From assembly GCA_905181965.1 (NCBI GenBank), contig CAJIZY010000009.1, positions 248,001 through 312,000 on the forward strand: a DNA stretch of 64,000 nucleotides, in the 5' to 3' direction. The notes under the pieces are model-generated. The model made no database searches. It had not been told where the DNA came from and saw only the letters and a program-made list of their open reading frames with translations. The position numbers and the translations under genes are program-made. Shown in pieces: positions 1 to 64,000 of the stretch (position 1 is the first letter of the stretch; each line of letters begins with the position of its first letter). Origin of the DNA: Akkermansiaceae bacterium. GTDB taxonomy: Bacteria; Verrucomicrobiota; Verrucomicrobiia; Verrucomicrobiales; Akkermansiaceae.

Positions 1-1
1 G

Positions 2-337
2 GCAGCCCGTCTCCTTCGCGGAAAGCATAAGGCGATTTTTACGCCTCACATCGATACCGGTGACTTTGTCGTCATCATCAACGCCGAGCACGCCAAATTC
101 AGTGGCAGCAAGGAGCAGCATAAGATCTACGCCCGTCACTCCGGTTACGTCGGCGGCCAGACAATTGAGACTCCAAACAAGGTGCGCCAGCGTCGTCCTG
201 AGCTCATCCTCGAATGGGCTGTCAAGGGCATGGTCCCAAAGAACAAACTTGGTTCCGCCCAAATGAAGAAGCTCAAGGTTTACGCAGGGGAAGAACACCC
301 CCACGAAGCCCAGGAGCCACAGTCCGTCACTCTCTAA
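2..337 (+). CDS. rplM: 50S ribosomal protein L13, C-terminal part
   Basis: The frame is open from base 2 to the TAA at 335-337 and gives the last 111 residues of L13; the N-terminus lies outside the window. Family-typical stretches are HIDTGDFVVIINAEHAKFSG and AVKGMVPKNKLG. L13 is an early-assembling large-subunit protein that binds 23S rRNA. The gene is followed after 28 bases by rpsI, the usual L13-S9 operon. The C-terminal tail (EEHPHEAQEPQSVTL) is ordinary for the family. Confidence 0.97.
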   Translation, partial: AARLLRGKHKAIFTPHIDTGDFVVIINAEHAKFSGSKEQHKIYARHSGYVGGQTIETPNKVRQRRPELILEWAVKGMVPKNKLGSAQMKKLKVYAGEEHPHEAQEPQSVTL

Positions 338-365
338 ACCTTTATTCATTCATAAATAAAATACC

Positions 366-755
366 ATGAGCGAAACTTTTACTGCAACAGGCCGTCGCAA
401 GACCGCCGTTGCCCGCGTCTGGCTGACTGCCGGAACCGGAAGTATCACCATCAATAACGAGCCCTTCGAGGACGTTCTCACCACCCTCACCTTGCAGGGG
501 CAACTCCTCGAACCTCTTCAGGTCACAAACCTCAAAAACAAGTTCGACGTTAAGGCTGTTTCACGCAGCGGCGGACTTCACGGACAAGCCGATGCCATCA
601 AATTGGCGATAGCCCGAGCTCTGATTCTTCACGACCCTGAGCTGCGACCAGCCCTCAAAGCCGCCGGCCTTCTTCGCCGCGACCCACGAGCCAAGGAGCG
701 TAAAAAGCCCGGGCAGCCCGGCGCCCGCAAGCGTTTCCAGTTTTCGAAGCGCTAG
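366..755 (+). CDS. rpsI: 30S ribosomal protein S9
   Basis: 129 residues, the usual length. It starts TFTATGRRKTAVARVWL and ends GARKRFQFSKR; the basic C-terminal tail (KRFQFSKR) is the part of S9 that reaches the P-site tRNA. It shares an operon with rplM, 28 bases upstream, and is followed by a strong hairpin terminator. No anomalies. Confidence 0.98.
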   Translation: MSETFTATGRRKTAVARVWLTAGTGSITINNEPFEDVLTTLTLQGQLLEPLQVTNLKNKFDVKAVSRSGGLHGQADAIKLAIARALILHDPELRPALKAAGLLRRDPRAKERKKPGQPGARKRFQFSKR

Positions 756-782
756 GCCGCTTCAACGAAACCAACCTCTCAG

Positions 783-813
783 AAAGCCGCTTCCTAAGGG
801 ATGCGGCTTTTTT
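783..813 (+). terminator. Rho-independent terminator of rplM-rpsI
   Basis: Perfect 8-bp stem AAAGCCGC / GCGGCTTT around a 12-base loop, running into seven T residues. It lies 28 bases after the rpsI stop. Confidence 0.9.
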
Positions 814-886
814 GCGGCCTAGCCCGTCTTAAAAGGTGGGGAAAGAATCCGAAAAAAATTAGATTGGAGACGCCTCTCCATAGAAT

Positions 887-1748
887 TCAAAGAGCCCGGG
901 CTGCCTTAATCGTATTCTTCATAAGCATCGCAATTGTCATCGGCCCAACTCCACCCGGAACCGGAGTGATTGCTCCAGTCTTCTCAAAGACATCATTGTA
1001 ATCGACATCTCCACAAAGACGGTAGCCGCGTTTTGCAACCGGATCTTCAACGCGATTGATGCCGACGTCGATAATCGTTGCTCCCTGCTTCACAAAGTCC
1101 TTTTTGATGAACTCGGGGATGCCGACGGCAGCCACAATAATATCCGCACGCCGACAAACCGCAGCTAGATCCTTAGTCCTTGAATGGGCAACCGTCACGG
1201 TGGCGTCACTTCCCCTTGCCATCAGTAAAAGCGCCATTGGTTTACCCACAATCATGCTTCGCCCCACAACTACCGCATCGGCACCAGAGGTTTCGACACC
1301 ACTCGCTTCGAGAAGCCTCATACAACCCGCCGGAGTGCAGGGCACAAAGCCGGAAGAATCTTCCAGCGCCAACTTAGCGACATTCTCAGGATGGAATCCA
1401 TCCACATCTTTAGCCGGATCAATTGTGCGGACGATTTCCTCCTCATCGATCTGCGATGGTGGCGGCGATTGCACCAAAATTCCGTGAATGGAAGCATCAT
1501 TCAGTTGATCAATCACCGCCAGCAAATTCGCCTCAGAGGTCTGCACATCCAACTTATGTTCCACCGAATGCATGCCTACCTCAACGGTTTGCTTGCCCTT
1601 GGAGCGCACATAGACTTGGCTGGCCGGATCTTCGCCCACCAAAACCACCGCAAGACCCGGCACAATGCCATGGTCTTGCTTCAAGCGCGCGGGAACACTC
1701 CGCGAGGACTTCCTCCGCTACCTTTTTTCCATCAATGATCGCTGCCAT
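887..1748 (-). CDS. folD: Bifunctional methylene-THF dehydrogenase / cyclohydrolase FolD (frameshifted)
   Basis: FolD interconverts 5,10-methylene-THF and 10-formyl-THF in cytosolic one-carbon metabolism. The start is ATG at 1746-1748 ([21 protein letters not shown]); the frame is then lost near 1688-1695 inside a GCGCGC run and continues as [20 protein letters not shown]. One surplus base explains the break. The rest is complete: catalytic-Lys region YVRSKGKQT, the QSPPP motif (QLPLP in most homologues), [20 protein letters not shown] and the C-terminal [16 protein letters not shown]. Its start overlaps the end of the upstream acyltransferase gene. An indel error is more likely than a real null, since folD is usually essential. 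Confidence 0.92.
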
Positions 1749-2421
1749 GGTTCTCTTCGCGGTCCGTGATATCTTGAAGTAGGCATTTCTCAAGCCTAAG
1801 CCGCTCTTTCTCGAATTCCTCGTTATCGAGTTGGCGCAGCACTGTTATCGGTTCCTCCAGAGTGATCCTGACCTTGCTGAAAGGTTTGGGGATCCGAAAA
1901 AGATCCCAGGTCTTCAGAGTCCAGCACGAGAGATAATCAATCCTCATAGCTACCATTGGGAGTCCGGTTGTTTGGGCAATTTTAATCACACCGGGCTGAA
2001 GTTGATATCGAGGACCCCGAGGACCATCAGGGGTAAACACAAGATCCTTCCCATTCTTCGCCGCTCGTCTCAACCCCACAATTGCAGCCGCGCCACGACG
2101 ACTACTTGAGCCATGAACCGCACCAAACTTAAAGACTTTTACCGCCGAGGCTAATACAGCCCCATCCTTACTCGCACTCGTAAGCACGACACACTCCCGT
2201 TTCGGATATATTTTCCTCCACAAATAAGCAGCTGCAAAAATCCGATTATGCCACATGACGTGTATTATCGGTTGATTACGGGCATTCAAACCACTGAAAT
2301 CTCCGATCACTTCACGCCGCAGAGTCATACCAAGAAGCCGAATCAACCAACCTAAAAGCTTTCCGCTCACACGAGCTTTCCTTGATGTTCGGATTTGGTT
2401 ATCTGATGTCAAATTAATCAA
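1732..2421 (-). CDS. Lysophospholipid acyltransferase family protein (DUF374)
   Basis: 229 residues of the DUF374 branch of the LPLAT superfamily. Visible blocks are the HVMWHNRI motif (HxxxxD-like region, with Asn in place of Asp), VHGSSSRRGAAAI and FTPDGPRGPRYQLQPGVIKIA. Such proteins are predicted membrane-associated acyltransferases; the lipid substrate cannot be read from the sequence. Translation appears to start at a TTG (2419-2421), preceded by a purine-rich AAGGGG; no upstream ATG is available. The 3' end overlaps folD by 17 bases, so the two are probably co-transcribed. Confidence 0.85.
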   Translation of the reverse strand: MINLTSDNQIRTSRKARVSGKLLGWLIRLLGMTLRREVIGDFSGLNARNQPIIHVMWHNRIFAAAYLWRKIYPKRECVVLTSASKDGAVLASAVKVFKFGAVHGSSSRRGAAAIVGLRRAAKNGKDLVFTPDGPRGPRYQLQPGVIKIAQTTGLPMVAMRIDYLSCWTLKTWDLFRIPKPFSKVRITLEEPITVLRQLDNEEFEKERLRLEKCLLQDITDREENHGSDH

Positions 2422-2437
2422 GCTTTCTACCCCTTGG

Positions 2438-2668
2438 TTGCAAGACCGATTCGATAAGAAAAAACCAATCTCAGTTCAATCCTTAGAACACCAATCATTC
2501 TTTTACAGTAAAATCGATTACGGGAAGCTTGAAGAAGGGTTTAACGATGTCGAAAAGGACCTTCACTCACGCAAAATCAGATACAACGCGATCACCCAGA
2601 GCTTCTTTAAGAAAAGAACACTGGAAGAACTCAATTTTCGCTCATATCTTGTGCGTGAAGAACGATGA
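2438..2668 (+). CDS. Possible small hypothetical protein upstream of the IscA gene
   Basis: A 76-residue frame from a TTG codon, charged and Lys-rich, with no recognisable domain. Its TGA overlaps the IscA-type start (ATGA, 2665-2668), an arrangement typical of translational coupling and the main reason to list it. There is no clear Shine-Dalgarno sequence and codon use is not distinctive, so it could equally be leader DNA. Confidence 0.25.
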   Translation: MQDRFDKKKPISVQSLEHQSFFYSKIDYGKLEEGFNDVEKDLHSRKIRYNAITQSFFKKRTLEELNFRSYLVREER

Positions 2669-3045
2669 TCACAGTGACTGAAAAAGCTGCTAGCGAACTC
2701 GCTAGCCTCCTTGCGTCTAAGAAGGCACCGGAAGGCACCGGACTGCGCCTTGGCGTGGAACGCGGTGGTTGCGCCGGCCTCGCTTATACCATGCGCATTG
2801 GAGAACCTCAAGAGGGTGACGAAATCATCAATCTGAATGGAACTCGCTTTATTGTGGCTCACGATTCTTTCGATTTCCTTGAAGGATGCACAGTCGATTT
2901 TGCCGATGAACTATCAGACCGGGGCTTTAAAATTTTCAACCCCAACGCTTCACGCTCTTGTGGATGTGGAACCTCCTTTGAACCTTCCGAAGAAGGAAAA
3001 AAACCCCAATACGATCCTGCCCTCGACGGGACCAATTGCAAATAG
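2665..3045 (+). CDS. Iron-sulfur cluster assembly accessory protein (HesB/IscA/ErpA family)
   Basis: 126 residues of the A-type Fe-S carrier family, which hands clusters to apo-proteins in the cytosol. The three conserved cysteines are present: one in ERGGCAGLAY (about residue 36) and two in SRSCGCGTSF (about residues 99 and 101). The tail after the last Cys is longer than usual (EPSEEGKKPQYDPALDGTNCK) and carries an extra Cys. It is followed after 6 bases by a membrane protein gene and then a PBP-like gene. iscA, erpA and sufA cannot be told apart here. Confidence 0.93.
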   Translation: MITVTEKAASELASLLASKKAPEGTGLRLGVERGGCAGLAYTMRIGEPQEGDEIINLNGTRFIVAHDSFDFLEGCTVDFADELSDRGFKIFNPNASRSCGCGTSFEPSEEGKKPQYDPALDGTNCK

Positions 3046-3051
3046 CCCAGT

Positions 3052-3792
3052 ATGGCCCTATCGGATTTCGATGATTCACCAAAAAAGCGCGCCCCGCTTT
3101 TTTGGTGGTTTCTCGCTAATATTCTGGCTGTCTCTTTTGCCATTACCTCCTGGATCGTTTGTCTTAACCTATTCCGGGACCCCACCAATCCGACTAGCTA
3201 TAAACTTATGATGAAGGTGGGGCGACTTGAATCACCTAAAGCCTTCTCTCCTCTCGAGACACCTGTCCCTATGAAGGACAGCAATCCAAAGGAGCTCGAA
3301 GCTCAATTTCAGAGTTTTAGCCAAACCGACCGCGAGGCACTCAACAAAGAGCTGCGACGTGCTTATCTCAGCAATTTCAAAAAGCCAAAATTCCTCACTT
3401 ACGTCACTGGAGAATACCGCATCATCGGAGTAGAGAACCTTACTGAAGAGGATTTTCTCAGCCCTGGTATTGTGGTGAAGGCCCAAGCCATGATTCGACC
3501 CGATGCGGTCGCCGCCCCCCTTCCCTACCCCGTCTTCCTCGAATGCCTCTTTCCATCAGAAGACGCCACGCCTCAAAGCTTTCAGCTGGGAAATATACTG
3601 ACACTTAAAAAACAGCGGGAATGCGCTGCTATTCTAAATATTGGGGAAACCGCTTTTGAGGATCGCCAAACCGTTTTCGTGACCGTAGTTCCCCTCGCAG
3701 CGGTGGAACACACGACTGCAAGTGGCGAAACTTTTACAATCACCCCTCCGGCGATGGCTAATCCCGAGGCCTCTCTCCCAGCTTACCCATAA
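3052..3792 (+). CDS. Single-pass membrane protein of unknown function
   Basis: 246 residues. One hydrophobic segment at about residues 16-41 (FWWFLANILAVSFAITSWIV) and then a soluble domain that would face the periplasm. No family was recognised. The domain has a beta-rich look, with stretches such as LTYVTGEYRIIGVENLTEEDF and QTVFVTVVPLA. It sits 6 bases after the IscA-type gene and 12 bases before the PBP-like gene, so it may accompany the glycosyltransferase in cell-wall work; that is inference from position only. Confidence 0.75.
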   Translation: MALSDFDDSPKKRAPLFWWFLANILAVSFAITSWIVCLNLFRDPTNPTSYKLMMKVGRLESPKAFSPLETPVPMKDSNPKELEAQFQSFSQTDREALNKELRRAYLSNFKKPKFLTYVTGEYRIIGVENLTEEDFLSPGIVVKAQAMIRPDAVAAPLPYPVFLECLFPSEDATPQSFQLGNILTLKKQRECAAILNIGETAFEDRQTVFVTVVPLAAVEHTTASGETFTITPPAMANPEASLPAYP

Positions 3793-3804
3793 GCAAAGTC
3801 GATA

Positions 3805-5424
3805 ATGAGCTTGAGTTACCAAAATCGTCAACAGCGCTGGAGCAAATGGGTGAAGATCCTAAAACGCCTATGGGAATTTGCCTGGAAAGGCGGTCTCACC
3901 TTACTCATTCCCCTCTTATTAATGATCGGTTGGTATGCCTGGCACGCCAGCAAGTTCGACCTATCCGAAACCTTCCGTATGCCCGAGCGCACCATCTTGC
4001 TTGACCGTAATGGAATCGAAATCGGGACGATCCACGGAGCCAATCGTCGCCTTGTTGAATACGAAGAAGTTCCCACTTTCCTGAAAATCTGCCTTTTTGC
4101 TCGAGAAGACGCCCGCTTCATGGACCACGAAGGGGTCGATTTCTGGGGCCTAGCCCGCGCGACCTTGAGGAATGCCAAAGACCTCGACTTCACCCAAGGG
4201 GCTTCCACCCTTTCGATGCAACTGGCACGGAATACTTTCGATTTACGTGAGAAAAAATCCCTCAACCGAAAATTCCTCGAAATTGCGATCACCTACCGCA
4301 TCGAATCAAAATTCTCAAAGTCAGAAATCCTAACGGCTTATCTCAATCGAATTTATTTTGGATCCGGCTTCAATGGTATCGAAGAAGCTTCCCTCAATTA
4401 TTTTGGCCGCCCTACCTCCAGACTTACAAAAGGCCAATGTGCTCTCCTCGTCGGGATAATTAGAGCACCACACGCCTGCAGTCCCTGGCGTAATCTTGAG
4501 GGAGCAGTTCGCCAACGCAATGAAGTCCTCGACCGGCTCATCACAACTGAGGTGATCACCCCAGAACAAGCTGATGCGATCAAATCCCAATCTCTCGATC
4601 TCCGTAATCCCAACGCCGGAGATCTTGAAACCGATCATGGAACACGCGTGCTGCGGCGTCCTCTCGAAATCGTTCTCAACGAAACACAGATTACGACTGG
4701 TGGCTTGGAAGTCATTACCTCAATTGATTTTCAGCTTCAACGCAAACTTGAAAAACTGGTTCAAGAAACCTCGATTCCGGATGGATGCCAAATGGCTTCG
4801 ATCGCTATCGATCCCCAAAACGGAGATGTTCTTGGAGTTGTCGGATGCCGTGAAAAAAAACCCACCGGCTTCAACCGAGCCCTTGATTCCCATCGCGACC
4901 TTGGCCCGCTTATGATTGAGCCCTTGATCGGGACAATTGCCCTCGAACGCGGACACACACCAATTGTCGGAAAGCCCGTCGCTACGGGACGCCAACTTCA
5001 GGCCCAAGACGCAATCCAGCTACTCAAAAGATTTGGATTTGAAGGGACTTTTGGAGTTGGCGAAGATCTTTACCGGGGAACACTTAGCGTCTCACCTCTT
5101 GAATTGGCCACTGCTTACGCCACCCTTCTCCAAGATGGCTCGCGGCCTACTCCCGTCTTCGTTCGCGAACTAATCCAGAAAGAAAGAACCCTGTTCTCGC
5201 GCCCCGCCGCTTCCTTCCCCGCCTTCGCAGATCATTCTCGATTGGAAAAAATTCCCGATTTCATCAGTGGTTTATCTCTTCCTGGAACTGATCATTGGGC
5301 TGCTACTCTTAGCCCAGAGAAAGTGATTGTTGTTTGGATCGGCTACGATAAGCCAAAACCCTTCAATTTAAGCCCCCAGGATTCGCAGAGATTGAAAACA
5401 GACCTTCAGAGAATCGCTCGCTAA
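3805..5424 (+). CDS. Class A PBP-like peptidoglycan glycosyltransferase with degenerate transpeptidase domain
   Basis: 539 residues: a membrane anchor at about 27-48, then a GT51 domain that polymerises lipid II. The GT51 motifs are intact: EDARFMDHEGVDFWG (catalytic Glu), QGASTLSMQLARN, RKFLEIAITYRIE and ILTAYLNRIYFG. The C-terminal part aligns in layout with a PBP transpeptidase but lacks its catalytic residues. The SxxK position reads LGPLMIEPL, where PGSxFKP is expected; no SxN motif is visible; the KTG position reads SLPGTDHWAAT, followed by the family-like VIVVWIGYDKP. The protein is shorter than typical class A PBPs (650-850). It is therefore probably a monofunctional glycosyltransferase with a pseudo-transpeptidase domain. 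Confidence 0.88.
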   Translation: MSLSYQNRQQRWSKWVKILKRLWEFAWKGGLTLLIPLLLMIGWYAWHASKFDLSETFRMPERTILLDRNGIEIGTIHGANRRLVEYEEVPTFLKICLFAREDARFMDHEGVDFWGLARATLRNAKDLDFTQGASTLSMQLARNTFDLREKKSLNRKFLEIAITYRIESKFSKSEILTAYLNRIYFGSGFNGIEEASLNYFGRPTSRLTKGQCALLVGIIRAPHACSPWRNLEGAVRQRNEVLDRLITTEVITPEQADAIKSQSLDLRNPNAGDLETDHGTRVLRRPLEIVLNETQITTGGLEVITSIDFQLQRKLEKLVQETSIPDGCQMASIAIDPQNGDVLGVVGCREKKPTGFNRALDSHRDLGPLMIEPLIGTIALERGHTPIVGKPVATGRQLQAQDAIQLLKRFGFEGTFGVGEDLYRGTLSVSPLELATAYATLLQDGSRPTPVFVRELIQKERTLFSRPAASFPAFADHSRLEKIPDFISGLSLPGTDHWAATLSPEKVIVVWIGYDKPKPFNLSPQDSQRLKTDLQRIAR

Positions 5425-5511
5425 GTTGGCACATCAAACTCCCTTGATACTTCTTAAAGTTTTCCAGCTGTCTCAAGATCTTTTTGTAGACCTTAGCTCT
5501 CTGAGGGAACG

Positions 5512-5541
5512 AAAAAACCGGAAGAATCTTTCCGGTTTTTT
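5512..5541. terminator. Bidirectional terminator between convergent genes
   Basis: Near-perfect hairpin: AAAAAACCGGAA on the left and TTCCGGTTTTTT on the right. A-tract and T-tract flank it, so it can stop both the PBP-like transcript (plus) and the thioredoxin-like transcript (minus). Confidence 0.85.
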
Positions 5542-5565
5542 GTGTCATAATACAGTAGAGTATAC

Positions 5566-5961
5566 CTACTTTTTGGCGAGGAGCTTGGCCACCACGGCAT
5601 CGACTTCTTTCTTGCCATAAGTGTGTCCTTCGATCGTATCGACGAGTTTACCGCTCTTATCCTTGGCGATAATACCGTGCCCCTTGAGCTTAGCCTTTTT
5701 GATTTCTTCTTTGCTCTTGCCGGTTCCGACGAGGACGTTCTTGAAGGTGATTTCTTTTCCCTTTGTCTTTTTGAGATCATTCACGATGACCGCGATTTTT
5801 GCACAAAGCGGTCATCCATCGAAGTAATAATAAGTGAGCGTGGGAACTTTAGCCTCAGCAGCGACCTTCGCCACAGGAGCCTTTGACTCATCTGCTAAAG
5901 TAGTAGTGATTAGGAGAATGGGCGCCAAAGCTGCGACCATCCAAGCGATTGGTTTTTTCAT
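5566..5961 (-). CDS. Candidate selenoprotein: secreted thioredoxin-like protein with in-frame UGA in a UxxC motif
   Basis: Reading through one TGA (5812-5814) gives a single 131-residue protein. The start ATG is at 5959-5961 and begins a clear signal peptide (MKKPIAWMVAALAPILLITT, cleavage likely after TLA, residue 23). After a short Ala/Lys linker comes a first beta strand, TLTYYYFDG, then U50-P-L-C53 and a helix AKIAVIVNDLKK: the arrangement of a thioredoxin-fold CxxC site with the first Cys replaced by UGA. The frame then runs unbroken through FKNVLVGTGKSKEEIKKA and HGIIAKDKSGKLVDTIEGH to a Lys-rich end. It lies 71 bases after the DUF1501 gene on the same strand and ends at a strong terminator. 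The alternative is a TGC/TGT to TGA substitution, by mutation or sequencing error, in an ordinary CxxC protein. Confidence 0.7.
5775..5814 (-). promoter_or_regulatory. Candidate bacterial SECIS-like hairpins downstream of the UGA
   Basis: Two mutually exclusive stems can form. Stem 1 starts at the UGA itself: UGACCGC (5814-5808) pairs perfectly with GCGGUCA (5793-5787) around a 14-base loop. Stem 2 lies further on: GGUCAU (5791-5786) pairs with AUGAUC (5780-5775, one G-U) around the loop CGUGA. Its loop starts 26 bases after the UGA and has G in second position, which resembles the spacing and loop G of known bacterial SECIS elements. The pairings are seen in the sequence; the function is inference. 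Confidence 0.45.
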
Positions 5962-6032
5962 CGTGAAGAGAATAGCCAGTAGAAACTTTATGGCAAGCCA
6001 ATGCCACACGACTTCGATTCAGCCACTTCGCC

Positions 6033-7481
6033 CTAGGCCAAGAGATCTTTCACGACCTTCCCATGGACATCAGTGAGGCGGTAATCGCGACCCTGAAAGC
6101 GGTAGGTGAGTTTCTCGTGGTCAAATCCAAGAAGATGCATCCAAGTTGCTTGTAAATCGTGAACGTGGACCTTGTCACGGGCCACCGAAAAACCAAGTTC
6201 ATCGGACGCACCGTGGGTGTAACCCCCTTTCACTCCTCCACCAGCCATGACCATAGTGTAACAATCAGGAAAGTGATCGCGACCAAGGACCGTTCCCTTA
6301 GCCGTCCGGCCTTCACGGAATGGAGTCCGCCCAAATTCTCCGCCGAGAACAATCAGGGTGTCGTCAAAGAGTCCACGCTCCTTGAGGTCATTGATCAATG
6401 CCGCAATAGGTTTATCCATGGTGGCACATTTGTTGGTAAGCCCATCGCGTATGTCTTCGCTTGGATTTGTCCCGTGGAAATCCCAGCCCCAGTCGAAGAG
6501 CTGAACAAAACGAACTCCATCTTCGGCGAGACGCCGCGCGAGAAGGCAGTTGTTAGCGAAGCTCGAGGCACCGGGTTGAGCGCCGTAGGACTCAAGAGTC
6601 TTCTTCGATTCCTTCGAAATATCCATAACCTCGGGGACTGACATTTGCATACGAAAGGCTAGTTCGTATTGTGCCATGCGAGTCAGGCTCTCAGGATGAG
6701 CAAAGTCTTTGGAAGCGGCCTCATTGAGATCACGGAGGGCATCAAGGCTGGAGCGACGCAGGCTACGATCCATACCCGGAGGATCAGTGACATAAAGAAC
6801 AGGATCCCCTTTTGAACGACATTGCACGCCTTGATGGACAGACGGAATAAACCCCGAATCGAAAGAACTCTTCCCGCCATTCGGCTGCACTCCACTTGAG
6901 ATAAGGACCACGTATCCGGGAAGGTTTTGGTTTTCCGATCCCAGACCATAGGTAGTCCAGGCTCCGAAGGAAGGACGGCCTGGCTGCTGAAAGCCAGTGT
7001 GCACGAAAAGCTCAGCGGGAGCATGATTAAAATGATCAGTAGTCATCGAATTGATGATGCAGAGATCGTCAGCCACGCCGTGCAAGTGCGGAATCGCGTC
7101 AGACATCCAAAGACCGTTCTTACCATACTGTTTAAAAGTCCGGGGGCTTCCCATCAGTTTGGGGGTCCCTGAAGTGAAGGCGAACTTCTTCCCCTTGATA
7201 TATTCGTCCGGGCATTCCTGGCCGTCGCGCTTCACGAGCTCGGGCTTGTGGTCCCACAGATCGAGGTGGGGCGGTGATCCAGTGAGGTGAAGGTAAATCA
7301 CCCGCTTCGCCTTGGGCGCGAAGTGCGGTAGCTTAGCAAGGAGGGGATTGTTCGGAGCTTCTAAGCCCATAGCATCGGACGCGAGCATCTCGCTAAGCGC
7401 AACCCCGCCGAGACCCATGGAGCATTGTTTGAAAAAGTGCCGCCGCGTTTTGTATTGCAGGCTTTCTAACTGTGGATTCAT
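6033..7481 (-). CDS. DUF1501 family secreted protein
   Basis: 482 residues. The N-terminus has a twin-arginine-like signal (TRRHFFKQCSMGLGGVALSE). Family motifs include KAKRVIYLHLTGSPPHLDLW, SKGDPVLYV, ILGGEFGRTPF (read here VLGGEFGRTPF), GRDHFPDCYTMVMAGGG and HDLQATWMHLLGFDHEKLTY. DUF1501 proteins are alkaline-phosphatase-superfamily-like and in Planctomycetes and Verrucomicrobia are almost always encoded next to a PSCyt1/DUF1549/DUF1553 protein, as here (23 bases downstream of it). Their biochemical role is not established; a link to breakdown of complex polysaccharides has been suggested from genomic context. Confidence 0.93.
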   Translation of the reverse strand: MNPQLESLQYKTRRHFFKQCSMGLGGVALSEMLASDAMGLEAPNNPLLAKLPHFAPKAKRVIYLHLTGSPPHLDLWDHKPELVKRDGQECPDEYIKGKKFAFTSGTPKLMGSPRTFKQYGKNGLWMSDAIPHLHGVADDLCIINSMTTDHFNHAPAELFVHTGFQQPGRPSFGAWTTYGLGSENQNLPGYVVLISSGVQPNGGKSSFDSGFIPSVHQGVQCRSKGDPVLYVTDPPGMDRSLRRSSLDALRDLNEAASKDFAHPESLTRMAQYELAFRMQMSVPEVMDISKESKKTLESYGAQPGASSFANNCLLARRLAEDGVRFVQLFDWGWDFHGTNPSEDIRDGLTNKCATMDKPIAALINDLKERGLFDDTLIVLGGEFGRTPFREGRTAKGTVLGRDHFPDCYTMVMAGGGVKGGYTHGASDELGFSVARDKVHVHDLQATWMHLLGFDHEKLTYRFQGRDYRLTDVHGKVVKDLLA

Positions 7482-7504
7482 ACGATGAAAATTGGTTGGA
7501 GATT

Positions 7505-10495
7505 CTAGCGTTTCATCAAGGTCTCATCAAGATTGAGAAGGATATTCGCAACAACGGTGAGGGAGGCAAGCTCTACGACATCGATGTCTTTAGGAACTGG
7601 ACCGATAGGATTGGTGGCCATTTCCTGCGCGAGCTTTTGGTCGGCGGCATACTTGCTGCGTGTAGAATCGTAGAAAGCGATCAGGCGAGAAGTTTCAAGC
7701 TCGTTAGGAGAGCGAGAAAGGCAAAGTTGGAAGCCATGTTTAATCATGGTAGCGACCGACCCTTTGTGCGCCACCATTCGTCGAGAGAGAGCCTGAGCAG
7801 CTTCTATGTAGACCGGGTCATTCAAGGTCACGAGAGCTTGCAACGGCGTGTTGGTATTCCCACGCCGCACAGTGCAAACCTCGCGATTGGGAGCTCCGAA
7901 GGTCGCCATGGAAGGATACGGACTGGAACGACGCCAGCTAGTATAAACGCCACGACGGAACTTATCCTCGCCAGAGCTTGTGCTCCAATCAGTGCCGCCT
8001 CCGAAGGCAGCCTTGAGACCAAGATTTGGCTGGGGCGGACGAACCGGAACACCGTACATTTTCGAACTCAACAAACCCGAGACCGCGAGAGCCTGGTCGC
8101 GGATCATTTCCGCGGAAAGCCGGACCCGAGGACCACGGGCAACAAGACGATTGTCGGGATCCAGAACAGCCATCTCATCGCTGACATGAGAATTCTGGCG
8201 ATAGACCGATGAAGTGACGAGAAGGCGAAGAAAATTCTTAACATCCCATCCCCCATCCATGAATTCGACCGCAAGCCAATCAAGGAGTTCGGGATGAGAA
8301 GGCCGTTCGCCCTGAGATCCAAACTCCTCACTTGTAAGGACGATTCCTACGCCGAAGAGATTCTCCCAAAACCGATTGGCGACTACACGGGCAGTCAGAG
8401 GGTTCTCTCGGTCCACCAACCATTTCGCCATCGCGAGTCGGTCAGGATTCGAGCCCTTGGGAAGCGAGCCGAAAACTTGAGGCACCCCCGGGCCGACCTC
8501 TTCCCCAAGACTCAAATAGCTCCCACGAAGTTGAATATGGGTCTTACGATGCCTATCCTTAGGCAGGTCACGCATAATGGGAACCGAGGTGAGAGGCTTG
8601 ACGGAGGCCAGTTGCTTTTCGAGATCCGCGAGCTTCTTGGTGACAGCAAGTATGCTGGGATTGGTCTTACGGTAAACAGCAACTAATTGAGCCTTCTCAG
8701 CAGCGCTACGTTTGGCAGGAGACGTTTTAAGGATTGCTATCATCTCGGAGGAAAGCGCCATGGAAGGACCTGCAGAATCAGTTGCCAAAATCCGGAAGTG
8801 GCCAAGCGCATGATTTGGATAGCGCTGCAGAAGTCTAAGTTCGAGATCCCGCCCATCGAGAGGTTTATTTAACTCGATCACGATATGATGATCCTGACCC
8901 AGCGCTCCGCCAACCGCCCAGCCGGAATCACTGCCGGCATTGCCATCAATCGCAGAGGCCGCTCCAAATTTGTCCTGATCATAAGTCGAAGAGGCATTCG
9001 AAAAAGCGGCTTTGGTCCTACCACTAGTGAGTTCGATTTCGTTGAGGACAAAGTTTCCATTCCGACCTGGCCCCCCGCTTCCTAGCTTATCATGAGCAAG
9101 AGCCTCGATCTTAATTGCAGTAATTCTTTTCAGCTTACTACTAGCGGAAATCGTATAATCGTCAGTTCCGGCAGTCTTTCCACTCACGAGAATAGAGCCG
9201 TCAGAACCCGCCTTGAAATTCGCACCAGAAACCGCAGTCATTTTTTCTGGCGTGAGAACATACCAACGACCTGCCTTCGCCTTCAAAGCAGCCTCCCATT
9301 CAGCAACCGCCTTAGGATCGATCTTGTTGGCAGGCTCCATTTCCTTCTTCAGCTTTGCGATCTCAGCGGAAATATGAGCCGCTTGTTTTTTATTTCGATC
9401 ACCCATCACCTGGATAATTGGAGCTTCATTAGGTGCTGTAGTTCATCTTGCTATTTCTAAAATAGCAAACATCTGAAAATACTCAGCATGACTGATGGGA
9501 TCATATTTGTGGGTATGACACTGAGCACAAGCTGCTGTAGTTCCCATCCAAGTCGCCATAGTCGTATTGACACGATCAACGACCGCTGCGTTACGAAATT
9601 CTTCATCACTCGTTCCGCCTTCGTTATTCGTCTTAGTATTGCGGTGGAAAGCAGTGGCAATGAGTTGATCTTCAGTTGGGGTGGGAACTAGGTCGCCAGC
9701 AATTTGGTCAATCGTAAATTGGTCGAACGGCATATTCTCATTGAAAGCACGAATAACCCAATCTCGATAGGCCCAAATCGTTCGGCCCGGGTCATCCGCA
9801 TAACCAGCTGAGTCGGCATAACGAGCAAGATCCAACCACATACGAGCCCAGTGTTCGCCGAAAGCAGGCTTGGCAAGAAGACGGTTGACCAGATTCTCGT
9901 ATGCCTTGGCACTCTCATCAGCGAGAAATGCATCGACCTCCGCCTTGGTAGGCGGAAGCCCAGTAAGATCGAAGGCAACTCGTCGAATTAAGGTGTGAGG
10001 ATCAGCTTCTTTGCTAGGCGAAAGATCTTCTTTACTGAGTCGGCTGAGAATAAAGGCGTCTATGGGATTACGAACCTTCATCTTGGTCTCATCAACCTGA
10101 GGAACCTCAGCACGAACAGGCTTTGCATAGGACCAATGGACCTCGTATTCCGCTCCTTCCTCGATCCACCGCTTAAAAAGTTCAATTTGTTCCTTCGTAA
10201 ACCGCGCCCCCTTTCCCGGAGGTGGCATCATCTCATCCTCATCGTCCGTAACAATTCGATAGATCAACTCACTGTCCTCGACTTTTCCGGGCGAAATAGC
10301 GGTAAAACCCTTATGATCCTTTGTGGCCCCTTCACGAGTGTCGAGTCGTAGCTTCGCCTTACGATCCTCTTCGTCCGGACCGTGACAGCGGTAACAACTG
10401 TTGGAGAGTAGAGGTCGGATTTCGTCATTGAAACTGACTTTCGCACTAAGGGAGGAAAAACCGAGAATGAGAACAAAGAGAGAACGGATGAACAT
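7505..10495 (-). CDS. PSCyt1 / DUF1549 / DUF1553 secreted protein (interrupted by in-frame TGA)
   Basis: Start chosen at ATG 10493-10495, which gives a signal peptide (MFIRSLFVLILGFSSLSA). It is followed by a c-type cytochrome motif (SCYRCHGPDEEDRKAKLRLD, CxxCH), DUF1549 (DAFILSRLSKE, LTGLPPTKAEV, ARYADSAGYADD), an insert with a galactose-binding-like look, and DUF1553 (RVVANRFWENLFGVGIV, TSSVYRQNS, FGAPNREVCTVRRGNTNTPL). The frame is interrupted by TGA at 9443-9445. The reading frame is the same on both sides, but eight residues around the stop (EIAR*TTA) do not fit the usual FAxLNQTxDADxxxEAP segment and coincide with a short fold-back inverted repeat. It is probably one gene damaged locally. 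Confidence 0.88.
9448..9468. repeat. Perfect 9-bp inverted repeat at the PSCyt1 lesion
   Basis: TTGCTATTT - CTA - AAATAGCAA. It sits immediately beside the in-frame TGA. Seen from the coding strand, the bases after the native GCTATTTTA look like a reverse-complement copy of the bases just before it, as a template switch would produce. Confidence 0.8.
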
Positions 10496-10615
10496 AAGAA
10501 AGTGTCTTGGGAACCCTACAAGAGATCTACGGTTATCCAACCTCCGATCTTGCTCTCATGACATCGAATTTTTGAGGAATGAAACGACCTCCCACTCTTC
10601 GACGTAGTGAGAAGG

Positions 10616-11836
10616 ATGACCTTCTTGAAAAACACGATTGTCCTCGTAAGCCTTTTGGCGAACAGCTCCGCAGGCGAATGGCCAGGATGGCGTGGTCCAA
10701 CTGGGGATGGCGTAGTTTCAGACGAAAAAGCTCCGCTTGAGTGGTCGATCGAAAAGGATGTAAATTGGAAAGTTAAGATTCCAGGCAAGGGACATGCTTC
10801 ACCGATTATTTGGGGCGACGAGCTCTTTTTGGTTTCGGCTGACGAAGATTCAGGAGAACGACTACTCATGTGCCTCAGCATCAAGTCAGGAAAAACCCTT
10901 TGGAAAAAAACTGTACTCGAATCACCTATCGAAAAAGTACACCGCAAAAACAGCCGAGCTTCGAGCACTCCAGTGACCGATGGCAATTCAATTTACGTAA
11001 GCTTCCTTGATCAAGAGAGGATGTTTATTGCTGCTTACAATTTGGAGGGGAAGAAACTCTGGGAAAAACGCCCTGGCATTTTTTCAAGTGTCCACGGTTA
11101 CTGCTCCAGCCCGATTCTCTGGAAGGATAAGGTCATCATTAATGGTGACCACGACGGGAACGCTTACATCGTGGCTTTAAATAAAGAGACCGGAAACGAA
11201 GTATGGAAGACGCCAAGACCAAATAAGACTCGAAGTTATTGCACCCCCTTAATCCGCACTATCGGCGGACGAAACCAACTCATTCTCTCGGGAAGTAAAA
11301 GCGTGGCTTCTTACGATCCCGATACTGGGCAGCAACACTGGATCATCGACGGTCCCACTGATCAGTTTGTCGCCTCTTTGGTTTACGATCAAAAATACCT
11401 CTACATGACGTGTGGATTTCCCAGTAAACATATGATGGCAATTGATCCCACCGGCAGCGGAAACGTTACCGACACCCATGTGATCTGGCACACCCGCAAG
11501 AACCCATCCTACGTTCCCAGTCCGGTAGTAGTGAACGGTTACTATCTCGCAGTTTCCGATTCGGGGACGGCGACCTGTTGGAAGGCTCAAGAAGGTAAAT
11601 TACTTTGGAAGCAGAAACTTGGGCGCGAGCACTCAGCCTCACTCGTGGTCTTTCGAGATCATGTTGTTTTTGGATCCGAAAAAGGATTGATCACAGTAGT
11701 CAAACCTGGTCCAGAATTTCAGGAGGTCGCTAAAATGAAGCTCAGTGAACCACTTTGGGCCTCACCGGTTATTACGGACGGATATTGGTTCCTCCGCGGT
11801 GAAGATCACCTTTTCTGTATTGGTAAACGAAATTAA
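10616..11836 (+). CDS. PQQ-type beta-propeller repeat protein, secreted
   Basis: About 406 residues from ATG 10616 (a GTG lies 9 bases upstream). A signal peptide (MTFLKNTIVLVSLLANSSAG) is followed by EWPGWRGPTGDGVV, the usual opening of this family, and a series of PQQ-like blades: SGKTLWKKTV, EGKKLWEKRPG, ETGNEVWKTPRP, DTGQQHWIIDG, EGKLLWKQKLG. Such proteins in Verrucomicrobia and Planctomycetes are periplasmic; most lack evidence for PQQ or enzyme activity. The gene is divergent from the PSCyt1 gene, with about 120 bases between starts, which would hold both promoters. Confidence 0.9.
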   Translation: MTFLKNTIVLVSLLANSSAGEWPGWRGPTGDGVVSDEKAPLEWSIEKDVNWKVKIPGKGHASPIIWGDELFLVSADEDSGERLLMCLSIKSGKTLWKKTVLESPIEKVHRKNSRASSTPVTDGNSIYVSFLDQERMFIAAYNLEGKKLWEKRPGIFSSVHGYCSSPILWKDKVIINGDHDGNAYIVALNKETGNEVWKTPRPNKTRSYCTPLIRTIGGRNQLILSGSKSVASYDPDTGQQHWIIDGPTDQFVASLVYDQKYLYMTCGFPSKHMMAIDPTGSGNVTDTHVIWHTRKNPSYVPSPVVVNGYYLAVSDSGTATCWKAQEGKLLWKQKLGREHSASLVVFRDHVVFGSEKGLITVVKPGPEFQEVAKMKLSEPLWASPVITDGYWFLRGEDHLFCIGKRN

Positions 11837-11884
11837 TTCCACTCTCGATAACCTCAAATAATCCGAGAGGAATGGCCACACCCG

Positions 11885-14334
11885 TTATTCGGCACCTGCT
11901 TCAGGAAGAAGAACCTCTCGTGGCTTAGCTCCATCGGCTGGACCCACGATGCCACGAGCTTCCAAGATATCAATCATGCGGGCTGCACGGGTGTAACCCA
12001 GACGAAGGCGGCGCTGTAGGAGCGAGGTGCTGGCCTTTCCTTCGGCACGAAGCACTTCCATGCAGCGCTCGAGTGCCTCCTCATCAGCATCTGAAACTTC
12101 TTCGCCACCACCATCGCTACCAGACCCGCCGCTTTCAATGACCTTCTGGATACTCTCTTCAAACCGCTGTTCGGTTTGGTTCGCGCAGAAGTTGACGATT
12201 TGCTCGACTTCTTCGTCCGAAACAAAAGCACCTTGGGCGCGTTCCAATTTGGCTTAGCAGAGGACATATAAAGCATGTCTCCTTTACCAACCAATTTTTC
12301 AGCGCCCTTATTATCGAGAATGACACGGCTATCGAGTGAGGACGAAACCTGAAATGCAATGCGGCTTGGAATATTCGCCTTGATAATACCCGTGACAACA
12401 TCGGCACGTGGAGTTTGGGTCGCTACGATCAAGTGGATACCGGCAGCTCGAGCCTTTTGAGCGATCCGGGCAATCGCCCCCTCGACATCAGCCGGAGCGG
12501 TCTGCATGAGATCAGCAAGTTCATCAATAATGACAACGATGTAAGGAAAACGGTCCGGCACCTCGAGATCGTCTTCATGAACCTCATCATCCACCGAAGC
12601 GCTTGGGCCGAGATCGCCGTCCTCGAAAGCCTTCGCCGTAGATTCAACTGCTTCCTCGTCCACAATGGAATCAATATCCTCTTGCTCTTCCGGCGTGAGA
12701 ACTTCTTCCTCATTACGAACTCGGCTGTTGAAGCTATCAAAATTTCTTACTCCAAGTTTTGCGAAAATCTTGTAGCGGCGCTCCATCTCATTGACACACC
12801 AGTTCAAGGCCCCAACAACCCGCTTGGGATCAGTGACAACTGGCACGACAAGATGTGGCAACTTGGCGTAAACCTGCATTTCCACAACCTTGGGGTCGAT
12901 CATGATGAAGCGGAGTTCGTCGGGACCAAACTTATAAAGAATACTTGTGATGATGGAATTGATACAAACTGACTTACCCGCGCCGGTCGCACCAGCTACG
13001 AGACAGTGGGGCATCGCAGCGAGATCACCCACCACGGTATTTCCATAAACATCCTTACCAAGGGCGAGAGGAATCTTTCGCTTGGAGCTGCGAAATGATT
13101 CATCTTGCAGAAGTTCACGAAGCGCAACCGCCACCCGGTCATCATTCGCAATCTCGATTCCCACCGTATCCTTACCTGGGATTGGCGCGAGAATATTGAT
13201 TCGCTCGGCCTTCGTGGCACGGGCAAGATCAGCTTCAAGTTGGGTGATACGGCTCACCCGCAAGCCAATAGCCGGGTAGATTTCATAGCGCGTAATAGTA
13301 GGTCCACGGGTGATATCGCCAGCTGTGACCTCGACACCAAAAGCGCGACAGGTCTCGATAATCATTGTTTGGGTCGCTAGAAGTTCCTCACTAAAGTCTT
13401 CCGGCTCGACATCATTTTCTTCGTCAAATTCAAGAAGATCAAATCCAGGTAACTCGTAATTCTCAAACCCCTCGGTGCTAAGCCCAGTATGAGTCGGCTT
13501 CTTACGCTCAAAAGGCCGAGCTCCAGCGAGAGGAGCAACCTTTTTCTGGGATGAATCAATAATTTGCGGTGTTGGGATCTGCCTCAGTTGAAGGACGCCC
13601 TGACCATCTTCCTCAACACTGGATCCTGAACCAAGAGTCGGGTCAGCGACAGGTTGGCCCTTCTTACGCTTGGCACGTTTTTTTGCGGGTGCAGGTGGTG
13701 CCGGTCTGGCAGCCCGCTTCGCGCGTGAGTTGGAAATGAATTCACGAACCGTTACCAAAGAGGTTTGGGCAAAGGCAACTGGATGCCACCCGGTTAAAAG
13801 AATCACGCTGGCAAGATAAACCCCCAACAAGACGATGGCTGATCCCAACGTTCCAAGCAGGCTTTTGAAGACAAAATTACCAAGACCCTCGCCAATCGCA
13901 CCACCAGGCCAATTCCCAAAGTGGACGCTTCCAAAGATCTCAAGGACGCTAAACAGAGCAGCACTCGCAAACATCAGCGAACCAAAACCAATCAAAGTAT
14001 GAAGACCCAACCGGCTCTTAAACCATGCCACTACGAACCCAAGCCAGATTGTTCCGGCCGCAAGCAAATAGGCTGCTGCTCCGAAAAGAGCAATAAAGAC
14101 AAATCCGATCAAAGCACCCACCGGACCAATAAGATTTTGGGTATCGCGCGACTCGGCTCCTTCCGGAGCAAAGCTTCCGAAGAACTTCCAATCGACGAAG
14201 TCGACGGTAGTAAATCTAATTAGCGAGCAGAAAATCAATAGCCCCATCAAGATTAACCCGATCCCAATCAACTCCTGGCCACCCTCTTTTTTCAACACCG
14301 CGTGCTGCCTCCTGGGCTTTTTTTGCTTGGCCAT
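11885..14334 (-). CDS. ftsK: DNA translocase FtsK (frameshifted near the C-terminus)
   Basis: Start at MAKQKKP (14334). There are four to five N-terminal membrane helices (residues about 25-190), a Lys/Pro-rich linker, then the motor: VAGATGAGKSVCINSI (Walker A), VVIIDELADLM (Walker B), LIVATQTPRADVVTG, and the C-terminal winged-helix gamma domain (LLQRRLRLGYTRAARMIDILEARGIVG) that reads KOPS sites. The frame breaks near 12244-12250, where the expected AAG CCA AAT TTG GAA CGC lacks one T of a TTT run; beyond it the protein continues ERAQGAFVSDEEVEQIV. FtsK pumps DNA at the division septum and aids XerCD dimer resolution. An acidic insert precedes Walker B. Confidence 0.93.
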
Positions 14335-14501
14335 GATCTTAAACGGAGACACTCAACTCCCCTGTGCGAACTAATTTCGCATAAGAACGGTAGATCAGGC
14401 AAGAAGGAACTTAAAGGTATCTGCATAGTCTGGATTTCTTAAATAATCGCTCAAACCGCAGTTTTCTTGTCGAAATGTCTCTTTCCCCCCATTTTTAAGG
14501 G

Positions 14502-15434
14502 GTGGAACCAATTTCATTTTCGCCGATTTATATGACTCGCGTGTGGGGAGGTCGCTCGCTGGAAACGATCTATCAGCGAAACCTCCCGGATGATCAGCCC
14601 TACGGGGAATCCTGGGAAATTAGCGATCGTCCCGATGAACAATCCATCGTTTCATCTGGCCCTTACGCCGGGAAATCACTCCATGATCTCTGGACCAATC
14701 ACCGCGAGGCAATCTTTGGAAAGGGATTCACCGGTGACCGTTTCCCACTTCTCATAAAAATTCTAGATGCTCGTGATGATCTCTCTATTCAGGTTCATCC
14801 ACCTGAAAACCTCTCCCGTGAATTAGGGGGCGAACCAAAAACCGAAATGTGGTATATCGCCGACTGTGACCCTGAAGCTAAACTTTACATTGGCCTAAAG
14901 GATAAATGTACACGTGAGTCATTTCAGCAGTCCCTCTCTGATGGAACCGTAGAAGAGCAAGTTCACGCAGTCAGACCAGAACCGGGCGAATCCATTTTCA
15001 TCCCTTCAGGTCGACTGCACGCTATCGGCGCCGGGTTCCTCATTTATGAAATCCAACAAAACTCAGACACCACTTACCGGGTTTTTGATTGGAATCGCGT
15101 CGGCCTCAACGGCGCTCCGCGGGATCTTCACATTGAAGAATCCATGGCCTCCATCGACTTCAATGATTTCGAACCTAGAATGGATCAAGCAGATGGCGAA
15201 TCTCTTGCATCCTGCGAATACTTCGTAGTCCAACGCCATAAGCTTTCGAAGCTCGAAGAGATCACGAACACGAACGATTCTTTTTCAATCATCACAGTGA
15301 TTTCCGGAAAAATAAGCTCCCGCGAAGGGCGCATATTTAAAACCGGCGACTTCCTAATCTTGCCGAGAAACGCAAGCCCACTGACCGTCGAAGGAGATTG
15401 CCAAATCCTACGCACCAGCCTACCTAGCGCCTGA
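14502..15434 (+). CDS. manA: Mannose-6-phosphate isomerase, class I
   Basis: 310 residues from GTG 14502. It interconverts mannose-6-P and fructose-6-P. Visible motifs: TRVWGGRSLETIY, the metal-binding region LSIQVHPPE (His), EPKTEMWYI (Glu) and FIPSGRLHAIGAG (His), and the following IYEIQQNSDTTYRVFDW. This is the short cupin form common in Firmicutes and Verrucomicrobia. It stands alone on the plus strand after a divergent gap from ftsK. Confidence 0.92.
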   Translation: MEPISFSPIYMTRVWGGRSLETIYQRNLPDDQPYGESWEISDRPDEQSIVSSGPYAGKSLHDLWTNHREAIFGKGFTGDRFPLLIKILDARDDLSIQVHPPENLSRELGGEPKTEMWYIADCDPEAKLYIGLKDKCTRESFQQSLSDGTVEEQVHAVRPEPGESIFIPSGRLHAIGAGFLIYEIQQNSDTTYRVFDWNRVGLNGAPRDLHIEESMASIDFNDFEPRMDQADGESLASCEYFVVQRHKLSKLEEITNTNDSFSIITVISGKISSREGRIFKTGDFLILPRNASPLTVEGDCQILRTSLPSA

Positions 15435-15436
15435 AT

Positions 15437-15553
15437 TTAGTCCAGATCGCCTTGAATCGGAGCACCCTTTTTAGCCGCCTCGACATCTGTGTAGTGGCGC
15501 CGATCAATAATAAATTCGCAAAGACTGATAAAGGTGGGGCAACCCGCTATTCA
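15437..15553 (-). pseudogene. Possible 3' remnant of an unidentified gene
   Basis: A short minus-strand frame without a start codon encodes CPTFISLCEFIIDRRHYTDV, then a Lys/Ala stretch and QGDLD before a TAA. It looks like the C-terminus of a protein whose upstream part is gone, but the evidence is only that it reads like protein. It fills the gap between manA and the second DUF1501 gene. Confidence 0.2.
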
Positions 15554-15586
15554 TCGCGATGAAACTTTCCTCGCTTCAAGCGAAAT

Positions 15587-16984
15587 CTAAGACACGATAT
15601 TCTTGATAACCTTTACTCCAGGTTCAACTCCAGTAAGACGCATATCCAGCCCCTGAAACTTATAGCTAAACTTCTGATGGTCGATCCCAAGCTGATGGAG
15701 CATTGTGGCATGGAGGTCATGCACTGTAACCACATCTTCGACTGCGTTGTAGCCGAAGTCATCAGTAGCTCCGTGGGTCACGCCACCTTTGATTCCTCCC
15801 CCGGCCATCCAAAGAGAAAAGCCTTTGATATGATGATCTCGACCAGGGTTGTTACCGCCGCCTTGTGACATCGGCGTGCGGCCAAACTCTCCACCCCAAA
15901 TCACCAAAGTATCATCGAGCATTCCTCGTTGTTTTAAATCCTGCACCAGAGCCCAACTCGCGCGATCCACCAATTTTGCGGTCCCTGCCACTCCATTCTT
16001 CACTCCACCATGATGATCCCATCCACGATGGTACAACTGAATAAAACGAACTCCCCGCTCCGCAAGACGCCGAGCCAGCAAACAATTACTCGCGAAAGAA
16101 CCATCACCGGGTTTCGCACCATACATTTCAAGGGTGTCCTTCGATTCTCCTTTCAAGTCCACCAACTCGGGGACACTCGCCTGCATTCGAAATGCCATCT
16201 CATACTGCGCAATTTTAGTCGTAATTTCAGGGTCGTCAGCAAGGCCATTACGAATCGAATTCAAGCCTTTCACAGCATCAATCACTTGACGTTGATCTGA
16301 ACGCTTAACCCCCTTAGGGTTTCCGACATAGAGCACGGGATCTCCTTTGGAGTGGAAATGAACCCCTTGATATTTACTTGGCAAGAACCCGCTGTGCCAC
16401 TGGCGTGAGGCAATCGGCTGACTCTGACCTCCACCCACCGAGGTAAGGACAACAAATCCCGGAAGATCTTTAGTTTCGCTACCGAGGCCGTATTGAATCC
16501 ATGAACCCATACACGGACGACCTGAAATCTGGGTCCCGGAATTCATAAAAGTATGAGCCGGGTCGTGATTAATTTGCTTGGTCGTCATCGACCGAACGAT
16601 CGCGATATCATCAGCCATTTTCCCGATAAACGGAAGCTGCGAGGAAATCTCCTGCCCCGATTTTCCCTGCTTGATAAAATCCCATTGTGGCCCAAGACAT
16701 TTCAAAGCCTTGCCTTGCAACTGCGCGATTGGCTGTCCTTTGGTAATCGATTCGGGCATGGGCTGTCCGTGCATCTTAGCAAGAGTTGGCTTGTAATCGA
16801 GCGTCTCGAGATGGGATGGCCCGCCCGCCATGCAAAGAAATATAACCCGCTTGGCCTTGGGATTCCCCGCCATCTTAATGTCGTCCGGAATACCCTCGGC
16901 AAAAAGCTGACGCTGAAACGCAAGCGCCCCAATCCCCACCGTAGCTTGATTCAAAAAGGTTCGTCTGTTTCTCGTATCAATCAT
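15587..16984 (-). CDS. DUF1501 family secreted protein (second copy)
   Basis: 465 residues with a Tat-like N-terminus (RNRRTFLNQATVGIGALAFQ). Same motif series as the first copy: KAKRVIFLCMAGGPSHLETLD, SKGDPVLYVGNP, IWGGEFGRTPMSQGG, GRDHHIKGFSLWMAGGG and HDLHATMLHQLGIDHQKFSY. It starts 5 bases after its PSCyt1 partner, so the pair is one operon. It is clearly diverged from the 6033-7481 copy, so the two modules are old paralogues or separately acquired. Confidence 0.94.
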   Translation of the reverse strand: MIDTRNRRTFLNQATVGIGALAFQRQLFAEGIPDDIKMAGNPKAKRVIFLCMAGGPSHLETLDYKPTLAKMHGQPMPESITKGQPIAQLQGKALKCLGPQWDFIKQGKSGQEISSQLPFIGKMADDIAIVRSMTTKQINHDPAHTFMNSGTQISGRPCMGSWIQYGLGSETKDLPGFVVLTSVGGGQSQPIASRQWHSGFLPSKYQGVHFHSKGDPVLYVGNPKGVKRSDQRQVIDAVKGLNSIRNGLADDPEITTKIAQYEMAFRMQASVPELVDLKGESKDTLEMYGAKPGDGSFASNCLLARRLAERGVRFIQLYHRGWDHHGGVKNGVAGTAKLVDRASWALVQDLKQRGMLDDTLVIWGGEFGRTPMSQGGGNNPGRDHHIKGFSLWMAGGGIKGGVTHGATDDFGYNAVEDVVTVHDLHATMLHQLGIDHQKFSYKFQGLDMRLTGVEPGVKVIKNIVS

Positions 16985-16989
16985 GGCGT

Positions 16990-19900
16990 CTAGAATCGTG
17001 AGATTGTTTCGTAAGCATTAAGAATGACTCGGCCAACCTGCCCCCAGGCTGCCGCTTCGTGGGCAGGAACATTAGCGGTTGATGGCCATTTCCCAGTAGA
17101 AAGGAAAGCGATAGCCGCTTCGGGATCATCTTTAAATTTTTTCAGTTGCGATTGATAAACCTTCGCCAAAAGGTCCACCTCTTCCGTGGTTCCCTCCCGC
17201 GATAATGCTTCAGTCAGACCCCATGCTATTTTCTCTGGAGCCGTTCCTTTATGTTCCGCCATCCGCGCTCCAAAAACACGCGAGGCTTCTACAAAAATTG
17301 GATCGTTCAGCATTGCGAGAGCTTGTTGGGGAATATTCGACCTTGAACGCTCAGCAGTGCATTCCTCGCGACTCGTGGCATCAAAGGCAACCATTGAAGG
17401 ATGGGGAAAAGTTCGGCATTGAAAAGTATACACCGAGCGTCGGTAGAGATCACCTCCATCGCTCGCCTTCCAAACTTTTCTGGGAAAATTTAAATGCTGC
17501 CAAAACCCAGCCGGTTGGTAAGGCTTCACACTTTCACCACCTAACTTTTCATCATTGAGAAGATCAGAAATCTTAAGCGCACCATCGCGAACGAATTCCG
17601 CATCGACCCGCCAGCGACCCTGCCTTGCAAGCAGACTGTTCGAAGGGTCTTTTTCACGTAAGAAAGAACTCACTCCAGACTGCTGAAGGTAGACTTGGCT
17701 AGAAACTATTTTCTTCACCATCTTTTTCATATCCCAACCTCCATCACGGAAATCAGCAGCCAACCAGTCAAGCAGCTTAGGATGCGTCGGCACCTCGCCC
17801 TGGCCACCCAAATCGATGACATTGGGAGATAACCCACGACCAAAGAACAAACGCCAAACCCGGTTCATCGTTGAGCGAGCAGCAAGCGGATTGTCCTTGT
17901 GCAAAATCCACTTCGCCAAATCAAGACGGCTTGCGCGACCATCCACGTTCCACATCTCTTTTTGCAAAAACTCAGGCACCGCAGGTTGAACGATTTCGCC
18001 AGAATCATCCATCCAGTTTCCTCGCGGTAGGATGCGTGTGACTCGAGGAGTCTCCAGCGCCTCAGAAACCAGCATCTTGCGCATCCCGCCTTCAGTTTTT
18101 TTCAACTCCTCCTCGAGCGACCGTAGTTTAGAATTTTGAGCAAGAATCTCGGGAGCGATCGAGAGATAATAATTTCTTAGAACTTCATTCTCTTTAGGAG
18201 TCTTTTTGGAACTTGCAAAAGCTTCCATGACTTCAGGAGCTGGCCCAAGTGAATCTTTCAGGTCGGCATGGCCCACTGCCGCCATCGAAAGACCGAAGCG
18301 TGCGATATTGTGGGATTCGTAAGGCGATTGATAATGCAACCTTACGTCTAGCGCCTCGCCCCCCTTAAGCTCAACAGGCTTCTCGAGAACAAAGGCCGCA
18401 CGACGGGTCCCCTTCCGCCCTTCCGGCATATTTGCACCAACAGCCCAACCTGTCTTCTGATCCCCATCAACCGCAGCTTTTGCAGGAAAGTTGGGCTGCT
18501 CCACATCAGCAGTAACCGAGGAAACCTTCAGCATCTCCCCCCCTTTTTTAATCTCAATTTCGGTGAGGACAAAATTCCCATTCCCTCTCGAAAAACCACC
18601 TTTCACTGAAAAACTTTCGTGAGTCAGCGCCTCTAGTTTAACTGCCGAAACCTTCCCGGGAGAAGATATTTTGAAGGAATAAGTTGCAGTAGCTGCGATT
18701 TTTCCACCTTCTAAAACTGTTCCGTCATCTAGGATTTTTAATGTGGTGCCCTCTGGCGTTTTGAAATCACTAAACTTTACTGGACGCCATACCGAGCCCC
18801 CTAATTCGGCCCCGGCAAGCCACTCCTTAAATCCCGCAGAAAACTTCGCTTTAAAATCAGAGTCGTTTTTGAGGAGTTTCTCCACCTTGCCGTTCTCGAT
18901 CGCTTTTTTGAGTTCGGCAATACGAGCCTCTTCCTCGGACCCCGGCACTTGTAAGTTCGGCCGACGCCTCCCAATTCCGTTCTCACGAATATCATCAAAA
19001 AATGCAGCCATTGAATAGAAGTCGCGCGCTGTAAAGGGATCATATTTATGGTCATGACACTGAGCACACCCCAGGGTTGATCCCAGCCAGACCTCCGAAA
19101 CATTTCTCACCCGATCCGCCGCATAAATAGCGCGATATTCCTTATCTTGCGCTCCTCCTTCTTCGGTTGTTTGAAGAAGCCGATTGTAGCCCGAGGCGAC
19201 CTTCTGTTCGAGGCTAGCATTCGGTAAAAGATCACCCGCAAGTTGCTCGATCGTAAAATCCGTAAAAGGCTTATTCCGATTGAAGGCATTGATGACATAG
19301 TCACGATAGGGCGAAACCATCATCGGGTTATCGCTGTGATATCCGATAGTGTCTGCATAACGGACCAAATCGAGCCACCACACTGCCATGCGCTCGCCGT
19401 ATTTTGGATCCGCCAAAAAACGATCCACCAATGAGCCCCATGCACCAGGAGACTGATCTTCTAAAAATTCTGCCCGCTCCTGAGCCGAAGGTGGAATACC
19501 CCGCAGATCCCAAGAAAGTCGACGCAGCAAAACCTCCTTAGAGGCAGGCTTACTTCCCTCTATCCCAGCAGCACCCCATTTTTGGGATACAAAATGATCA
19601 ATCTCCTCGCCTTTGGGAGCCTCAGTTTTCTTAATCTCCTCGTAGGCCCAATGCTCTTGATACCCAGCACCTTGTTCAATCCACTTTCTGAGCGTTTCAA
19701 TTTCCTCAGGATTCAAGACCTTGTGAGACTCGGGAGGAGGCATAACCTCTTTCTTCTTTTTGCTAGTGATTCTTAAATACAGCTCCGATTCCTTTACCTT
19801 GCCCGGAACCACCGCAGAATACCCTCCCAAATCTTCATAAGCACCCTCGGGCGTGTCCAATCGCAGATCCGCTTCACGGGTCTCTGGGTCAAAACCATGG

Positions 19901-20013
19901 CAGAAGAAGCATTTATCTGAGAGGATCGGGCGAACATCTCGCTGGAAGTCAACCTTCTCCTCCGCCGCAACGGCCAACCCAATTGATAAAATTGCAATCC
20001 AAGCGATTTTCAC
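16990..20013 (-). CDS. PSCyt1 / DUF1549 / DUF1553 secreted protein (second copy, intact)
   Basis: 1007 residues. Signal peptide at the N-terminus (MKIAWIAILSIGLAVAA), then the cytochrome motif SDKCFFCHGFDPETREADLR, MPPPESHKVL, DUF1549 (FLADPKYGERMAVWWLDLVRYADTIGYHSDN), a central galactose-binding-like region (GNFVLTEIEIKKGG, AVDGDQKTGWAVG) and DUF1553 (STMNRVWRLFFGRGLSPN, SSQVYLQQSG, DATSREECTAERSRSNIPQQAL). It serves as a full-length reference for the interrupted copy at 7505-10495. Heme attachment is inferred from CxxCH only. Confidence 0.94.
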   Translation of the reverse strand: MKIAWIAILSIGLAVAAEEKVDFQRDVRPILSDKCFFCHGFDPETREADLRLDTPEGAYEDLGGYSAVVPGKVKESELYLRITSKKKKEVMPPPESHKVLNPEEIETLRKWIEQGAGYQEHWAYEEIKKTEAPKGEEIDHFVSQKWGAAGIEGSKPASKEVLLRRLSWDLRGIPPSAQERAEFLEDQSPGAWGSLVDRFLADPKYGERMAVWWLDLVRYADTIGYHSDNPMMVSPYRDYVINAFNRNKPFTDFTIEQLAGDLLPNASLEQKVASGYNRLLQTTEEGGAQDKEYRAIYAADRVRNVSEVWLGSTLGCAQCHDHKYDPFTARDFYSMAAFFDDIRENGIGRRRPNLQVPGSEEEARIAELKKAIENGKVEKLLKNDSDFKAKFSAGFKEWLAGAELGGSVWRPVKFSDFKTPEGTTLKILDDGTVLEGGKIAATATYSFKISSPGKVSAVKLEALTHESFSVKGGFSRGNGNFVLTEIEIKKGGEMLKVSSVTADVEQPNFPAKAAVDGDQKTGWAVGANMPEGRKGTRRAAFVLEKPVELKGGEALDVRLHYQSPYESHNIARFGLSMAAVGHADLKDSLGPAPEVMEAFASSKKTPKENEVLRNYYLSIAPEILAQNSKLRSLEEELKKTEGGMRKMLVSEALETPRVTRILPRGNWMDDSGEIVQPAVPEFLQKEMWNVDGRASRLDLAKWILHKDNPLAARSTMNRVWRLFFGRGLSPNVIDLGGQGEVPTHPKLLDWLAADFRDGGWDMKKMVKKIVSSQVYLQQSGVSSFLREKDPSNSLLARQGRWRVDAEFVRDGALKISDLLNDEKLGGESVKPYQPAGFWQHLNFPRKVWKASDGGDLYRRSVYTFQCRTFPHPSMVAFDATSREECTAERSRSNIPQQALAMLNDPIFVEASRVFGARMAEHKGTAPEKIAWGLTEALSREGTTEEVDLLAKVYQSQLKKFKDDPEAAIAFLSTGKWPSTANVPAHEAAAWGQVGRVILNAYETISRF

Positions 20014-20048
20014 GTCTATTATACGGGTTAAATACGATAACTTCTCAA

Positions 20049-20729
20049 ATGCTATCTCGACAATTAAAGGATTTTCACGGGGGCCATCGCCAGCCTTGGC
20101 AACCGATGACTTTTTGGTTACCCCGACACATCAAGATTTGCGACGCCATCTTTACCGCCATCGATTTCGAATCCGCTGGCACCGCCAAAGGAAAGACTGA
20201 TTCTCCTGTGCAAGTCGGGCTCGCAAGCTGGTCGGCTAAGAGAGACCTTCACGAGCCCTTTGTTTCATTCCTTCATTGCGATCAAAAAATCACTTGGGCC
20301 GCGCAAAAAGTACATGGCATCACCACTGAGGATCTCCTGAACGCCCCAACCCTCTTGTCGCTGTGGCCCGTCCTAAAAAAACAACTAAACAATAGCCTAA
20401 TTGTTGCCCATGGCCACGGAACAGAGAAACGATTTCTTCGCGCATTCCCAGGCCACTCTTTCGGGCCTTGGATCGACACCCTCCAGCTGGCCCGAGCCGC
20501 CTGGCCTCATGAAAAATCCCACTCTCTTGGAGATCTCTGCACCTCGCTGGGACTGGACAATTTCTGCCAACATGCCCCCGGGAAATCCTGGCATGATGCT
20601 CTTTACGATTCGCTTGCCTCGCTCGCTCTTCTCAAGCACCTTATCACCCAACAAAACCTCGCAGAACTACCTATCGAGGTTCTACTCCAACCAGACACCT
20701 CAATCTGGCACCGCTCCCGTCACCCATGA
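20049..20729 (+). CDS. 3'-5' exonuclease, DnaQ/RNase T-like (DEDDh)
   Basis: About 226 residues from ATG 20049. Exo I motif: FTAIDFESAG (Asp, Glu). Exo II region: LIVAHGHGTEKRFL. Exo III: SWHDALYDSLASLALLKHL (His and Asp). This is the domain of proofreading and RNA-trimming exonucleases; substrate unknown. Its TGA overlaps the aroB ATG, so it heads the 20.0-26.3 kb operon. Confidence 0.85.
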   Translation: MLSRQLKDFHGGHRQPWQPMTFWLPRHIKICDAIFTAIDFESAGTAKGKTDSPVQVGLASWSAKRDLHEPFVSFLHCDQKITWAAQKVHGITTEDLLNAPTLLSLWPVLKKQLNNSLIVAHGHGTEKRFLRAFPGHSFGPWIDTLQLARAAWPHEKSHSLGDLCTSLGLDNFCQHAPGKSWHDALYDSLASLALLKHLITQQNLAELPIEVLLQPDTSIWHRSRHP

Positions 20730-21805
20730 ACACCGTTCACGTCAACCTAGGCTCCCGATCCTACGAAATTCTCGTCGCTCCAGGTCTGCTCGCCGAATCC
20801 GGCTCGCGTATTCAAGCCGCCGGACTCACTGGGATGGCTGCGATCATCACTGACGATAATGTTGCACCACATTTTCTCGAACAGCTTGAGGGCTCGCTCC
20901 TAAAGATGGGATACACTTTCTCCTCTCACATTTTCCCCGCGGGTGAGGCCTCCAAATCAATGGCCGTAGCTGAGAATCTGAACCGCGAACTAATTCAGGC
21001 AGAGCACAACCGATCTTCCTTCGTGATTGCTCTCGGCGGCGGAGTAACTGGTGATCTCGCTGGATTTGTCGCCTCTATTTTTTATCGCGGGGTGCCATTT
21101 GTCCAAATCCCCACTACGATCGTCTCGCAAGTCGACTCCGCCGTGGGAGGGAAAACAGGAGTCAACACACCCGAGGGGAAGAACCTCATTGGGGCTTTTC
21201 ACCAACCACGGCTCGTCCTCACAGACCCCAACACCCTGCTCACCCTGCCAGGCCGCGAATTTCGGGAAGGATTCGCCGAGGTCATCAAGCATGCCGCCAT
21301 TCGCGATGAAGAAATGTTTTCCGATCTAGAAGCTCTTGACCCGATGGATCAAAATGTTCCCTCCGAGTTGATCGCTCGCAACGTGGCCATCAAAGCCCGG
21401 ATAGTCGAAGAAGACGAACAAGAGACTTCTGGAACGCGCGCCCTTCTCAACTTCGGCCATACCATCGGCCATGGCATTGAAGCCTCTGTTCCTTATGGCA
21501 CCCTTCTTCATGGAGAAGCGATCTCGCTCGGAATTCGAGCCGCCCTCAGACTCTCGGAAAATCACGCCGACCTCGCCCCCGATGCAAGCCAGCGCATTCT
21601 TGCCCTTCTCGCTCACTACCAACTTCCTCTCAAACTTAGCGATGAGATCCCTACCGACCTTGTCATAGAAAAACTCCTGCGGGATAAAAAATTCTCCGAT
21701 GGACAGAAAACATTCGTTCTTCTCGATCGTCCCGGAAACGGAATCACTTGTAGTCGTATTCCTTTTGAGGAAATAGCCCTCACCGTCGACTTCCTCCGCT
21801 CATGA
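20726..21805 (+). CDS. aroB: 3-dehydroquinate synthase
   Basis: 359 residues, normal length. AroB makes 3-dehydroquinate from DAHP in the shikimate pathway, using NAD and a metal. Motifs: IALGGGVTGDLAGFVAS, IPTTIVSQVDSAVGGKTGVN, EVIKHA, and the metal-binding LNFGHTIGHGIE and LLHGEAISLGI. ATGA overlaps join it to the exonuclease before it and the MBL hydrolase after it. Confidence 0.96.
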   Translation: MNTVHVNLGSRSYEILVAPGLLAESGSRIQAAGLTGMAAIITDDNVAPHFLEQLEGSLLKMGYTFSSHIFPAGEASKSMAVAENLNRELIQAEHNRSSFVIALGGGVTGDLAGFVASIFYRGVPFVQIPTTIVSQVDSAVGGKTGVNTPEGKNLIGAFHQPRLVLTDPNTLLTLPGREFREGFAEVIKHAAIRDEEMFSDLEALDPMDQNVPSELIARNVAIKARIVEEDEQETSGTRALLNFGHTIGHGIEASVPYGTLLHGEAISLGIRAALRLSENHADLAPDASQRILALLAHYQLPLKLSDEIPTDLVIEKLLRDKKFSDGQKTFVLLDRPGNGITCSRIPFEEIALTVDFLRS

Positions 21806-22419
21806 AAATTCTAGTCCATACTGGCGGCGTCTTCCAAACCAATGGCTACATCCTTTCAGAGGATGATGGAACTTGTATCGTCATCGATGCACCAGCCGAA
21901 ATTGCTGATTTCTTGGATCAAAGCTCCCTCCGAGCTACCCACCTTCTGCTAACTCACCAACACCTCGATCATATTGAAGATGCCGCTAAGCTTAGAGCAC
22001 AGGGGGCCAAAGTTCTGGCATTCCAGAACTACGCTCCGGAAATCATCATGGAGAAGCGGCTTCAGGAAATGGGCCTGCCCGTCGAAGCATCACCCTTTGA
22101 AGTCGATGAAGTGATTGAAGACAGTCCCACCCTTAGAATCGGTGACTACCGCTTTGAGATTCATTATGTTCCCGGCCACTCGCCCGACTCAATCTCCTTT
22201 TATCTGAGCTCGAAATCATGGCTTTTTGCCGGAGATTCCTTGTTTAATGGGAGCATTGGACGGACCGATCTTCCTGGTGGGAATCACGAGCAACTCCTCG
22301 ACTCCATCCGCCAGAAACTCTATTCTCTTCCCGACGAAACGGCAGTTTTTCCCGGACATGGTCCACGGACCAGCATTGGCGAGGAAAAGAAAACTAACCC
22401 ATTTTGCCCTAACACCTAG
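21802..22419 (+). CDS. Metallo-beta-lactamase fold hydrolase, glyoxalase II-like
   Basis: 205 residues. The metal motif is LLTHQHLDHIEDA (HxHxDH), with further ligands in VPGHSPDSIS, LFAGDSLFNGSIGRTDLPGG and FPGHGPRTSIGEE. The size and the GRTD block match the glyoxalase II-like subgroup that hydrolyses thioesters; no substrate can be assigned. The start overlaps the aroB stop. Confidence 0.9.
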   Translation: MKILVHTGGVFQTNGYILSEDDGTCIVIDAPAEIADFLDQSSLRATHLLLTHQHLDHIEDAAKLRAQGAKVLAFQNYAPEIIMEKRLQEMGLPVEASPFEVDEVIEDSPTLRIGDYRFEIHYVPGHSPDSISFYLSSKSWLFAGDSLFNGSIGRTDLPGGNHEQLLDSIRQKLYSLPDETAVFPGHGPRTSIGEEKKTNPFCPNT

Positions 22420-22431
22420 ACGATCCAAAGC

Positions 22432-23004
22432 ATGACCCGCCGCCTCACCCTAACCCTGCTTGCCTGTGTAATCGCCGCTCCTAGCGCCGCTGCAATGGGG
22501 AAACGTCCCGAAAAAAACATTCTCAGCTTTCACCTACAGGGACACCAATCAGATGGGCCTAAGATGGTTTTCCCCCTACCGATGGGAAACAAAAAGCGTT
22601 TTTTCAGAAAGAGCCCAGTCACTTTCAATAAGGAAATCGTTTCACTTAAGCACTTCATCACCGAAGATGGAACTTACGGGGCAACTTTCTCTTTTAACAA
22701 GGCTGCGGCCGGGCGAATCGCCGCCATCACTACCAGTAACCAAGATAAATGGCTCGTCGCCATGCTAAACGGGCGCCCCGTGGACGCTGTCTATATCGAC
22801 AAACCTGTTGGTGACGGAAGGCTCGTCATCTGGCGCGGAATCAAGCAGGTCGAAATCATCCGATTTGAATACGCCATGCCCCTCACCGGAGAAACAAGCA
22901 AACAGTGGAAAGAGAGAATCAAAGGTCACGAAAGACAACGCAAAGCCGCTCAAAAAGAAGCACAAGAAGCACAAAACGAACGGAACCGCCGCCGAAACAA
23001 CTAA
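22432..23004 (+). CDS. Secreted protein with SecD-like beta domain
   Basis: 190 residues. Signal peptide (MTRRLTLTLLACVIAAPSAAA), then a domain with ITTSNQDKWLVAMLNGRPVD followed by AVYIDKPVGDGRLVIWRGI. This pattern (an own-product statement, then a covered strand) resembles the periplasmic P1-type repeat of SecD. The end is Arg/Lys/Gln-rich and probably helical. It sits 12 bases after the MBL gene and 2 bases before the M23 peptidase. The SecD likeness is my reading, not a database match. Confidence 0.65.
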   Translation: MTRRLTLTLLACVIAAPSAAAMGKRPEKNILSFHLQGHQSDGPKMVFPLPMGNKKRFFRKSPVTFNKEIVSLKHFITEDGTYGATFSFNKAAAGRIAAITTSNQDKWLVAMLNGRPVDAVYIDKPVGDGRLVIWRGIKQVEIIRFEYAMPLTGETSKQWKERIKGHERQRKAAQKEAQEAQNERNRRRNN

Positions 23005-23006
23005 CG

Positions 23007-24023
23007 ATGAAATTTCTCGGGATTCTCCTACTCCTCCCTCTGGCTCTCGCAGCAGCCGAACCGCTCAAGCTCGTTCTTCCCACTGATAACCGGGCCATCT
23101 TCGATGGGAAGCCCGAGGATTTCTACATGTATGTCCTCAGATACTCGGGAACCAAGGCCTCTCAACACTGGACTGCTGGCCAATACGGATTTGTTCGCAC
23201 GATTATTGACACTGAAAAAGAAGGCCCGATCGCTACAAAGTTTCACGAAGGACTCGATATCAAACCAACGAAACGGGATCGCAGCGGAAACCCGCTTGAT
23301 GAGGTTCGATCTATTGCAGATGGTGAGGTGGTTTACATCAATAACAGCGCAGGTGGGAGCACCTACGGTAGATATGTTGTCATTAAACACGACTGGAACT
23401 GCGGCCCCTTTTATAGTCTTTATGCTCACCTCTCACGGGTTAGCGCAAAGGTAGGTGACAAAGTCATCGGCGGAACTCCCATCGCTATCATGGGCTATAG
23501 CGGAACCGGCATCAGCCGAACCCGGGCCCACCTTCACCTAGAGCTCTGCATGCTCTCGACCAAAAACTTTACCGATTGGATTGGGACAAAAGCACCCCAC
23601 GGAATCTACGATGGACGGAACCTCATAGGTGTTGATCTTGCCTCCCTTTTTCTGGCAACAAAAGAGAGTGACAAGGTAACATTGCCTAAGTTTCTTGAAA
23701 GTGCTTCGCCCTACTTTAAAGTAGCGATTCCTCGGAAAGACGAATTGGAAATCACCAAACGCTACCCTTGGCTAAAAAAAGGAGATCATAATTCTGATAG
23801 TCCGTCTTTGGAAATTTCGTTTACCGATTCGGGAATCCCTCTGTCTGTTGTTCCAAGCCACCGTAAACTCACGAAGGCCACGATCACCTTCGTTCGCACT
23901 ACCCGCTCAAAGCACGAATTTTACACAAGAGGACGTCTGACCGGGATCGGCCGTAAGGCCACCCTCACACGTAACGGACGTAAATTTGTTGCGCTATTCA
24001 CAAACGAATACACGAAGCCATAA
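23007..24023 (+). CDS. Secreted M23 family metallopeptidase
   Basis: 338 residues from ATG 23007. Signal peptide (MKFLGILLLLPLALAAA), then an LytM-type domain: ATKFHEGLDIKPTKRD (HxxxD zinc site), GEVVYINNSAGGSTYGRYVV, FYSLYAHLSRV and RTRAHLHLELCM (HxH). M23 enzymes cleave peptidoglycan cross-bridges, and all zinc ligands are present, so it is probably active in the periplasm. A C-terminal domain of about 120 residues is unassigned. Confidence 0.9.
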   Translation: MKFLGILLLLPLALAAAEPLKLVLPTDNRAIFDGKPEDFYMYVLRYSGTKASQHWTAGQYGFVRTIIDTEKEGPIATKFHEGLDIKPTKRDRSGNPLDEVRSIADGEVVYINNSAGGSTYGRYVVIKHDWNCGPFYSLYAHLSRVSAKVGDKVIGGTPIAIMGYSGTGISRTRAHLHLELCMLSTKNFTDWIGTKAPHGIYDGRNLIGVDLASLFLATKESDKVTLPKFLESASPYFKVAIPRKDELEITKRYPWLKKGDHNSDSPSLEISFTDSGIPLSVVPSHRKLTKATITFVRTTRSKHEFYTRGRLTGIGRKATLTRNGRKFVALFTNEYTKP

Positions 24024-24048
24024 TTCAGATCCACTACCGAAAAACCTG

Positions 24049-24507
24049 ATGACTCCTGAAGAAAAGCTAGCCTCACTTGGCCTCAAACTCCCCGATGTCG
24101 CTACGCCACTAGGCTCATACCTTAATGCCAGCCGGTCCGGAAACCTCCTGCATATCTCGGGAGGACTCCCGATCATGGGGGACGAGAAATATCTGGGAAA
24201 AGTACCAACCCAATGCAGTGTCGAAGAGGCTAACAAGGCAGCCCGCTTGGCCGTCATCACGCGCCTTGCTGTTATTAAATCGGAACTTGGTTCAATCAAT
24301 CAAGTCGCACGTATTGTGTCGGTCTCAGGCTTTGTTAACGCCGCTCCCGATTTCACTGACCACCCTCAGGTTGTAAATGGAGCGTCGGATCTCCTTGTCG
24401 AAATCTTCGGTGAAATCGGAAAGCATTCCCGCACTGCGGTTGGATGTTCCTCTTTGCCCCTTGGCGTTGCTGTTGAAATCAGCCTTATTGTTGAGGTGAA
24501 ACCCTGA
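24049..24507 (+). CDS. RidA family protein (YjgF/YER057c/UK114)
   Basis: 152 residues from ATG 24049. Opens TPEEKLASLGLKLPDVATPL and continues GNLLHISGGLPIMG, VSGFVNAAPDFTDHPQVVNG and a closing block SRTAVGCSSLPLGVAVEISL. The Arg of the classic RidA active site (usually in the xRTxVG block) is present in SRTAVG. RidA removes reactive enamine/imine intermediates; members of this atypical branch are less well studied. Confidence 0.87.
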   Translation: MTPEEKLASLGLKLPDVATPLGSYLNASRSGNLLHISGGLPIMGDEKYLGKVPTQCSVEEANKAARLAVITRLAVIKSELGSINQVARIVSVSGFVNAAPDFTDHPQVVNGASDLLVEIFGEIGKHSRTAVGCSSLPLGVAVEISLIVEVKP

Positions 24508-24512
24508 AATTC

Positions 24513-25571
24513 ATGGAACTTCCCGAGCGCGTCACCCTTCCATTTTCCCTCGAGGAATTCCCAGAAATTATTGACGTTCGCTCGCCTGCTGAATTCGAGA
24601 TCGACCACATCCCTGGCGCCGTTAATTTGCCGGTTTTGGACGATCAAGAGCGTCATGAAGTCGGACTCCTTCATGCTCAAAATCCCTATAAAGCACGGAG
24701 ACTTGGTGCGACCTTAATCACAAAGAATATTCACCGCCACCTCGACGGATCCCTAAAGGATAATCCTAACTCATTCGCCCCGCTCGTTTATTGCTGGCGT
24801 GGCAATCTGCGATCCAACTCAATGGCCCTCATTTTTAGAGCCATTGGTTGGAGATCCCGAGTTCTAACTGGAGGCTATCAAGCTTGGCGTAAGTTCCTGA
24901 GCGCAGACCTCGATCCACTGATCGGTGCAAGCAAGCCAAGATTCATCATTCTGGGCGGACTGACTGGCTGCGGAAAAACCCGCTTACTTCATGAACTAAA
25001 TCGCCAAGGAGCTCAGATTCTTGATCTTGAAGGACTTGCAAACCACAAAGGATCAATTTTAGGCAATACTCCCGACAGTCCGCAACCGGGTCAGAAGTGC
25101 TTTGAATCCCGACTTTGGGAGGCATTCAAAAAGTTTGATCCAAAAAAACCCGTATTTACTGAAGCCGAGTCCAATCGAATTGGTCGACTACAGTGTCCGC
25201 CACCTTTGTGGAAACGCCTCGGGGAAGGGAAAGTGGTATTGGTTGATCTCCCCCTACCAGAGCGAGGAAAATTACTCGCTCTCGAATACGAGCATTTCAT
25301 CGCAAATCCCCAGTCACTCAAGGACACCTTGGATGGCTTACGGAGGCTGCGGGGTCACGAGCAAGTCGACGAATGGCATCGTCAAATTGACACCTGTGAT
25401 TGGTCCACCTTTCTCGAGTCAATTCTCTTGAAGCACTACGATCTTTGCTACCGGCGACCTGGGTCGGAAGATTCTATTTATTCCGAACCCATTGCCACTC
25501 TCTCAGTCGCTAGCGCTAGCGATAGCGATTATGAAAAGGCGGCGGCTGACCTGATCTCTAAGCACTCGTGA
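24513..25571 (+). CDS. mnmH: tRNA 2-selenouridine synthase
   Basis: 352 residues, matching SelU/MnmH. An N-terminal rhodanese domain (IIDVRSPAEFEIDHIPGAVNLP) carries the catalytic Cys in VYCWRGNLRSNSMA (usually CWRGGxRS). A C-terminal P-loop domain follows (IILGGLTGCGKTRLLHELN, FTEAESNRIGRLQCPPPLW). The enzyme replaces the sulfur of 2-thiouridine at the tRNA wobble position with selenium, using selenophosphate from SelD. Its presence is good evidence that the organism makes selenophosphate. It overlaps the TatD gene by 4 bases. Confidence 0.93.
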   Translation: MELPERVTLPFSLEEFPEIIDVRSPAEFEIDHIPGAVNLPVLDDQERHEVGLLHAQNPYKARRLGATLITKNIHRHLDGSLKDNPNSFAPLVYCWRGNLRSNSMALIFRAIGWRSRVLTGGYQAWRKFLSADLDPLIGASKPRFIILGGLTGCGKTRLLHELNRQGAQILDLEGLANHKGSILGNTPDSPQPGQKCFESRLWEAFKKFDPKKPVFTEAESNRIGRLQCPPPLWKRLGEGKVVLVDLPLPERGKLLALEYEHFIANPQSLKDTLDGLRRLRGHEQVDEWHRQIDTCDWSTFLESILLKHYDLCYRRPGSEDSIYSEPIATLSVASASDSDYEKAAADLISKHS

Positions 25572-26332
25572 TTGACGTTCACAATCACCTGCAAGATCAA
25601 CGATTTCTCGGCAGACAAAGCGAGATCATCAAGACTATGAAAGAGGTCGGCATCACAGGCTGTGTCGTGACGGGAACATCGGAAGCCGATTGGCCGGAAG
25701 TCGCCCGACTGGCTGATAAATTCCCGGATTTTATCCGCCCTGCCTTTGGACTTCATCCTTGGAAAATCAACTCCCGCTCATCGGGTTGGCTAGCAACTCT
25801 GAAAAGCTATCTCATTCGATTTCCCCATGCCATGCTCGGTGAGTGTGGTCTCGATCGCTGGATAAAATCTCCAAAACTAGCAGATCAGCACCAAATCTTC
25901 CGGGACCAAATGAACCTTGCTCTCTCCCTAAATCGTCCGACCACCATCCACTGTCTAAAAGCCTGGGGTCCTCTGATGTCCGAACTTAGGGATTTCCCAC
26001 GACTCCCCCGCTTTCTTCTCCACTCATTTGGCGGGTCACTAGAAATAGGGAAAGAAGCCGCTCGGATGGGCGCTTACTTTTCGTTTTCGGGATACTTTCT
26101 TCAAACCAGAAAAGCTAAGACCCGCGAGGTCTTTAGTCTCCTCCCAATTGAGCGGATCCTTGTTGAGACCGACGCTCCTGAGATGGCGCTACCCAATCCA
26201 AAGTTCCGCTTTAACGATCTCAATCATCCTGCAAATCTTGCGTTTATCTCTCACGAACTTGCGGAAATTTGCGATACCGAACAAGAAAGGTTCACCGCAA
26301 ACACGTATGCCTTTTGGGGCGAAGATAAATAG
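25568..26332 (+). CDS. TatD family metal-dependent hydrolase
   Basis: 254 residues from GTG 25568. Metal ligands are recognisable: IDVHNHLQD (HxH), LGECGLDRW (Glu), TIHCLKAWG (His), LLHSFGG (His) and LVETDAPEM (Asp). TatD proteins are 3'-5' exonucleases or deoxyribonuclease-like phosphoesterases. It is the last gene of the operon starting at 20049. Confidence 0.9.
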   Translation: MIDVHNHLQDQRFLGRQSEIIKTMKEVGITGCVVTGTSEADWPEVARLADKFPDFIRPAFGLHPWKINSRSSGWLATLKSYLIRFPHAMLGECGLDRWIKSPKLADQHQIFRDQMNLALSLNRPTTIHCLKAWGPLMSELRDFPRLPRFLLHSFGGSLEIGKEAARMGAYFSFSGYFLQTRKAKTREVFSLLPIERILVETDAPEMALPNPKFRFNDLNHPANLAFISHELAEICDTEQERFTANTYAFWGEDK

Positions 26333-26346
26333 ATCCACCCGCCTAA

Positions 26347-26372
26347 AAAGGGCGCGGTTTCCCGTGCCCTTT
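26347..26372 (-). terminator. Terminator downstream of the aminotransferase gene
   Basis: Stem AAAGGGC / GCCCTTT with extra inner pairs. On the minus strand it runs into TTTTT, so it mainly serves aspC; on the plus strand, where it follows the TatD gene, the T-tract is missing. Confidence 0.75.
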
Positions 26373-26399
26373 GAAATCTGAATCTTACACCTAGCTTCC

Positions 26400-27572
26400 C
26401 TAGTGAGATCGGCAGAACTCCTCAAAACGACCAATCCCCTCATTAAGAACATCCAGGGTGGTGCAATAACTGATACGAACCCCCATGTCGTGACCAAAAG
26501 CCACGCCAGGGACTGCCGCCACTTTATAGCGGGTCAGAAGCTTATCGCAAAGGTTGACGGATTTGAGACCGAGACCAACGCAATTCACAAAAAAGTAAAA
26601 TGCTCCCTTCGGTTCAACAACACTCACATTCGGAATCGCTTTGAGGCGAGCCAGCATAAATTGGCGACGTACATCATACTCACCCCGTAAGTTATCGATA
26701 AACGGAGCTGATGCTTCGTCAGTGAGCGCAGCAAGTGCTCCATATTGAGCAAAGCTAGTCGCATTCGAACTGGTGTGTCCCTGGATGGTCGAGAGTGCTT
26801 TCGCAATAGCTTCGGGAGCGGCTGTATAACCGACACGCCAACCGGTCATCGAGTGTGACTTGGAAAATCCATTGACAGTGATAGTGAGGTTGTAGGCATC
26901 TTCGTTGACCGAAGCTACGCTAACATGCTTTTCCTCCCCATAGACGAGGTGCTCGTAGATTTCGTCAGCAAGAATTATAATATCCTCGTATGAGGCGACT
27001 TCGACAATCCCCTCAATCTCCTCGCGGCTATACACCGAACCTGTTGGATTACCCGGAGTATTCAGCACGATCATCTTCGTACGAGGAGACATCGCTTCTT
27101 CAAACTCCTCTGCCGTGATCTTCCACTTGTTACTTTCCTTGGTCTCTACCATCACCGGAACACCCCCAGCTAATTTCACCATCTCGGGGTAGCTCACCCA
27201 GTATGGGGAAGGAATAATGACCTCATCTCCTTCTTCAACAACGGCAAGGATCGCGTTGAAACAGGCCTGCTTTGCACCTGAAGTGACACAAATTTGGCTT
27301 GGGTCGTAGTCAACGTTGTTTTGAGTCTTAAGCTTGGTTGAGAGAGCCTCACGCAGCTCGGGAATCCCTGCAGCGGGAGTGTATTTCGTCTTACCTTCCG
27401 CTAGGGCAGTGTAAGCCGCCTGTTTGATGAAATCAGGGGTGTCACAGTCTGGCTCGCCGCCGGCAAGCCCATAAATTTCTTCACCTGCGGCTCGGAGTGC
27501 CTTGGCTTGGTTGGTAACGGAGAGGGTCAGCGAAGGAGTCACTGAGGTTACGCGATTTGAGAGACTGTCCAT
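26400..27572 (-). CDS. PLP-dependent aminotransferase (aspartate aminotransferase-type, class I)
   Basis: 390 residues from the ATG at 27572 (an upstream extension to 27692 lacks family similarity). Fold-type I motifs: GLAGGEPDCDTPDFI, KYTPAAGIPELREAL, LNTPGNPTGSVYS, ILADEIYEHLVYG, and the PLP lysine in NGFSKSHSMTGWRVGY. An Arg in GVRISYC binds the substrate carboxylate. It is of the class I gamma aspartate aminotransferase type; prephenate activity is known in relatives and cannot be excluded. Confidence 0.93.
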   Translation of the reverse strand: MDSLSNRVTSVTPSLTLSVTNQAKALRAAGEEIYGLAGGEPDCDTPDFIKQAAYTALAEGKTKYTPAAGIPELREALSTKLKTQNNVDYDPSQICVTSGAKQACFNAILAVVEEGDEVIIPSPYWVSYPEMVKLAGGVPVMVETKESNKWKITAEEFEEAMSPRTKMIVLNTPGNPTGSVYSREEIEGIVEVASYEDIIILADEIYEHLVYGEEKHVSVASVNEDAYNLTITVNGFSKSHSMTGWRVGYTAAPEAIAKALSTIQGHTSSNATSFAQYGALAALTDEASAPFIDNLRGEYDVRRQFMLARLKAIPNVSVVEPKGAFYFFVNCVGLGLKSVNLCDKLLTRYKVAAVPGVAFGHDMGVRISYCTTLDVLNEGIGRFEEFCRSH

Positions 27573-27740
27573 GATGTTTTTTAGATAAGTAATACCCCAA
27601 AACCGGGAAAAAACATCTATGGTAGCGATCGCCGCGTTTCTCCCCGAGGAGCGGGTGATTTCTGCACCTGAGGAGTCGTCCTTGCAAGGCAAATGAGTTT
27701 TGTCCGTGGATTTTTTTTGTGACTCTGTCGCTCAAGCCCA

Positions 27741-28509
27741 TCAAGAAGCATCGAAACTCGCAGTCATCCACTTTCCGATCTTTTTATCCGAGACCAGCTG
27801 AAATCCACATTCCTCGGCTTTGTCCAAAACCTCCTGCCATTGCTCGGCAAGGATTCCTGATAAAATCAGCCGCCCTTTCCTTTCGATCCATTTTGTCATC
27901 AGAGGAAGGGCCCCGACGAGGACTGTCGAAAATAAATTGGCTGCCACTACCTGGAATTTTTGGGAATTCTCCCACTCGAAAACATCAGCTTCAAAGATCT
28001 CAATACCAGTAATTTGGTTTCGCTCTATATTTTGAGCCGCCACCTCAACAGCCTTGGCGTCGAAATCAAACGCCTTGACCTTCCCGGCTCCTAAAAGCTT
28101 ACCAGCGATTGCCAAAACTCCACTTCCGGTTCCCAGATCCAAAAAGCTCCAGCCAGAAGGAACACTCTCCGAATGGTCAACCAACAATCTCAAGCAGGTC
28201 GCAGTAGTCGGGTGATCGCCGGTGCCAAAAGCCATCTCCGGGGGAACCACAATGACTTTTTTGTCCGGATAGGTTCCCTCCGCCACTTCAACCTGCGAGA
28301 TGATGAGACGATCTCGAATCATCAAGGGCTCCGCCTTAGGAGCACTCATCGCCACCCAATTCCGTGATTTTAACTCACGGACCGTTCCTCCGAATTGCTC
28401 CTGGATCTCAAGCGCCCCTTCCTCAGTCTCGCAATAGACCTCGACCCGAACCGACTTACCACCCTTGATTCCACTGATGACCGAGTTTGGATTTCCGTAA
28501 AACCTTTTT
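27741..28509 (-). CDS. prmA: Ribosomal protein L11 methyltransferase, N-terminus lost
   Basis: PrmA methylates ribosomal protein L11. The catalytic part is complete: VVPPEMAFGTGDHPTTATCL, motif I FLDLGTGSGVLAIAGKLLG, VKAFDFDAKAVEVAAQN and VVAANLFSTVLVGAL. The frame is also coherent upstream of the first ATG (28355), reading FYGNPNSVISGIKGGKSVRV and KSRNWVAMSAPK, up to about 28509. There it runs into a GC-rich patch, and no start codon or N-terminal beginning can be found. About 15-20 residues appear missing or out of frame. Confidence 0.85.
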
Positions 28510-29085
28510 CGCGCAGCGGGCCATCCATTTCGACGTGGTGGAAGGGGAGTCCGGCGCGCTCGGCGATGCGGGCGCAGTTGTCACGGTTGCCTGATTCACA
28601 ATCTGTTCATGCGTAAAAGCAGGTGGCCTTAAATCTCCTTGGTCAAGGTATTCCGACCAATTCCGAAGTTTAAAATCATCCCGTGGATTACCACGAAGCT
28701 CGATCCGGCGCTTTCGCTCAACATCATCACAACTCATAAAAATGACCCGAACCGATGTCTTAAAGCGCTCTTCGAGCCCGTCGCGCCAACCGGGATCCCG
28801 AATTTCCAGGGTAAAGGGCCCAACGAGAATCACATCGGTTTGGGGCAAATTTTCGGCGGCTGTTGCGAACAGGCATTCATAGACTGCCGCTCGAAAGGCG
28901 ACCTTGTAGTCCGTGGAATCTCTATCATCGAGGCCCAATCCAGCCAGAACCATTCCAGCTCTTACTACCGGTTCGGTGACAGTATCGCTATCCAGAAAAC
29001 AGGCCCCCTTTTCAGCTGCCAGCTTTCTTCCGTAGGTGCTCTTGCCGGCTCCAGCGGGACCACAAATGACCCAAACTTGGCCCAT
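28456..29085 (-). CDS. P-loop kinase-like AAA family protein, C-terminal third disturbed
   Basis: The ATG at 29085 overlaps the DUF6607 stop by one base (TGATG). The N-terminus is a Walker A (VWVICGPAGAGKSTYGRKLA), later DVILVGPFTLEIRDPGW and RVIFMSCDDVERKRRIELRG, as in small zeta-toxin/gluconokinase-like kinases. After RPPAFTHEQIV (near 28600) the annotated frame becomes Ser/Thr/Pro-rich nonsense. The +1 frame instead reads sensibly (GNRDNCARIAERAGLPFHHV, then EMDGPLREK) up to about 28505. So the real C-terminus is either frameshifted twice or replaced by foreign sequence. Substrate unknown. Confidence 0.75.
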   Translation of the reverse strand: MGQVWVICGPAGAGKSTYGRKLAAEKGACFLDSDTVTEPVVRAGMVLAGLGLDDRDSTDYKVAFRAAVYECLFATAAENLPQTDVILVGPFTLEIRDPGWRDGLEERFKTSVRVIFMSCDDVERKRRIELRGNPRDDFKLRNWSEYLDQGDLRPPAFTHEQIVNQATVTTAPASPSAPDSPSTTSKWMARCAKKVLRKSKLGHQWNQGW

Positions 29086-30224
29086 CAGTATTTGCCGACC
29101 TTTCCGGCATCTACGGGCTGGACGAACTTCGCGATAGTCTGCTTGGCATGTGCTTTTCCAGCTTGAGCATCGTAAGCTTCATCAGAACCCTCAAGCTTCA
29201 TCGCGTAGCCAAAGTGAAGTTGATAGAGCTTTTTCCCATCGACCTCTGATTTCAGAGAGAAGGCTGGGTGCTTTTGGTAGACTTCGACCCAAGCTTCCCG
29301 GACTTCTTTCCAATATTCCCCAGTCTTTTCCCAAGTCGTTTCAGCTGCCATGAGTGACGGATCGCTGATCCGCTCGTAGCGATTAATGCCCAATTCTTGA
29401 CCAACGATTGAAACTTGCCCCCCCTTTCCCAGAGAAAGCTTTTGATTCTGTTGGGTGTGAACCCAACCGTTGGTGGTGATTGTCAATTCATGCACACCCT
29501 GCAGAACCTGGTAATCACTTCGAACCGAGAACTCCCTTCGAGGCAGAGGCCGCCAACATGAATCACTCCGCCAGATTGAGATCCCACCAGTGTGATCCCA
29601 CTCACCAACGACCTCATAGCGCGGTGAGTCATCAACTTGGAAAACCGCCTGAGTCCATTTCCCTTTTACCTTGCGAGGCTTTACTTTCACGTCCGCCCAA
29701 GTGGAATTTCCGCGGAACGTTTGAAGGTTCGTGTCTTCATAGCTCCAATCCTGACGCCAGTGTTTCATCACCATCGGACCCATTTCTTTCCCGTCTTCAT
29801 CCTTGAAATACATCACAAGAGTGTGCTGAAGACTGATGAAGTGGTCCTCGGAAGCAAGAACCTGAACGTGCTCGGTTCCCCAAGAAAAATAAGGCTTGGG
29901 CGGCTTGTATCCCTTGGTGAAACCCATGGTCTCAATAAAATCAAAACTCACCCGGTAACTCCCTGCCAAGGCTAGAATTGCCCGACGGTCCTTTTCGATT
30001 TTGGATCCCACCTTTTTTTGAAGCCTTTCCCATTGGTCAGAAGGCTTCTCATCAAGCACAACGTCTTGGCCTCGACTCGTTCCGCCGCGAGGTTGCATTT
30101 TCTCAATGTCCGAGAAAGGCCAAGCAAAGACATGACCGCGAACAACCTTCTCGTCCTTTTTTTCAACGTCTTGAGCGTGGGAAAACAGAACAAAAATAGC
30201 GCTAAACAAAATTAACCGAGACAT
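29085..30224 (-). CDS. DUF6607 family secreted protein
   Basis: 379 residues from ATG 30224, with a signal peptide (MSRLILFSAIFVLFSHAQ). Family-like segments: LAGSYRVSFDFIETMGFTKG, YFSWGTEHVQVL, MKHWRQDWSYEDTNLQTFRG, TQAVFQVDDSPRYEVVGEW and CWRPLPRREFSVRSDYQVLQ. I recognise this as DUF6607 from these blocks; the function is unknown. It is immediately followed by the kinase gene. Confidence 0.75.
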   Translation of the reverse strand: MSRLILFSAIFVLFSHAQDVEKKDEKVVRGHVFAWPFSDIEKMQPRGGTSRGQDVVLDEKPSDQWERLQKKVGSKIEKDRRAILALAGSYRVSFDFIETMGFTKGYKPPKPYFSWGTEHVQVLASEDHFISLQHTLVMYFKDEDGKEMGPMVMKHWRQDWSYEDTNLQTFRGNSTWADVKVKPRKVKGKWTQAVFQVDDSPRYEVVGEWDHTGGISIWRSDSCWRPLPRREFSVRSDYQVLQGVHELTITTNGWVHTQQNQKLSLGKGGQVSIVGQELGINRYERISDPSLMAAETTWEKTGEYWKEVREAWVEVYQKHPAFSLKSEVDGKKLYQLHFGYAMKLEGSDEAYDAQAGKAHAKQTIAKFVQPVDAGKVGKY

Positions 30225-30329
30225 AGGAGTAACATTTATGAATTTTCCCAAAATGCAACAGACCAAAATCTCAATGATTTTAAAGTCTCCTCATTATTTA
30301 AGGATACTGGGAACAAATAACGAATCATC

Positions 30330-31304
30330 TCACTCAAAAACAAAACGAATTCCCCAAGAAATCCATAAAGGCATTGTCACGAGGGCGACAATCGAAGTTA
30401 CGATAACACCCTGCACGGCTACCCCCGGACTCCCACCATAGTGACGCGCCACAATAATCGGGCCCACCGCAGCCGGCATTGACGCCTGCACTAAAAGCAC
30501 CTGCCTTAGCTCTGGAATCACTGGCAACCATTTGGCCGCCGCTAGAAAAACGATAGGCATTATGACGATTCGCACTAACAGCGAGCCTGTCGCCACCTTC
30601 TTAGAAATTTGCTCCTTTCCAATCAAATCATACATCATCGCTCCGATCAGAACGAGTCCCATCGGAAAAGCACAAACTCCAAGCCATGAGATCATCTGGC
30701 GGACGCCAGCGCCCACGATCCCTCCTCCTGACTCCTCAAGAAACTGCCAGCCCCCCGTAGAAGAAAGTAGCACTCCCAATACAACCGAAACCGTCGGCCC
30801 ATTTATCAGGAGCTTGGGATTACCAAAAACCGACCCCGTCATGATCATCACCCCGACCATCCACAACGCAATTTCAACACCGAGGCTGTGAATAAAGAGG
30901 ACCCCATAAACCTGCTCGTTCCCATTCATTACCACGAACAGTGCTCCCAGTAGCGGGATCGCAATATAGCCATAATTTTGGGTTCCCACCGCAACACAGA
31001 ACGTCCTTCGCCCATTCCCAGGCTTCAATCCGAGGCCAAGCCCCATCAAATAAGCGACCGCCATACCTAGAATGACTAGTCCAAATCCCAACCCTACGCC
31101 CCATGCCAAAACATCAAACTGTCGAACCAAATCGTTACCCAAAGTTTTATCCAGAATTAAACAAGGATAGAGACAATGAATTACCATCTTCAGCATTCCC
31201 TTTTCCATTTCCGGAGTCACCACCTTGGCAGCCCTGAGAAACAATCCTACTCCGACTAGGAGGTAGACTGGAAGGATCGCCTGTAAGATAACCGAAAAAC
31301 TCAC
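30330..31304 (-). CDS. AEC family transporter (auxin efflux carrier-type)
   Basis: 324 residues, strongly hydrophobic with about ten membrane segments. Family features include ILQAILPVYLLVGVGLFLRA at the N-terminus, TQNYGYIAIPLLGALF in the middle, and VQASMPAAVGPIIVARHYGG near the C-terminus. AEC carriers move organic acids, amino acids or auxin-like compounds by proton coupling; substrate not inferable. About 100 bases lie between it and the DUF6607 start. Confidence 0.9.
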   Translation of the reverse strand: MSFSVILQAILPVYLLVGVGLFLRAAKVVTPEMEKGMLKMVIHCLYPCLILDKTLGNDLVRQFDVLAWGVGLGFGLVILGMAVAYLMGLGLGLKPGNGRRTFCVAVGTQNYGYIAIPLLGALFVVMNGNEQVYGVLFIHSLGVEIALWMVGVMIMTGSVFGNPKLLINGPTVSVVLGVLLSSTGGWQFLEESGGGIVGAGVRQMISWLGVCAFPMGLVLIGAMMYDLIGKEQISKKVATGSLLVRIVIMPIVFLAAAKWLPVIPELRQVLLVQASMPAAVGPIIVARHYGGSPGVAVQGVIVTSIVALVTMPLWISWGIRFVFE

Positions 31305-31395
31305 GCTCTTATTTGCATCGTTGCGGCTTAATCTGCAAGCAGTATGAGGAGAGCCTGGCTCAAGCAGTCACGTTAGGGCTCTTTCTTTCGTCTCT

Positions 31396-31795
31396 TCATT
31401 GCCGCGCCCTCTGCTTATTCGATTTGGCCTGTTCACGAGCTTTTTTACGCACTTCACGCTTTGCTTTTCTTTCAGCAAGTTTCTTTTCACGCTTTGCCTG
31501 TTTTTCCATTAGCGCTTCCGGCACCGTCACTTTTTTCCCATTGATTTCGAGTTGTTTCACGATGGCGATTTGTTTGTCGATTTGGCCGGGTTTAGCGGCG
31601 TTCCCTCCGGAAATGAACTCTCCAAAGGGACGGCCAATGGCTTCTAGGTCCTGCTGCATGAGCTTGCGCATCTCTTTCATGCGAGTGGCCTGGGCTTTAT
31701 TGTAAGCCACGTTCTTCATTTCCTTCGGATCCCTCTTCAGATGATAGAGTTGATCTCCCTCAAAGAAACCAGCGACAACACATAGGCGTAGAGCC
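31396..31795 (-). pseudogene. C-terminal remnant of a sulfatase
   Basis: The frame encodes LRLCVVAGFFEGDQLYHLKR, DPKEMKNVA and a Lys/Arg-rich end (EKQAKREKKLAERKAKREV). This is the typical last segment of arylsulfatase-like proteins (yVVAGFFEGDQLYhLkxDPxE). There is no catalytic part: upstream, at about 31780-31795, the sequence switches into the head of a sigma factor in another frame. A 107-residue product from ATG 31719 is possible but unlikely to be functional. Confidence 0.75.
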
Positions 31796-31859
31796 GGCTC
31801 TGATGGCTAGTCAGAAGCTGAACAAATTCAAAGGATGACTCAGGTCGTTTTTCGAACAT
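31766..31859 (-). pseudogene. N-terminal remnant of an ECF-type sigma factor
   Basis: From ATG 31857-31859 the minus strand reads MFEKRPESSFEFVQLLTSHQ then SRLYAYVLSLV, the start of region 2 of sigma-70-like factors common in Planctomycetes and Verrucomicrobia. After about 30 residues the similarity stops and the frame ends shortly after. It is joined directly to the sulfatase remnant. Confidence 0.65.
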
Positions 31860-31990
31860 TTATCTTCGTGCTCAATTTCAGGTGGTTACTAGGGATATAG
31901 CACGAGAGAGTGTTTTAGTTACGGTAGAAATAAAAAAAGCAATAAAGCGCGACTAAAAGTATCAACCCCCTTCCAGCGCTTAAGAGCATA

Positions 31991-32120
31991 GCAAAGAATC
32001 TAAGGTCAAAAACACCTCAAAAGGTTTTTTCTAGACAATTATCGAAATCATTTATGTGAAGACTGGAGAAATCAAATCCGCGCTAGAGATTGACGCGATC
32101 GAGTTCGTCATCAAACACAT
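31991..32120 (+). pseudogene. DUF2061 gene remnant A
   Basis: Matches the intact DUF2061 gene at 36585-36824 over AAGAATC-AAGGTC, the helix region and GTGAAGACTGGAGAAATC, but carries stops (TAG after TTTTTT) and lost positions. The rest of 31860-32309 shows no convincing gene; it includes the presumed promoter of the sigma remnant. Confidence 0.7.
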
Positions 32121-32309
32121 ACTGACTTTAGGGTAACCAGACCACGGGTCCAAGTCCCATCACGATCACTTCGAAAAACAGCTTGGGAATAAGACCAAAC
32201 GGATATGAAATCCAAAAAATATCTCTATACCAAAGGAAAAGCTGTTTGACCTCCAATCGGACAACGAGACAAAGGTATGCTTACAACTTCGGCCGTGAGC
32301 TTTGGACGA

Positions 32310-32558
32310 CTAGCTTTTTATGGGCAGTCCTTGGCCGTCCTTGAACGACCCGCATGCAATCATAATAAGATCAATAAGTGCCCATATTCCCAAGCCACCC
32401 AGGGTTAACACCTGCAATATTCCCGTTCCCACTTTACCAACATAAAAACGGTGCACACCAATCCCCCCTAGGAGGAGACACAGCAATAATGTTGTAACGA
32501 AATTCTTTTCACTTTTTTCCATGGCCATTTTATCTATCAAATTTTCAGGATTAATCAA
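32310..32558 (-). CDS. TM2 domain-containing membrane protein
   Basis: 70-82 residues depending on start; MEKSEKNFVTT (start 32522) or MAMEKSE (32528) is as likely as the upstream methionine at 32558. Two membrane helices separated by the TM2 signature: LLCLLLGGIGVHRFYVGKVG, then TGILQVLTLGGLGIWALIDL. TM2 proteins have no general function; bacterial ones are small inner-membrane proteins. It is isolated, inside a region of gene debris. Confidence 0.85.
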   Translation of the reverse strand: MINPENLIDKMAMEKSEKNFVTTLLLCLLLGGIGVHRFYVGKVGTGILQVLTLGGLGIWALIDLIMIACGSFKDGQGLPIKS

Positions 32559-33086
32559 ACTAATTCCTTATACTCCCTGTATTTCAGTTATTAATTTTCC
32601 CGAAATCCACAACCAACACTATGACCGTAACCATAACTTAGGCAGCTTTGACCGAGCTGATGGGGGACTTGGATGATCTTTAAAATCCTATTAAATAGGC
32701 CAAACGGAACTACCCCAGAACATTATAATCTGATTATTATTTCATAACAAATAGCCTATATCACGGCTCTGCTCTTCATGCGTGCTAGAGATCGGATTTG
32801 TGTCAGAAAAACTGGGGATAAGGTAGTTTCCTAGAGAAATCAAATCCGCGCTAGAGATTGACGAGATCGGGTTCGTCATCAAAAACTTCGTCGATTCCAC
32901 CAACGAAAAATCCTAGACTCGAATTATACTGAAAATACTTAGAATATAATCTCAGCGGAGCGATCTTCATGGAAAATGAAAGTGCCTATCCAACTTTTTG
33001 GAGCGATCAGGTCGATTCTTTCTTACACGTAGAATTCCCGCCTTTCTTGGCTCCAAATCCTCTCTTATAAATCAGCAAATACTCGT
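32559..33086. other. Intergenic region with DUF2061 remnant B
   Basis: No intact gene seen. 32833-32886 repeats GAGAAATCAAATCCGCGCTA and the following 30 bases of remnant A almost identically, but without the rest of the gene. The 90 bases before it (about 32745-32830) resemble about 34625-34720. The last 100 bases should hold the promoter of the DUF2130 gene. Confidence 0.55.
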
Positions 33087-34268
33087 ATGAATGAAATCAG
33101 CTGCCCCCACTGTAACAACGCTTTTAAAATCGATCAGGCTGGATATGCCGACATCGTCAAACAAGTTCGAGACCGTGAATTTACGAATCAACTCAACGAG
33201 CGACTGGAATCTGCTGAAAGAGAGAAAGAAAGCGCCCTAGACTTACTCAGGCAAAAGACTCTAAATGAGATTCAGTCAGCAGCCGTCGAAAAAGAAAAGG
33301 CCATTCACAATCTTCAAGCTAAGCTCAGGGAAATGGAGGTATCCCAGAAACTTGCGGTCACCGAGGCAGTGAAGCAAGTGGAACAGGAGCGCGATCAGTT
33401 CAAAAACGGGCTGGAGCAGGCCCAACTCAAAAAGGCCCTTGAGGAAAAAGCGCTCGAGGAGCGCTATCAGATCCAACTCAAGGACCGTGAAGAGCAGATC
33501 GAGCGCCTCAAAGATATGAAAGCAAAGCTTTCTACTAAGATGGTTGGCGAATCATTGGAGCAACACTGTGAAACCGAGTTTAATCGAATTCGGGCTACCG
33601 CCTTCCAGAACGCCTATTTCGAGAAGGACAATGATGCCAGTTCTGGAAGCAAGGGAGACTACATCTTCCGCGACATGGATGAGGACGATAATGAAATCGT
33701 TTCCATTATGTTTGAGATGAAGAACGAAAGCGATACCACCGCCACCAAAAAGAAAAACGAGGATTTTTTTAAGGAACTAGACAAGGACCGCAACGAAAAG
33801 AAATGCGAGTATTCAGTATTGGTCTCACTTCTCGAGCCAGATAGCGAGCTCTACAACACCGGGATCGTTGATGTATCCCACCGCTACCCGAAAATGTATG
33901 TGGTCCGCCCCCAGTTTTTCCTGCAAATCATCTCCCTTCTGAGAAACTCCGGAGTGTCGTCTCTCGCCTATAAAGCGGAGCTAAATCTGATGCGAAAGCA
34001 GAACATCGACGTCACCAATTTCGAGACCAAGCTCGAAGAATTTAAATCCGGCTTCGCCAAGAACTACGACCTTGCTTCCCGCAAGTTCCATTCCGCGATT
34101 GATGAGATCGACAAGTCAATTACGCACCTTCAGAAGACCAAAGAGGCGCTCCTCAGCTCCGAGCGCAATCTACGACTCGCAAATGATAAGGCGGATGCCG
34201 TCACAATCAAAAAACTCACCCGTAGCAACCAGACTATGAAACAAAAGTTTAAGGATGCTGCCGATTAA
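33087..34268 (+). CDS. DUF2130 domain-containing protein
   Basis: 393 residues. It begins with a CxxC zinc-ribbon-like element ([12 protein letters not shown]) and continues in a long coiled coil rich in Glu, Lys and Gln (about residues 30-150). The DUF2130 core follows: [59 protein letters not shown] and [17 protein letters not shown]. The core has a restriction-endonuclease-like look (D/ExK in FEMK), but no activity is proven for the family. It stands alone. Confidence 0.9.
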
Positions 34269-34807
34269 CTCTAATATGATCTAGGGTCCACCATACTCTT
34301 CTCCTCGTCACAGATAATGGGACTGAAGGTCTCTACTCGCTAAAAAAGACCATGATAGCTCATCGAAATCCCCTCCGGTGTCATTTTTCGGTTTTCATGT
34401 GCCCGTGTTTGAATTTTTTCGGCTAATTAGACTTTTTCTTTTTTCCTGTTTCGGCTGTCACCATTTCTTTTTCCCCACACGACACAGCCGAAAGCCAACA
34501 TCATGACCACAATTATCATTGGTGAAGTTTTTACCGTTTTTTTGACAAGGTTAGAGGGCTTCATACATCTTCGTGACCATATCGACGCAAACGACCCAAA
34601 GATATTACAATCTAAGAAGGCATTTATAACGCCTAGTAAATAGCACCGCTCCGCGGTTCATGCGTGTGAAAAGGTGAGATTGTGTCATCAAAAGCTAGGG
34701 ATAGGGCCGAATTCCAAGTGTTTCCTCCATGCTGAAAGAAATTTAAATAGATCGTCAAACATTCAAGATAATCGCTGCAACATATTCATTCATCAACGAG
34801 TATTCAG
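34269..34807. other. Intergenic region without a convincing gene
   Basis: Low-complexity T-rich DNA. It contains one very small minus-strand frame (34427-34519, listed separately) and a stretch at about 34625-34720 resembling 32745-32830. Nothing else is seen. Confidence 0.5.
34427..34519 (-). CDS. Possible 30-residue membrane peptide
   Basis: ATG 34519 to TAA 34427 encodes a hydrophobic helix (MIIVVMMLAFGCVVWGKR) followed by a basic tail. The layout is that of a small membrane protein, but there is no clear ribosome binding site and no neighbour to support it. Confidence 0.2.
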   Translation of the reverse strand: MIIVVMMLAFGCVVWGKRNGDSRNRKKEKV

Positions 34808-35089
34808 ATGATGCGATCAATCGATTTCACGAAGTTTGGCACCTTACTTCTGACCTTTGTCTTTATGACTGCTATGAGATCTCCTCTGCTTGCAGAAGAT
34901 CGGCCTAGTTTCCAAGGTCCGGCTGGAATGGGATTAAGTTCAGAAGAAAACCTACCCCTAGAATGGGTCGCCCCTGAGTCTGGCGCGGTTCTCTGGAAAT
35001 TCCCCAGCCACCTTCGCAACTCCCTTCTGCACCTCCCCTCCCCCCTTAACAACGGGTTCCAGCAATCCAGCCAAAAACTAAATTCCTAG
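34808..35089 (+). pseudogene. Truncated PQQ-type beta-propeller gene (N-terminal part only)
   Basis: Signal peptide (LLLTFVFMTAMRSPLLAE), then PSFQGPAGMGLSSEENLPLE and WVAPESGAVLWKFP. These parallel the start of the intact PQQ-type gene at 10616 (PGWRGPTGDGVVSDEKAPLE). After about 60 residues the similarity ends and the frame runs into unrelated sequence with a stop at 35087. It is probably a remnant whose propeller has been deleted. Confidence 0.7.
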
Positions 35090-35101
35090 CAGCCGACCAG
35101 T

Positions 35102-36007
35102 ATGAAAACGAAAAGAGAGAGATTGAGAAACGCAAGTGTCGCTGCTGTAGGGATTTTGGCTTTTAGTTCCATGAGCTTTGCCGAAGTGACTATTGCTGGG
35201 GGTATTGCCGATACCTATCAAGCTGAATATAAAAAGTTGAAACCGGAAGTGGAACTTCTCGAATCCAAACTTAAAGGTTTAGCGGCGCTAGCTGAATCGA
35301 ATCCAAAGGCGGTCGACGCTCAATTTGTTTCGATCCAAACTGAAACAGAGTTTAAATTAAAAGCGATTCGACCTCGCTTGAAATATTTGGCTCTTGCAAA
35401 TTCCCATTTGGTCAAAGCCGACAAAGCCAGTGCAACGGTAAAAAATGACGAAACACTTGAGTCTATGTTTTCCACCTTAAATGTAGCCCGGATTTCTGCG
35501 GAGAATCAGGTTGCTCAAAGTAAAACTAATCAGAATACCGTCATCACCATTGCGATTTCTGAAAAGCCCGCTCCAAAAGCAAAAGACATCCGTAAAGACG
35601 TTGAAGAGCTGTTACTGAGTCTTTCGGGTTATTTAAAAGACCATGAGTATAAAATGAACAGGCTGAGATCTTCAGTCGCTTCTGAGCTGGGTATACAATT
35701 TGAGGAGGGCGATAAAGATGATCCCGTTACTCAGCGCCAGGCTGATCTAGTTGCTTTGATTGCCTACGGTAACTATTTCAAGCCAAAGGGTGAGGCAGGG
35801 TTCTCGGCGAATATTTTTGGAGTGGACTACGGAGCGGTCAGAAAAGAAGGCTTCATTGTTGAATCAAACAAAATCAGTGAAAAAGGCCGAGCGGTCTTCC
35901 TTTCACCTGTCAAATTAGTTTGGGGTGATTGCAAGTTGAAGATCGGAAAATGGGGAAACAGCACAATAAAAAGGATCACCCAAAAGGTAATCAACGAGGC
36001 CTATTAA
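35102..36007 (+). CDS. Secreted protein of unknown function
   Basis: 301 residues, not recognised. Signal peptide (ASVAAVGILAFSSMSFAEV; cleavage after SFA). Helical, Lys/Glu/Ala-rich first half (TYQAEYKKLKPEVELLESKL), a central segment with DIRKDVEELLLSLSGYLKDH, and a C-terminal part with GEAGFSANIFGVDYGAVRKE and LSPVKLVWGDCKLKIGKWG. It is followed after 26 bases by a smaller gene of similar helical composition. Confidence 0.7.
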   Translation: MKTKRERLRNASVAAVGILAFSSMSFAEVTIAGGIADTYQAEYKKLKPEVELLESKLKGLAALAESNPKAVDAQFVSIQTETEFKLKAIRPRLKYLALANSHLVKADKASATVKNDETLESMFSTLNVARISAENQVAQSKTNQNTVITIAISEKPAPKAKDIRKDVEELLLSLSGYLKDHEYKMNRLRSSVASELGIQFEEGDKDDPVTQRQADLVALIAYGNYFKPKGEAGFSANIFGVDYGAVRKEGFIVESNKISEKGRAVFLSPVKLVWGDCKLKIGKWGNSTIKRITQKVINEAY

Positions 36008-36033
36008 ATTACTCTAAAAAAGATTGGGAGGAA

Positions 36034-36409
36034 TTGACTTCAGAAACGTTCAATACAATTTTTCAACGAAATTTCCGCCCTGATTAAACAAAATGAAAAC
36101 TTAAAGCGCTTGGATAAAACTGCTCTGAAGGCTTGGAGTCAAAAAGTTGCTGAATCTAAATATGTCGACGGATCTATTCAATCTTTGGACGGGCAAGCTT
36201 TACAGGCAAAGATTTTACTGGCTCGTCAAAAATCACTAGTTGAAGGTGTTGCATCAGCAAATGAGTATTTCACCTCGCTAAAAACTATTTTAGAGACCAA
36301 TGCCCAAGCAAAAGTGAACTTGTTTTCCTTAGCATCTAACGCCACCAAATTATCAGACGCGGCTCGGGCAATCGGACGCGCTAAAATGCTGACAGGCAAA
36401 TTGAAGTGA
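36034..36409 (+). CDS. Small helical protein of unknown function (probable frameshift)
   Basis: A GGGAGG box precedes TTG 36034 (reading MTSETFNTIF). One missing T in a T run near 36058-36062 restores the frame FNEISALIKQNENLKRLDKT, which continues AWSQKVAESKYVDGSIQSLD and ends at 36409. About 125 residues, helical, without a signal peptide. Without the correction the open part runs from TTG 36110. Probably in one operon with the 35102 gene. Confidence 0.55.
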
Positions 36410-36584
36410 GTTAAATAGTCGTCTGTTTTTCATTAGGAATTCCTTCTTTCCCGGTAAATAGAAAGATAGCGAGGTAGATTTATAATCTGTGGGCCTCTTA
36501 GCTTTCATCAAGAGATTGTAAGTTTAGGTCGTTCCAGTGGTAGACATAGTCATTATTCTTGGTGAAGATGCCCCTCTTCCGCCA

Positions 36585-36824
36585 ATGAAAAATGAAGGAC
36601 ACATCAAAGAATCCAAGGTCCGAAGCGCCTTAAAAGGCCTTTCCTGGAGAATCATCGCGACCTTGACTATCATCGTAATCGTCTACGTGAAAACCGGTGA
36701 AATCCAATCCGCGCTAGAAATTGGTGCGATTGAATTTGTGATTAAATATCTACTCTATTTCGCCCACGAACGAGCATGGGCACAAATCCCATTTGGCTCA
36801 GTTAGGAAGATTGCGAAAGGTTGA
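36585..36824 (+). CDS. DUF2061 small membrane protein
   Basis: 79 residues from ATG 36585 (an upstream GTG at 36537 in the same frame is less likely). RSALKGLSWRIIATLTIIVI, VYVKTGEIQSALEIGAIEFV and KYLLYFAHERAWAQIPFG are the DUF2061 signature: two membrane helices and the ending YxxHERxW. Function unknown. Three fragments related to this gene lie in the window (31991, 32833, 42329). Confidence 0.85.
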   Translation: MKNEGHIKESKVRSALKGLSWRIIATLTIIVIVYVKTGEIQSALEIGAIEFVIKYLLYFAHERAWAQIPFGSVRKIAKG

Positions 36825-36867
36825 GAGGAGAAAGCCTGTGAAATGAGCTCCAAAATGGAATTTCCAT

Positions 36868-38345
36868 TCACTTCCATGTAACTTTGTAAAGAGTGGTAGC
36901 TTCAGAGCTTCCTAATCCACGGCAGCTTGGACACTTTCTAAAATTCTCTATTCTACCCAACTTACCATCTCCAAAACATGTCCCACACTTCAGTTTACTT
37001 TCGACTAAAACATGAACGGGAATCCCAGCCTTAATCACGCTTAAAAATTGATTATTGTTCAGAGGCTCCTCTCCAAACCTCTCTAAATTACGATTCAGCC
37101 TATCTATAATTTTTTGAAGAACGTCCCTCTTTTCGTGCGGCTTCCCCTTTTCGGTTCTACTCAATCGAAAACCTAATGAATTGAATGCAGGTTCAACATA
37201 ATCATCCTCCTCGGGGAGCGGATCGGGTCGGCGACCCTTACCATTTAATTGATGCGCAGGCATGAGTTCTACAAAGCCTAATAACTTATCTGGATCTGTA
37301 AGTTTAAGTTTTTTCAGTCGTTCCAGTCGCTCTGAGAACAATTCAATTTTGTTGGCCGCATCGCTTTCACTTTTTGCCCTCTTCTCCTCAGCCTCTGCAA
37401 TCCAATCTTTTCATTTTTTTCTTCTTCAAGAATCCGCTCCTGTTCGAGAATTCGAAGGCGGTTTTCTTCCGCTTCTTTTTTTTCCAAAGATCTGGAAGTG
37501 AGTAAGACCCTTTCCTGAAGTAGTTCGCCGTTGCACTTACTAATCAAGTTTCTCACAGCAGGGGAAGTTTCTGTCGCATCTACGTCGCTTTCTAAAAGAT
37601 CCCAATCACCTATCGTTGCCAGTCTTTCGTAGAGTTCTTCCGCAGACTTGATTAAATCGGTATTCGCCAAAAACTGTTTAGAGTCAGGGCTAATTATATG
37701 AAACCAAAGGTAAAATTCTTCGCTATCCCCAATTATTAGTTCTGATTGTGCAAAAATGAAATGACGTTCTCCCACCAAGGTGGTTGAAAATCTTCCATCC
37801 GCGTCTGTCGTAAGTAGAGTCACGCCACCACCTTTCCGTCGTAACTGATCGAGCCCGTCACTAATCCTCTTCGAAATTGATCGAAGAAATTCTTCGTCTG
37901 AACTTCCCTCAGGAAATTTCGGCTCATAACTTTTAATGATAGAGTTACATTCTGAGACAAATCTATCATCCCATTTTTCAGCCAACTTTTCCCCAGGGTC
38001 GGCAACAAAAACTTTTGCCCCCTTTGCCCAGTCATTGAGAGCCGATTTAAATGAGTTAAACTCACCCTCAAATTTAACGCGATCGAATGCCATTTGCCGT
38101 TCCCTCTTAAGTTCCGAGATAATTTGGTCTCTTAAGTCATTGAGTAATTTAGAGACAGCTTGTTGATCTGCGACGTAGACGCCAAGAAGCCCCAATTTCA
38201 CATTATCTCTAGTCTCTGTCACGATGAAGGCTTGTCCCTCGATATCTCTTGCAACTGGATCTTTTCCGCCACTCTCAGATCTATTGCAACCGCCCAAGAT
38301 CATAGCTGCGAGCAGAGCGGCAAGAACTAACTTTAGCTTTAACAT
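36868..38345 (-). CDS. Lipoprotein with C-terminal DnaJ-type zinc motif (frameshifted)
   Basis: Start MLKLKLVLAALLAAMILGGC gives a lipobox (LGGC), then a long helical region (residues about 40-340, for example RRKGGGVTLLTTDADGRFST in the middle and EKKEAEENRLRILEQERILE). Near 37408 one A of a run is missing; after correction the protein reads EKDWIAEAEEKRAKSESDAA and joins SERLERLKKLKLTDPDKLLG. The C-terminus holds CGTCFGDGKLG and CPSCRGLG, two CxxCxGxG repeats as in the DnaJ zinc finger. About 490 residues in all. The N-terminal half resembles no family I know. Placement outside the membrane is inferred from the lipobox. Confidence 0.7.
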
Positions 38346-38360
38346 TTGCATAACCTTCAC

Positions 38361-38763
38361 ATCGATCGCAATTAAAAGGGATTAATTAACCTCTTAGAGT
38401 TATACAAGTCCATAAGTGAGATTTAAACGGGCTAGCTCCCACCACAAAGCCGCGTGTGGCCTAACGGAGGAGAAGAGCACGCAAAACCTGGATATAGGTT
38501 TTGAGCAGATGCACCACGCTGTTGTAGTAACAGCTTGTGTTGATCACCCATCCTGCCAAGTCAGATAAAACTTGATCATCTCGACCAAAATCTACGACCT
38601 CTTCTCCCCATCAGGTCCGATCCTAATCGTCACGCCAACCCGTTTACGCCAAAAGTAATTTTCTAGCAGCAGGCTCAATTAATGATATCAACACCTCCGG
38701 CAATCTCGAATTGAGAGGCCAGGGACTTATCACTCCAAATTTCTCTTTCTTCCACCCACTATC
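38361..38763. other. Intergenic region, nothing recognised
   Basis: About 400 bases between the divergent lipoprotein and glutaredoxin genes. No frame with coding character and no strong hairpin with a T-tract was found. Confidence 0.5.
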
Positions 38764-39003
38764 ATGACCATTTACATCAAACCCGGATGCCCCTGGTGTA
38801 TCGACGTTGAAGCCTACCTCCAAAAAAACGGCTACGAATACGAACGCATTAATGTCATCGCTGACCGAGCAGCCTTTAAACGTATGGGCGAGATATTCGG
38901 GACAACGTCTGCCCCCTCCATGACCGTAGGAGATCTCAAACTTGCCGACTTTGGCATTGAGGAGCTTGTTCCCTTTTTGAAAGAACACAATCTCGGATCC
39001 TAG
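38764..39003 (+). CDS. Glutaredoxin family protein
   Basis: 79 residues, the size of bacterial class I glutaredoxins. Active site KPGCPWCIDVEAYL (CPWC), followed by GYEYERINVIADRAAFKRMG and the cis-Pro region TSAPSMTVGD. It reduces disulfides or glutathione mixed disulfides in the cytosol. Single gene, start ATG 38764. Confidence 0.9.
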   Translation: MTIYIKPGCPWCIDVEAYLQKNGYEYERINVIADRAAFKRMGEIFGTTSAPSMTVGDLKLADFGIEELVPFLKEHNLGS

Positions 39004-39107
39004 CAAAAACAAATCTACACCTACTTCATCCCAACCACTTTCAGCCCAAATACGACGCTAACCCTTTTCCGGAAAAAGGAACTTCCTAACAGTCCAACCA
39101 AAACGTC

Positions 39108-42100
39108 ATGAAGAACCTCAACCGCACCGATGTCTTGAACGGCGAATCGAACAAGCTGAGCAAGAGCATCGCCCGCGCCGCCCTGCTGACATTGATTTCC
39201 TTTATTCCGACAACTGCAGGCAAACTTCCCAATGTTGTCCTAATCATGGCCGATGACCTAGGGTGGTCAGACGTGGCTGCTTACCGGGTGCAGCAGGGAC
39301 TCGAGGCCGAGGGCGCCACCCCGATCCCCACCCCTAATCTCGACCGTCTCGTGGCGGGTGGCCTGATGTTCACTGATGCGCACAGTCCGTGCTCGCTGTG
39401 CGCTCCGACCCGCTTTGCGATGTTGACCGGCTCTCTTCCGTTCCGCATCGGAAAGCGCTACGGCACTTGGAATTTCAGCGAAACCGCAGCGGTGTTGCGG
39501 AACCGCAAGCACACTACGGTGGGAGAGATCATGCAAGCGGCAGGATACCGAACTTCGATGATGGGGAAGATGCATGTCGGCGGAGGGAACACCTACAGTT
39601 TTAGCGATCCGCATTTGCCCATCCCAACTTTTCCGACCTCCTACGGCTTCGACTACACCTTCCTGGTGCACGACGGCATCCAGGCCCCGCCGTATGTTTA
39701 CTTTGAAAACGACCGCTTTGCCCGCGTCGATCCGGAGAACCATTCCGCGATCGACACTTGGGGAACAGCCTCGGACCTGGTCAACGGTTCGTCCGGAAAT
39801 CTGATTGGCCCCAACGGCACGGGGAGCCACAAGGACGGTTGGCGAGATGTCAACTGGAACGGTAGTCAGAACGGCATCATCAACACGCGCAAAGCTGTCG
39901 AGTTCATTGACCGCCACCTTGCAAATCATGGCAGCCAGCCATTCCTGCTCTACTACAACTCTCCGCAAGTGCATATTCCACACACGCCGCCAGTTGACTT
40001 CGAACCAGACGCCAACGGTAACCCAGGCAGTCCACCCAACGTGCCAGTCCAGGGAGTCAATGCATCCTGGGCTGGCAACGCCCATTCCGACATGGTCCAT
40101 GAGGTCGACCTCCAAGTGGGTCGCATCCTCGCCAAGTTGGACGACCCGGACGGCAACCCACTGACCAATGACAGTGTCCTTACGGACACCTTGATCATGT
40201 TCACCTCAGACAACGGTGGATTGGGAGGGAATCTCGTTCCTGCCGGCTACGACAGCACTGGGAGCCTCCGCGCCTCCAAGGGGCGGAGCTACGAGGGTGG
40301 CCATCGGGTGCCCTTCATCGCGCACTGGGGAGATGGTACAGCAGCCGGATCCACCATCGCTCCGGGAACCATGAGCAACCAGATCATTGCCGGACAAGAC
40401 TGGGTGGCGACCATGTATGCGCTGACCGAACAGGATATCGCCGGGAACCAGTGCATGGACAGTGTGAACCTGCTACCCGTCCTGCTCGGGCACCAAGAAG
40501 AATCCGAAGCGGTGCGTCCTTTCGTGCTGCATCAGGCCGCGCAAGGTAACAACCAGACGGATGCTTTCGGGATCCGCCGAGGTGACCACGTTCTGATCAT
40601 CAACCGGAACCGGTCACCGCGGGAACTGTTCAACCTTGCGGAAGACTTGTCCCAGTCTACCGACCTGGTCGATCCGGCGACCTACCCGGACAATACCGTG
40701 CCACCGGAAGTGCTCGCCATGCGCGACGAACTCCACGCTCTGTTCATGAAGCACGACGACGTGAATTCACTCCGGACCACCACCGCCTACGATACGGACG
40801 GATTCGCCATTCCGCCGATGGCCAATGGGGAGGATGAGGTAACGATGACCTCGGTGAGTGGGGTCGCAGCAGTAGGGCCAGTCGAGTATCGCTTCACGGA
40901 GACGACCGATAACTGGGGTGGAACAGATTCCGACTGGCAAGCGAGCCCCACAAATCTCGACACAGGCCTATTGCCTGGCACCCGCTATGCCTACAAGGTG
41001 GAAATGCGGGATGGCGACGGAAAGCCTATCCCCACTGCGGAGCGAGTGGCCGAGGTGATCACTCCCACCGTGAATCCCTTTAATAGCGGCAGCGAATCCA
41101 TCTTCACTGATGATTTCGATGGGGTTGGGAATCCGGCCAATCTACTCGCCAGCGATCCCAAGCCGACCGGCACCTGGTATCAGCAGGACGTCGATGACAT
41201 CCCGACGAATCCGAACAGCAACTTCCATTGGTCCACCGAGGAGCACCCAGGCAGCGGCAGCACCTATTCAACCACCTTTAACAATTTGGATGCCCTCGGC
41301 GATGCAGACAATGAGTTTCACCTAGGCTTCGGCTTCGACGAAGTCCGCCTGCTCTACAACAGCGGAACAGCATTCGACCTCAGCCAGGACTACACTTTCG
41401 CCGGCTCCTGGGAACTTCACATCGCCCAGAATTTAGCTCTTGGATTCATCGCCGGACTTGCGGAATTTGATGCCACCACCGGAGCGCTGGTTCAGACCAT
41501 CGGATTCGATCCTGTTGCTGGCACCGTCGCTAACAGCCAAACTTTCGGTAACACTTCCGGCGACGGATCGGCAGGAGATATGGGAACCTTCTCGATCACG
41601 GTGACCGCCGCGAATCTCGCCAACGCTGATGTGAAAGCAGTAAACCACGTCGGGGTATATCTTCACCGTGACGATGACGGGGTGCTCGGGAATGATGTGG
41701 TCGGCTTCGCCCCGAATCGCGGTGACCGTTACCTTGTCGACGACGTGCGGCTCGTCGCAAAGGGCAGCTCCACTTCTGATCCCGATACCGATAGCGACCT
41801 CATTCCAGACTCGGTAGAGGATGCCACACTAGGGCTCGATAAGAATGATTCGGCTGACGGGAAAGGTGATCTCGATGGCGACGGCCACACCAACGCTAGA
41901 GAATTCCTCGTGGGTTCGGACATGCTGGCTGCGGGGGATATATTGCCGCTCCTGATTGAGGTTCCACCGGGAACCGACGTGGAACTCAACTTGTTAGAAG
42001 GCCATACCTTAGAGGGGCGAATCTACATCCTAGAACGGAGTGAAGATCTTGGATCCACTTCTGACTGGGTGGCCATCGATGCCTTTGCTCCCACTCCAAC

Positions 42101-42251
42101 CGAAGCGGGAGCCGCACATACTTTCACCGCGCCCGAGGCCGCACAGCGGGCTTACTTCCGTAGCCGAATCGAATGGGCGCCCGTCGTGAAAAGTCAGATG
42201 GAACTCCTTCATCTCAACCAGAAAGACACGCCCCCCTCCCGCACCAACTGA
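39108..42251 (+). CDS. Secreted arylsulfatase-like sulfatase with calcium-binding C-terminal region
   Basis: 1047 residues. After a basic N-region and hydrophobic segment (AALLTLISFIPTTAGKL) comes the sulfatase domain: NVVLIMADDLGWSDVA (metal Asp pair), the formylglycine site SPCSLCAPTRFAMLTGSLPF (CxPxR in CAPTR), MMGKMHVGG, and FTSDNGGLGG. Beyond about residue 600 it extends into beta-rich domains and a TSP3/dockerin-like calcium segment (DPDTDSDLIPDSVED and DLDGDGHTNAREF), common in Verrucomicrobia. It probably cleaves sulfate esters of algal polysaccharides; the exact substrate is unknown. Third codon positions are richer in G/C than in the neighbouring genes. Confidence 0.9.
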   Translation: MKNLNRTDVLNGESNKLSKSIARAALLTLISFIPTTAGKLPNVVLIMADDLGWSDVAAYRVQQGLEAEGATPIPTPNLDRLVAGGLMFTDAHSPCSLCAPTRFAMLTGSLPFRIGKRYGTWNFSETAAVLRNRKHTTVGEIMQAAGYRTSMMGKMHVGGGNTYSFSDPHLPIPTFPTSYGFDYTFLVHDGIQAPPYVYFENDRFARVDPENHSAIDTWGTASDLVNGSSGNLIGPNGTGSHKDGWRDVNWNGSQNGIINTRKAVEFIDRHLANHGSQPFLLYYNSPQVHIPHTPPVDFEPDANGNPGSPPNVPVQGVNASWAGNAHSDMVHEVDLQVGRILAKLDDPDGNPLTNDSVLTDTLIMFTSDNGGLGGNLVPAGYDSTGSLRASKGRSYEGGHRVPFIAHWGDGTAAGSTIAPGTMSNQIIAGQDWVATMYALTEQDIAGNQCMDSVNLLPVLLGHQEESEAVRPFVLHQAAQGNNQTDAFGIRRGDHVLIINRNRSPRELFNLAEDLSQSTDLVDPATYPDNTVPPEVLAMRDELHALFMKHDDVNSLRTTTAYDTDGFAIPPMANGEDEVTMTSVSGVAAVGPVEYRFTETTDNWGGTDSDWQASPTNLDTGLLPGTRYAYKVEMRDGDGKPIPTAERVAEVITPTVNPFNSGSESIFTDDFDGVGNPANLLASDPKPTGTWYQQDVDDIPTNPNSNFHWSTEEHPGSGSTYSTTFNNLDALGDADNEFHLGFGFDEVRLLYNSGTAFDLSQDYTFAGSWELHIAQNLALGFIAGLAEFDATTGALVQTIGFDPVAGTVANSQTFGNTSGDGSAGDMGTFSITVTAANLANADVKAVNHVGVYLHRDDDGVLGNDVVGFAPNRGDRYLVDDVRLVAKGSSTSDPDTDSDLIPDSVEDATLGLDKNDSADGKGDLDGDGHTNAREFLVGSDMLAAGDILPLLIEVPPGTDVELNLLEGHTLEGRIYILERSEDLGSTSDWVAIDAFAPTPTEAGAAHTFTAPEAAQRAYFRSRIEWAPVVKSQMELLHLNQKDTPPSRTN

Positions 42252-42328
42252 CTGGCTGAGCTGTTCAAGGGAAAGCTTCTAAAACGATTCTCAATCCCCC
42301 TCCCGCCAATTGAGCGTGAATAAAAGAT

Positions 42329-42448
42329 CAAGAAATCTTGGGTCAGAAGAGCCTTAAAAGATCTCTCCTAGAGAATTTTCGCCACCTTAACCGTCATCCT
42401 AATCGTCTCTGTGAAGACTGGAGAAATCCAATCCGCTCTAGAAATTAC
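42329..42448 (+). pseudogene. DUF2061 gene remnant D
   Basis: CAAGAAATCTTGGGTCAGAA and the following bases through GTGAAGACTGGAGAAATCCA match the intact DUF2061 gene, with a TAG after CTCTC and other losses. It ends at the esterase gene: the CTAGAAATT of the remnant supplies that gene's stop codon on the opposite strand. Confidence 0.7.
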
Positions 42449-43694
42449 CTCGAATGCTAAAAGTAGCGGGAGTAGCAGTTATTTTCAGGCCAGGAATTGT
42501 GATCAACCCCAGCTCGTCAACTTTTCCTTCGCCTTTCGCAGATCCAAATTCCCATTTAAACCCTGCGCCAGGCTTGAGCTTGAAGTGTTGCAGTCGTCGC
42601 AAGGTGACATCAGTAGTGGCAACAGTCGGAATTTTAAATTTAGTATCTAAATTACTGGCCGAAATAAGGAACAGCGACATCTCCAAAATCTCCGCGGTAT
42701 CCTTAAGATTATTCCAACGGAAGAACGCATTAATTTGCCCCGCTTCTCTACTATCCAAATGATCTGGCCAAGGGAGTTTCGAGTTACAAGAAGCATTAGC
42801 GAAGACCGGATAGGCCTGATCCTTACGCACGTTGAGCCAGTCAAATGAATCGATCAGGTCGTTGCTCTTTTTGATGTTTGCTGAATTGTTTGCGTGGCCG
42901 AAAGGGCCCCAGTAGCAAAGAAATGCGTAATTCCGATCATTCATCGCCTTCGAGAACAGATCGTGCCCGTCGGACCAGCGATCATTGTGCCCAGAGTAAT
43001 CGATGCAGATCGGTGGATCGGGAAAAACTACCCCATTAGGAATTTTTTTTGGAGATAAAAACATTCGTTGGAAAGCGTGCTCCACCCCGGCTGGGACATT
43101 CGCTTTGATCGCTGCGAACACATCACCGTGACGCAGTCCGATCCCAAGCGTCCCGCTACCACCCATCGAATTACCTGAAAGATAGACGCGATTTGGATCA
43201 ATCTTATAATGCTTGATCGCCCAAGCGACGGTGCCCATCACACGTCTCTCAACCGGCCTAGTTTCGCCTCCAGAGTTTTTCCTCATAAGCTCCTTGTCTC
43301 CGCGGTGCATTCCTCCCCACCACCAATCGCCTTTGTTTTTTCGACAATCGAGGTAGAGAGCAAAGTGGTCGTCAGGCGAGCGGTAGATGTCGTGATTGCC
43401 GACTGTCTTGGTGCAATTGAGACAAGAAAAAACATCATGCCCAGCCGAGTGCAAAACAACATACAAGGGCGCATCATCACGAACGATCTTGGGGTGCATC
43501 ACGATAAACGTATCTTGCTGCGGCGCTTGGTATTTCCACTCCGGTCGCACACCGTGCTGAAAGACTTCAATCTTACGATCAATGACACTTGTCTCTTCCT
43601 TGGGGTGTTCGGCTTGTGCTGGCGGCCAAGCAAATGCAGCAGCATTCAAAGAGGCTAGTAGAACTAGGATGCTAAGAAGTCTTTTCATTTCCAT
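42438..43694 (-). CDS. Secreted alpha/beta hydrolase (esterase, CE1/feruloyl esterase-like)
   Basis: 418 residues (start MEMKRLL; the second Met is equally possible). Signal peptide (RLLSILVLLASLNAAAFA). Fold features: PLYVVLHSAGHD (oxyanion region), a nucleophile elbow VYLSGNSMGGSGTLGIGLRH (GxSxG), a likely acidic residue in CIDYSGHNDRWSDG, and a likely catalytic His in GPFGHANNSAN. A C-terminal domain of about 110 residues is beta-like. Such enzymes de-esterify plant or algal polysaccharides. It converges on the DUF2061 remnant, which encodes its last residues. Confidence 0.82.
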   Translation of the reverse strand: MEMKRLLSILVLLASLNAAAFAWPPAQAEHPKEETSVIDRKIEVFQHGVRPEWKYQAPQQDTFIVMHPKIVRDDAPLYVVLHSAGHDVFSCLNCTKTVGNHDIYRSPDDHFALYLDCRKNKGDWWWGGMHRGDKELMRKNSGGETRPVERRVMGTVAWAIKHYKIDPNRVYLSGNSMGGSGTLGIGLRHGDVFAAIKANVPAGVEHAFQRMFLSPKKIPNGVVFPDPPICIDYSGHNDRWSDGHDLFSKAMNDRNYAFLCYWGPFGHANNSANIKKSNDLIDSFDWLNVRKDQAYPVFANASCNSKLPWPDHLDSREAGQINAFFRWNNLKDTAEILEMSLFLISASNLDTKFKIPTVATTDVTLRRLQHFKLKPGAGFKWEFGSAKGEGKVDELGLITIPGLKITATPATFSIRGNF

Positions 43695-43872
43695 CGGCAG
43701 CCTGGACTAAAACTCCAGCCGAGGCGAGTTTACCATCGGGAAAAAGCGCCTTAACTCAAGGTTGGGTAAATCCTCGTCTAGCTTAAAAGCTGAAGCCAAG
43801 CCTATGCACCCAGCAAAGATTTGCCGGAAGCAAACGTTGTTACTTGTTACCCAAGTATGATGAGGAGTCGAA

Positions 43873-44403
43873 TCACTTAGTTGACGGCATAGTGCCAACA
43901 ACAGATCCATCACCTGTGAGAACTGGATTTATAGCGATACCGCCTTTAAACCAATCTTCCCATCCATCTTCTGTTAACTTTCTGAAATAGGGCGACGTTC
44001 CAGCTTCTTGAAAATCTGGGATAAAGACACCAAACTTACCATCTGCCGTCTTAGTGGTCTTTTCATCCCCACTAATTTTCACAACAACCGTTCCTGGAAG
44101 TCCATCTACAACAGTCCTACCTTCTTCCTTAAATTCTGACTTAAGTCCCGATGGATAAGTTTCAGTCCAATTTCCATCCTCAGCTCTTTCCCACAACCTG
44201 TAGCCTGGTTCGACTGAATGGGTTGGAATATCGAACCAAAATTTAGTTAAGGCCTTATCGGGGATACTTTTCCCAGAAAAGACGCATGAGGAAAAAAGAA
44301 AGAGGGAGATCAAAGAAATCAGGATTAAAGGAATACTGATACTTTTCGTTTCCTCCTTCTTCAAACGACTCAGCTGACCGACTGATTTTTTAGCGCTCAA
44401 CAT
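43873..44403 (-). CDS. Putative lipoprotein, unknown function
   Basis: 176 residues. A hydrophobic segment ends in a lipobox-like LISLFLFSSC (Cys about residue 40), preceded by an unusually long basic N-region (MLSAKKSVGQLSRLKKEETK). The mature part contains GYRLWERAEDGNWTETYPSG and GLPGTVVVKISGDEKTTKTA; no family recognised. Its start overlaps the end of the upstream gene by 14 bases, so the two are co-transcribed. Confidence 0.65.
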   Translation of the reverse strand: MLSAKKSVGQLSRLKKEETKSISIPLILISLISLFLFSSCVFSGKSIPDKALTKFWFDIPTHSVEPGYRLWERAEDGNWTETYPSGLKSEFKEEGRTVVDGLPGTVVVKISGDEKTTKTADGKFGVFIPDFQEAGTSPYFRKLTEDGWEDWFKGGIAINPVLTGDGSVVGTMPSTK

Positions 44404-44698
44404 CTAGGACGGCTCTCAATCCTTTGTCGCTAAGAAGCCCATCGGCATTCCATCGTTTTGCGAGGTCGATTTGCCTTTGCGTCACTTTCGCCGCTTTCTT
44501 CTGATTTAGAGTCAAAGGCATCATCTCGAGATTGTATAAAGTATTGTCCAGCTCAGATCCGCAATATTTCCGTGGTGTTTCCCTTAGTATCCTACCTTGG
44601 CCGCTTGCAAATCGCGGAAGAGTTTTGACTTGGTAACCAAGATGGATTTCGTGTCGAGAGACCCCTCTCGGGCCAACCCATTTATTTTCGCTTTCCAA
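44390..44698 (-). CDS. Hypothetical protein, HNH-nuclease-like C-terminal segment
   Basis: 102 residues. The part NLEMMPLTLNQKKAAKVTQR is like the segment that follows the active site in some HNH-type proteins (NLxxMPxxxNxxKxAK). No HxH or zinc Cys set is visible, so it cannot be called a nuclease. Overlaps the following lipoprotein gene. Start at ATG 44698, in a gap upstream of a plus-strand tRNA. Confidence 0.5.
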   Translation of the reverse strand: MESENKWVGPRGVSRHEIHLGYQVKTLPRFASGQGRILRETPRKYCGSELDNTLYNLEMMPLTLNQKKAAKVTQRQIDLAKRWNADGLLSDKGLRAVLDVER

Positions 44699-44881
44699 TA
44701 GTAATTCCCGTAACTAGAAACAACCAGATCCGTGATGTCCGTCGATTTCAATTCCATGCTTTTCAGCTATACATGCCAGACTAACCTGGGCAGGTGCTGT
44801 GAAACTCAGGCCGGCCTTACCGCTTGTCCCTGGTCTTTCTCGACGCGGCCTCAAATATACTTTTGCTACCAATATTCTAAT

Positions 44882-44955
<74 letters not shown>

Positions 44956-44966
44956 CTTTTCACAAT

Positions 44967-45947
44967 CTAAGGCTGACCGAGGTAGATCAGCCCTGAGTTC
45001 GCGTCTAGAAGAGCCTGACCTTTTGTCAGGAAATCCATTCCCAAGATTCCGTCCACAGGCCGGCCAGTCGAGTCCCGGAAATATTTACGGACGGTTCCGA
45101 GCGGAGCAACCGAAACGTCGAACACAGACACCTTAACCTGGCCAAAAATCAAATTCTGTAACCTTGCATGTCGCAGCGGAATACGATCACCCGAGGCGTC
45201 GATCATCCGTGAGTTAGTGGCGTAGCTCTGCAAATTGAAGCGGTCAAAGCTTTCGGCAGCCATTACGGAAACTTCAGCTCCAGTATCGACGACCCAGGAA
45301 ACCGGAACACCCTGCAGGGTTCCGATTAGGATTAAGTGCGGCAATCGGCCCGCGGTCCCCAACCTGAAAATCTGTTTCCCTAAATCCGGGCGCACCCCAA
45401 GAGGTAAAGGCCCCATTCTATGGGGACGTGAGGGCCCCGAATTCGGAACCCACATTTGCCCCGACGGGATGTCGACCAGAGCGCCGGTCGCCGCAAGAGC
45501 ATCTAATCCAATTTGACCCGCATAGCTACTTGTCGAAGTCTTACGTTCCGGGCTGGGTGCGATCGTAAACGGAAATCGAACCGCCTTCATCCCACCGATC
45601 TCAAGAGTTCCATATCCCCTTCCACTAGAAACCTCGCGCCCCAGCGCGCCACGAGTAATGACCCGAACTGAGCGATCTTCGATCACTCCAGCTGAAGTCG
45701 CCAATTGCTTATCAAGGTCTGTACTATTTGCCCCCGAATCGATTAAAAAACGCATGGGCTTCCCGTTGACCTTAAAGACACCAGAGTAACGGCGGTCCTC
45801 ACTGAGTTTTTGAAGTGGCACCTTCTGATAACCCAACTTGGAAAGCGTAACAGTCCTCGACCTCGAAAACCCAGGAACACTCGAACATTGAGTCAGGCAC
45901 AAGCAAGCTAGGAAAGAGGCTATAAAATTGGCGGCAATCTTAGTCAT
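44967..45947 (-). CDS. Retropepsin-like aspartyl protease family lipoprotein
   Basis: 326 residues from ATG 45947 (an upstream in-frame extension to 46091 has no signal features). Lipobox FLACLCLTQCSS. Two aspartic-protease half-sites: KPMRFLIDSGANSTDLD and PVSWVVDTGAEVSVMA, the latter with the GDIxxGMDFL-like close DGILGMDFLTKG. This makes a tandem retropepsin-like protein, probably anchored in the periplasm; peptidase activity is likely but unproven. It lies 55 bases after uvrD on the same strand. Confidence 0.85.
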   Translation of the reverse strand: MTKIAANFIASFLACLCLTQCSSVPGFSRSRTVTLSKLGYQKVPLQKLSEDRRYSGVFKVNGKPMRFLIDSGANSTDLDKQLATSAGVIEDRSVRVITRGALGREVSSGRGYGTLEIGGMKAVRFPFTIAPSPERKTSTSSYAGQIGLDALAATGALVDIPSGQMWVPNSGPSRPHRMGPLPLGVRPDLGKQIFRLGTAGRLPHLILIGTLQGVPVSWVVDTGAEVSVMAAESFDRFNLQSYATNSRMIDASGDRIPLRHARLQNLIFGQVKVSVFDVSVAPLGTVRKYFRDSTGRPVDGILGMDFLTKGQALLDANSGLIYLGQP

Positions 45948-46002
45948 ACTTGTTTCAGTCGAGAGGATAAGCCTCCCATACAGACCAGAGACAGTCTTTT
46001 TA

Positions 46003-48020
46003 TTACCAAGCCGGACCCACTTCCCAGGTCTCCAACATCTCCTCTGGACAATCCTCAAGAAATCGCGAGGGGCGCGTGATGATATCGCCACTGTAGCTCT
46101 TGGGATTAATCTGCGGGTAGGTCAGATAAAGCTCATCCTTCGAACGGGTCAGCGCCACATAAAAAAGCCTCCGCTCCTCCTCAAACATATCCTGATCATC
46201 AGCTTCCAGTATCCGTCCATTTGGGAACATGCCGTCGGCAAGCCAAATCAAAAACACGACTTTCCATTCCAGTCCCTTAGCCTGATGAATGGAGGACAAA
46301 ACCACTTTTTCATCATCACTCTCCGCCCTGCTTCCAGTTGGCTCACCATCAACCGAGCTCATCAAAGACAATTGGCCCAACAATTCCAAAACATCATCAA
46401 AAGTTTCAGAATACAAAATCAACTGCTCGATGTCCTGGCGTCGATTATCATAGTTCTCAAAACTAGCTTTCATGTAGTCATCATAGACTCCCTCTAAAAC
46501 GCTCGTGAGCATTTCCGAAGGCCGAGCATAGCCATCACCAACGATCAATTCGTCCAAGGTATAACAGAGCTGTTCCCAATCCTTTTTTGCTTTCGCTGGA
46601 ACCGGAAATTTCAACATGTGGTCGGAAAAACGCTTTGGTGGTTCTTCCTTCTTCGATATCCCAACTTTGCGCCAGGCCCGCCAAAGCTTCGTCGCAGTCG
46701 CCGCACCAATACCTGGCAGCAAGAGACAAAAGCGTTTAAAGCTCACCTCATCTCGACGATTCGTCGCAAAGCGTAAAAAGGCCGCTACATCTTTAATATG
46801 AGCCTGCTCAAAAAAGCGAAGACCACTTGTGATCTCAAAGGGAATCCCTCGTGAAGTCAGCTCCATCTGAATCTCCAAACTCTGGTGATGGGCACGGTAA
46901 AGAATCGCCATTTCATCAAGCTCTATCCCTTCGTCGCGAAGTTCCAAAACACGTTGCGCCACGAAATCGGCCTGTGCCCTTGGATCTTCTACTGGTACCA
47001 AAGCCGGAGTCATCGATCCGCCGACCCGCGCCGCTCTAAGCGCCTTTTTAAACTGCTTCTTGTTCGCAGAAATCGCGGCATTAGAAAGATCAATCACTTC
47101 GGGCACACTGCGGTAATTAGTCTCAATCTTATAGACCGTAGCATTCGGGTAATGCTCAGGAAACGACAGGATATTATCCATGTCGGCCCCTCGCCATGAG
47201 TAGATCGACTGAGCATCATCGCCGACCACCATCACTGAGTTCTGAGGCCGAGCTAACAGATGGATCAGCTCGCTTTGGACAGCATTCGTATCCTGATACT
47301 CATCAACTAGCAGGTATTGGAAACGCTTCTGGTAGAGGCTGCAGAGCTCCTCATTTTCCTTCAACAACTTAAGCGGAAGGATCAGTAGATCATCAAAGTC
47401 AGCCGAATTCGTTTCGAGCTTCTTCGCCGTGTAGGCCTTTCCGACCTTCGCAATTTCATCACCCCATGCTCCGGCTAAGGATAGCGTGCCTCCAATAAAT
47501 CTTCGAGTTCTACGCCGGTATTTTCGACTAAGGAAAAAATCGATATGAGGACGTCAGCTTTGGGGAATCGCCGTGACTTGGTGTCGATATCGCACTCCGC
47601 AACCACGGTATTCATAAGCGACTTCTGATCATCACGATCCATGATTGAAAACGAACGCGTAAGCCCCACTTCATCAGCGTGCCTTCGTAGGATTCGGTTC
47701 CCAATCGCGTGAAAAGTTCCGCTCCAGAGCTCGCTAAGATCAAGAGAGATCAACTCACGGACCCGCTCCATCATCTCGCGAGCCGCCTTGTTCGTGAAAG
47801 TCAGCAGAAGCAAACTCTTGGGATCAACCCCTTGATCAAGCAGATAGGCGACACGGTAGGTCAGAGTCCGCGTTTTACCGGACCCTGCGCCAGCAATCAC
47901 CAAAGAAGGACCGGGAGCAGAGCTCACGGCGGCATACTGCTGCTCGTTGAGCTCTGCCTGATAATCGATTCCAGAAACACCCTTCCGGGGTCCTTTTTTA
48001 AGCTGATATTGCCGAGCCAT
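46003..48020 (-). CDS. UvrD/PcrA/Rep family DNA helicase (frameshifted)
   Basis: About 672 residues. Motif I AGAGSGKTRTLTYRVA, Ia TFTNKAAREMMERV, II LLVDEYQDTNAVQ, III VVGDDAQSIYSWRGAD, IV IETNYRSVPEVIDLSN, V SSIHQAKGLEWKVVFL and VI RRLFYVALTRSKDELYL. The frame is lost near 47485 (ELEDLLEA...) and resumes as LSLAGAWGDEIAKVGKAYTA, so one base is missing or added. SF1A helicases act in repair and replication restart. It is preceded by 2 bases from the symporter gene. uvrD and pcrA cannot be distinguished. Confidence 0.92.
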
Positions 48021-48022
48021 TG

Positions 48023-49579
48023 TTAAGAAGCATCGCTACTTTTAGTGTAGTCAATGTAGCGAGCATATTCATCCTTCACCTTAGGCATAAGGATATACAT
48101 TGCGATCACGTTCGGCACCGACATCGCGAAAATCATGGCATCCGAGAAGTCAAAAACCTTGCTCATACTCAGCGATGAACCAATGACGACAAACAGGCAG
48201 AAGAGTAACTTATAAACTAATTCTGCACGTTTACTCCGGCCGAACAAGTGGCTCCAAGCCTGAACACCGTAGTAAGACCACGAAATCATAGTTGAGAATG
48301 CGAAAAGAATCACCGCCACCGTCAGAATGATTGGGAACCAACTAATGACCGACTCAAAAGCAGCTGAAGTCATCGTCACCCCTTTCAACTCTGGGTCATC
48401 GTAGGTTCCAGCCATGATGATCACTAAAGCCGTTGTGGTGCAGACCACAACCGTATCAATAAACGGCTCAAGCAAGGCAACAATCCCTTCACTTGCAGCA
48501 TACTTTGTCTTCGCCGCCGAGTGCGCAATCGGGGCCGAACCAATTCCAGCTTCGTTGGAAAATGTAGCCCGCTTCATACCCTGAATCATAACCCCAATGA
48601 TGCCACCTCCAATGGCGGTTGGCATAAATGCTCCTTCGAAGATCACACCAAGCGCGACTCCAATTTGACCAAAGTTCACAAAAATCACAAACAACCCAGC
48701 GAGCATATAGATTCCACACATAAATGGGACTAAAGTGGCAGTCACCGAAGCAATACTTTTAATTCCACCAATAATAATGATTCCAACAAAGAATGCCAAA
48801 ACACATCCTAAAGCCCAGCGGTTTTCATCCAAAAATGAACCCTCTCCAACAACTCCAACCAACTGCTCGCAAGCCTGGTTAGCTTGAACCATATTACCGC
48901 CTCCAAAAGAACCACCGATGCAAAGGAAGGCGAATACTCCAGCAAGAATCAACCCGAACATTCCCATCCCCTTTTCGGCAAATCCCTTTTTCAAATACTG
49001 CATGGGCCCGCCATAAACCTTGCCATCTTCAATCGTGCGATATTTTACGCCAAGAGTACATTCGCAAAATTTCGAAGTCATCCCAAACAAACCAATCAGG
49101 ATCATCCAGAAAGTCGCACCCGGCCCCCCAACACTTATTGCGATTGCAACTCCTGCGATATTTCCGAGGCCGACGGTTCCAGAAAGTGCCGCACAGAGAG
49201 CCTGAAAGTGCGTAATCTCGCCAGGATCAGTTGCCGAGCTGTATTTCCCGCTGATGGTGCGTGCTGCCAAGCGCCACGACCGAAGGTTCAAGAACTTAAA
49301 ATAGACCGTGATGACGACGGCAGCTAATGCCAACCAAACCACAACAAGAGGAAGTTTGACCGGATTGCCTTCAGCATCCTTCGCAATCTCCATCCCATAG
49401 AAAACCTTGCCAGTCACTTCATCTAAATAAGGTCCTAAATTTTGGTCGATCCACTCGTCGGGAGCCTGGCTAAAAACAATTTCCTCATTTGGGGCTGCTG
49501 AAGCCTTGGCCTCCTGAGCACAAAGGGCGCCTATCGAAAGCGTGGAAAAAAAGACAAGGATCGGAAGCAAGTTTCGCAT
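48023..49579 (-). CDS. Sodium:alanine symporter family protein (AGCS)
   Basis: 518 residues. Signal peptide-like start (MRNLLPILVFFSTLSIGALC) and an extended periplasmic segment, then about ten membrane helices. AGCS signature: LCAALSGTVGLGNIAGVAIA, FWMILIGLFGMTSKF, YGGPMQYLKKG, GMKRATFSNEAGIGSAPIAH. It takes up Ala or Gly with Na+ (known for the family). uvrD follows directly. Confidence 0.93.
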   Translation of the reverse strand: MRNLLPILVFFSTLSIGALCAQEAKASAAPNEEIVFSQAPDEWIDQNLGPYLDEVTGKVFYGMEIAKDAEGNPVKLPLVVVWLALAAVVITVYFKFLNLRSWRLAARTISGKYSSATDPGEITHFQALCAALSGTVGLGNIAGVAIAISVGGPGATFWMILIGLFGMTSKFCECTLGVKYRTIEDGKVYGGPMQYLKKGFAEKGMGMFGLILAGVFAFLCIGGSFGGGNMVQANQACEQLVGVVGEGSFLDENRWALGCVLAFFVGIIIIGGIKSIASVTATLVPFMCGIYMLAGLFVIFVNFGQIGVALGVIFEGAFMPTAIGGGIIGVMIQGMKRATFSNEAGIGSAPIAHSAAKTKYAASEGIVALLEPFIDTVVVCTTTALVIIMAGTYDDPELKGVTMTSAAFESVISWFPIILTVAVILFAFSTMISWSYYGVQAWSHLFGRSKRAELVYKLLFCLFVVIGSSLSMSKVFDFSDAMIFAMSVPNVIAMYILMPKVKDEYARYIDYTKSSDAS

Positions 49580-49644
49580 GACGTCTAAACTCTGCGGGAA
49601 AGGAGGAAGAGCGACAAGTGAGAATCACGGCTTTACCCGCAAAA

Positions 49645-49675
49645 CAAAAAATCCGACCGGATCACTCCGGACGGA
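49645..49675 (-). terminator. Terminator downstream of rpmG-rpsR
   Basis: On the minus strand TCCG-T-CCGG, loop AGTGAT, CCGG-T-CGGA, then TTTTTTGTTTT. It lies 31 bases after the rpsR stop. Confidence 0.85.
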
Positions 49676-49705
49676 CTTTGAAAATGATTCTGAGAAAAAT
49701 CTCCG

Positions 49706-49948
49706 CTATGGAAGAAGATTCACGGCGCGGGCACGCTTGATTTCACGAGTGATGGTGCGATGCATCTTAGCGGAAACACCAGTCACCTTGCGGGGAAGAA
49801 TGCGGCCAGTCTCGGTCGTGAATTTTGAAAGCACCTCCGGGTTTTGATAGCTAATTTTCTCAAAAGGAAGATCGAGACGCTTATTGGTCATCGACTTGTT
49901 GTGCTTCCGGAAGTTAATCCGACGCTGGATGGTCTTAGGCTCAGACAT
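49706..49948 (-). CDS. rpsR: 30S ribosomal protein S18
   Basis: 80 residues. INFRKHNKSMTNKRLDLPFE is followed by the family core GRILPRKVTGVSAKMHRTIT and REIKRARAVNLLP. S18 sits on the platform of the small subunit next to S6. It is preceded by rpmG, 25 bases upstream on the same strand. Confidence 0.95.
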   Translation of the reverse strand: MSEPKTIQRRINFRKHNKSMTNKRLDLPFEKISYQNPEVLSKFTTETGRILPRKVTGVSAKMHRTITREIKRARAVNLLP

Positions 49949-49973
49949 AATAAAAGGTAGTTGGGGTCAGGGA

Positions 49974-50147
49974 CTATCGAAGCTCGCGGTGAAGAGTGCG
50001 ACGCTTCAAGAAAGGGTTATACTTTTTCTTTTCAAGACGGCCGGGAGTCCGGAGGCTCTTCTTGTTGCGGGTGCTGGTATAACGTGAGGGTGGCTTTCCT
50101 AAGCCGCGGGCCTCGGTGCACTCCAGAATAATGATGTCTCTTGCCAT
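49974..50147 (-). CDS. rpmG: 50S ribosomal protein L33
   Basis: 57 residues from ATG 50147. [20 protein letters not shown], then [20 protein letters not shown] and [15 protein letters not shown]: the L33 pattern. Only one Cys is present, so this is a zinc-independent form. The open frame extends further upstream, but the family start is clear. Confidence 0.93.
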
Positions 50148-50505
50148 GATATTGCTAAATCGGGACGCGGAAGCTATGAAAAATAACCCCTTCGTCAAGG
50201 GAAAACCGAGGAAAGTTCCGAAACTTTGAGCCTCTGAAAAAATCGTTGATTTTGTAGGGCTTACGTCGCACACTCTTTTCAGTTGAAGGTAATCGGCGCA
50301 TCGACGACCACTTCCCTCTTCCTTTTTTGAGAGATTCTCAAACTCCGCCCACGGCCCATCCGATCAATATCGCCCGGCCGCTTCGGCAGAGACACTTGCA
50401 GAATCCCCCTCAACCCCTCGCACCTGTTTCGGCGGATCTTTTGGTCACTCGATTGATTGGTGCCCAGCCACCCAAGGCTCAAACTTTCCAGATTCCCATA
50501 TAAAT
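50148..50505. other. Divergent gap and rho leader
   Basis: Holds the promoters of rpmG (minus) and rho (plus). The last 200 bases before rho are C-rich and G-poor in the transcribed strand (CCCCCTCAACCCCTCGCACC), the kind of sequence to which Rho binds. In some bacteria rho is autoregulated through its leader; that it happens here is inference. Confidence 0.4.
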
Positions 50506-51844
50506 ATGATTCCACCTGACTCTGATTCAGCGAACTCCGGCGGCCAGCAGGCCTCCGAATCCGGCAACGGAAATAACAATCGGAACCGCAATCGAAATCG
50601 AAACCGCAATCGAAACCGCAATCGTGGCCAGCGACAGGGGCGAGTCCGCGGTTACGGTCCACGTGACGAAAATCGAGAGGGCCGTGAACCACGCGAACGC
50701 AAACCGTTTGAATTCACTGGAGACCCAGTCTCAGTGGATGGTCTTTTCGAAGTTGCTCTGAAGGGATTCGGATTCCTTCGCAAGCAGGACCAAGACTTTG
50801 AACAACGCAAAGAGGACGTCTTCGTGCCACCTGATCTGGTGAGGCAGCACGGAATCCGTCCAGGAGTATGGATCAAAGGGATTGCTCGTGACAGCTCCCG
50901 CGGCCCGCAATTGACCGAGGTCACCTCAATCAACGGGCAAAAACCTGAGGATGCTCGGAAACTCCCGGCCTTCGAAGAGCTAAAGGCGATTAATCCCAGC
51001 AAACAAATTGGGTTTGAAACGACCCCCGATCGCTACACCACTCGACTAGTCGACCTCATGGCCCCGGTCGGACGTGGCCAAGCGCGGCCTCATCGTTTCC
51101 CCTCCCCGCTCCGGAAAAACCACCCTCCTCCTCCACATGGCAGAGGCCATCCGTGACAGACACGAGGAGCACCTCCATCTCATCGTATTGCTCGTTGACG
51201 AACGGCCCGAAGAGGTGACCGAGTTTCGCCGGCAACTCCCTGAGGCGGAAATCTATGCCAGCTCAAACGATGAATCTCCCAGAAATCACTGCCGACTTGC
51301 CGAACTCTGTATCGAGCGAGCTAAGCGTTTGGTAGAAGACGGTCAGCACGTCTTCATCCTTATGGATTCCATAACCCGACTCGCCCGAGCTTATAACAAC
51401 AATATGGGCGGCAGTAAAAAAAGCCGAGGGCGTGGTTATCAGTCCGGTGGCATCGTGGCTGGAGCACTCGAGATGCCCCGTCGTCTTTTTGCAGCGGCAC
51501 GAAGCACCCGTGAAGCAGGCTCGCTGACCATTATCGCCACAGCTCTGATCCAAACGAACTCGAAGGCCGATGAAGCGATTTTCCAGGAATTCAAGGGAAC
51601 CGGCAATATGGAGCTCGTTCTAGATCGCCGTATCGCAGAGCAATACGTTTATCCGGCTGCTGACATCTTTAAGTCGGGAACCCGTAGGGAAGAGCTCATA
51701 CTCCCCGAAATGAGCCTGAAAAAGATCTACATGGTGCGCCGGGGACTCGCTGGACACAAACCAGTAGAAGCGATGGAGAGACTTCTTTTTTTCATGAGAA
51801 AGTTTCCAAGCAACGCACAAATGCTACTTGAGATCAAAGGATAG
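50506..51844 (+). CDS. rho: Transcription termination factor Rho (frameshifted)
   Basis: About 445 residues. Low-complexity N-terminus (Asn-Arg repeats), then the cold-shock RNA-binding domain (VSVDGLFEVALKGFGFLRKQ; DVFVPPDLVRQHGIRPGVWI) and the ATPase: PVGRGQ, RGLIVSPPRSGKTTLLLHMA (Walker A), LIVLLVDERPEEVTEFRR, FILMDSITRLARAYN (Walker B), GTGNMELVLDRRIAE. Near 51080-51083 one extra base breaks the frame between GRGQ and RGLIVS. As rho is usually essential in such organisms, the indel is probably a sequence error. Confidence 0.94.
50578..50625 (+). repeat. In-frame Asn-Arg hexanucleotide repeat in rho
   Basis: Eight copies of an AA(T/C)-CG(N) unit (Asn-Arg), in mixed synonymous codons. It lies in the disordered N-terminus before the cold-shock domain; Asn/Arg-rich N-terminal regions are known in Rho of several phyla. 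Confidence 0.9.
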
Positions 51845-51857
51845 ATTTTCGTCCAAA

Positions 51858-51881
51858 AGGTGTGGCGATATGCACACACCT
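51858..51881. other. Hairpin between rho and hpf
   Basis: AGGTGTG pairs with CACACCT around a 10-base loop. No T-tract follows, so it is a weak terminator at best, or an RNA structure in the hpf leader. Confidence 0.35.
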
Positions 51882-51923
51882 CTGCTATCTATTAGGTAAT
51901 CTAAAAAATTACCTTTATTCATT

Positions 51924-52523
51924 ATGCAGACGAAAAATGTAAACCCAGATATCACCGTGACCGTACGTCACGAAAACGTCACTGATTCCCTCCGGCAGTA
52001 TGCTGAAGAAAAAATTAGCGGCATCCATCTTGATTACCCGCGCATCATCGGTGCTAAGGCCATTCTTGATGTGGAAGGAAACCGCCGCCATAAAGCCGAA
52101 ATCATCCTCTTTTGCGCCAACCATATCGTCATTGATGCTTCATCTGCGACTGAGGATATGTATAAGAGCATCGATTTCACTATCGATAAAATCACGAGGC
52201 GTATGCGCAAATGCAAGACCCGCCTCCTTAAACGGCGTAATCCCGGACAAGAGGAAAGTATCCGCTACCTTGACGAGAGGAACTACCGGGCCGATTTCCT
52301 TGATAACCTCCCCGAAGAAGTCGACGAAACTGAGGAACCAGAACCTTTCTTTGTCCACAAGGAATCCTTCAGCTTACGCAAACTCTTCAAGGAAGAGGCA
52401 GTGATGGAGCTCGACCTTACCGAACGCCCGTTCGTCGTCTTTAAGAATGCACGCCGTAAGGTGACCTCGATCGTTTGGAGAAAGCCGGATGGCGACTACG
52501 GAATCGTTGATCTCCCTAGTTAG
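51924..52523 (+). CDS. hpf: Ribosome hibernation-promoting factor, long form
   Basis: 199 residues with both HPF domains. N-terminal: VTVRHENVTDSLRQYAEEKI, HKAEIILFCANHIVIDASSA and MYKSIDFTIDKITRRMRKCK. C-terminal: VMELDLTERPFVVFKNARR with WRKPDGDYGIVDL. Long HPF dimerises 70S ribosomes into 100S in stationary phase. Start ATG 51924. Confidence 0.93.
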   Translation: MQTKNVNPDITVTVRHENVTDSLRQYAEEKISGIHLDYPRIIGAKAILDVEGNRRHKAEIILFCANHIVIDASSATEDMYKSIDFTIDKITRRMRKCKTRLLKRRNPGQEESIRYLDERNYRADFLDNLPEEVDETEEPEPFFVHKESFSLRKLFKEEAVMELDLTERPFVVFKNARRKVTSIVWRKPDGDYGIVDLPS

Positions 52524-52587
52524 TCTTTCCCCACTGCCACCCCGCGCAAAAGGTCGTCACCACTTCAACCTTTCAAGAGTTTTCGGC

Positions 52588-52998
52588 TTAAGCCTTCCAA
52601 CGCCAATCAATATTCACCTCAATCTCGGGGTGAATACTATGCTGGACTGGACAATTTTGAGCGGCATCCTCCAGAATTTTACGCTCGGGGTGATTTTCAG
52701 AAACCGGAACGTGAATTTGCAATTCCAATCGGACGATACGACGAGGCAGATCAGCAGACATTCCCTTCTGCACAATCAAACGAAGCCCCTTCAGATCAAT
52801 TTCCCGCTGATTCGCAATAATACCCATAATGGTGACCATGCATGTTCCGAGAGCAGTCGCCACCATGTCAGTCGGAGAAAAACTTTCGCCTCGCCCCTGA
52901 TTATCAACTGGAGCGTCGGACGTTACCTTATTCCCAGACGGCATATGTTCAGCCACGCAGCGCAGCTGTCCTTCATAATCAATTTTAATCTCCACCAT
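52588..52998 (-). CDS. OsmC family protein
   Basis: 136 residues from ATG 52998. The two redox Cys positions are present: ALGTCMVTIMG (about residue 54) and AAQNCPVQHSIHPEIEV (about 117). OsmC/Ohr proteins reduce organic peroxides; this YhfA-like subgroup is less well characterised. Its start overlaps the stop of the kinase gene, so it belongs to the sigma-kinase operon. Confidence 0.88.
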   Translation of the reverse strand: MVEIKIDYEGQLRCVAEHMPSGNKVTSDAPVDNQGRGESFSPTDMVATALGTCMVTIMGIIANQREIDLKGLRLIVQKGMSADLPRRIVRLELQIHVPVSENHPERKILEDAAQNCPVQHSIHPEIEVNIDWRWKA

Positions 52999-55570
52999 CG
53001 TCTTCGCTTTCTTCAATTAATTCCTGTTCGACATCCCGAATTAGAACAACCCGGAACCCAAAACTTTCACTTCGATACTCAACATCAAACGGGAAGCGGC
53101 ACCGCATTTCGAGGTGCTCTTCACTAAAAGTATCCCACCCCCCGCCACGCAAAATTCCTCGCTCAGTATTCCCGTAGGAATCTGAAACCCATTCGTGTAC
53201 GTTTCCTCCAATATCGTAAAGACCGATGATATTTGGATTAAATTTACCCACTGGAGCCAACTTTTCAAAGCCATCATTGTAACCCTCAATGATACGATCA
53301 TTCTCAAGAAACTCGACCGCCGAGAGATCCGCATAGTTGCCGACACTCTCATCCGGAGGAAAGCTCTCTCCCCACGGAAACTGCCCCGAATTCACGATTT
53401 CACTCTCACGCTCGGCCGGGGTTTCACCAACCTCAATCAAGCCCGCCATTTTGCTCCATTCTAAATCGCTTGGTAACCTATAACGATAATCCTTGGTGAT
53501 TCGGTTGAGATCTGGATTCGGATTATCGCGTTCACTCTTTGTGAGCCATTGACAAAACTCCTCGCACTCCGCCCGAGTTAGCCCCACTACAGGGACCAAT
53601 GGATTATCATCTAAAATCACCTCCCCAACATTCTTTCCTGTAGCCTTAAGATATCGATTGTAATCGACGCTACGAGTCTCCCACTTGGATACGCTAAGGG
53701 TCTTCGAAAATGGCACTAATTTCATCTCGATGCTATTAGTCCAAAGTTCCCCAGGGACCAGACTCTTGTCAGGCTGTAAAGTAAACACCCTATTAATTCC
53801 CCCTCGATCCGGAAGGTAAACATTGTCGACAAAGGTCTTCTTACCACCCATCGCAAGAGTAATCTCAATATCACCTGGCGCTATGTTGGGACCCTCATAA
53901 GGAGTCGTATCAACATAAACCCCATTCAGGTAGAGACTTGCTCCGCTTGGCACCGAATCAATACTCAACGAGCCATAAGGAATCGGCCGAACCCAGCAAT
54001 AAAAAGGCCGTAAGAGTTTCCCACCCTTTTTCGCCTCAACAGGAAGTCTTGTCGCGTCAAAAGATAAATCATAGTGCGGAATGATCTGGCGATTCCTCTC
54101 CGGATTCTCATCTGAATATTCACCGAAGTAACCCTGATCAATACACCTAGTTTCTAACCACTTCGAGTAACCTATTGTCCACGATTCAGGAACGGCAACC
54201 ACCTTGCGATCACTATATTTGAAAGTAATGGCTTTGAGGTTTTGATTTGTCTCCTTTAAGTAGAGCTTCCAGTCAGCTTCACCAACATGGGTAGCCCCTT
54301 TATGCAGATCTAAATAGGGAAGATATTCATTCCCAAGTGCATCTGTCCAAATTTCGTCAACCTTTGGGGGCGAAAATAAGTTCATGATCTCGTCAATAAT
54401 CATGACCTGCCTCCCCTCATCGATTACCTCGCGATTGATGAAAAGATCGCGTCGATTAGGAGCTTTGATTTGCAACTCCAAAAGCGAGTCCACCTTAACC
54501 CCAGTCAAAGTTGCGGGTGTATAGCCCAAAAGATCTTCGGCCTTATCGTAAACCTCAGCCCCAGCCGGTGTCGTAAGAACCTTAACCATTACATATCGTT
54601 CAGGCAAAGGCTCCAGCTGGCCTTCAATCACATAGGTTCCCCAAGTGTTTTCGAGCCAGATCTGGCTCATGAATAGCGCCATCAAAAGGAGAACGCTAAG
54701 CGCAACCTTGGCGTAGCTAGGCACCTTCTTGGGAGCATTTTTCCCACGCTGGAGATGGCTCAGAGTATGAGCAAGTTCACGCCCAGTTCGAATCTTTCGC
54801 TTATGGATCCGAGGATCGCAGATATCACAGATCATGCGATTCAACCGAATCCATTTCTTTCGATAATCATCGATCGGAGTCTCATCCGGCAATTCGGGGA
54901 ACTGCAACCGGTCCATCCCAGTCGCCATTTCATAAAGCACTTTCCCGAGACTGTAGATATCCGCCTGTTCGGACCCGGGACCTTCAGGTGGCACAAATCC
55001 CTCCGTCCCAACAAAGGTCCGTTGATCTTTAGCTGCAACCAACCCGATATCAGCCAACTTAGCCTTACCATCAACGAAGATCACGTTCGATGGCTTCACA
55101 TCACGGTGGGTCAATCCCCGCTCGTGTAATTCAGCAAGCGCCTCGGCTAGTCGTTTCCCAGTCTCGATGCAAAAGTCCGTCGAAAGAGGTTTGCCGTTCG
55201 CCCGTGTCATGTCGGTCCGCAAGGTCCGCGGCTCATATTCTACCGGATTTATCTCGTCATCGCTATGGGCATCATCACCCAGCTCCATAACGTAATAATA
55301 AAACTCGCTATGATCGTCACTACGTCCGACATGAAGAATATTCACGAAGCCAAGATGGTCTCGCGAGATTGGCTCAAATCTTAAAATCCCCTCGAACTCA
55401 CGTTCAAAGGTTCGTTCGTCTGAAAAGTCCTCGCGATAAACAATCTTCACGGCCCGCATAGCGCCGGTCACACCACGCGCCAACCAGACTTCACCATAGG
55501 CCCCGCCCCCGATTTTACGGAGGACATCATGATCGGGGATCAACGGGTCTGGCCTAATCTTTTTTTGCAT
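52985..55570 (-). CDS. Transmembrane Ser/Thr protein kinase with PEGA and FGE/sulfatase-modifying-like domains
   Basis: 861 residues. Cytosolic kinase domain (about 1-280): glycine loop RKIGGGAYGEVWLARG, Lys in RAVKIVYRE, HRDVKPSNVIF, and ADIGLV in place of DFG. A membrane helix at about 288-310 (AKVALSVLLLMALFMSQIWL). Outside: PEGA-type repeats (LTTPAGAEVYDKAEDLLGYT, IDSVPSGASLYLNGVYVDTT) and a C-terminal FGE-like domain (LPSDLEWSKMAG, GLYDIGGNVHEWVSDSYG, RGGGWDTFSEE, SFGFRVV). The catalytic Cys pair of true FGE is not seen, so this domain is probably a ligand-binding module. It overlaps both neighbours. Confidence 0.9.
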   Translation of the reverse strand: MQKKIRPDPLIPDHDVLRKIGGGAYGEVWLARGVTGAMRAVKIVYREDFSDERTFEREFEGILRFEPISRDHLGFVNILHVGRSDDHSEFYYYVMELGDDAHSDDEINPVEYEPRTLRTDMTRANGKPLSTDFCIETGKRLAEALAELHERGLTHRDVKPSNVIFVDGKAKLADIGLVAAKDQRTFVGTEGFVPPEGPGSEQADIYSLGKVLYEMATGMDRLQFPELPDETPIDDYRKKWIRLNRMICDICDPRIHKRKIRTGRELAHTLSHLQRGKNAPKKVPSYAKVALSVLLLMALFMSQIWLENTWGTYVIEGQLEPLPERYVMVKVLTTPAGAEVYDKAEDLLGYTPATLTGVKVDSLLELQIKAPNRRDLFINREVIDEGRQVMIIDEIMNLFSPPKVDEIWTDALGNEYLPYLDLHKGATHVGEADWKLYLKETNQNLKAITFKYSDRKVVAVPESWTIGYSKWLETRCIDQGYFGEYSDENPERNRQIIPHYDLSFDATRLPVEAKKGGKLLRPFYCWVRPIPYGSLSIDSVPSGASLYLNGVYVDTTPYEGPNIAPGDIEITLAMGGKKTFVDNVYLPDRGGINRVFTLQPDKSLVPGELWTNSIEMKLVPFSKTLSVSKWETRSVDYNRYLKATGKNVGEVILDDNPLVPVVGLTRAECEEFCQWLTKSERDNPNPDLNRITKDYRYRLPSDLEWSKMAGLIEVGETPAERESEIVNSGQFPWGESFPPDESVGNYADLSAVEFLENDRIIEGYNDGFEKLAPVGKFNPNIIGLYDIGGNVHEWVSDSYGNTERGILRGGGWDTFSEEHLEMRCRFPFDVEYRSESFGFRVVLIRDVEQELIEESEDDGGD

Positions 55571-56243
55571 CCTTCTCGAGCTTCGCCAACTCCTTCTTCA
55601 AAACGGAACCAACGCGATGCTTAGCGAGATAAACTTGGGCCATACTGACCCCAAGATAATCCTGCACCTTTTTAGCATCCCACTGTTTCACTACGTAATA
55701 ATCGAAAATTTGATACTGCTTCGGCGAGACTTGGGCTTTCACGCGTGTCAAAGCCATGTCGGCAACATTTTTCTTCCATTCGACATCCCACATCCGCTCT
55801 AAAAGATCCCCTTTAGGATCCTCAAATCGATCAATAATAGCGGTCTTCCGATCATCTTCCCAGCCGCCGCCCGGCATGGCAGTATCTTTCTTTCGCTTTC
55901 GAAACTGATCATTGATCCGCCAGCGGGTCATATTCATCAGCCACGTTTTAAAAGACCCTTGCTTTGGATCGTAGAGGTTCTTCTTACTTTGCTTCGCGAT
56001 TGAAAGAATCGTTTCCTGCACCGTATCAAAGGCTTCATCGTGACGTAGCCCAGCTTTAATCCCCACTGAATAGATTAACTTCCAATAAGTTTGGTAAAAT
56101 TCATCCCACGTTCGCTGATCCTCCCAGTTCTCCAATCTTGCAATCAGGCTCTTCCGCGTTTTGGCGTATCCCTTAGTAAGATCGACTTCTTTACCGTCTT
56201 CCTTTTTTTTCTTCGCAGAACTGTCTTTCTTTTCACGGGCCAT
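55554..56243 (-). CDS. RNA polymerase sigma-70 family factor, ECF-like
   Basis: 229 residues. Lys-rich N-terminal tail, then region 2 (WDEFYQTYWKLIYSVGIKAG, DEAFDTVQETILSIAK, WLMNMTRWRINDQFRKRKK) and region 4 (VSPKQYQIFDYYVVKQWDAK, VQDYLGVSMAQVYLAKHRVG). The stop overlaps the kinase start by 17 bases. Sigma factors paired with Ser/Thr kinases are common in Planctomycetes and Verrucomicrobia; control by phosphorylation is plausible, not shown. Confidence 0.9.
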   Translation of the reverse strand: MAREKKDSSAKKKKEDGKEVDLTKGYAKTRKSLIARLENWEDQRTWDEFYQTYWKLIYSVGIKAGLRHDEAFDTVQETILSIAKQSKKNLYDPKQGSFKTWLMNMTRWRINDQFRKRKKDTAMPGGGWEDDRKTAIIDRFEDPKGDLLERMWDVEWKKNVADMALTRVKAQVSPKQYQIFDYYVVKQWDAKKVQDYLGVSMAQVYLAKHRVGSVLKKELAKLEKDAKKD

Positions 56244-56328
56244 CCTTAAGAAAAGAAGTAAACCAAAATTGGGCGAATGTCTTTACTCACTTTCAGGAAA
56301 ATTACGATTAGAAGATAATCACGGAAAC

Positions 56329-56802
56329 CTAATGAGTCATCGCCCCCCCCAAAACATGCGCCACGATTCCCTCAAGGCACTCCCGGTCGATTTCATCGAA
56401 AGCCCCCTTTTCCAGCGAATCAACATCCAAAATGGCGATTAACGCTCCGCTTTCATCCGTAACCGGCACCACTATTTCGCTCTTAGAACGCTCATCGCAG
56501 GCGATATGGCCCGGAAAATCATGCACATCTTCAACCACTTGGGTTTTTCCCCTCGCTGCCGCCGTGCCACAAACACCTTTACCAATCTGAATGCTCAAGC
56601 ACCCTACTGTTCCCTGGTAAGGGCCGATCACGAGCCTTCCTTCGACCACTCGATAAAATCCCGTCCAGAAGAAATCGTTCATCTCATTGTGCAAAACACC
56701 CACAATTGAAGCCATTTTTGCAATTTGATCGTCACTGCCCTCACAAAGAGCCTCAATTCTGGCCCGGCACCGCTGATAATCCCTCTCTTTTTCGAAACTC
56801 AT
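56329..56802 (-). CDS. msrC: GAF domain free methionine-(R)-sulfoxide reductase
   Basis: 157 residues from ATG 56802. FFWTGFYRVVEGRLVIGPYQ, GTVGCLSIQIGKGVCGTAAA and PGHIACDERSKSEIVVPV carry the three Cys of fRMsr, and LIAILDVDSLEKGAFDEID closes the GAF fold. It repairs free Met-R-sulfoxide in the cytosol. Divergent from dnaX, 66 bases apart. Confidence 0.9.
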   Translation of the reverse strand: MSFEKERDYQRCRARIEALCEGSDDQIAKMASIVGVLHNEMNDFFWTGFYRVVEGRLVIGPYQGTVGCLSIQIGKGVCGTAAARGKTQVVEDVHDFPGHIACDERSKSEIVVPVTDESGALIAILDVDSLEKGAFDEIDRECLEGIVAHVLGGAMTH

Positions 56803-56868
56803 CGTAGCCCTCAGAGTATTTCCCAAACTCAGCACTGACAAACCTTCATTCCTCACTACAATCGCCTC

Positions 56869-58301
56869 GTGAGCTATCAGGTTTTTGCCAGAAAATACCG
56901 ACCCCGTACTTTTGGAGATGTTCTTGGACAAGATCACGTGGTCCGAACTCTTCGTAACGCCATCGAACAAGACCGCCTTGCGCACGCTTACCTTTTCGTC
57001 GGCCCGCGTGGCACGGGAAAGACCTCAACTTCTCGAATTTTTTCGAAAGCTCTGAATTGCCCGAATGGACCTTCAATCGAGTTTGATCCCGACGATCCAA
57101 TTTGCATTGAGATTGCCGAAGGCCGCTCGCTTGACGTTCTCGAAATTGATGGAGCTTCCAATAATAAAGTCGATGAAGTCCGTTCACTCCTGGAAACCGT
57201 TGGTTTTGCACCAGCCTCAAGCCGGTTCCGCATCATTTATATTGATGAGGTTCACATGCTAACCACTGGTGCTTTCAATGCTCTCCTCAAAACGCTCGAA
57301 GAGCCGCCAGCTCATGTAAAGTTCATCTTCGCAACTACCGAGCCAAATAAGATTCTTCCCACGATCATCTCGCGGTGGGCGCGCATCCACGTGCCAACCG
57401 TGTTGATCACGCTCGAGTTCCTCCTGAACGGCTTCGCCACCGAAGAAGGCGTCACCCTGTCCAACCAGCAGAGCCCGCCGTTCAACTGCACCGACTGCAT
57501 GCCCGAGCTCACATCTCCCAACGAGCCGCTTTTTGTGGTAACGAAATCACCGAGCCCAACGTTCTCGATATTTTTGGATTCACCTCGCGCGAAACCGTCG
57601 CAGCACTTCTCCTCGGCATCTTACAAAAGGAACCTGCCCGCATTCTCTCCGTTATTTACGAACAATTTGAAAAAGGAAAAGACTTAGGCCAACTCCTCGC
57701 CGAAGTCGTCGGAGCGATCCGTGCACTCGTCGTAGCTAAACTTGATCCTGATGCCGGACGCGAAGGCTTTCCAGAAGCTCTCTGGAGCGACCTCTCCGCT
57801 GCGGCCGAAACCCTAAAGCCTGAGCGCCTTCTCGCCGTTATCGATACCTTCTCCGAGGCAGAAAGCCGAATGAAATGGGCCTCAAATAAGCGCCTCCACC
57901 TTGAGATTGCATCGCTCAAGGCAATCCAAAACCTCAAGGAGATCCGCCTCACCGACGTAATTTCGGCGATTGGGAAAGCTGATCCTAGCGAGATTGTAGC
58001 CTCATTTACAAGCGACTCTACCGCTCCTCCAGCCAAGCCGGAACCTCATTCGGCACCGGAAAAAAAAACGCTAACTAAAGATGGTAAACTTGACCCGATT
58101 GACCGTCTCATCGCCGAGGCCCCTGACGACGCAGTAGAGCCCGAGCCAATCAAATTGAATCCGGCCTCTGAAAACCCAAAACAAAAGCCGATTGATCAAG
58201 CGAAAGCAGAAACTGAGAACACCGTTGAAGCGGACGAATTTCATAACGATCCGCTTATCGTCGAAGCTCTAAAGGTTTTTAAAGGACGACTAATCTCCTG
58301 A
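56869..58301 (+). CDS. dnaX: DNA polymerase III subunit gamma/tau (disrupted by a GC-rich patch)
   Basis: GTG start (56869). N-terminal AAA+ part intact: [80 protein letters not shown] and [18 protein letters not shown]. After ISR (about 57373) the sequence becomes GC-rich and lacks the expected sensor-2 region; the third frame resumes at [20 protein letters not shown] (about 57528) and runs through domain III ([20 protein letters not shown]) to the stop at 58301. About 155 bases are out of keeping, with a net frame change. Walker-site zinc cysteines: only one Cys of the usual set is visible. DnaX loads the clamp and links the polymerases. Confidence 0.9.
57373..57528 (+). other. GC-rich coding-like patch inside dnaX
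   Basis: The stretch has a much higher GC content than its flanks, with nearly every third position G or C in the dnaX reading frame ([20 protein letters not shown], then [20 protein letters not shown]). It replaces the part of DnaX that normally holds the arginine-rich sensor-2 helix, at about the right length, and a frame change marks its right edge. Confidence 0.6.
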
Positions 58302-58314
58302 AATTTTGAGAGTC

Positions 58315-59312
58315 ATGAGAATTCGCGGGTTTTTGCGACGCATTCCTCCGGCTCTCCTTTTGCTCTCACTAAGCCTGCACTTTTTCACCATCGTTCTCTA
58401 CGTCCGCCTTCCGCTTAAGCTTGCTGCGGTCACTATTTATCCTGTCTGGGTCTGGGGAGCGATCGGACTCGCGCTGGCTACCTTTTGTTATCTATTTAGT
58501 AAGACCCGAGGTTCTCTTTCCATCATTCTCCTCTGGACTTTCACCATCCTTACCCTTGCCGATGAAGCCGGCCCGCTGGCCCGTTTAGCAACCGCACCAA
58601 TGGAGGAAGCTGCTCCAGAAGAACATGCTGAACCTCCAGAAAAATCACCTTAAACTGCGCGAGCCATTCTGACCCCCTCGAGGCGACACGCCAATTCGAC
58701 CCTGACATTATCTTTCTTCAAGAGATTCCTCCTGGCTATCGGATTAAAAGACTGGCTGACTCTCTTTTTAAAGGACAGAGCGACTATCGCTACAACCGCA
58801 ACCTGCGATTCGCGGTCATTATTCGGGGAACGATTGAAAGAGAATTTCGATTTTCAAAATATCGCACTCAACTCATCAAAGCAGAAATGTTCGACGGCCG
58901 TAAACTCAACCTTGTGAATCTCCACCTTCTCTCGGCAGCCACCAATATGAAACTTCACCAACTTGATTGTTGGCGCGAGCACATCAAGAACCACACTCTT
59001 CGAAGAATTGAACTCTCGTCTTCGCTTGCCGGATTGAGACAATACGGTTCCCACCCACGATTCCCGACCATCGTAGCTGGCGACTTTAATGCTCCTGCGA
59101 ACGACTCTGTTCACCGAATCATGCGGAAAGAGTTCACCGATTCGTTTGACGCAGTCGGCACGGGATGGGGTAACACTTTCCACCGCGCTCTTCCCTTACT
59201 CCGGATCGACTATATCTATGGATCCTCCAAGCTCATTCCCGTTCGCTCCCAAACCTTCACTAGAAACAACACTGATCACCGCATGGTAGTATCTGATTTC
59301 ATTTATCGCTAG
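58315..59312 (+). CDS. Membrane-anchored endonuclease/exonuclease/phosphatase family protein (frameshifted)
   Basis: About 333 residues from ATG 58315. Three N-terminal membrane helices (LLLLSLSLHFFTIVLYVRLP; VWVWGAIGLALATFCYLF; ILLWTFTILTLADEAGP), then an EEP domain: ITLNCASHSDPLEATRQFDP, DIIFLQEIPPGY (Glu), LNLVNLHLLS, PTIVAGDFNAP (Asn/Asp) and LRIDYIYGS with a final TDHRMVVSDF (His). The frame slips at an A run near 58640-58644, where one A is missing. The substrate could be nucleic acid or a phospholipid; unknown. Confidence 0.82.
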
Positions 59313-59316
59313 AAAC

Positions 59317-59625
59317 CTAGAAATCAGTATTCGGCCGTTTATTCCGGATTGAAACCCGCCCTCCACGTGCCCGGCGCATTGGATCAAAGACATGATCGGC
59401 TCCTGTAGATTTAATCTCCGAAACCATCGCCATCAACTCGCCCAACCTTCCCTTGGGCCATCCTCTTTCCGCGAACCATGAATAATACTCTGGTGGCAAA
59501 TCTGTTAGTGGAACACCACAGGGCGGATACTTCCCCGGTCCATATCTACCAAAAGGCATATAAGCCTCAGAAATCTCATGAAGAAGATTCCGAAAGTCTT
59601 CGCGATCGATCTCAGTAAAATTCAT
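59317..59625 (-). CDS. DUF3820 family protein
   Basis: 102 residues from ATG 59625. YMPFGRYGPGKYPPCGVPLT, DLPPEYYSWFAERGWPKGRL and GELMAMVSEIKSTG match the MPFGKYKGxxxxDLPxxYLxWF pattern of DUF3820. Function unproven. It is convergent with the EEP gene and divergent from the Bax inhibitor gene. Confidence 0.85.
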   Translation of the reverse strand: MNFTEIDREDFRNLLHEISEAYMPFGRYGPGKYPPCGVPLTDLPPEYYSWFAERGWPKGRLGELMAMVSEIKSTGADHVFDPMRRARGGRVSIRNKRPNTDF

Positions 59626-59689
59626 AGGTTGTATCTGACTTGCATCCCCGCGAGATCTTCCTAAATTACGCAAAGAAACCAACAAAAAC

Positions 59690-60409
59690 ATGGAGAGTCA
59701 CAACCCTTACGCCAGTCCATACTCAGTTGCTCAGGCATCCGAGAACGTCCGCACTGAATTTTACCAGAAAACCTACCTTCATCTCGCAGGAGCAATTGGG
59801 GCATTTATCATTCTTGAAGCGATGCTTTTTGCAATCCCTGGAATCGATCTATTTGTCTTCAAAATGATCGGAGGAGGAATGTCATGGCTTCTAGTTCTCG
59901 GACTCTTCATGGGCGCTTCTTGGATCGCTAATAAGTGGGCGACCTCAGATACCAGTCGAGGAATGCAGTATGCGGGGTTAGGGCTCTATATCGTCGCTGA
60001 GGCTATCATATTTTTGCCTCTCCTTTTGATTGCCGTGCGCTTCACCGGACAATCACACCTGGTCGGGCAGGCCGCCATTATAACTTTGGGACTATTTGCT
60101 GGTCTCACTTTTGTAGCCTTCACATCCAAGAAAGATTTCTCCTTCCTCGGCGGAGTTTTAAAGATTGGATCCTTCGTTGCAATCGGACTAATCGTAGCAT
60201 CACTCCTCATGGGCTTTAATCTTGGGATCTGGTTCTCTGGAGCAATGGTCCTCTTTGCTGGAGTTTCTATTCTTTATCAAACTAGCAACATTATCCACAA
60301 TTACCGCCCAGATCAGCACGTAGCAGCTTCGCTTGGTCTCTTTGCAAGCGTTGCCCTGCTCTTCTGGTATGTTCTGCAAATTCTACTATCTCTCAACTCG
60401 AGCGACTAA
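59690..60409 (+). CDS. Bax inhibitor-1/YccA family membrane protein
   Basis: 239 residues with seven hydrophobic segments. Features of the family: YQKTYLHLAGAIGAFIILEA, FMGASWIANKWATSDTSRGM, GLYIVAEAIIFLPLLLI, ITLGLFAGLTFVAFTSKKDF and a polar C-terminal helix after YQTSNIIHNYRPDQHVAASL. Bacterial members are inner-membrane proteins linked to calcium leak or to FtsH. Confidence 0.9.
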   Translation: MESHNPYASPYSVAQASENVRTEFYQKTYLHLAGAIGAFIILEAMLFAIPGIDLFVFKMIGGGMSWLLVLGLFMGASWIANKWATSDTSRGMQYAGLGLYIVAEAIIFLPLLLIAVRFTGQSHLVGQAAIITLGLFAGLTFVAFTSKKDFSFLGGVLKIGSFVAIGLIVASLLMGFNLGIWFSGAMVLFAGVSILYQTSNIIHNYRPDQHVAASLGLFASVALLFWYVLQILLSLNSSD

Positions 60410-60430
60410 TCGAATTCCCTTACACCTTTC

Positions 60431-60466
60431 AGAGCCCGGACACAATCAGTGTTCCGGGTTCTTTTT
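60431..60466 (+). terminator. Terminator of the Bax inhibitor-1 gene
   Basis: GAGCCCGGACAC pairs with GTGTTCCGGGTTC (minor mismatches) around AATCA, followed by CTTTTTTCTC. Confidence 0.85.
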
Positions 60467-60526
60467 TCTCACTAAGATCCGCTTTTGACAAACTCGCCCT
60501 TTTGTCGCTAACTCAAGTCAGTCCCT

Positions 60527-61222
60527 ATGAATACCACCAATTTCCTTCTCGGAACGACTTCAATCCTAATTGTCGTCGCTTTTGCCTTCTCCTTTGGGGG
60601 CTTTAACGAAGGACGCGACAGCCAGGCCAGCAAGGACGAACTTGCTAAATTGACTGACGCAATCGAACAACTTGCCGCTGAAAATCGAGCACTTGAACGT
60701 AATTATGCCCGGACCAACCGCCCAAACAATGCGGCAACTTCGGTTTCGACGACCACCCTGCCGTCAGGTCTCCCTATCGCCCCCGGGCCTGCAACTTCTA
60801 ATCCTGATTCAGAATCGCTGGGAAAAATAAAGGAACTCGAAGACAAAAACCGGGCCCTCGAAGAAAAAACTCTCGCCCTCGAAGAGGAAAATAGCCGCGC
60901 CAATGAAGAGCGCCGACAGATCACGATTGAGCAGAATATGGCTGCCAAAAAAGTCCAGATGGCCATGGACATGGGGACCGTAAAATCGGCAAACAAAGAA
61001 CAGGCCATTGTGATCTACGAACCTTCCCCGAACGCACCCAGCTTTCAACCCAGCCGCATCCTTGCAATACGGCGAAACACTGGAATTATCGGAACTATCG
61101 TGATCGAGCGGCTTGACGCGAGTGGGCAATACATCGCTACGATGAGACCTCACGGCTACTCACCTGACGGCTATCCGGACATTCAACCAGGTGATACCGT
61201 TATTGTAGATCCTAATGGTTAA
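60527..61222 (+). CDS. Membrane-anchored coiled-coil protein, unknown function
   Basis: 231 residues. One N-terminal membrane helix (NFLLGTTSILIVVAFAFSF), a first coiled coil (DELAKLTDAIEQLAAENRAL), a Thr/Pro linker, a second coiled coil (KIKELEDKNRALEEKTLALE) and a beta-rich C-terminal domain (SRILAIRRNTGIIGTIVIER, DIQPGDTVIVDPNG). The end resembles the barrel-like domain seen in other Verrucomicrobia membrane proteins; no firm family. Confidence 0.75.
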   Translation: MNTTNFLLGTTSILIVVAFAFSFGGFNEGRDSQASKDELAKLTDAIEQLAAENRALERNYARTNRPNNAATSVSTTTLPSGLPIAPGPATSNPDSESLGKIKELEDKNRALEEKTLALEEENSRANEERRQITIEQNMAAKKVQMAMDMGTVKSANKEQAIVIYEPSPNAPSFQPSRILAIRRNTGIIGTIVIERLDASGQYIATMRPHGYSPDGYPDIQPGDTVIVDPNG

Positions 61223-62344
61223 TTACCACTTGGAGGTCAAACCATACTGCCCGGCCAAAGTAAGCAGTTCTTCACGCATTGGCCACTCATCGGGGCGCTC
61301 ACAGGGGCCATCGTGACGCTGGCTCGCTCCCTTCAACATCATGCACCCTGTGTTGTCGCCCATCTTACGAATGGCCTCAACTTCTTCAGATGATAATTTA
61401 AAATCAGCTGGCGTAGCAGCATAGTCGAGGATCTTATCTTCAATTGGAATTGCGTTTTCTCCAGCTTCCTGAATCACCGTCGGCACAACACACTTTACCG
61501 GATTCTGGGAGAGGTTCCAAAGTGAGGCGAATTGAATCATGCTCAGACCATGCTTCTCGGCAATTTCGCGCATTGGCTGCATTGCGTCGTTGCCCCGCTC
61601 GACCCAACCCTCGGGGCGATAAGCCCGGTGATCACCAGGACGGAATTCGTGCCCAGGCTTCATATCTCCATGGAAAAGCCCACCGTAATCCACCACACGG
61701 GTAAGAATATCGACTTTGTTAGCAATCGCTGAGTCCAACACATGCTGTCCGGGCCATGGCTCTAAAGGATTCAAAATAATCATAGCCCAGTCGATCACCT
61801 CCCCAAAATTTTCGAAGACATGCAATAGATCGAGTGTGAATCCATTGGCAGGACCGGGAGCAATTCCGAGCCGTTCCGAAAGACCCTCTTCCTTCAGGGC
61901 ATTCATTCCCTTCCAAACCGCTTCACTGGTGTAGCCGATTTCGTCTGGGTTGTGCAACATGACGAGATCAAAATGGCTTGTTCGGCAATTTGTGAGAGAA
62001 CTCTCGCAAGCCCGACGCAAAAAATCACGGTAACCAGATTCACCCCTCAGCGATGGGCTCGTGAACCTCGGATACCCCTTACTCCCCTCGCGTTCTCCGT
62101 CGATAAAATCGTGACCAAGCATCCCGACGAGGCAGTAACTCTCCCTTGGGAATTCCGATAAAACCTCTCCTAAGACGGCATCCGCTTTCCCTTGGCCATA
62201 GACATCAGCAGTGACAAAAGTCCGAATCCCTGAGTCATAAGCAACTCGAATACATTTTTTGTAACGCTCTTCATCAAGAACTTCCCCAAAGTGCATAAAC
62301 CGTCCGCCGCTCCAGGTCCCATATGCTGTCCGTGTCAAATCCAT
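61223..62344 (-). CDS. Aldo/keto reductase family oxidoreductase
   Basis: 373 residues. TIM-barrel features of AKRs: AYGTWSGGRFMHFGEVLDEE, GIRTFVTADVYGQGKADAVL (Asp and Tyr), HFDLVMLHNPDE (His), GLSERLGIAPGPANGFTLD, PVKCVVPTVIQEA. The stop lies back to back with the preceding plus-strand gene. Cofactor NAD(P)H is inferred from the family; substrate unknown. Confidence 0.88.
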   Translation of the reverse strand: MDLTRTAYGTWSGGRFMHFGEVLDEERYKKCIRVAYDSGIRTFVTADVYGQGKADAVLGEVLSEFPRESYCLVGMLGHDFIDGEREGSKGYPRFTSPSLRGESGYRDFLRRACESSLTNCRTSHFDLVMLHNPDEIGYTSEAVWKGMNALKEEGLSERLGIAPGPANGFTLDLLHVFENFGEVIDWAMIILNPLEPWPGQHVLDSAIANKVDILTRVVDYGGLFHGDMKPGHEFRPGDHRAYRPEGWVERGNDAMQPMREIAEKHGLSMIQFASLWNLSQNPVKCVVPTVIQEAGENAIPIEDKILDYAATPADFKLSSEEVEAIRKMGDNTGCMMLKGASQRHDGPCERPDEWPMREELLTLAGQYGLTSKW

Positions 62345-62443
62345 GTAGTAAATAAGCGATAGGGTAGTGCATCTTTCAAGCGGGACTTTTTCTATGGACT
62401 GCTAAGCTTGACCAGAAGTGACGAAAGAGTTCACATTCTTGCC

Positions 62444-63014
62444 GTGCGCGCCCTTCTTTTTCTTGCTCTTATCCTTCCCCTTCTCCCTTCCTGCACAAGA
62501 GTCTCCAAAAGACCTGGAAACATGGGTCTGCTACCAACCGTCAGTGACCGAAAAGCTCAAATCGCCGCCGAACCCCGTGGCGATTTTTACTACGGTCGCC
62601 GCTACTTTGTGGAAAAAACCCGCTTCTGGGGATACCTCCGCGAACCGGGGCAGTCGGCAAATAAGGCCAAATTGGTCATTTTTAACGAATCTTGGGAGAT
62701 CAACCCTGATCGCCTCCCCGAGACAAAAGAAAGTAAAAGCTACGGATTCGATCATAATTACGAATACCGGATTCACGGTCGATACACCGGAAGGGAGCTG
62801 TATGAACCCAACAGTAACCAAATTCTCCCTGAATTCATTCTCACCGACTATCAGCTCATTTCGCGCAGCCCAGGATGGCTCTTTTCTCCCTCGGATCAAT
62901 ACTATCCTACCCGGCTTTCCCTTCTCCCCCCGAGCTTCTGATCGCGACTTTGTGAAATATTTCACAAAGTCCTTGCGAGCCTACAAGAACGAGAGTTTCA
63001 TTGTCGTGGCTTAA
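62444..63014 (+). CDS. Lipoprotein of unknown function upstream of nuoD (frameshifted)
   Basis: Start at GTG 62444 (TTG 62408 possible). Lipobox: [10 protein letters not shown]. The mature part has ATYPical short blocks such as [20 protein letters not shown] and [33 protein letters not shown]. Frame is lost in a run of six C (62926-62931); with one C fewer it reads [20 protein letters not shown] and ends in ESFIVVA at 63014, one base before nuoD. No family recognised. Probably in an operon with nuoD. Confidence 0.65.
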
Positions 63015-63015
63015 C

Positions 63016-64000
63016 ATGAGCAAGACCACTACCTACGAGGCCCCGGATGCCGCTGCCGTCGCAGCACAGGCCGTTACCGATTACCAAGCGGAGACCGACG
63101 ACGTCCTCGGCGAAAAGATGGTGCTAAACATGGGTCCATCCCACCCCGCCACGCACGGAGTTTTACGTCTTGTGCTGGAATTGGACGGCGAAATCATCGA
63201 AAAAGCCGAGACCCCACATAGGATACCTCCATCGAGGCGACGAAAAAATCGCTGAGAACATGCATTACAACCAGTTTGTTCCGTATACTGACCGGTTGGA
63301 TTACCTTGCTCCTCTCGCAAACAATGTCGCCTATGCCTGTGCAGTTGAAAAACTGATGGGATGGGAACTGCCACCTCGAGGCCAAGCTCTCCGAGTTCTC
63401 TGCTGTGAACTAGCGAGGATTTCGTCCCACATGCTTGGGGTCGGCGTCTGCGCGATGGATGTTGGTGCCATGACCGTCTTTCTCTACACCTTCACGGAGC
63501 GAGAAAAAATTTATAACTTCTGCGAGCAACTCACTGGCGCTCGCTTCACCACGTCTTACACCCGAGTCGGCGGTCAAATCCGCGACATTCCTGAGGGCCT
63601 AGACAAAGACATTCTTAAAGTTCCTTGATGAGTGTGAAAACACTATCGACGAAATTGCTGGGCTCCTTAACAACAATAAGATCTACCTCGAGCGGATGTG
63701 CGATGTCGGGGTAATCAGCCGCGAGGACGCTATAAGCTATGGGATGACCGGCCCCAACCTGCGAGCTAGCGGAGTAGCCCGCGACCTCCGCAAGGATAGG
63801 CCCTATTTGGGCTACGAGAAATACGACTTCGATATTCCGGTGGGCGAAAATGGTGATTGCTACGACCGGTTCCTCGTCCGCATGGAGGAGATGCGCCAGT
63901 CCATCAAAATCATCAAACAAGTTCTCGCTGACTTCCCAGAAGGGGAAATCAACGTGGGCGACACGAAGTCCACTCTCCCTGACAAAGAGCGGGTGCTCAT
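63016..64000 (+). CDS. nuoD: NADH-quinone oxidoreductase subunit D, N-terminal part (two frameshifts)
   Basis: The window ends inside the gene. NuoD is the 49-kDa subunit of complex I, near the quinone site. Recognised: [80 protein letters not shown] and [20 protein letters not shown]. One C is missing near 63212-63215 ([11 protein letters not shown]) and one A near 63618 ([16 protein letters not shown]). Both are homopolymer positions. The start is extended by about 35 residues compared with E. coli. NuoC is not encoded upstream here. Confidence 0.93.

Follow-up and report, generated by a model that had tools for sequence, protein, structure and literature searches.

Thioredoxin-fold selenoproteins carrying a UxxC motif are a kind already known. 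The Sec-containing thioredoxin (PF00085; PMC13188914, Table 1) has its UxxC where helix 1 begins and is encoded with a UGA codon and a downstream bSECIS element, and GOS_C, SaoT and HUIPC are likewise small thioredoxin-fold UxxC selenoproteins drawn from genomes and metagenomes. Among the selenoproteins of the Global Ocean Sampling, Trx-like 3 is presented as a UxxC protein with a weak match to cd02950/TxlA (PMC2398784). The published bSECIS model specifies a loop of 3–9 nt on a stem of 4–16 bp, a G within the first two positions of the loop, a distance of 16–37 nt from the UGA and a folding energy of −7.5 kcal/mol or lower (PMC13188914). The word Verrucomicrobiota is absent from the main text of three major prokaryotic-selenoproteome papers (PMC13188914, PMC9312934 and PMC2398784), and our search of the available literature on selenoproteins of this phylum returned nothing on the family described below.

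The window (the whole stretch of DNA analysed, 64,000 nt) comes from a marine Verrucomicrobiales bacterium whose assembly is 61.6% complete. An earlier note, which named no strand, had singled out a 131-codon frame at 5566–5961 interrupted by a single TGA. Interval and TGA both proved right, with the gene on the minus strand (5961 to 5566, TGA at 5814 to 5812); a plus-strand reading of the same interval is meaningless. The TGA does fall where the first Cys of a CxxC motif was proposed to lie (FDG-U-P-L-C-A), at residue 50 of the minus-strand translation. The gene and its main parts are as follows.

5566–5961, minus strand: putative selenoprotein coding sequence, 131 codons plus TAG, with ATG at 5961–5959 and an in-frame UGA read as Sec; orthologues have the same length and frame.
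5893–5961, minus strand: likely Sec-type signal peptide, residues 1–23 (MKKPIAWMVAALAPILLITTTLA|DE), judged by eye.
5569–5841, minus strand: predicted thioredoxin-fold domain, residues 41–131 (AlphaFold2 pLDDT 91–96 over residues 41–130).
5812–5814, minus strand: UGA codon 50, the putative selenocysteine and first residue of U-x-x-C; TGA in 47/47 distinct orthologues, aligned with Cys in four distant paralogues.
5803–5805, minus strand: Cys53 (TGT), the presumed resolving Cys of U50-P-L-C53; invariant.

The read-through protein is MKKPIAWMVAALAPILLITTTLA-DESK...LTYYYFDG-U-PLCAKIAVIVNDLKK... The frame is intact on both sides of the TGA as claimed, but this does not by itself distinguish the gene, as the window contains 43 frames that a single TGA interrupts, leaving 39 codons or more ahead of it and 59 or more behind it. 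Among these, UxxC occurs only in the present gene and CxxU in two frames. The split-frame pattern by itself could be chance; it is the comparison with relatives that lifts this gene above chance.

A protein search of 58 relatives recovered copies in 21 genomes, each with exactly one in-frame TGA, and a search of named genomes gave 21 loci, all in MAGs that are either unlabelled or labelled Akkermansiaceae, Verrucomicrobiales, Roseibacillus, Rubritalea and the like. Profile searching of 387 genomes of the order yielded 44 copies with one TGA, spread over two families. The family is narrow, since among 388 genomes drawn evenly from the phylum only the bacterium's own matched. The earlier note had looked to homologues with Cys or TGA at position 50 for support, and both kinds were found: Cys in distant paralogues, and TGA at the codon-50 site in 47/47 distinct orthologues, which come from independent assemblies and range from 93% to ~45% identity. 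Invariant alongside the TGA in these 47 copies are C53, K55, H95, G96, G104, G112 and H113. Matches in two further genomes (G029 and G494) were rejected as family members, being ordinary TrxA. One truncated copy, additional to the 44, was observed at a contig end (L097, G631:C67), where the 5′ half of the gene is replaced by an apparent IS66-type transposase end.

Comparison with described families places these proteins near thioredoxins but outside the available models. The window protein scores 15 against PF00085, below the gathering cut-off of 23.5 bits, and no member matches that model better than E 0.0029; other matches to Pfam and NCBIfam thioredoxin models also lie below their cut-offs. 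No match was obtained with the NCBIfam/Pfam selenoprotein models; those for GOS_C (NF045500), SaoT (NF040730) and HUIPC (NF047660) did not match the window protein even at E ≤ 1, and 22 members searched at E ≤ 0.01 gave no match to them either. As judged from these comparisons, the family is outside those families of PMC13188914 Table 1 that can be tested by model. It differs from the Sec-containing thioredoxin in falling below the PF00085 cut-off, in its predicted export, in lacking the cis-Pro and in having two invariant His. A weak match to the TxlA-type model thylak_slr1796 was seen in 11 of 22 members. Trx-like 3 is similar in being marine, in UxxC and in its weak thioredoxin match, as far as its description in PMC2398784 goes; that comparison is by description only, and overlap is possible. 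With this proviso, the family is apparently undescribed.

The earlier note had proposed a signal peptide followed by a thioredoxin-like domain, with the TGA between the first β-strand and the first helix; the AlphaFold2 model bears out the domain and the position of the TGA. Nearly all members begin, by eye, with KK/R, a hydrophobic core and a small-x-Ala end, and this region is unstructured in the AlphaFold2 model (pLDDT < 50). The modelled domain runs β 41–46, helix 51–67, β 72–77, helix 83–89, β 96–100, β 106–111 and helix 117–129; Sec50 sits at the base of helix 1. Its best structural match is a designed thioredoxin (VIA Z 13.5, rmsd 1.5, 87 aligned), and thioredoxins are almost exclusively what appears among the matches listed. 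The cis-Pro before the fourth strand is missing; an invariant H95-G96 stands there with no Pro, and in a profile alignment with 8xyw G96 falls on the cis-Pro. Two His are conserved throughout.

5677–5679, minus strand: His95, in the invariant H-G at the X-cisPro place of thioredoxins; invariant in Sec and Cys members.
5623–5625, minus strand: His113, the other invariant His, located in the loop that precedes the final helix; conserved without exception in Sec and Cys members.

Taken with the hairpin evidence below, we favor, at a probability of roughly 0.9, a genuine exported selenoprotein in which Sec is inserted by means of a hairpin and Sec50 and Cys53 form a periplasmic thioredoxin-fold redox couple. 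SelB and charged tRNA-Sec would bind the hairpin at 5791–5775 when UGA codon 50 is reached, giving Sec and not termination, as suggested by the sel genes and by conservation of the element. The signal peptide would export the product, and the small thioredoxin domain would fold in the periplasm. There, Sec50 may attack disulfides or related oxidised groups, and Cys53 would resolve the mixed selenylsulfide, making the Sec50–Cys53 couple reversible; His95 and His113, on the substrate face of the thioredoxin fold, likely tune the selenol or bind substrate. Because the thioredoxin fold carries Sec50 behind a signal-peptide-like N-terminus, a periplasmic selenol/disulfide oxidoreductase is the most likely function, a reading drawn from fold and motif.

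A different role for the same selenoprotein, mainly the binding or transfer of a soft metal such as copper through U50, C53, H95 and H113 instead of disulfide exchange, strikes us as unlikely. Two His and U/C-x-x-C are among the few residues common to Sec and Cys members, and H-G replaces X-cisPro, both of which would suit a metal site. In Sco copper chaperones, too, a Cys motif is combined with a His close to the strand following the fold's cis-Pro site. Their motif, however, is CxxxC, not CxxC, and no conserved metal gene neighbourhood accompanies the present gene. Equally speculative is a combined picture of a Verrucomicrobiales-specific exported family that has no Cys orthologue and whose Sec, Cys and two His would form a redox and soft-metal site after loss of the cis-Pro, for periplasmic metal handling or metal-gated redox chemistry.

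Evidence for Sec at codon 50 also comes from the RNA downstream of the UGA.

5775–5791, minus strand: putative bSECIS hairpin, with a 6-bp stem GGUCAU/AUGAUC and loop CGUGA, in which G-U at positions 2–3 is invariant; the loop begins 26 nt past the UGA.

The hairpin forms across relatives as GGUCAU-CGUGA-AUGAUC or AUGACC. Synonymous sites in the 47-row codon alignment are saturated, because the codon use of conserved residues is close to expectation nearly everywhere; departures are seen chiefly at codons +8 to +11 past the TGA (GTC 43/44, ATC 41/47, GTG 41/47 and AAT 42/42) and at the codon before the TGA. Pooled pS is 0.35 at codons +7 to +13 versus 0.76 in the rest of the gene. In 40 distinct sequences the stem has 5–6 pairs, with 96.7% of pair cells paired, and the covariation score is 0.149 versus 0.119 in shuffles, a value reached in 0 of 500 shuffles and in no slid version. 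This covariation reflects few independent events, namely two-sided changes at two pairs: U26–A38 to C–G in one clade (L094–L096), together with Val→Ala and Asp→Gly, and G24–C40 to A–U in one (L074). The loop GU is invariant in 40/40; six sequences change CGUGA to AGUUG or AGUUA (positions 1, 4 and mostly 5) and keep G-U at 2–3. Nearly frozen, and with compensatory changes that accompany amino-acid changes, the hairpin offers a clear example from nature of selection acting on a bSECIS.

Measured against the published model (PMC13188914), the element agrees in its 5-nt loop, 5–6-bp stem, G at loop position 2 and 26-nt distance. It is weak in energy: for the accessible stretch, folding energies run from −3 to −11 kcal/mol (mean −5.8), and consequently only a minority of members reach −7.5 kcal/mol. 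The hairpin is the optimal fold in 37/40 sequences; in the window's own sequence an alternative hairpin is slightly better in energy. Another hairpin, found in a first fold and spanning the UGA itself, was rejected because it is not kept in relatives and would be covered by the ribosome at decoding, whereas the hairpin 21–37 nt downstream is conserved. The codon preceding the UGA (5815–5817, minus strand) is GGA in 43/46 copies, far more than expected Gly codon use, and is perhaps part of the read-through context.

The Cys counterparts of the family occur in a single genus, g22, where four distant copies (L022, L098, L099 and L100) have CFLC at the Sec-aligned site. They share the domain and both His (95 and 113) with the Sec family and differ from it in having Cys for Sec, in their identity of only ~21–29% to the Sec form and in forming no SECIS hairpin. 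A Sec/Cys pair is found through these distant paralogues only, and one genome (G507) encodes both a Sec copy and a Cys copy. Most of the Cys paralogues have a lipobox-like LxGC N-terminus; the Sec form looks soluble.

The earlier note had also looked to selA, selB, selC and selD. Three of these are present in the bacterium's own genome over curated cut-offs: selA (G000:C9:39365-40711), selB (G000:C11:49838-51745) and selD (G000:C22:7204-8130, with an in-frame TGA). For selC (tRNA-Sec) no match exceeded the cut-off in the 61.6%-complete assembly, which has no counterpart of the 10-kb selC region of the sister genome G015; tRNA-Sec with anticodon TCA is present in relatives. An Rfam scan of the window at gathering scores found one tRNA and nothing else. 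Across the 58 relatives, selA is present in 20/21 genomes with the gene versus 17/37 without it (Fisher P = 1.4e-4, uncorrected for kinship); the sole gene-bearing genome that lacks it (G023) is 72% complete and has selB. The own-genome SelD (L102) is a selenoprotein itself (CGG-U-ASK); a hairpin with a GUU loop follows its UGA, and its orthologues in most relatives likewise contain TGA.

Read-through of the UGA by a near-cognate tRNA (Trp or Cys) or under a changed code could draw on the selC result in the own assembly; we nevertheless regard it as very improbable. UGA is an ordinary terminator of other members' genes (L019, L020 and L041), paralogues have Cys at the site, a SECIS-like hairpin is conserved, selA, selB and selD are present, and relatives carry tRNA-Sec (TCA). 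Sec at UGA codon 50 is, in contrast, well supported by these comparisons and close to certain, and the UxxC selenoprotein put forward in the earlier note finds backing in the conserved TGA, the paralogue Cys, the covarying bSECIS, the sel genes and the thioredoxin fold.

A sequencing or assembly error that hides TGC or TGT in an ordinary CxxC thioredoxin-like protein would suit an assembly with frameshifts, in which a DUF1549/DUF1553-type gene is split in the window and whole in relatives; it is refuted by the identical TGA in every one of the 47 orthologues, across independent assemblies and species, and we consider it almost certainly wrong. Just as negligible is a pseudogene or a 49-residue product ending at a real stop, which is what annotation software that does not handle Sec would report, because strong purifying selection acts on the frame 3′ of the TGA (dN 0 to 0.06 versus dS 0.3 to 0.5 in the closest pairs), the invariant residues from C53 to H113 lie past the UGA, and 49 residues would comprise a signal peptide and one strand. 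With the UGA in 47 copies and an insertion hairpin after it, the gene is thus neither broken nor misread by sequencing, and almost certainly represents a real selenoprotein family.

Among the 58 + 387 genomes searched, none yielded a direct orthologue in which Cys occupies the site, suggesting that Sec is needed in this Verrucomicrobiales family. The prokaryotic selenoproteome thereby gains a well-supported, predicted exported family in Verrucomicrobiota. In marine MAGs, pipelines that take UGA for a terminator will break these genes in two or miss them.

Downstream of the gene lies one further feature.

5512–5541, no strand assigned: bidirectional terminator-like inverted repeat (AAAAAACCGGAAGAATCTTTCCGGTTTTTT), read directly from the sequence.

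This repeat separates the selenoprotein gene from a convergent penicillin-binding protein-like gene. The DUF1501/cytochrome module that the earlier note had remarked on is a neighbour that the gene shares with its closest relatives only, and it forms no conserved operon. It therefore says little about function, and the gene neighbourhood was set aside as a functional clue. DUF1501/PSCyt-type modules adjoin the gene in several lineages (L025–L030, L041 and L043–L045), on differing sides and strands, which probably reflects how abundant such modules are throughout the phylum. The DUF1549/DUF1553-type gene upstream (window 7505–10540, minus strand) is split into ORFs of 634 and 365 aa and is a single ORF of 996–1011 aa in relatives (L025–L030); the split is a frameshift, one that likely stems from faulty assembly.
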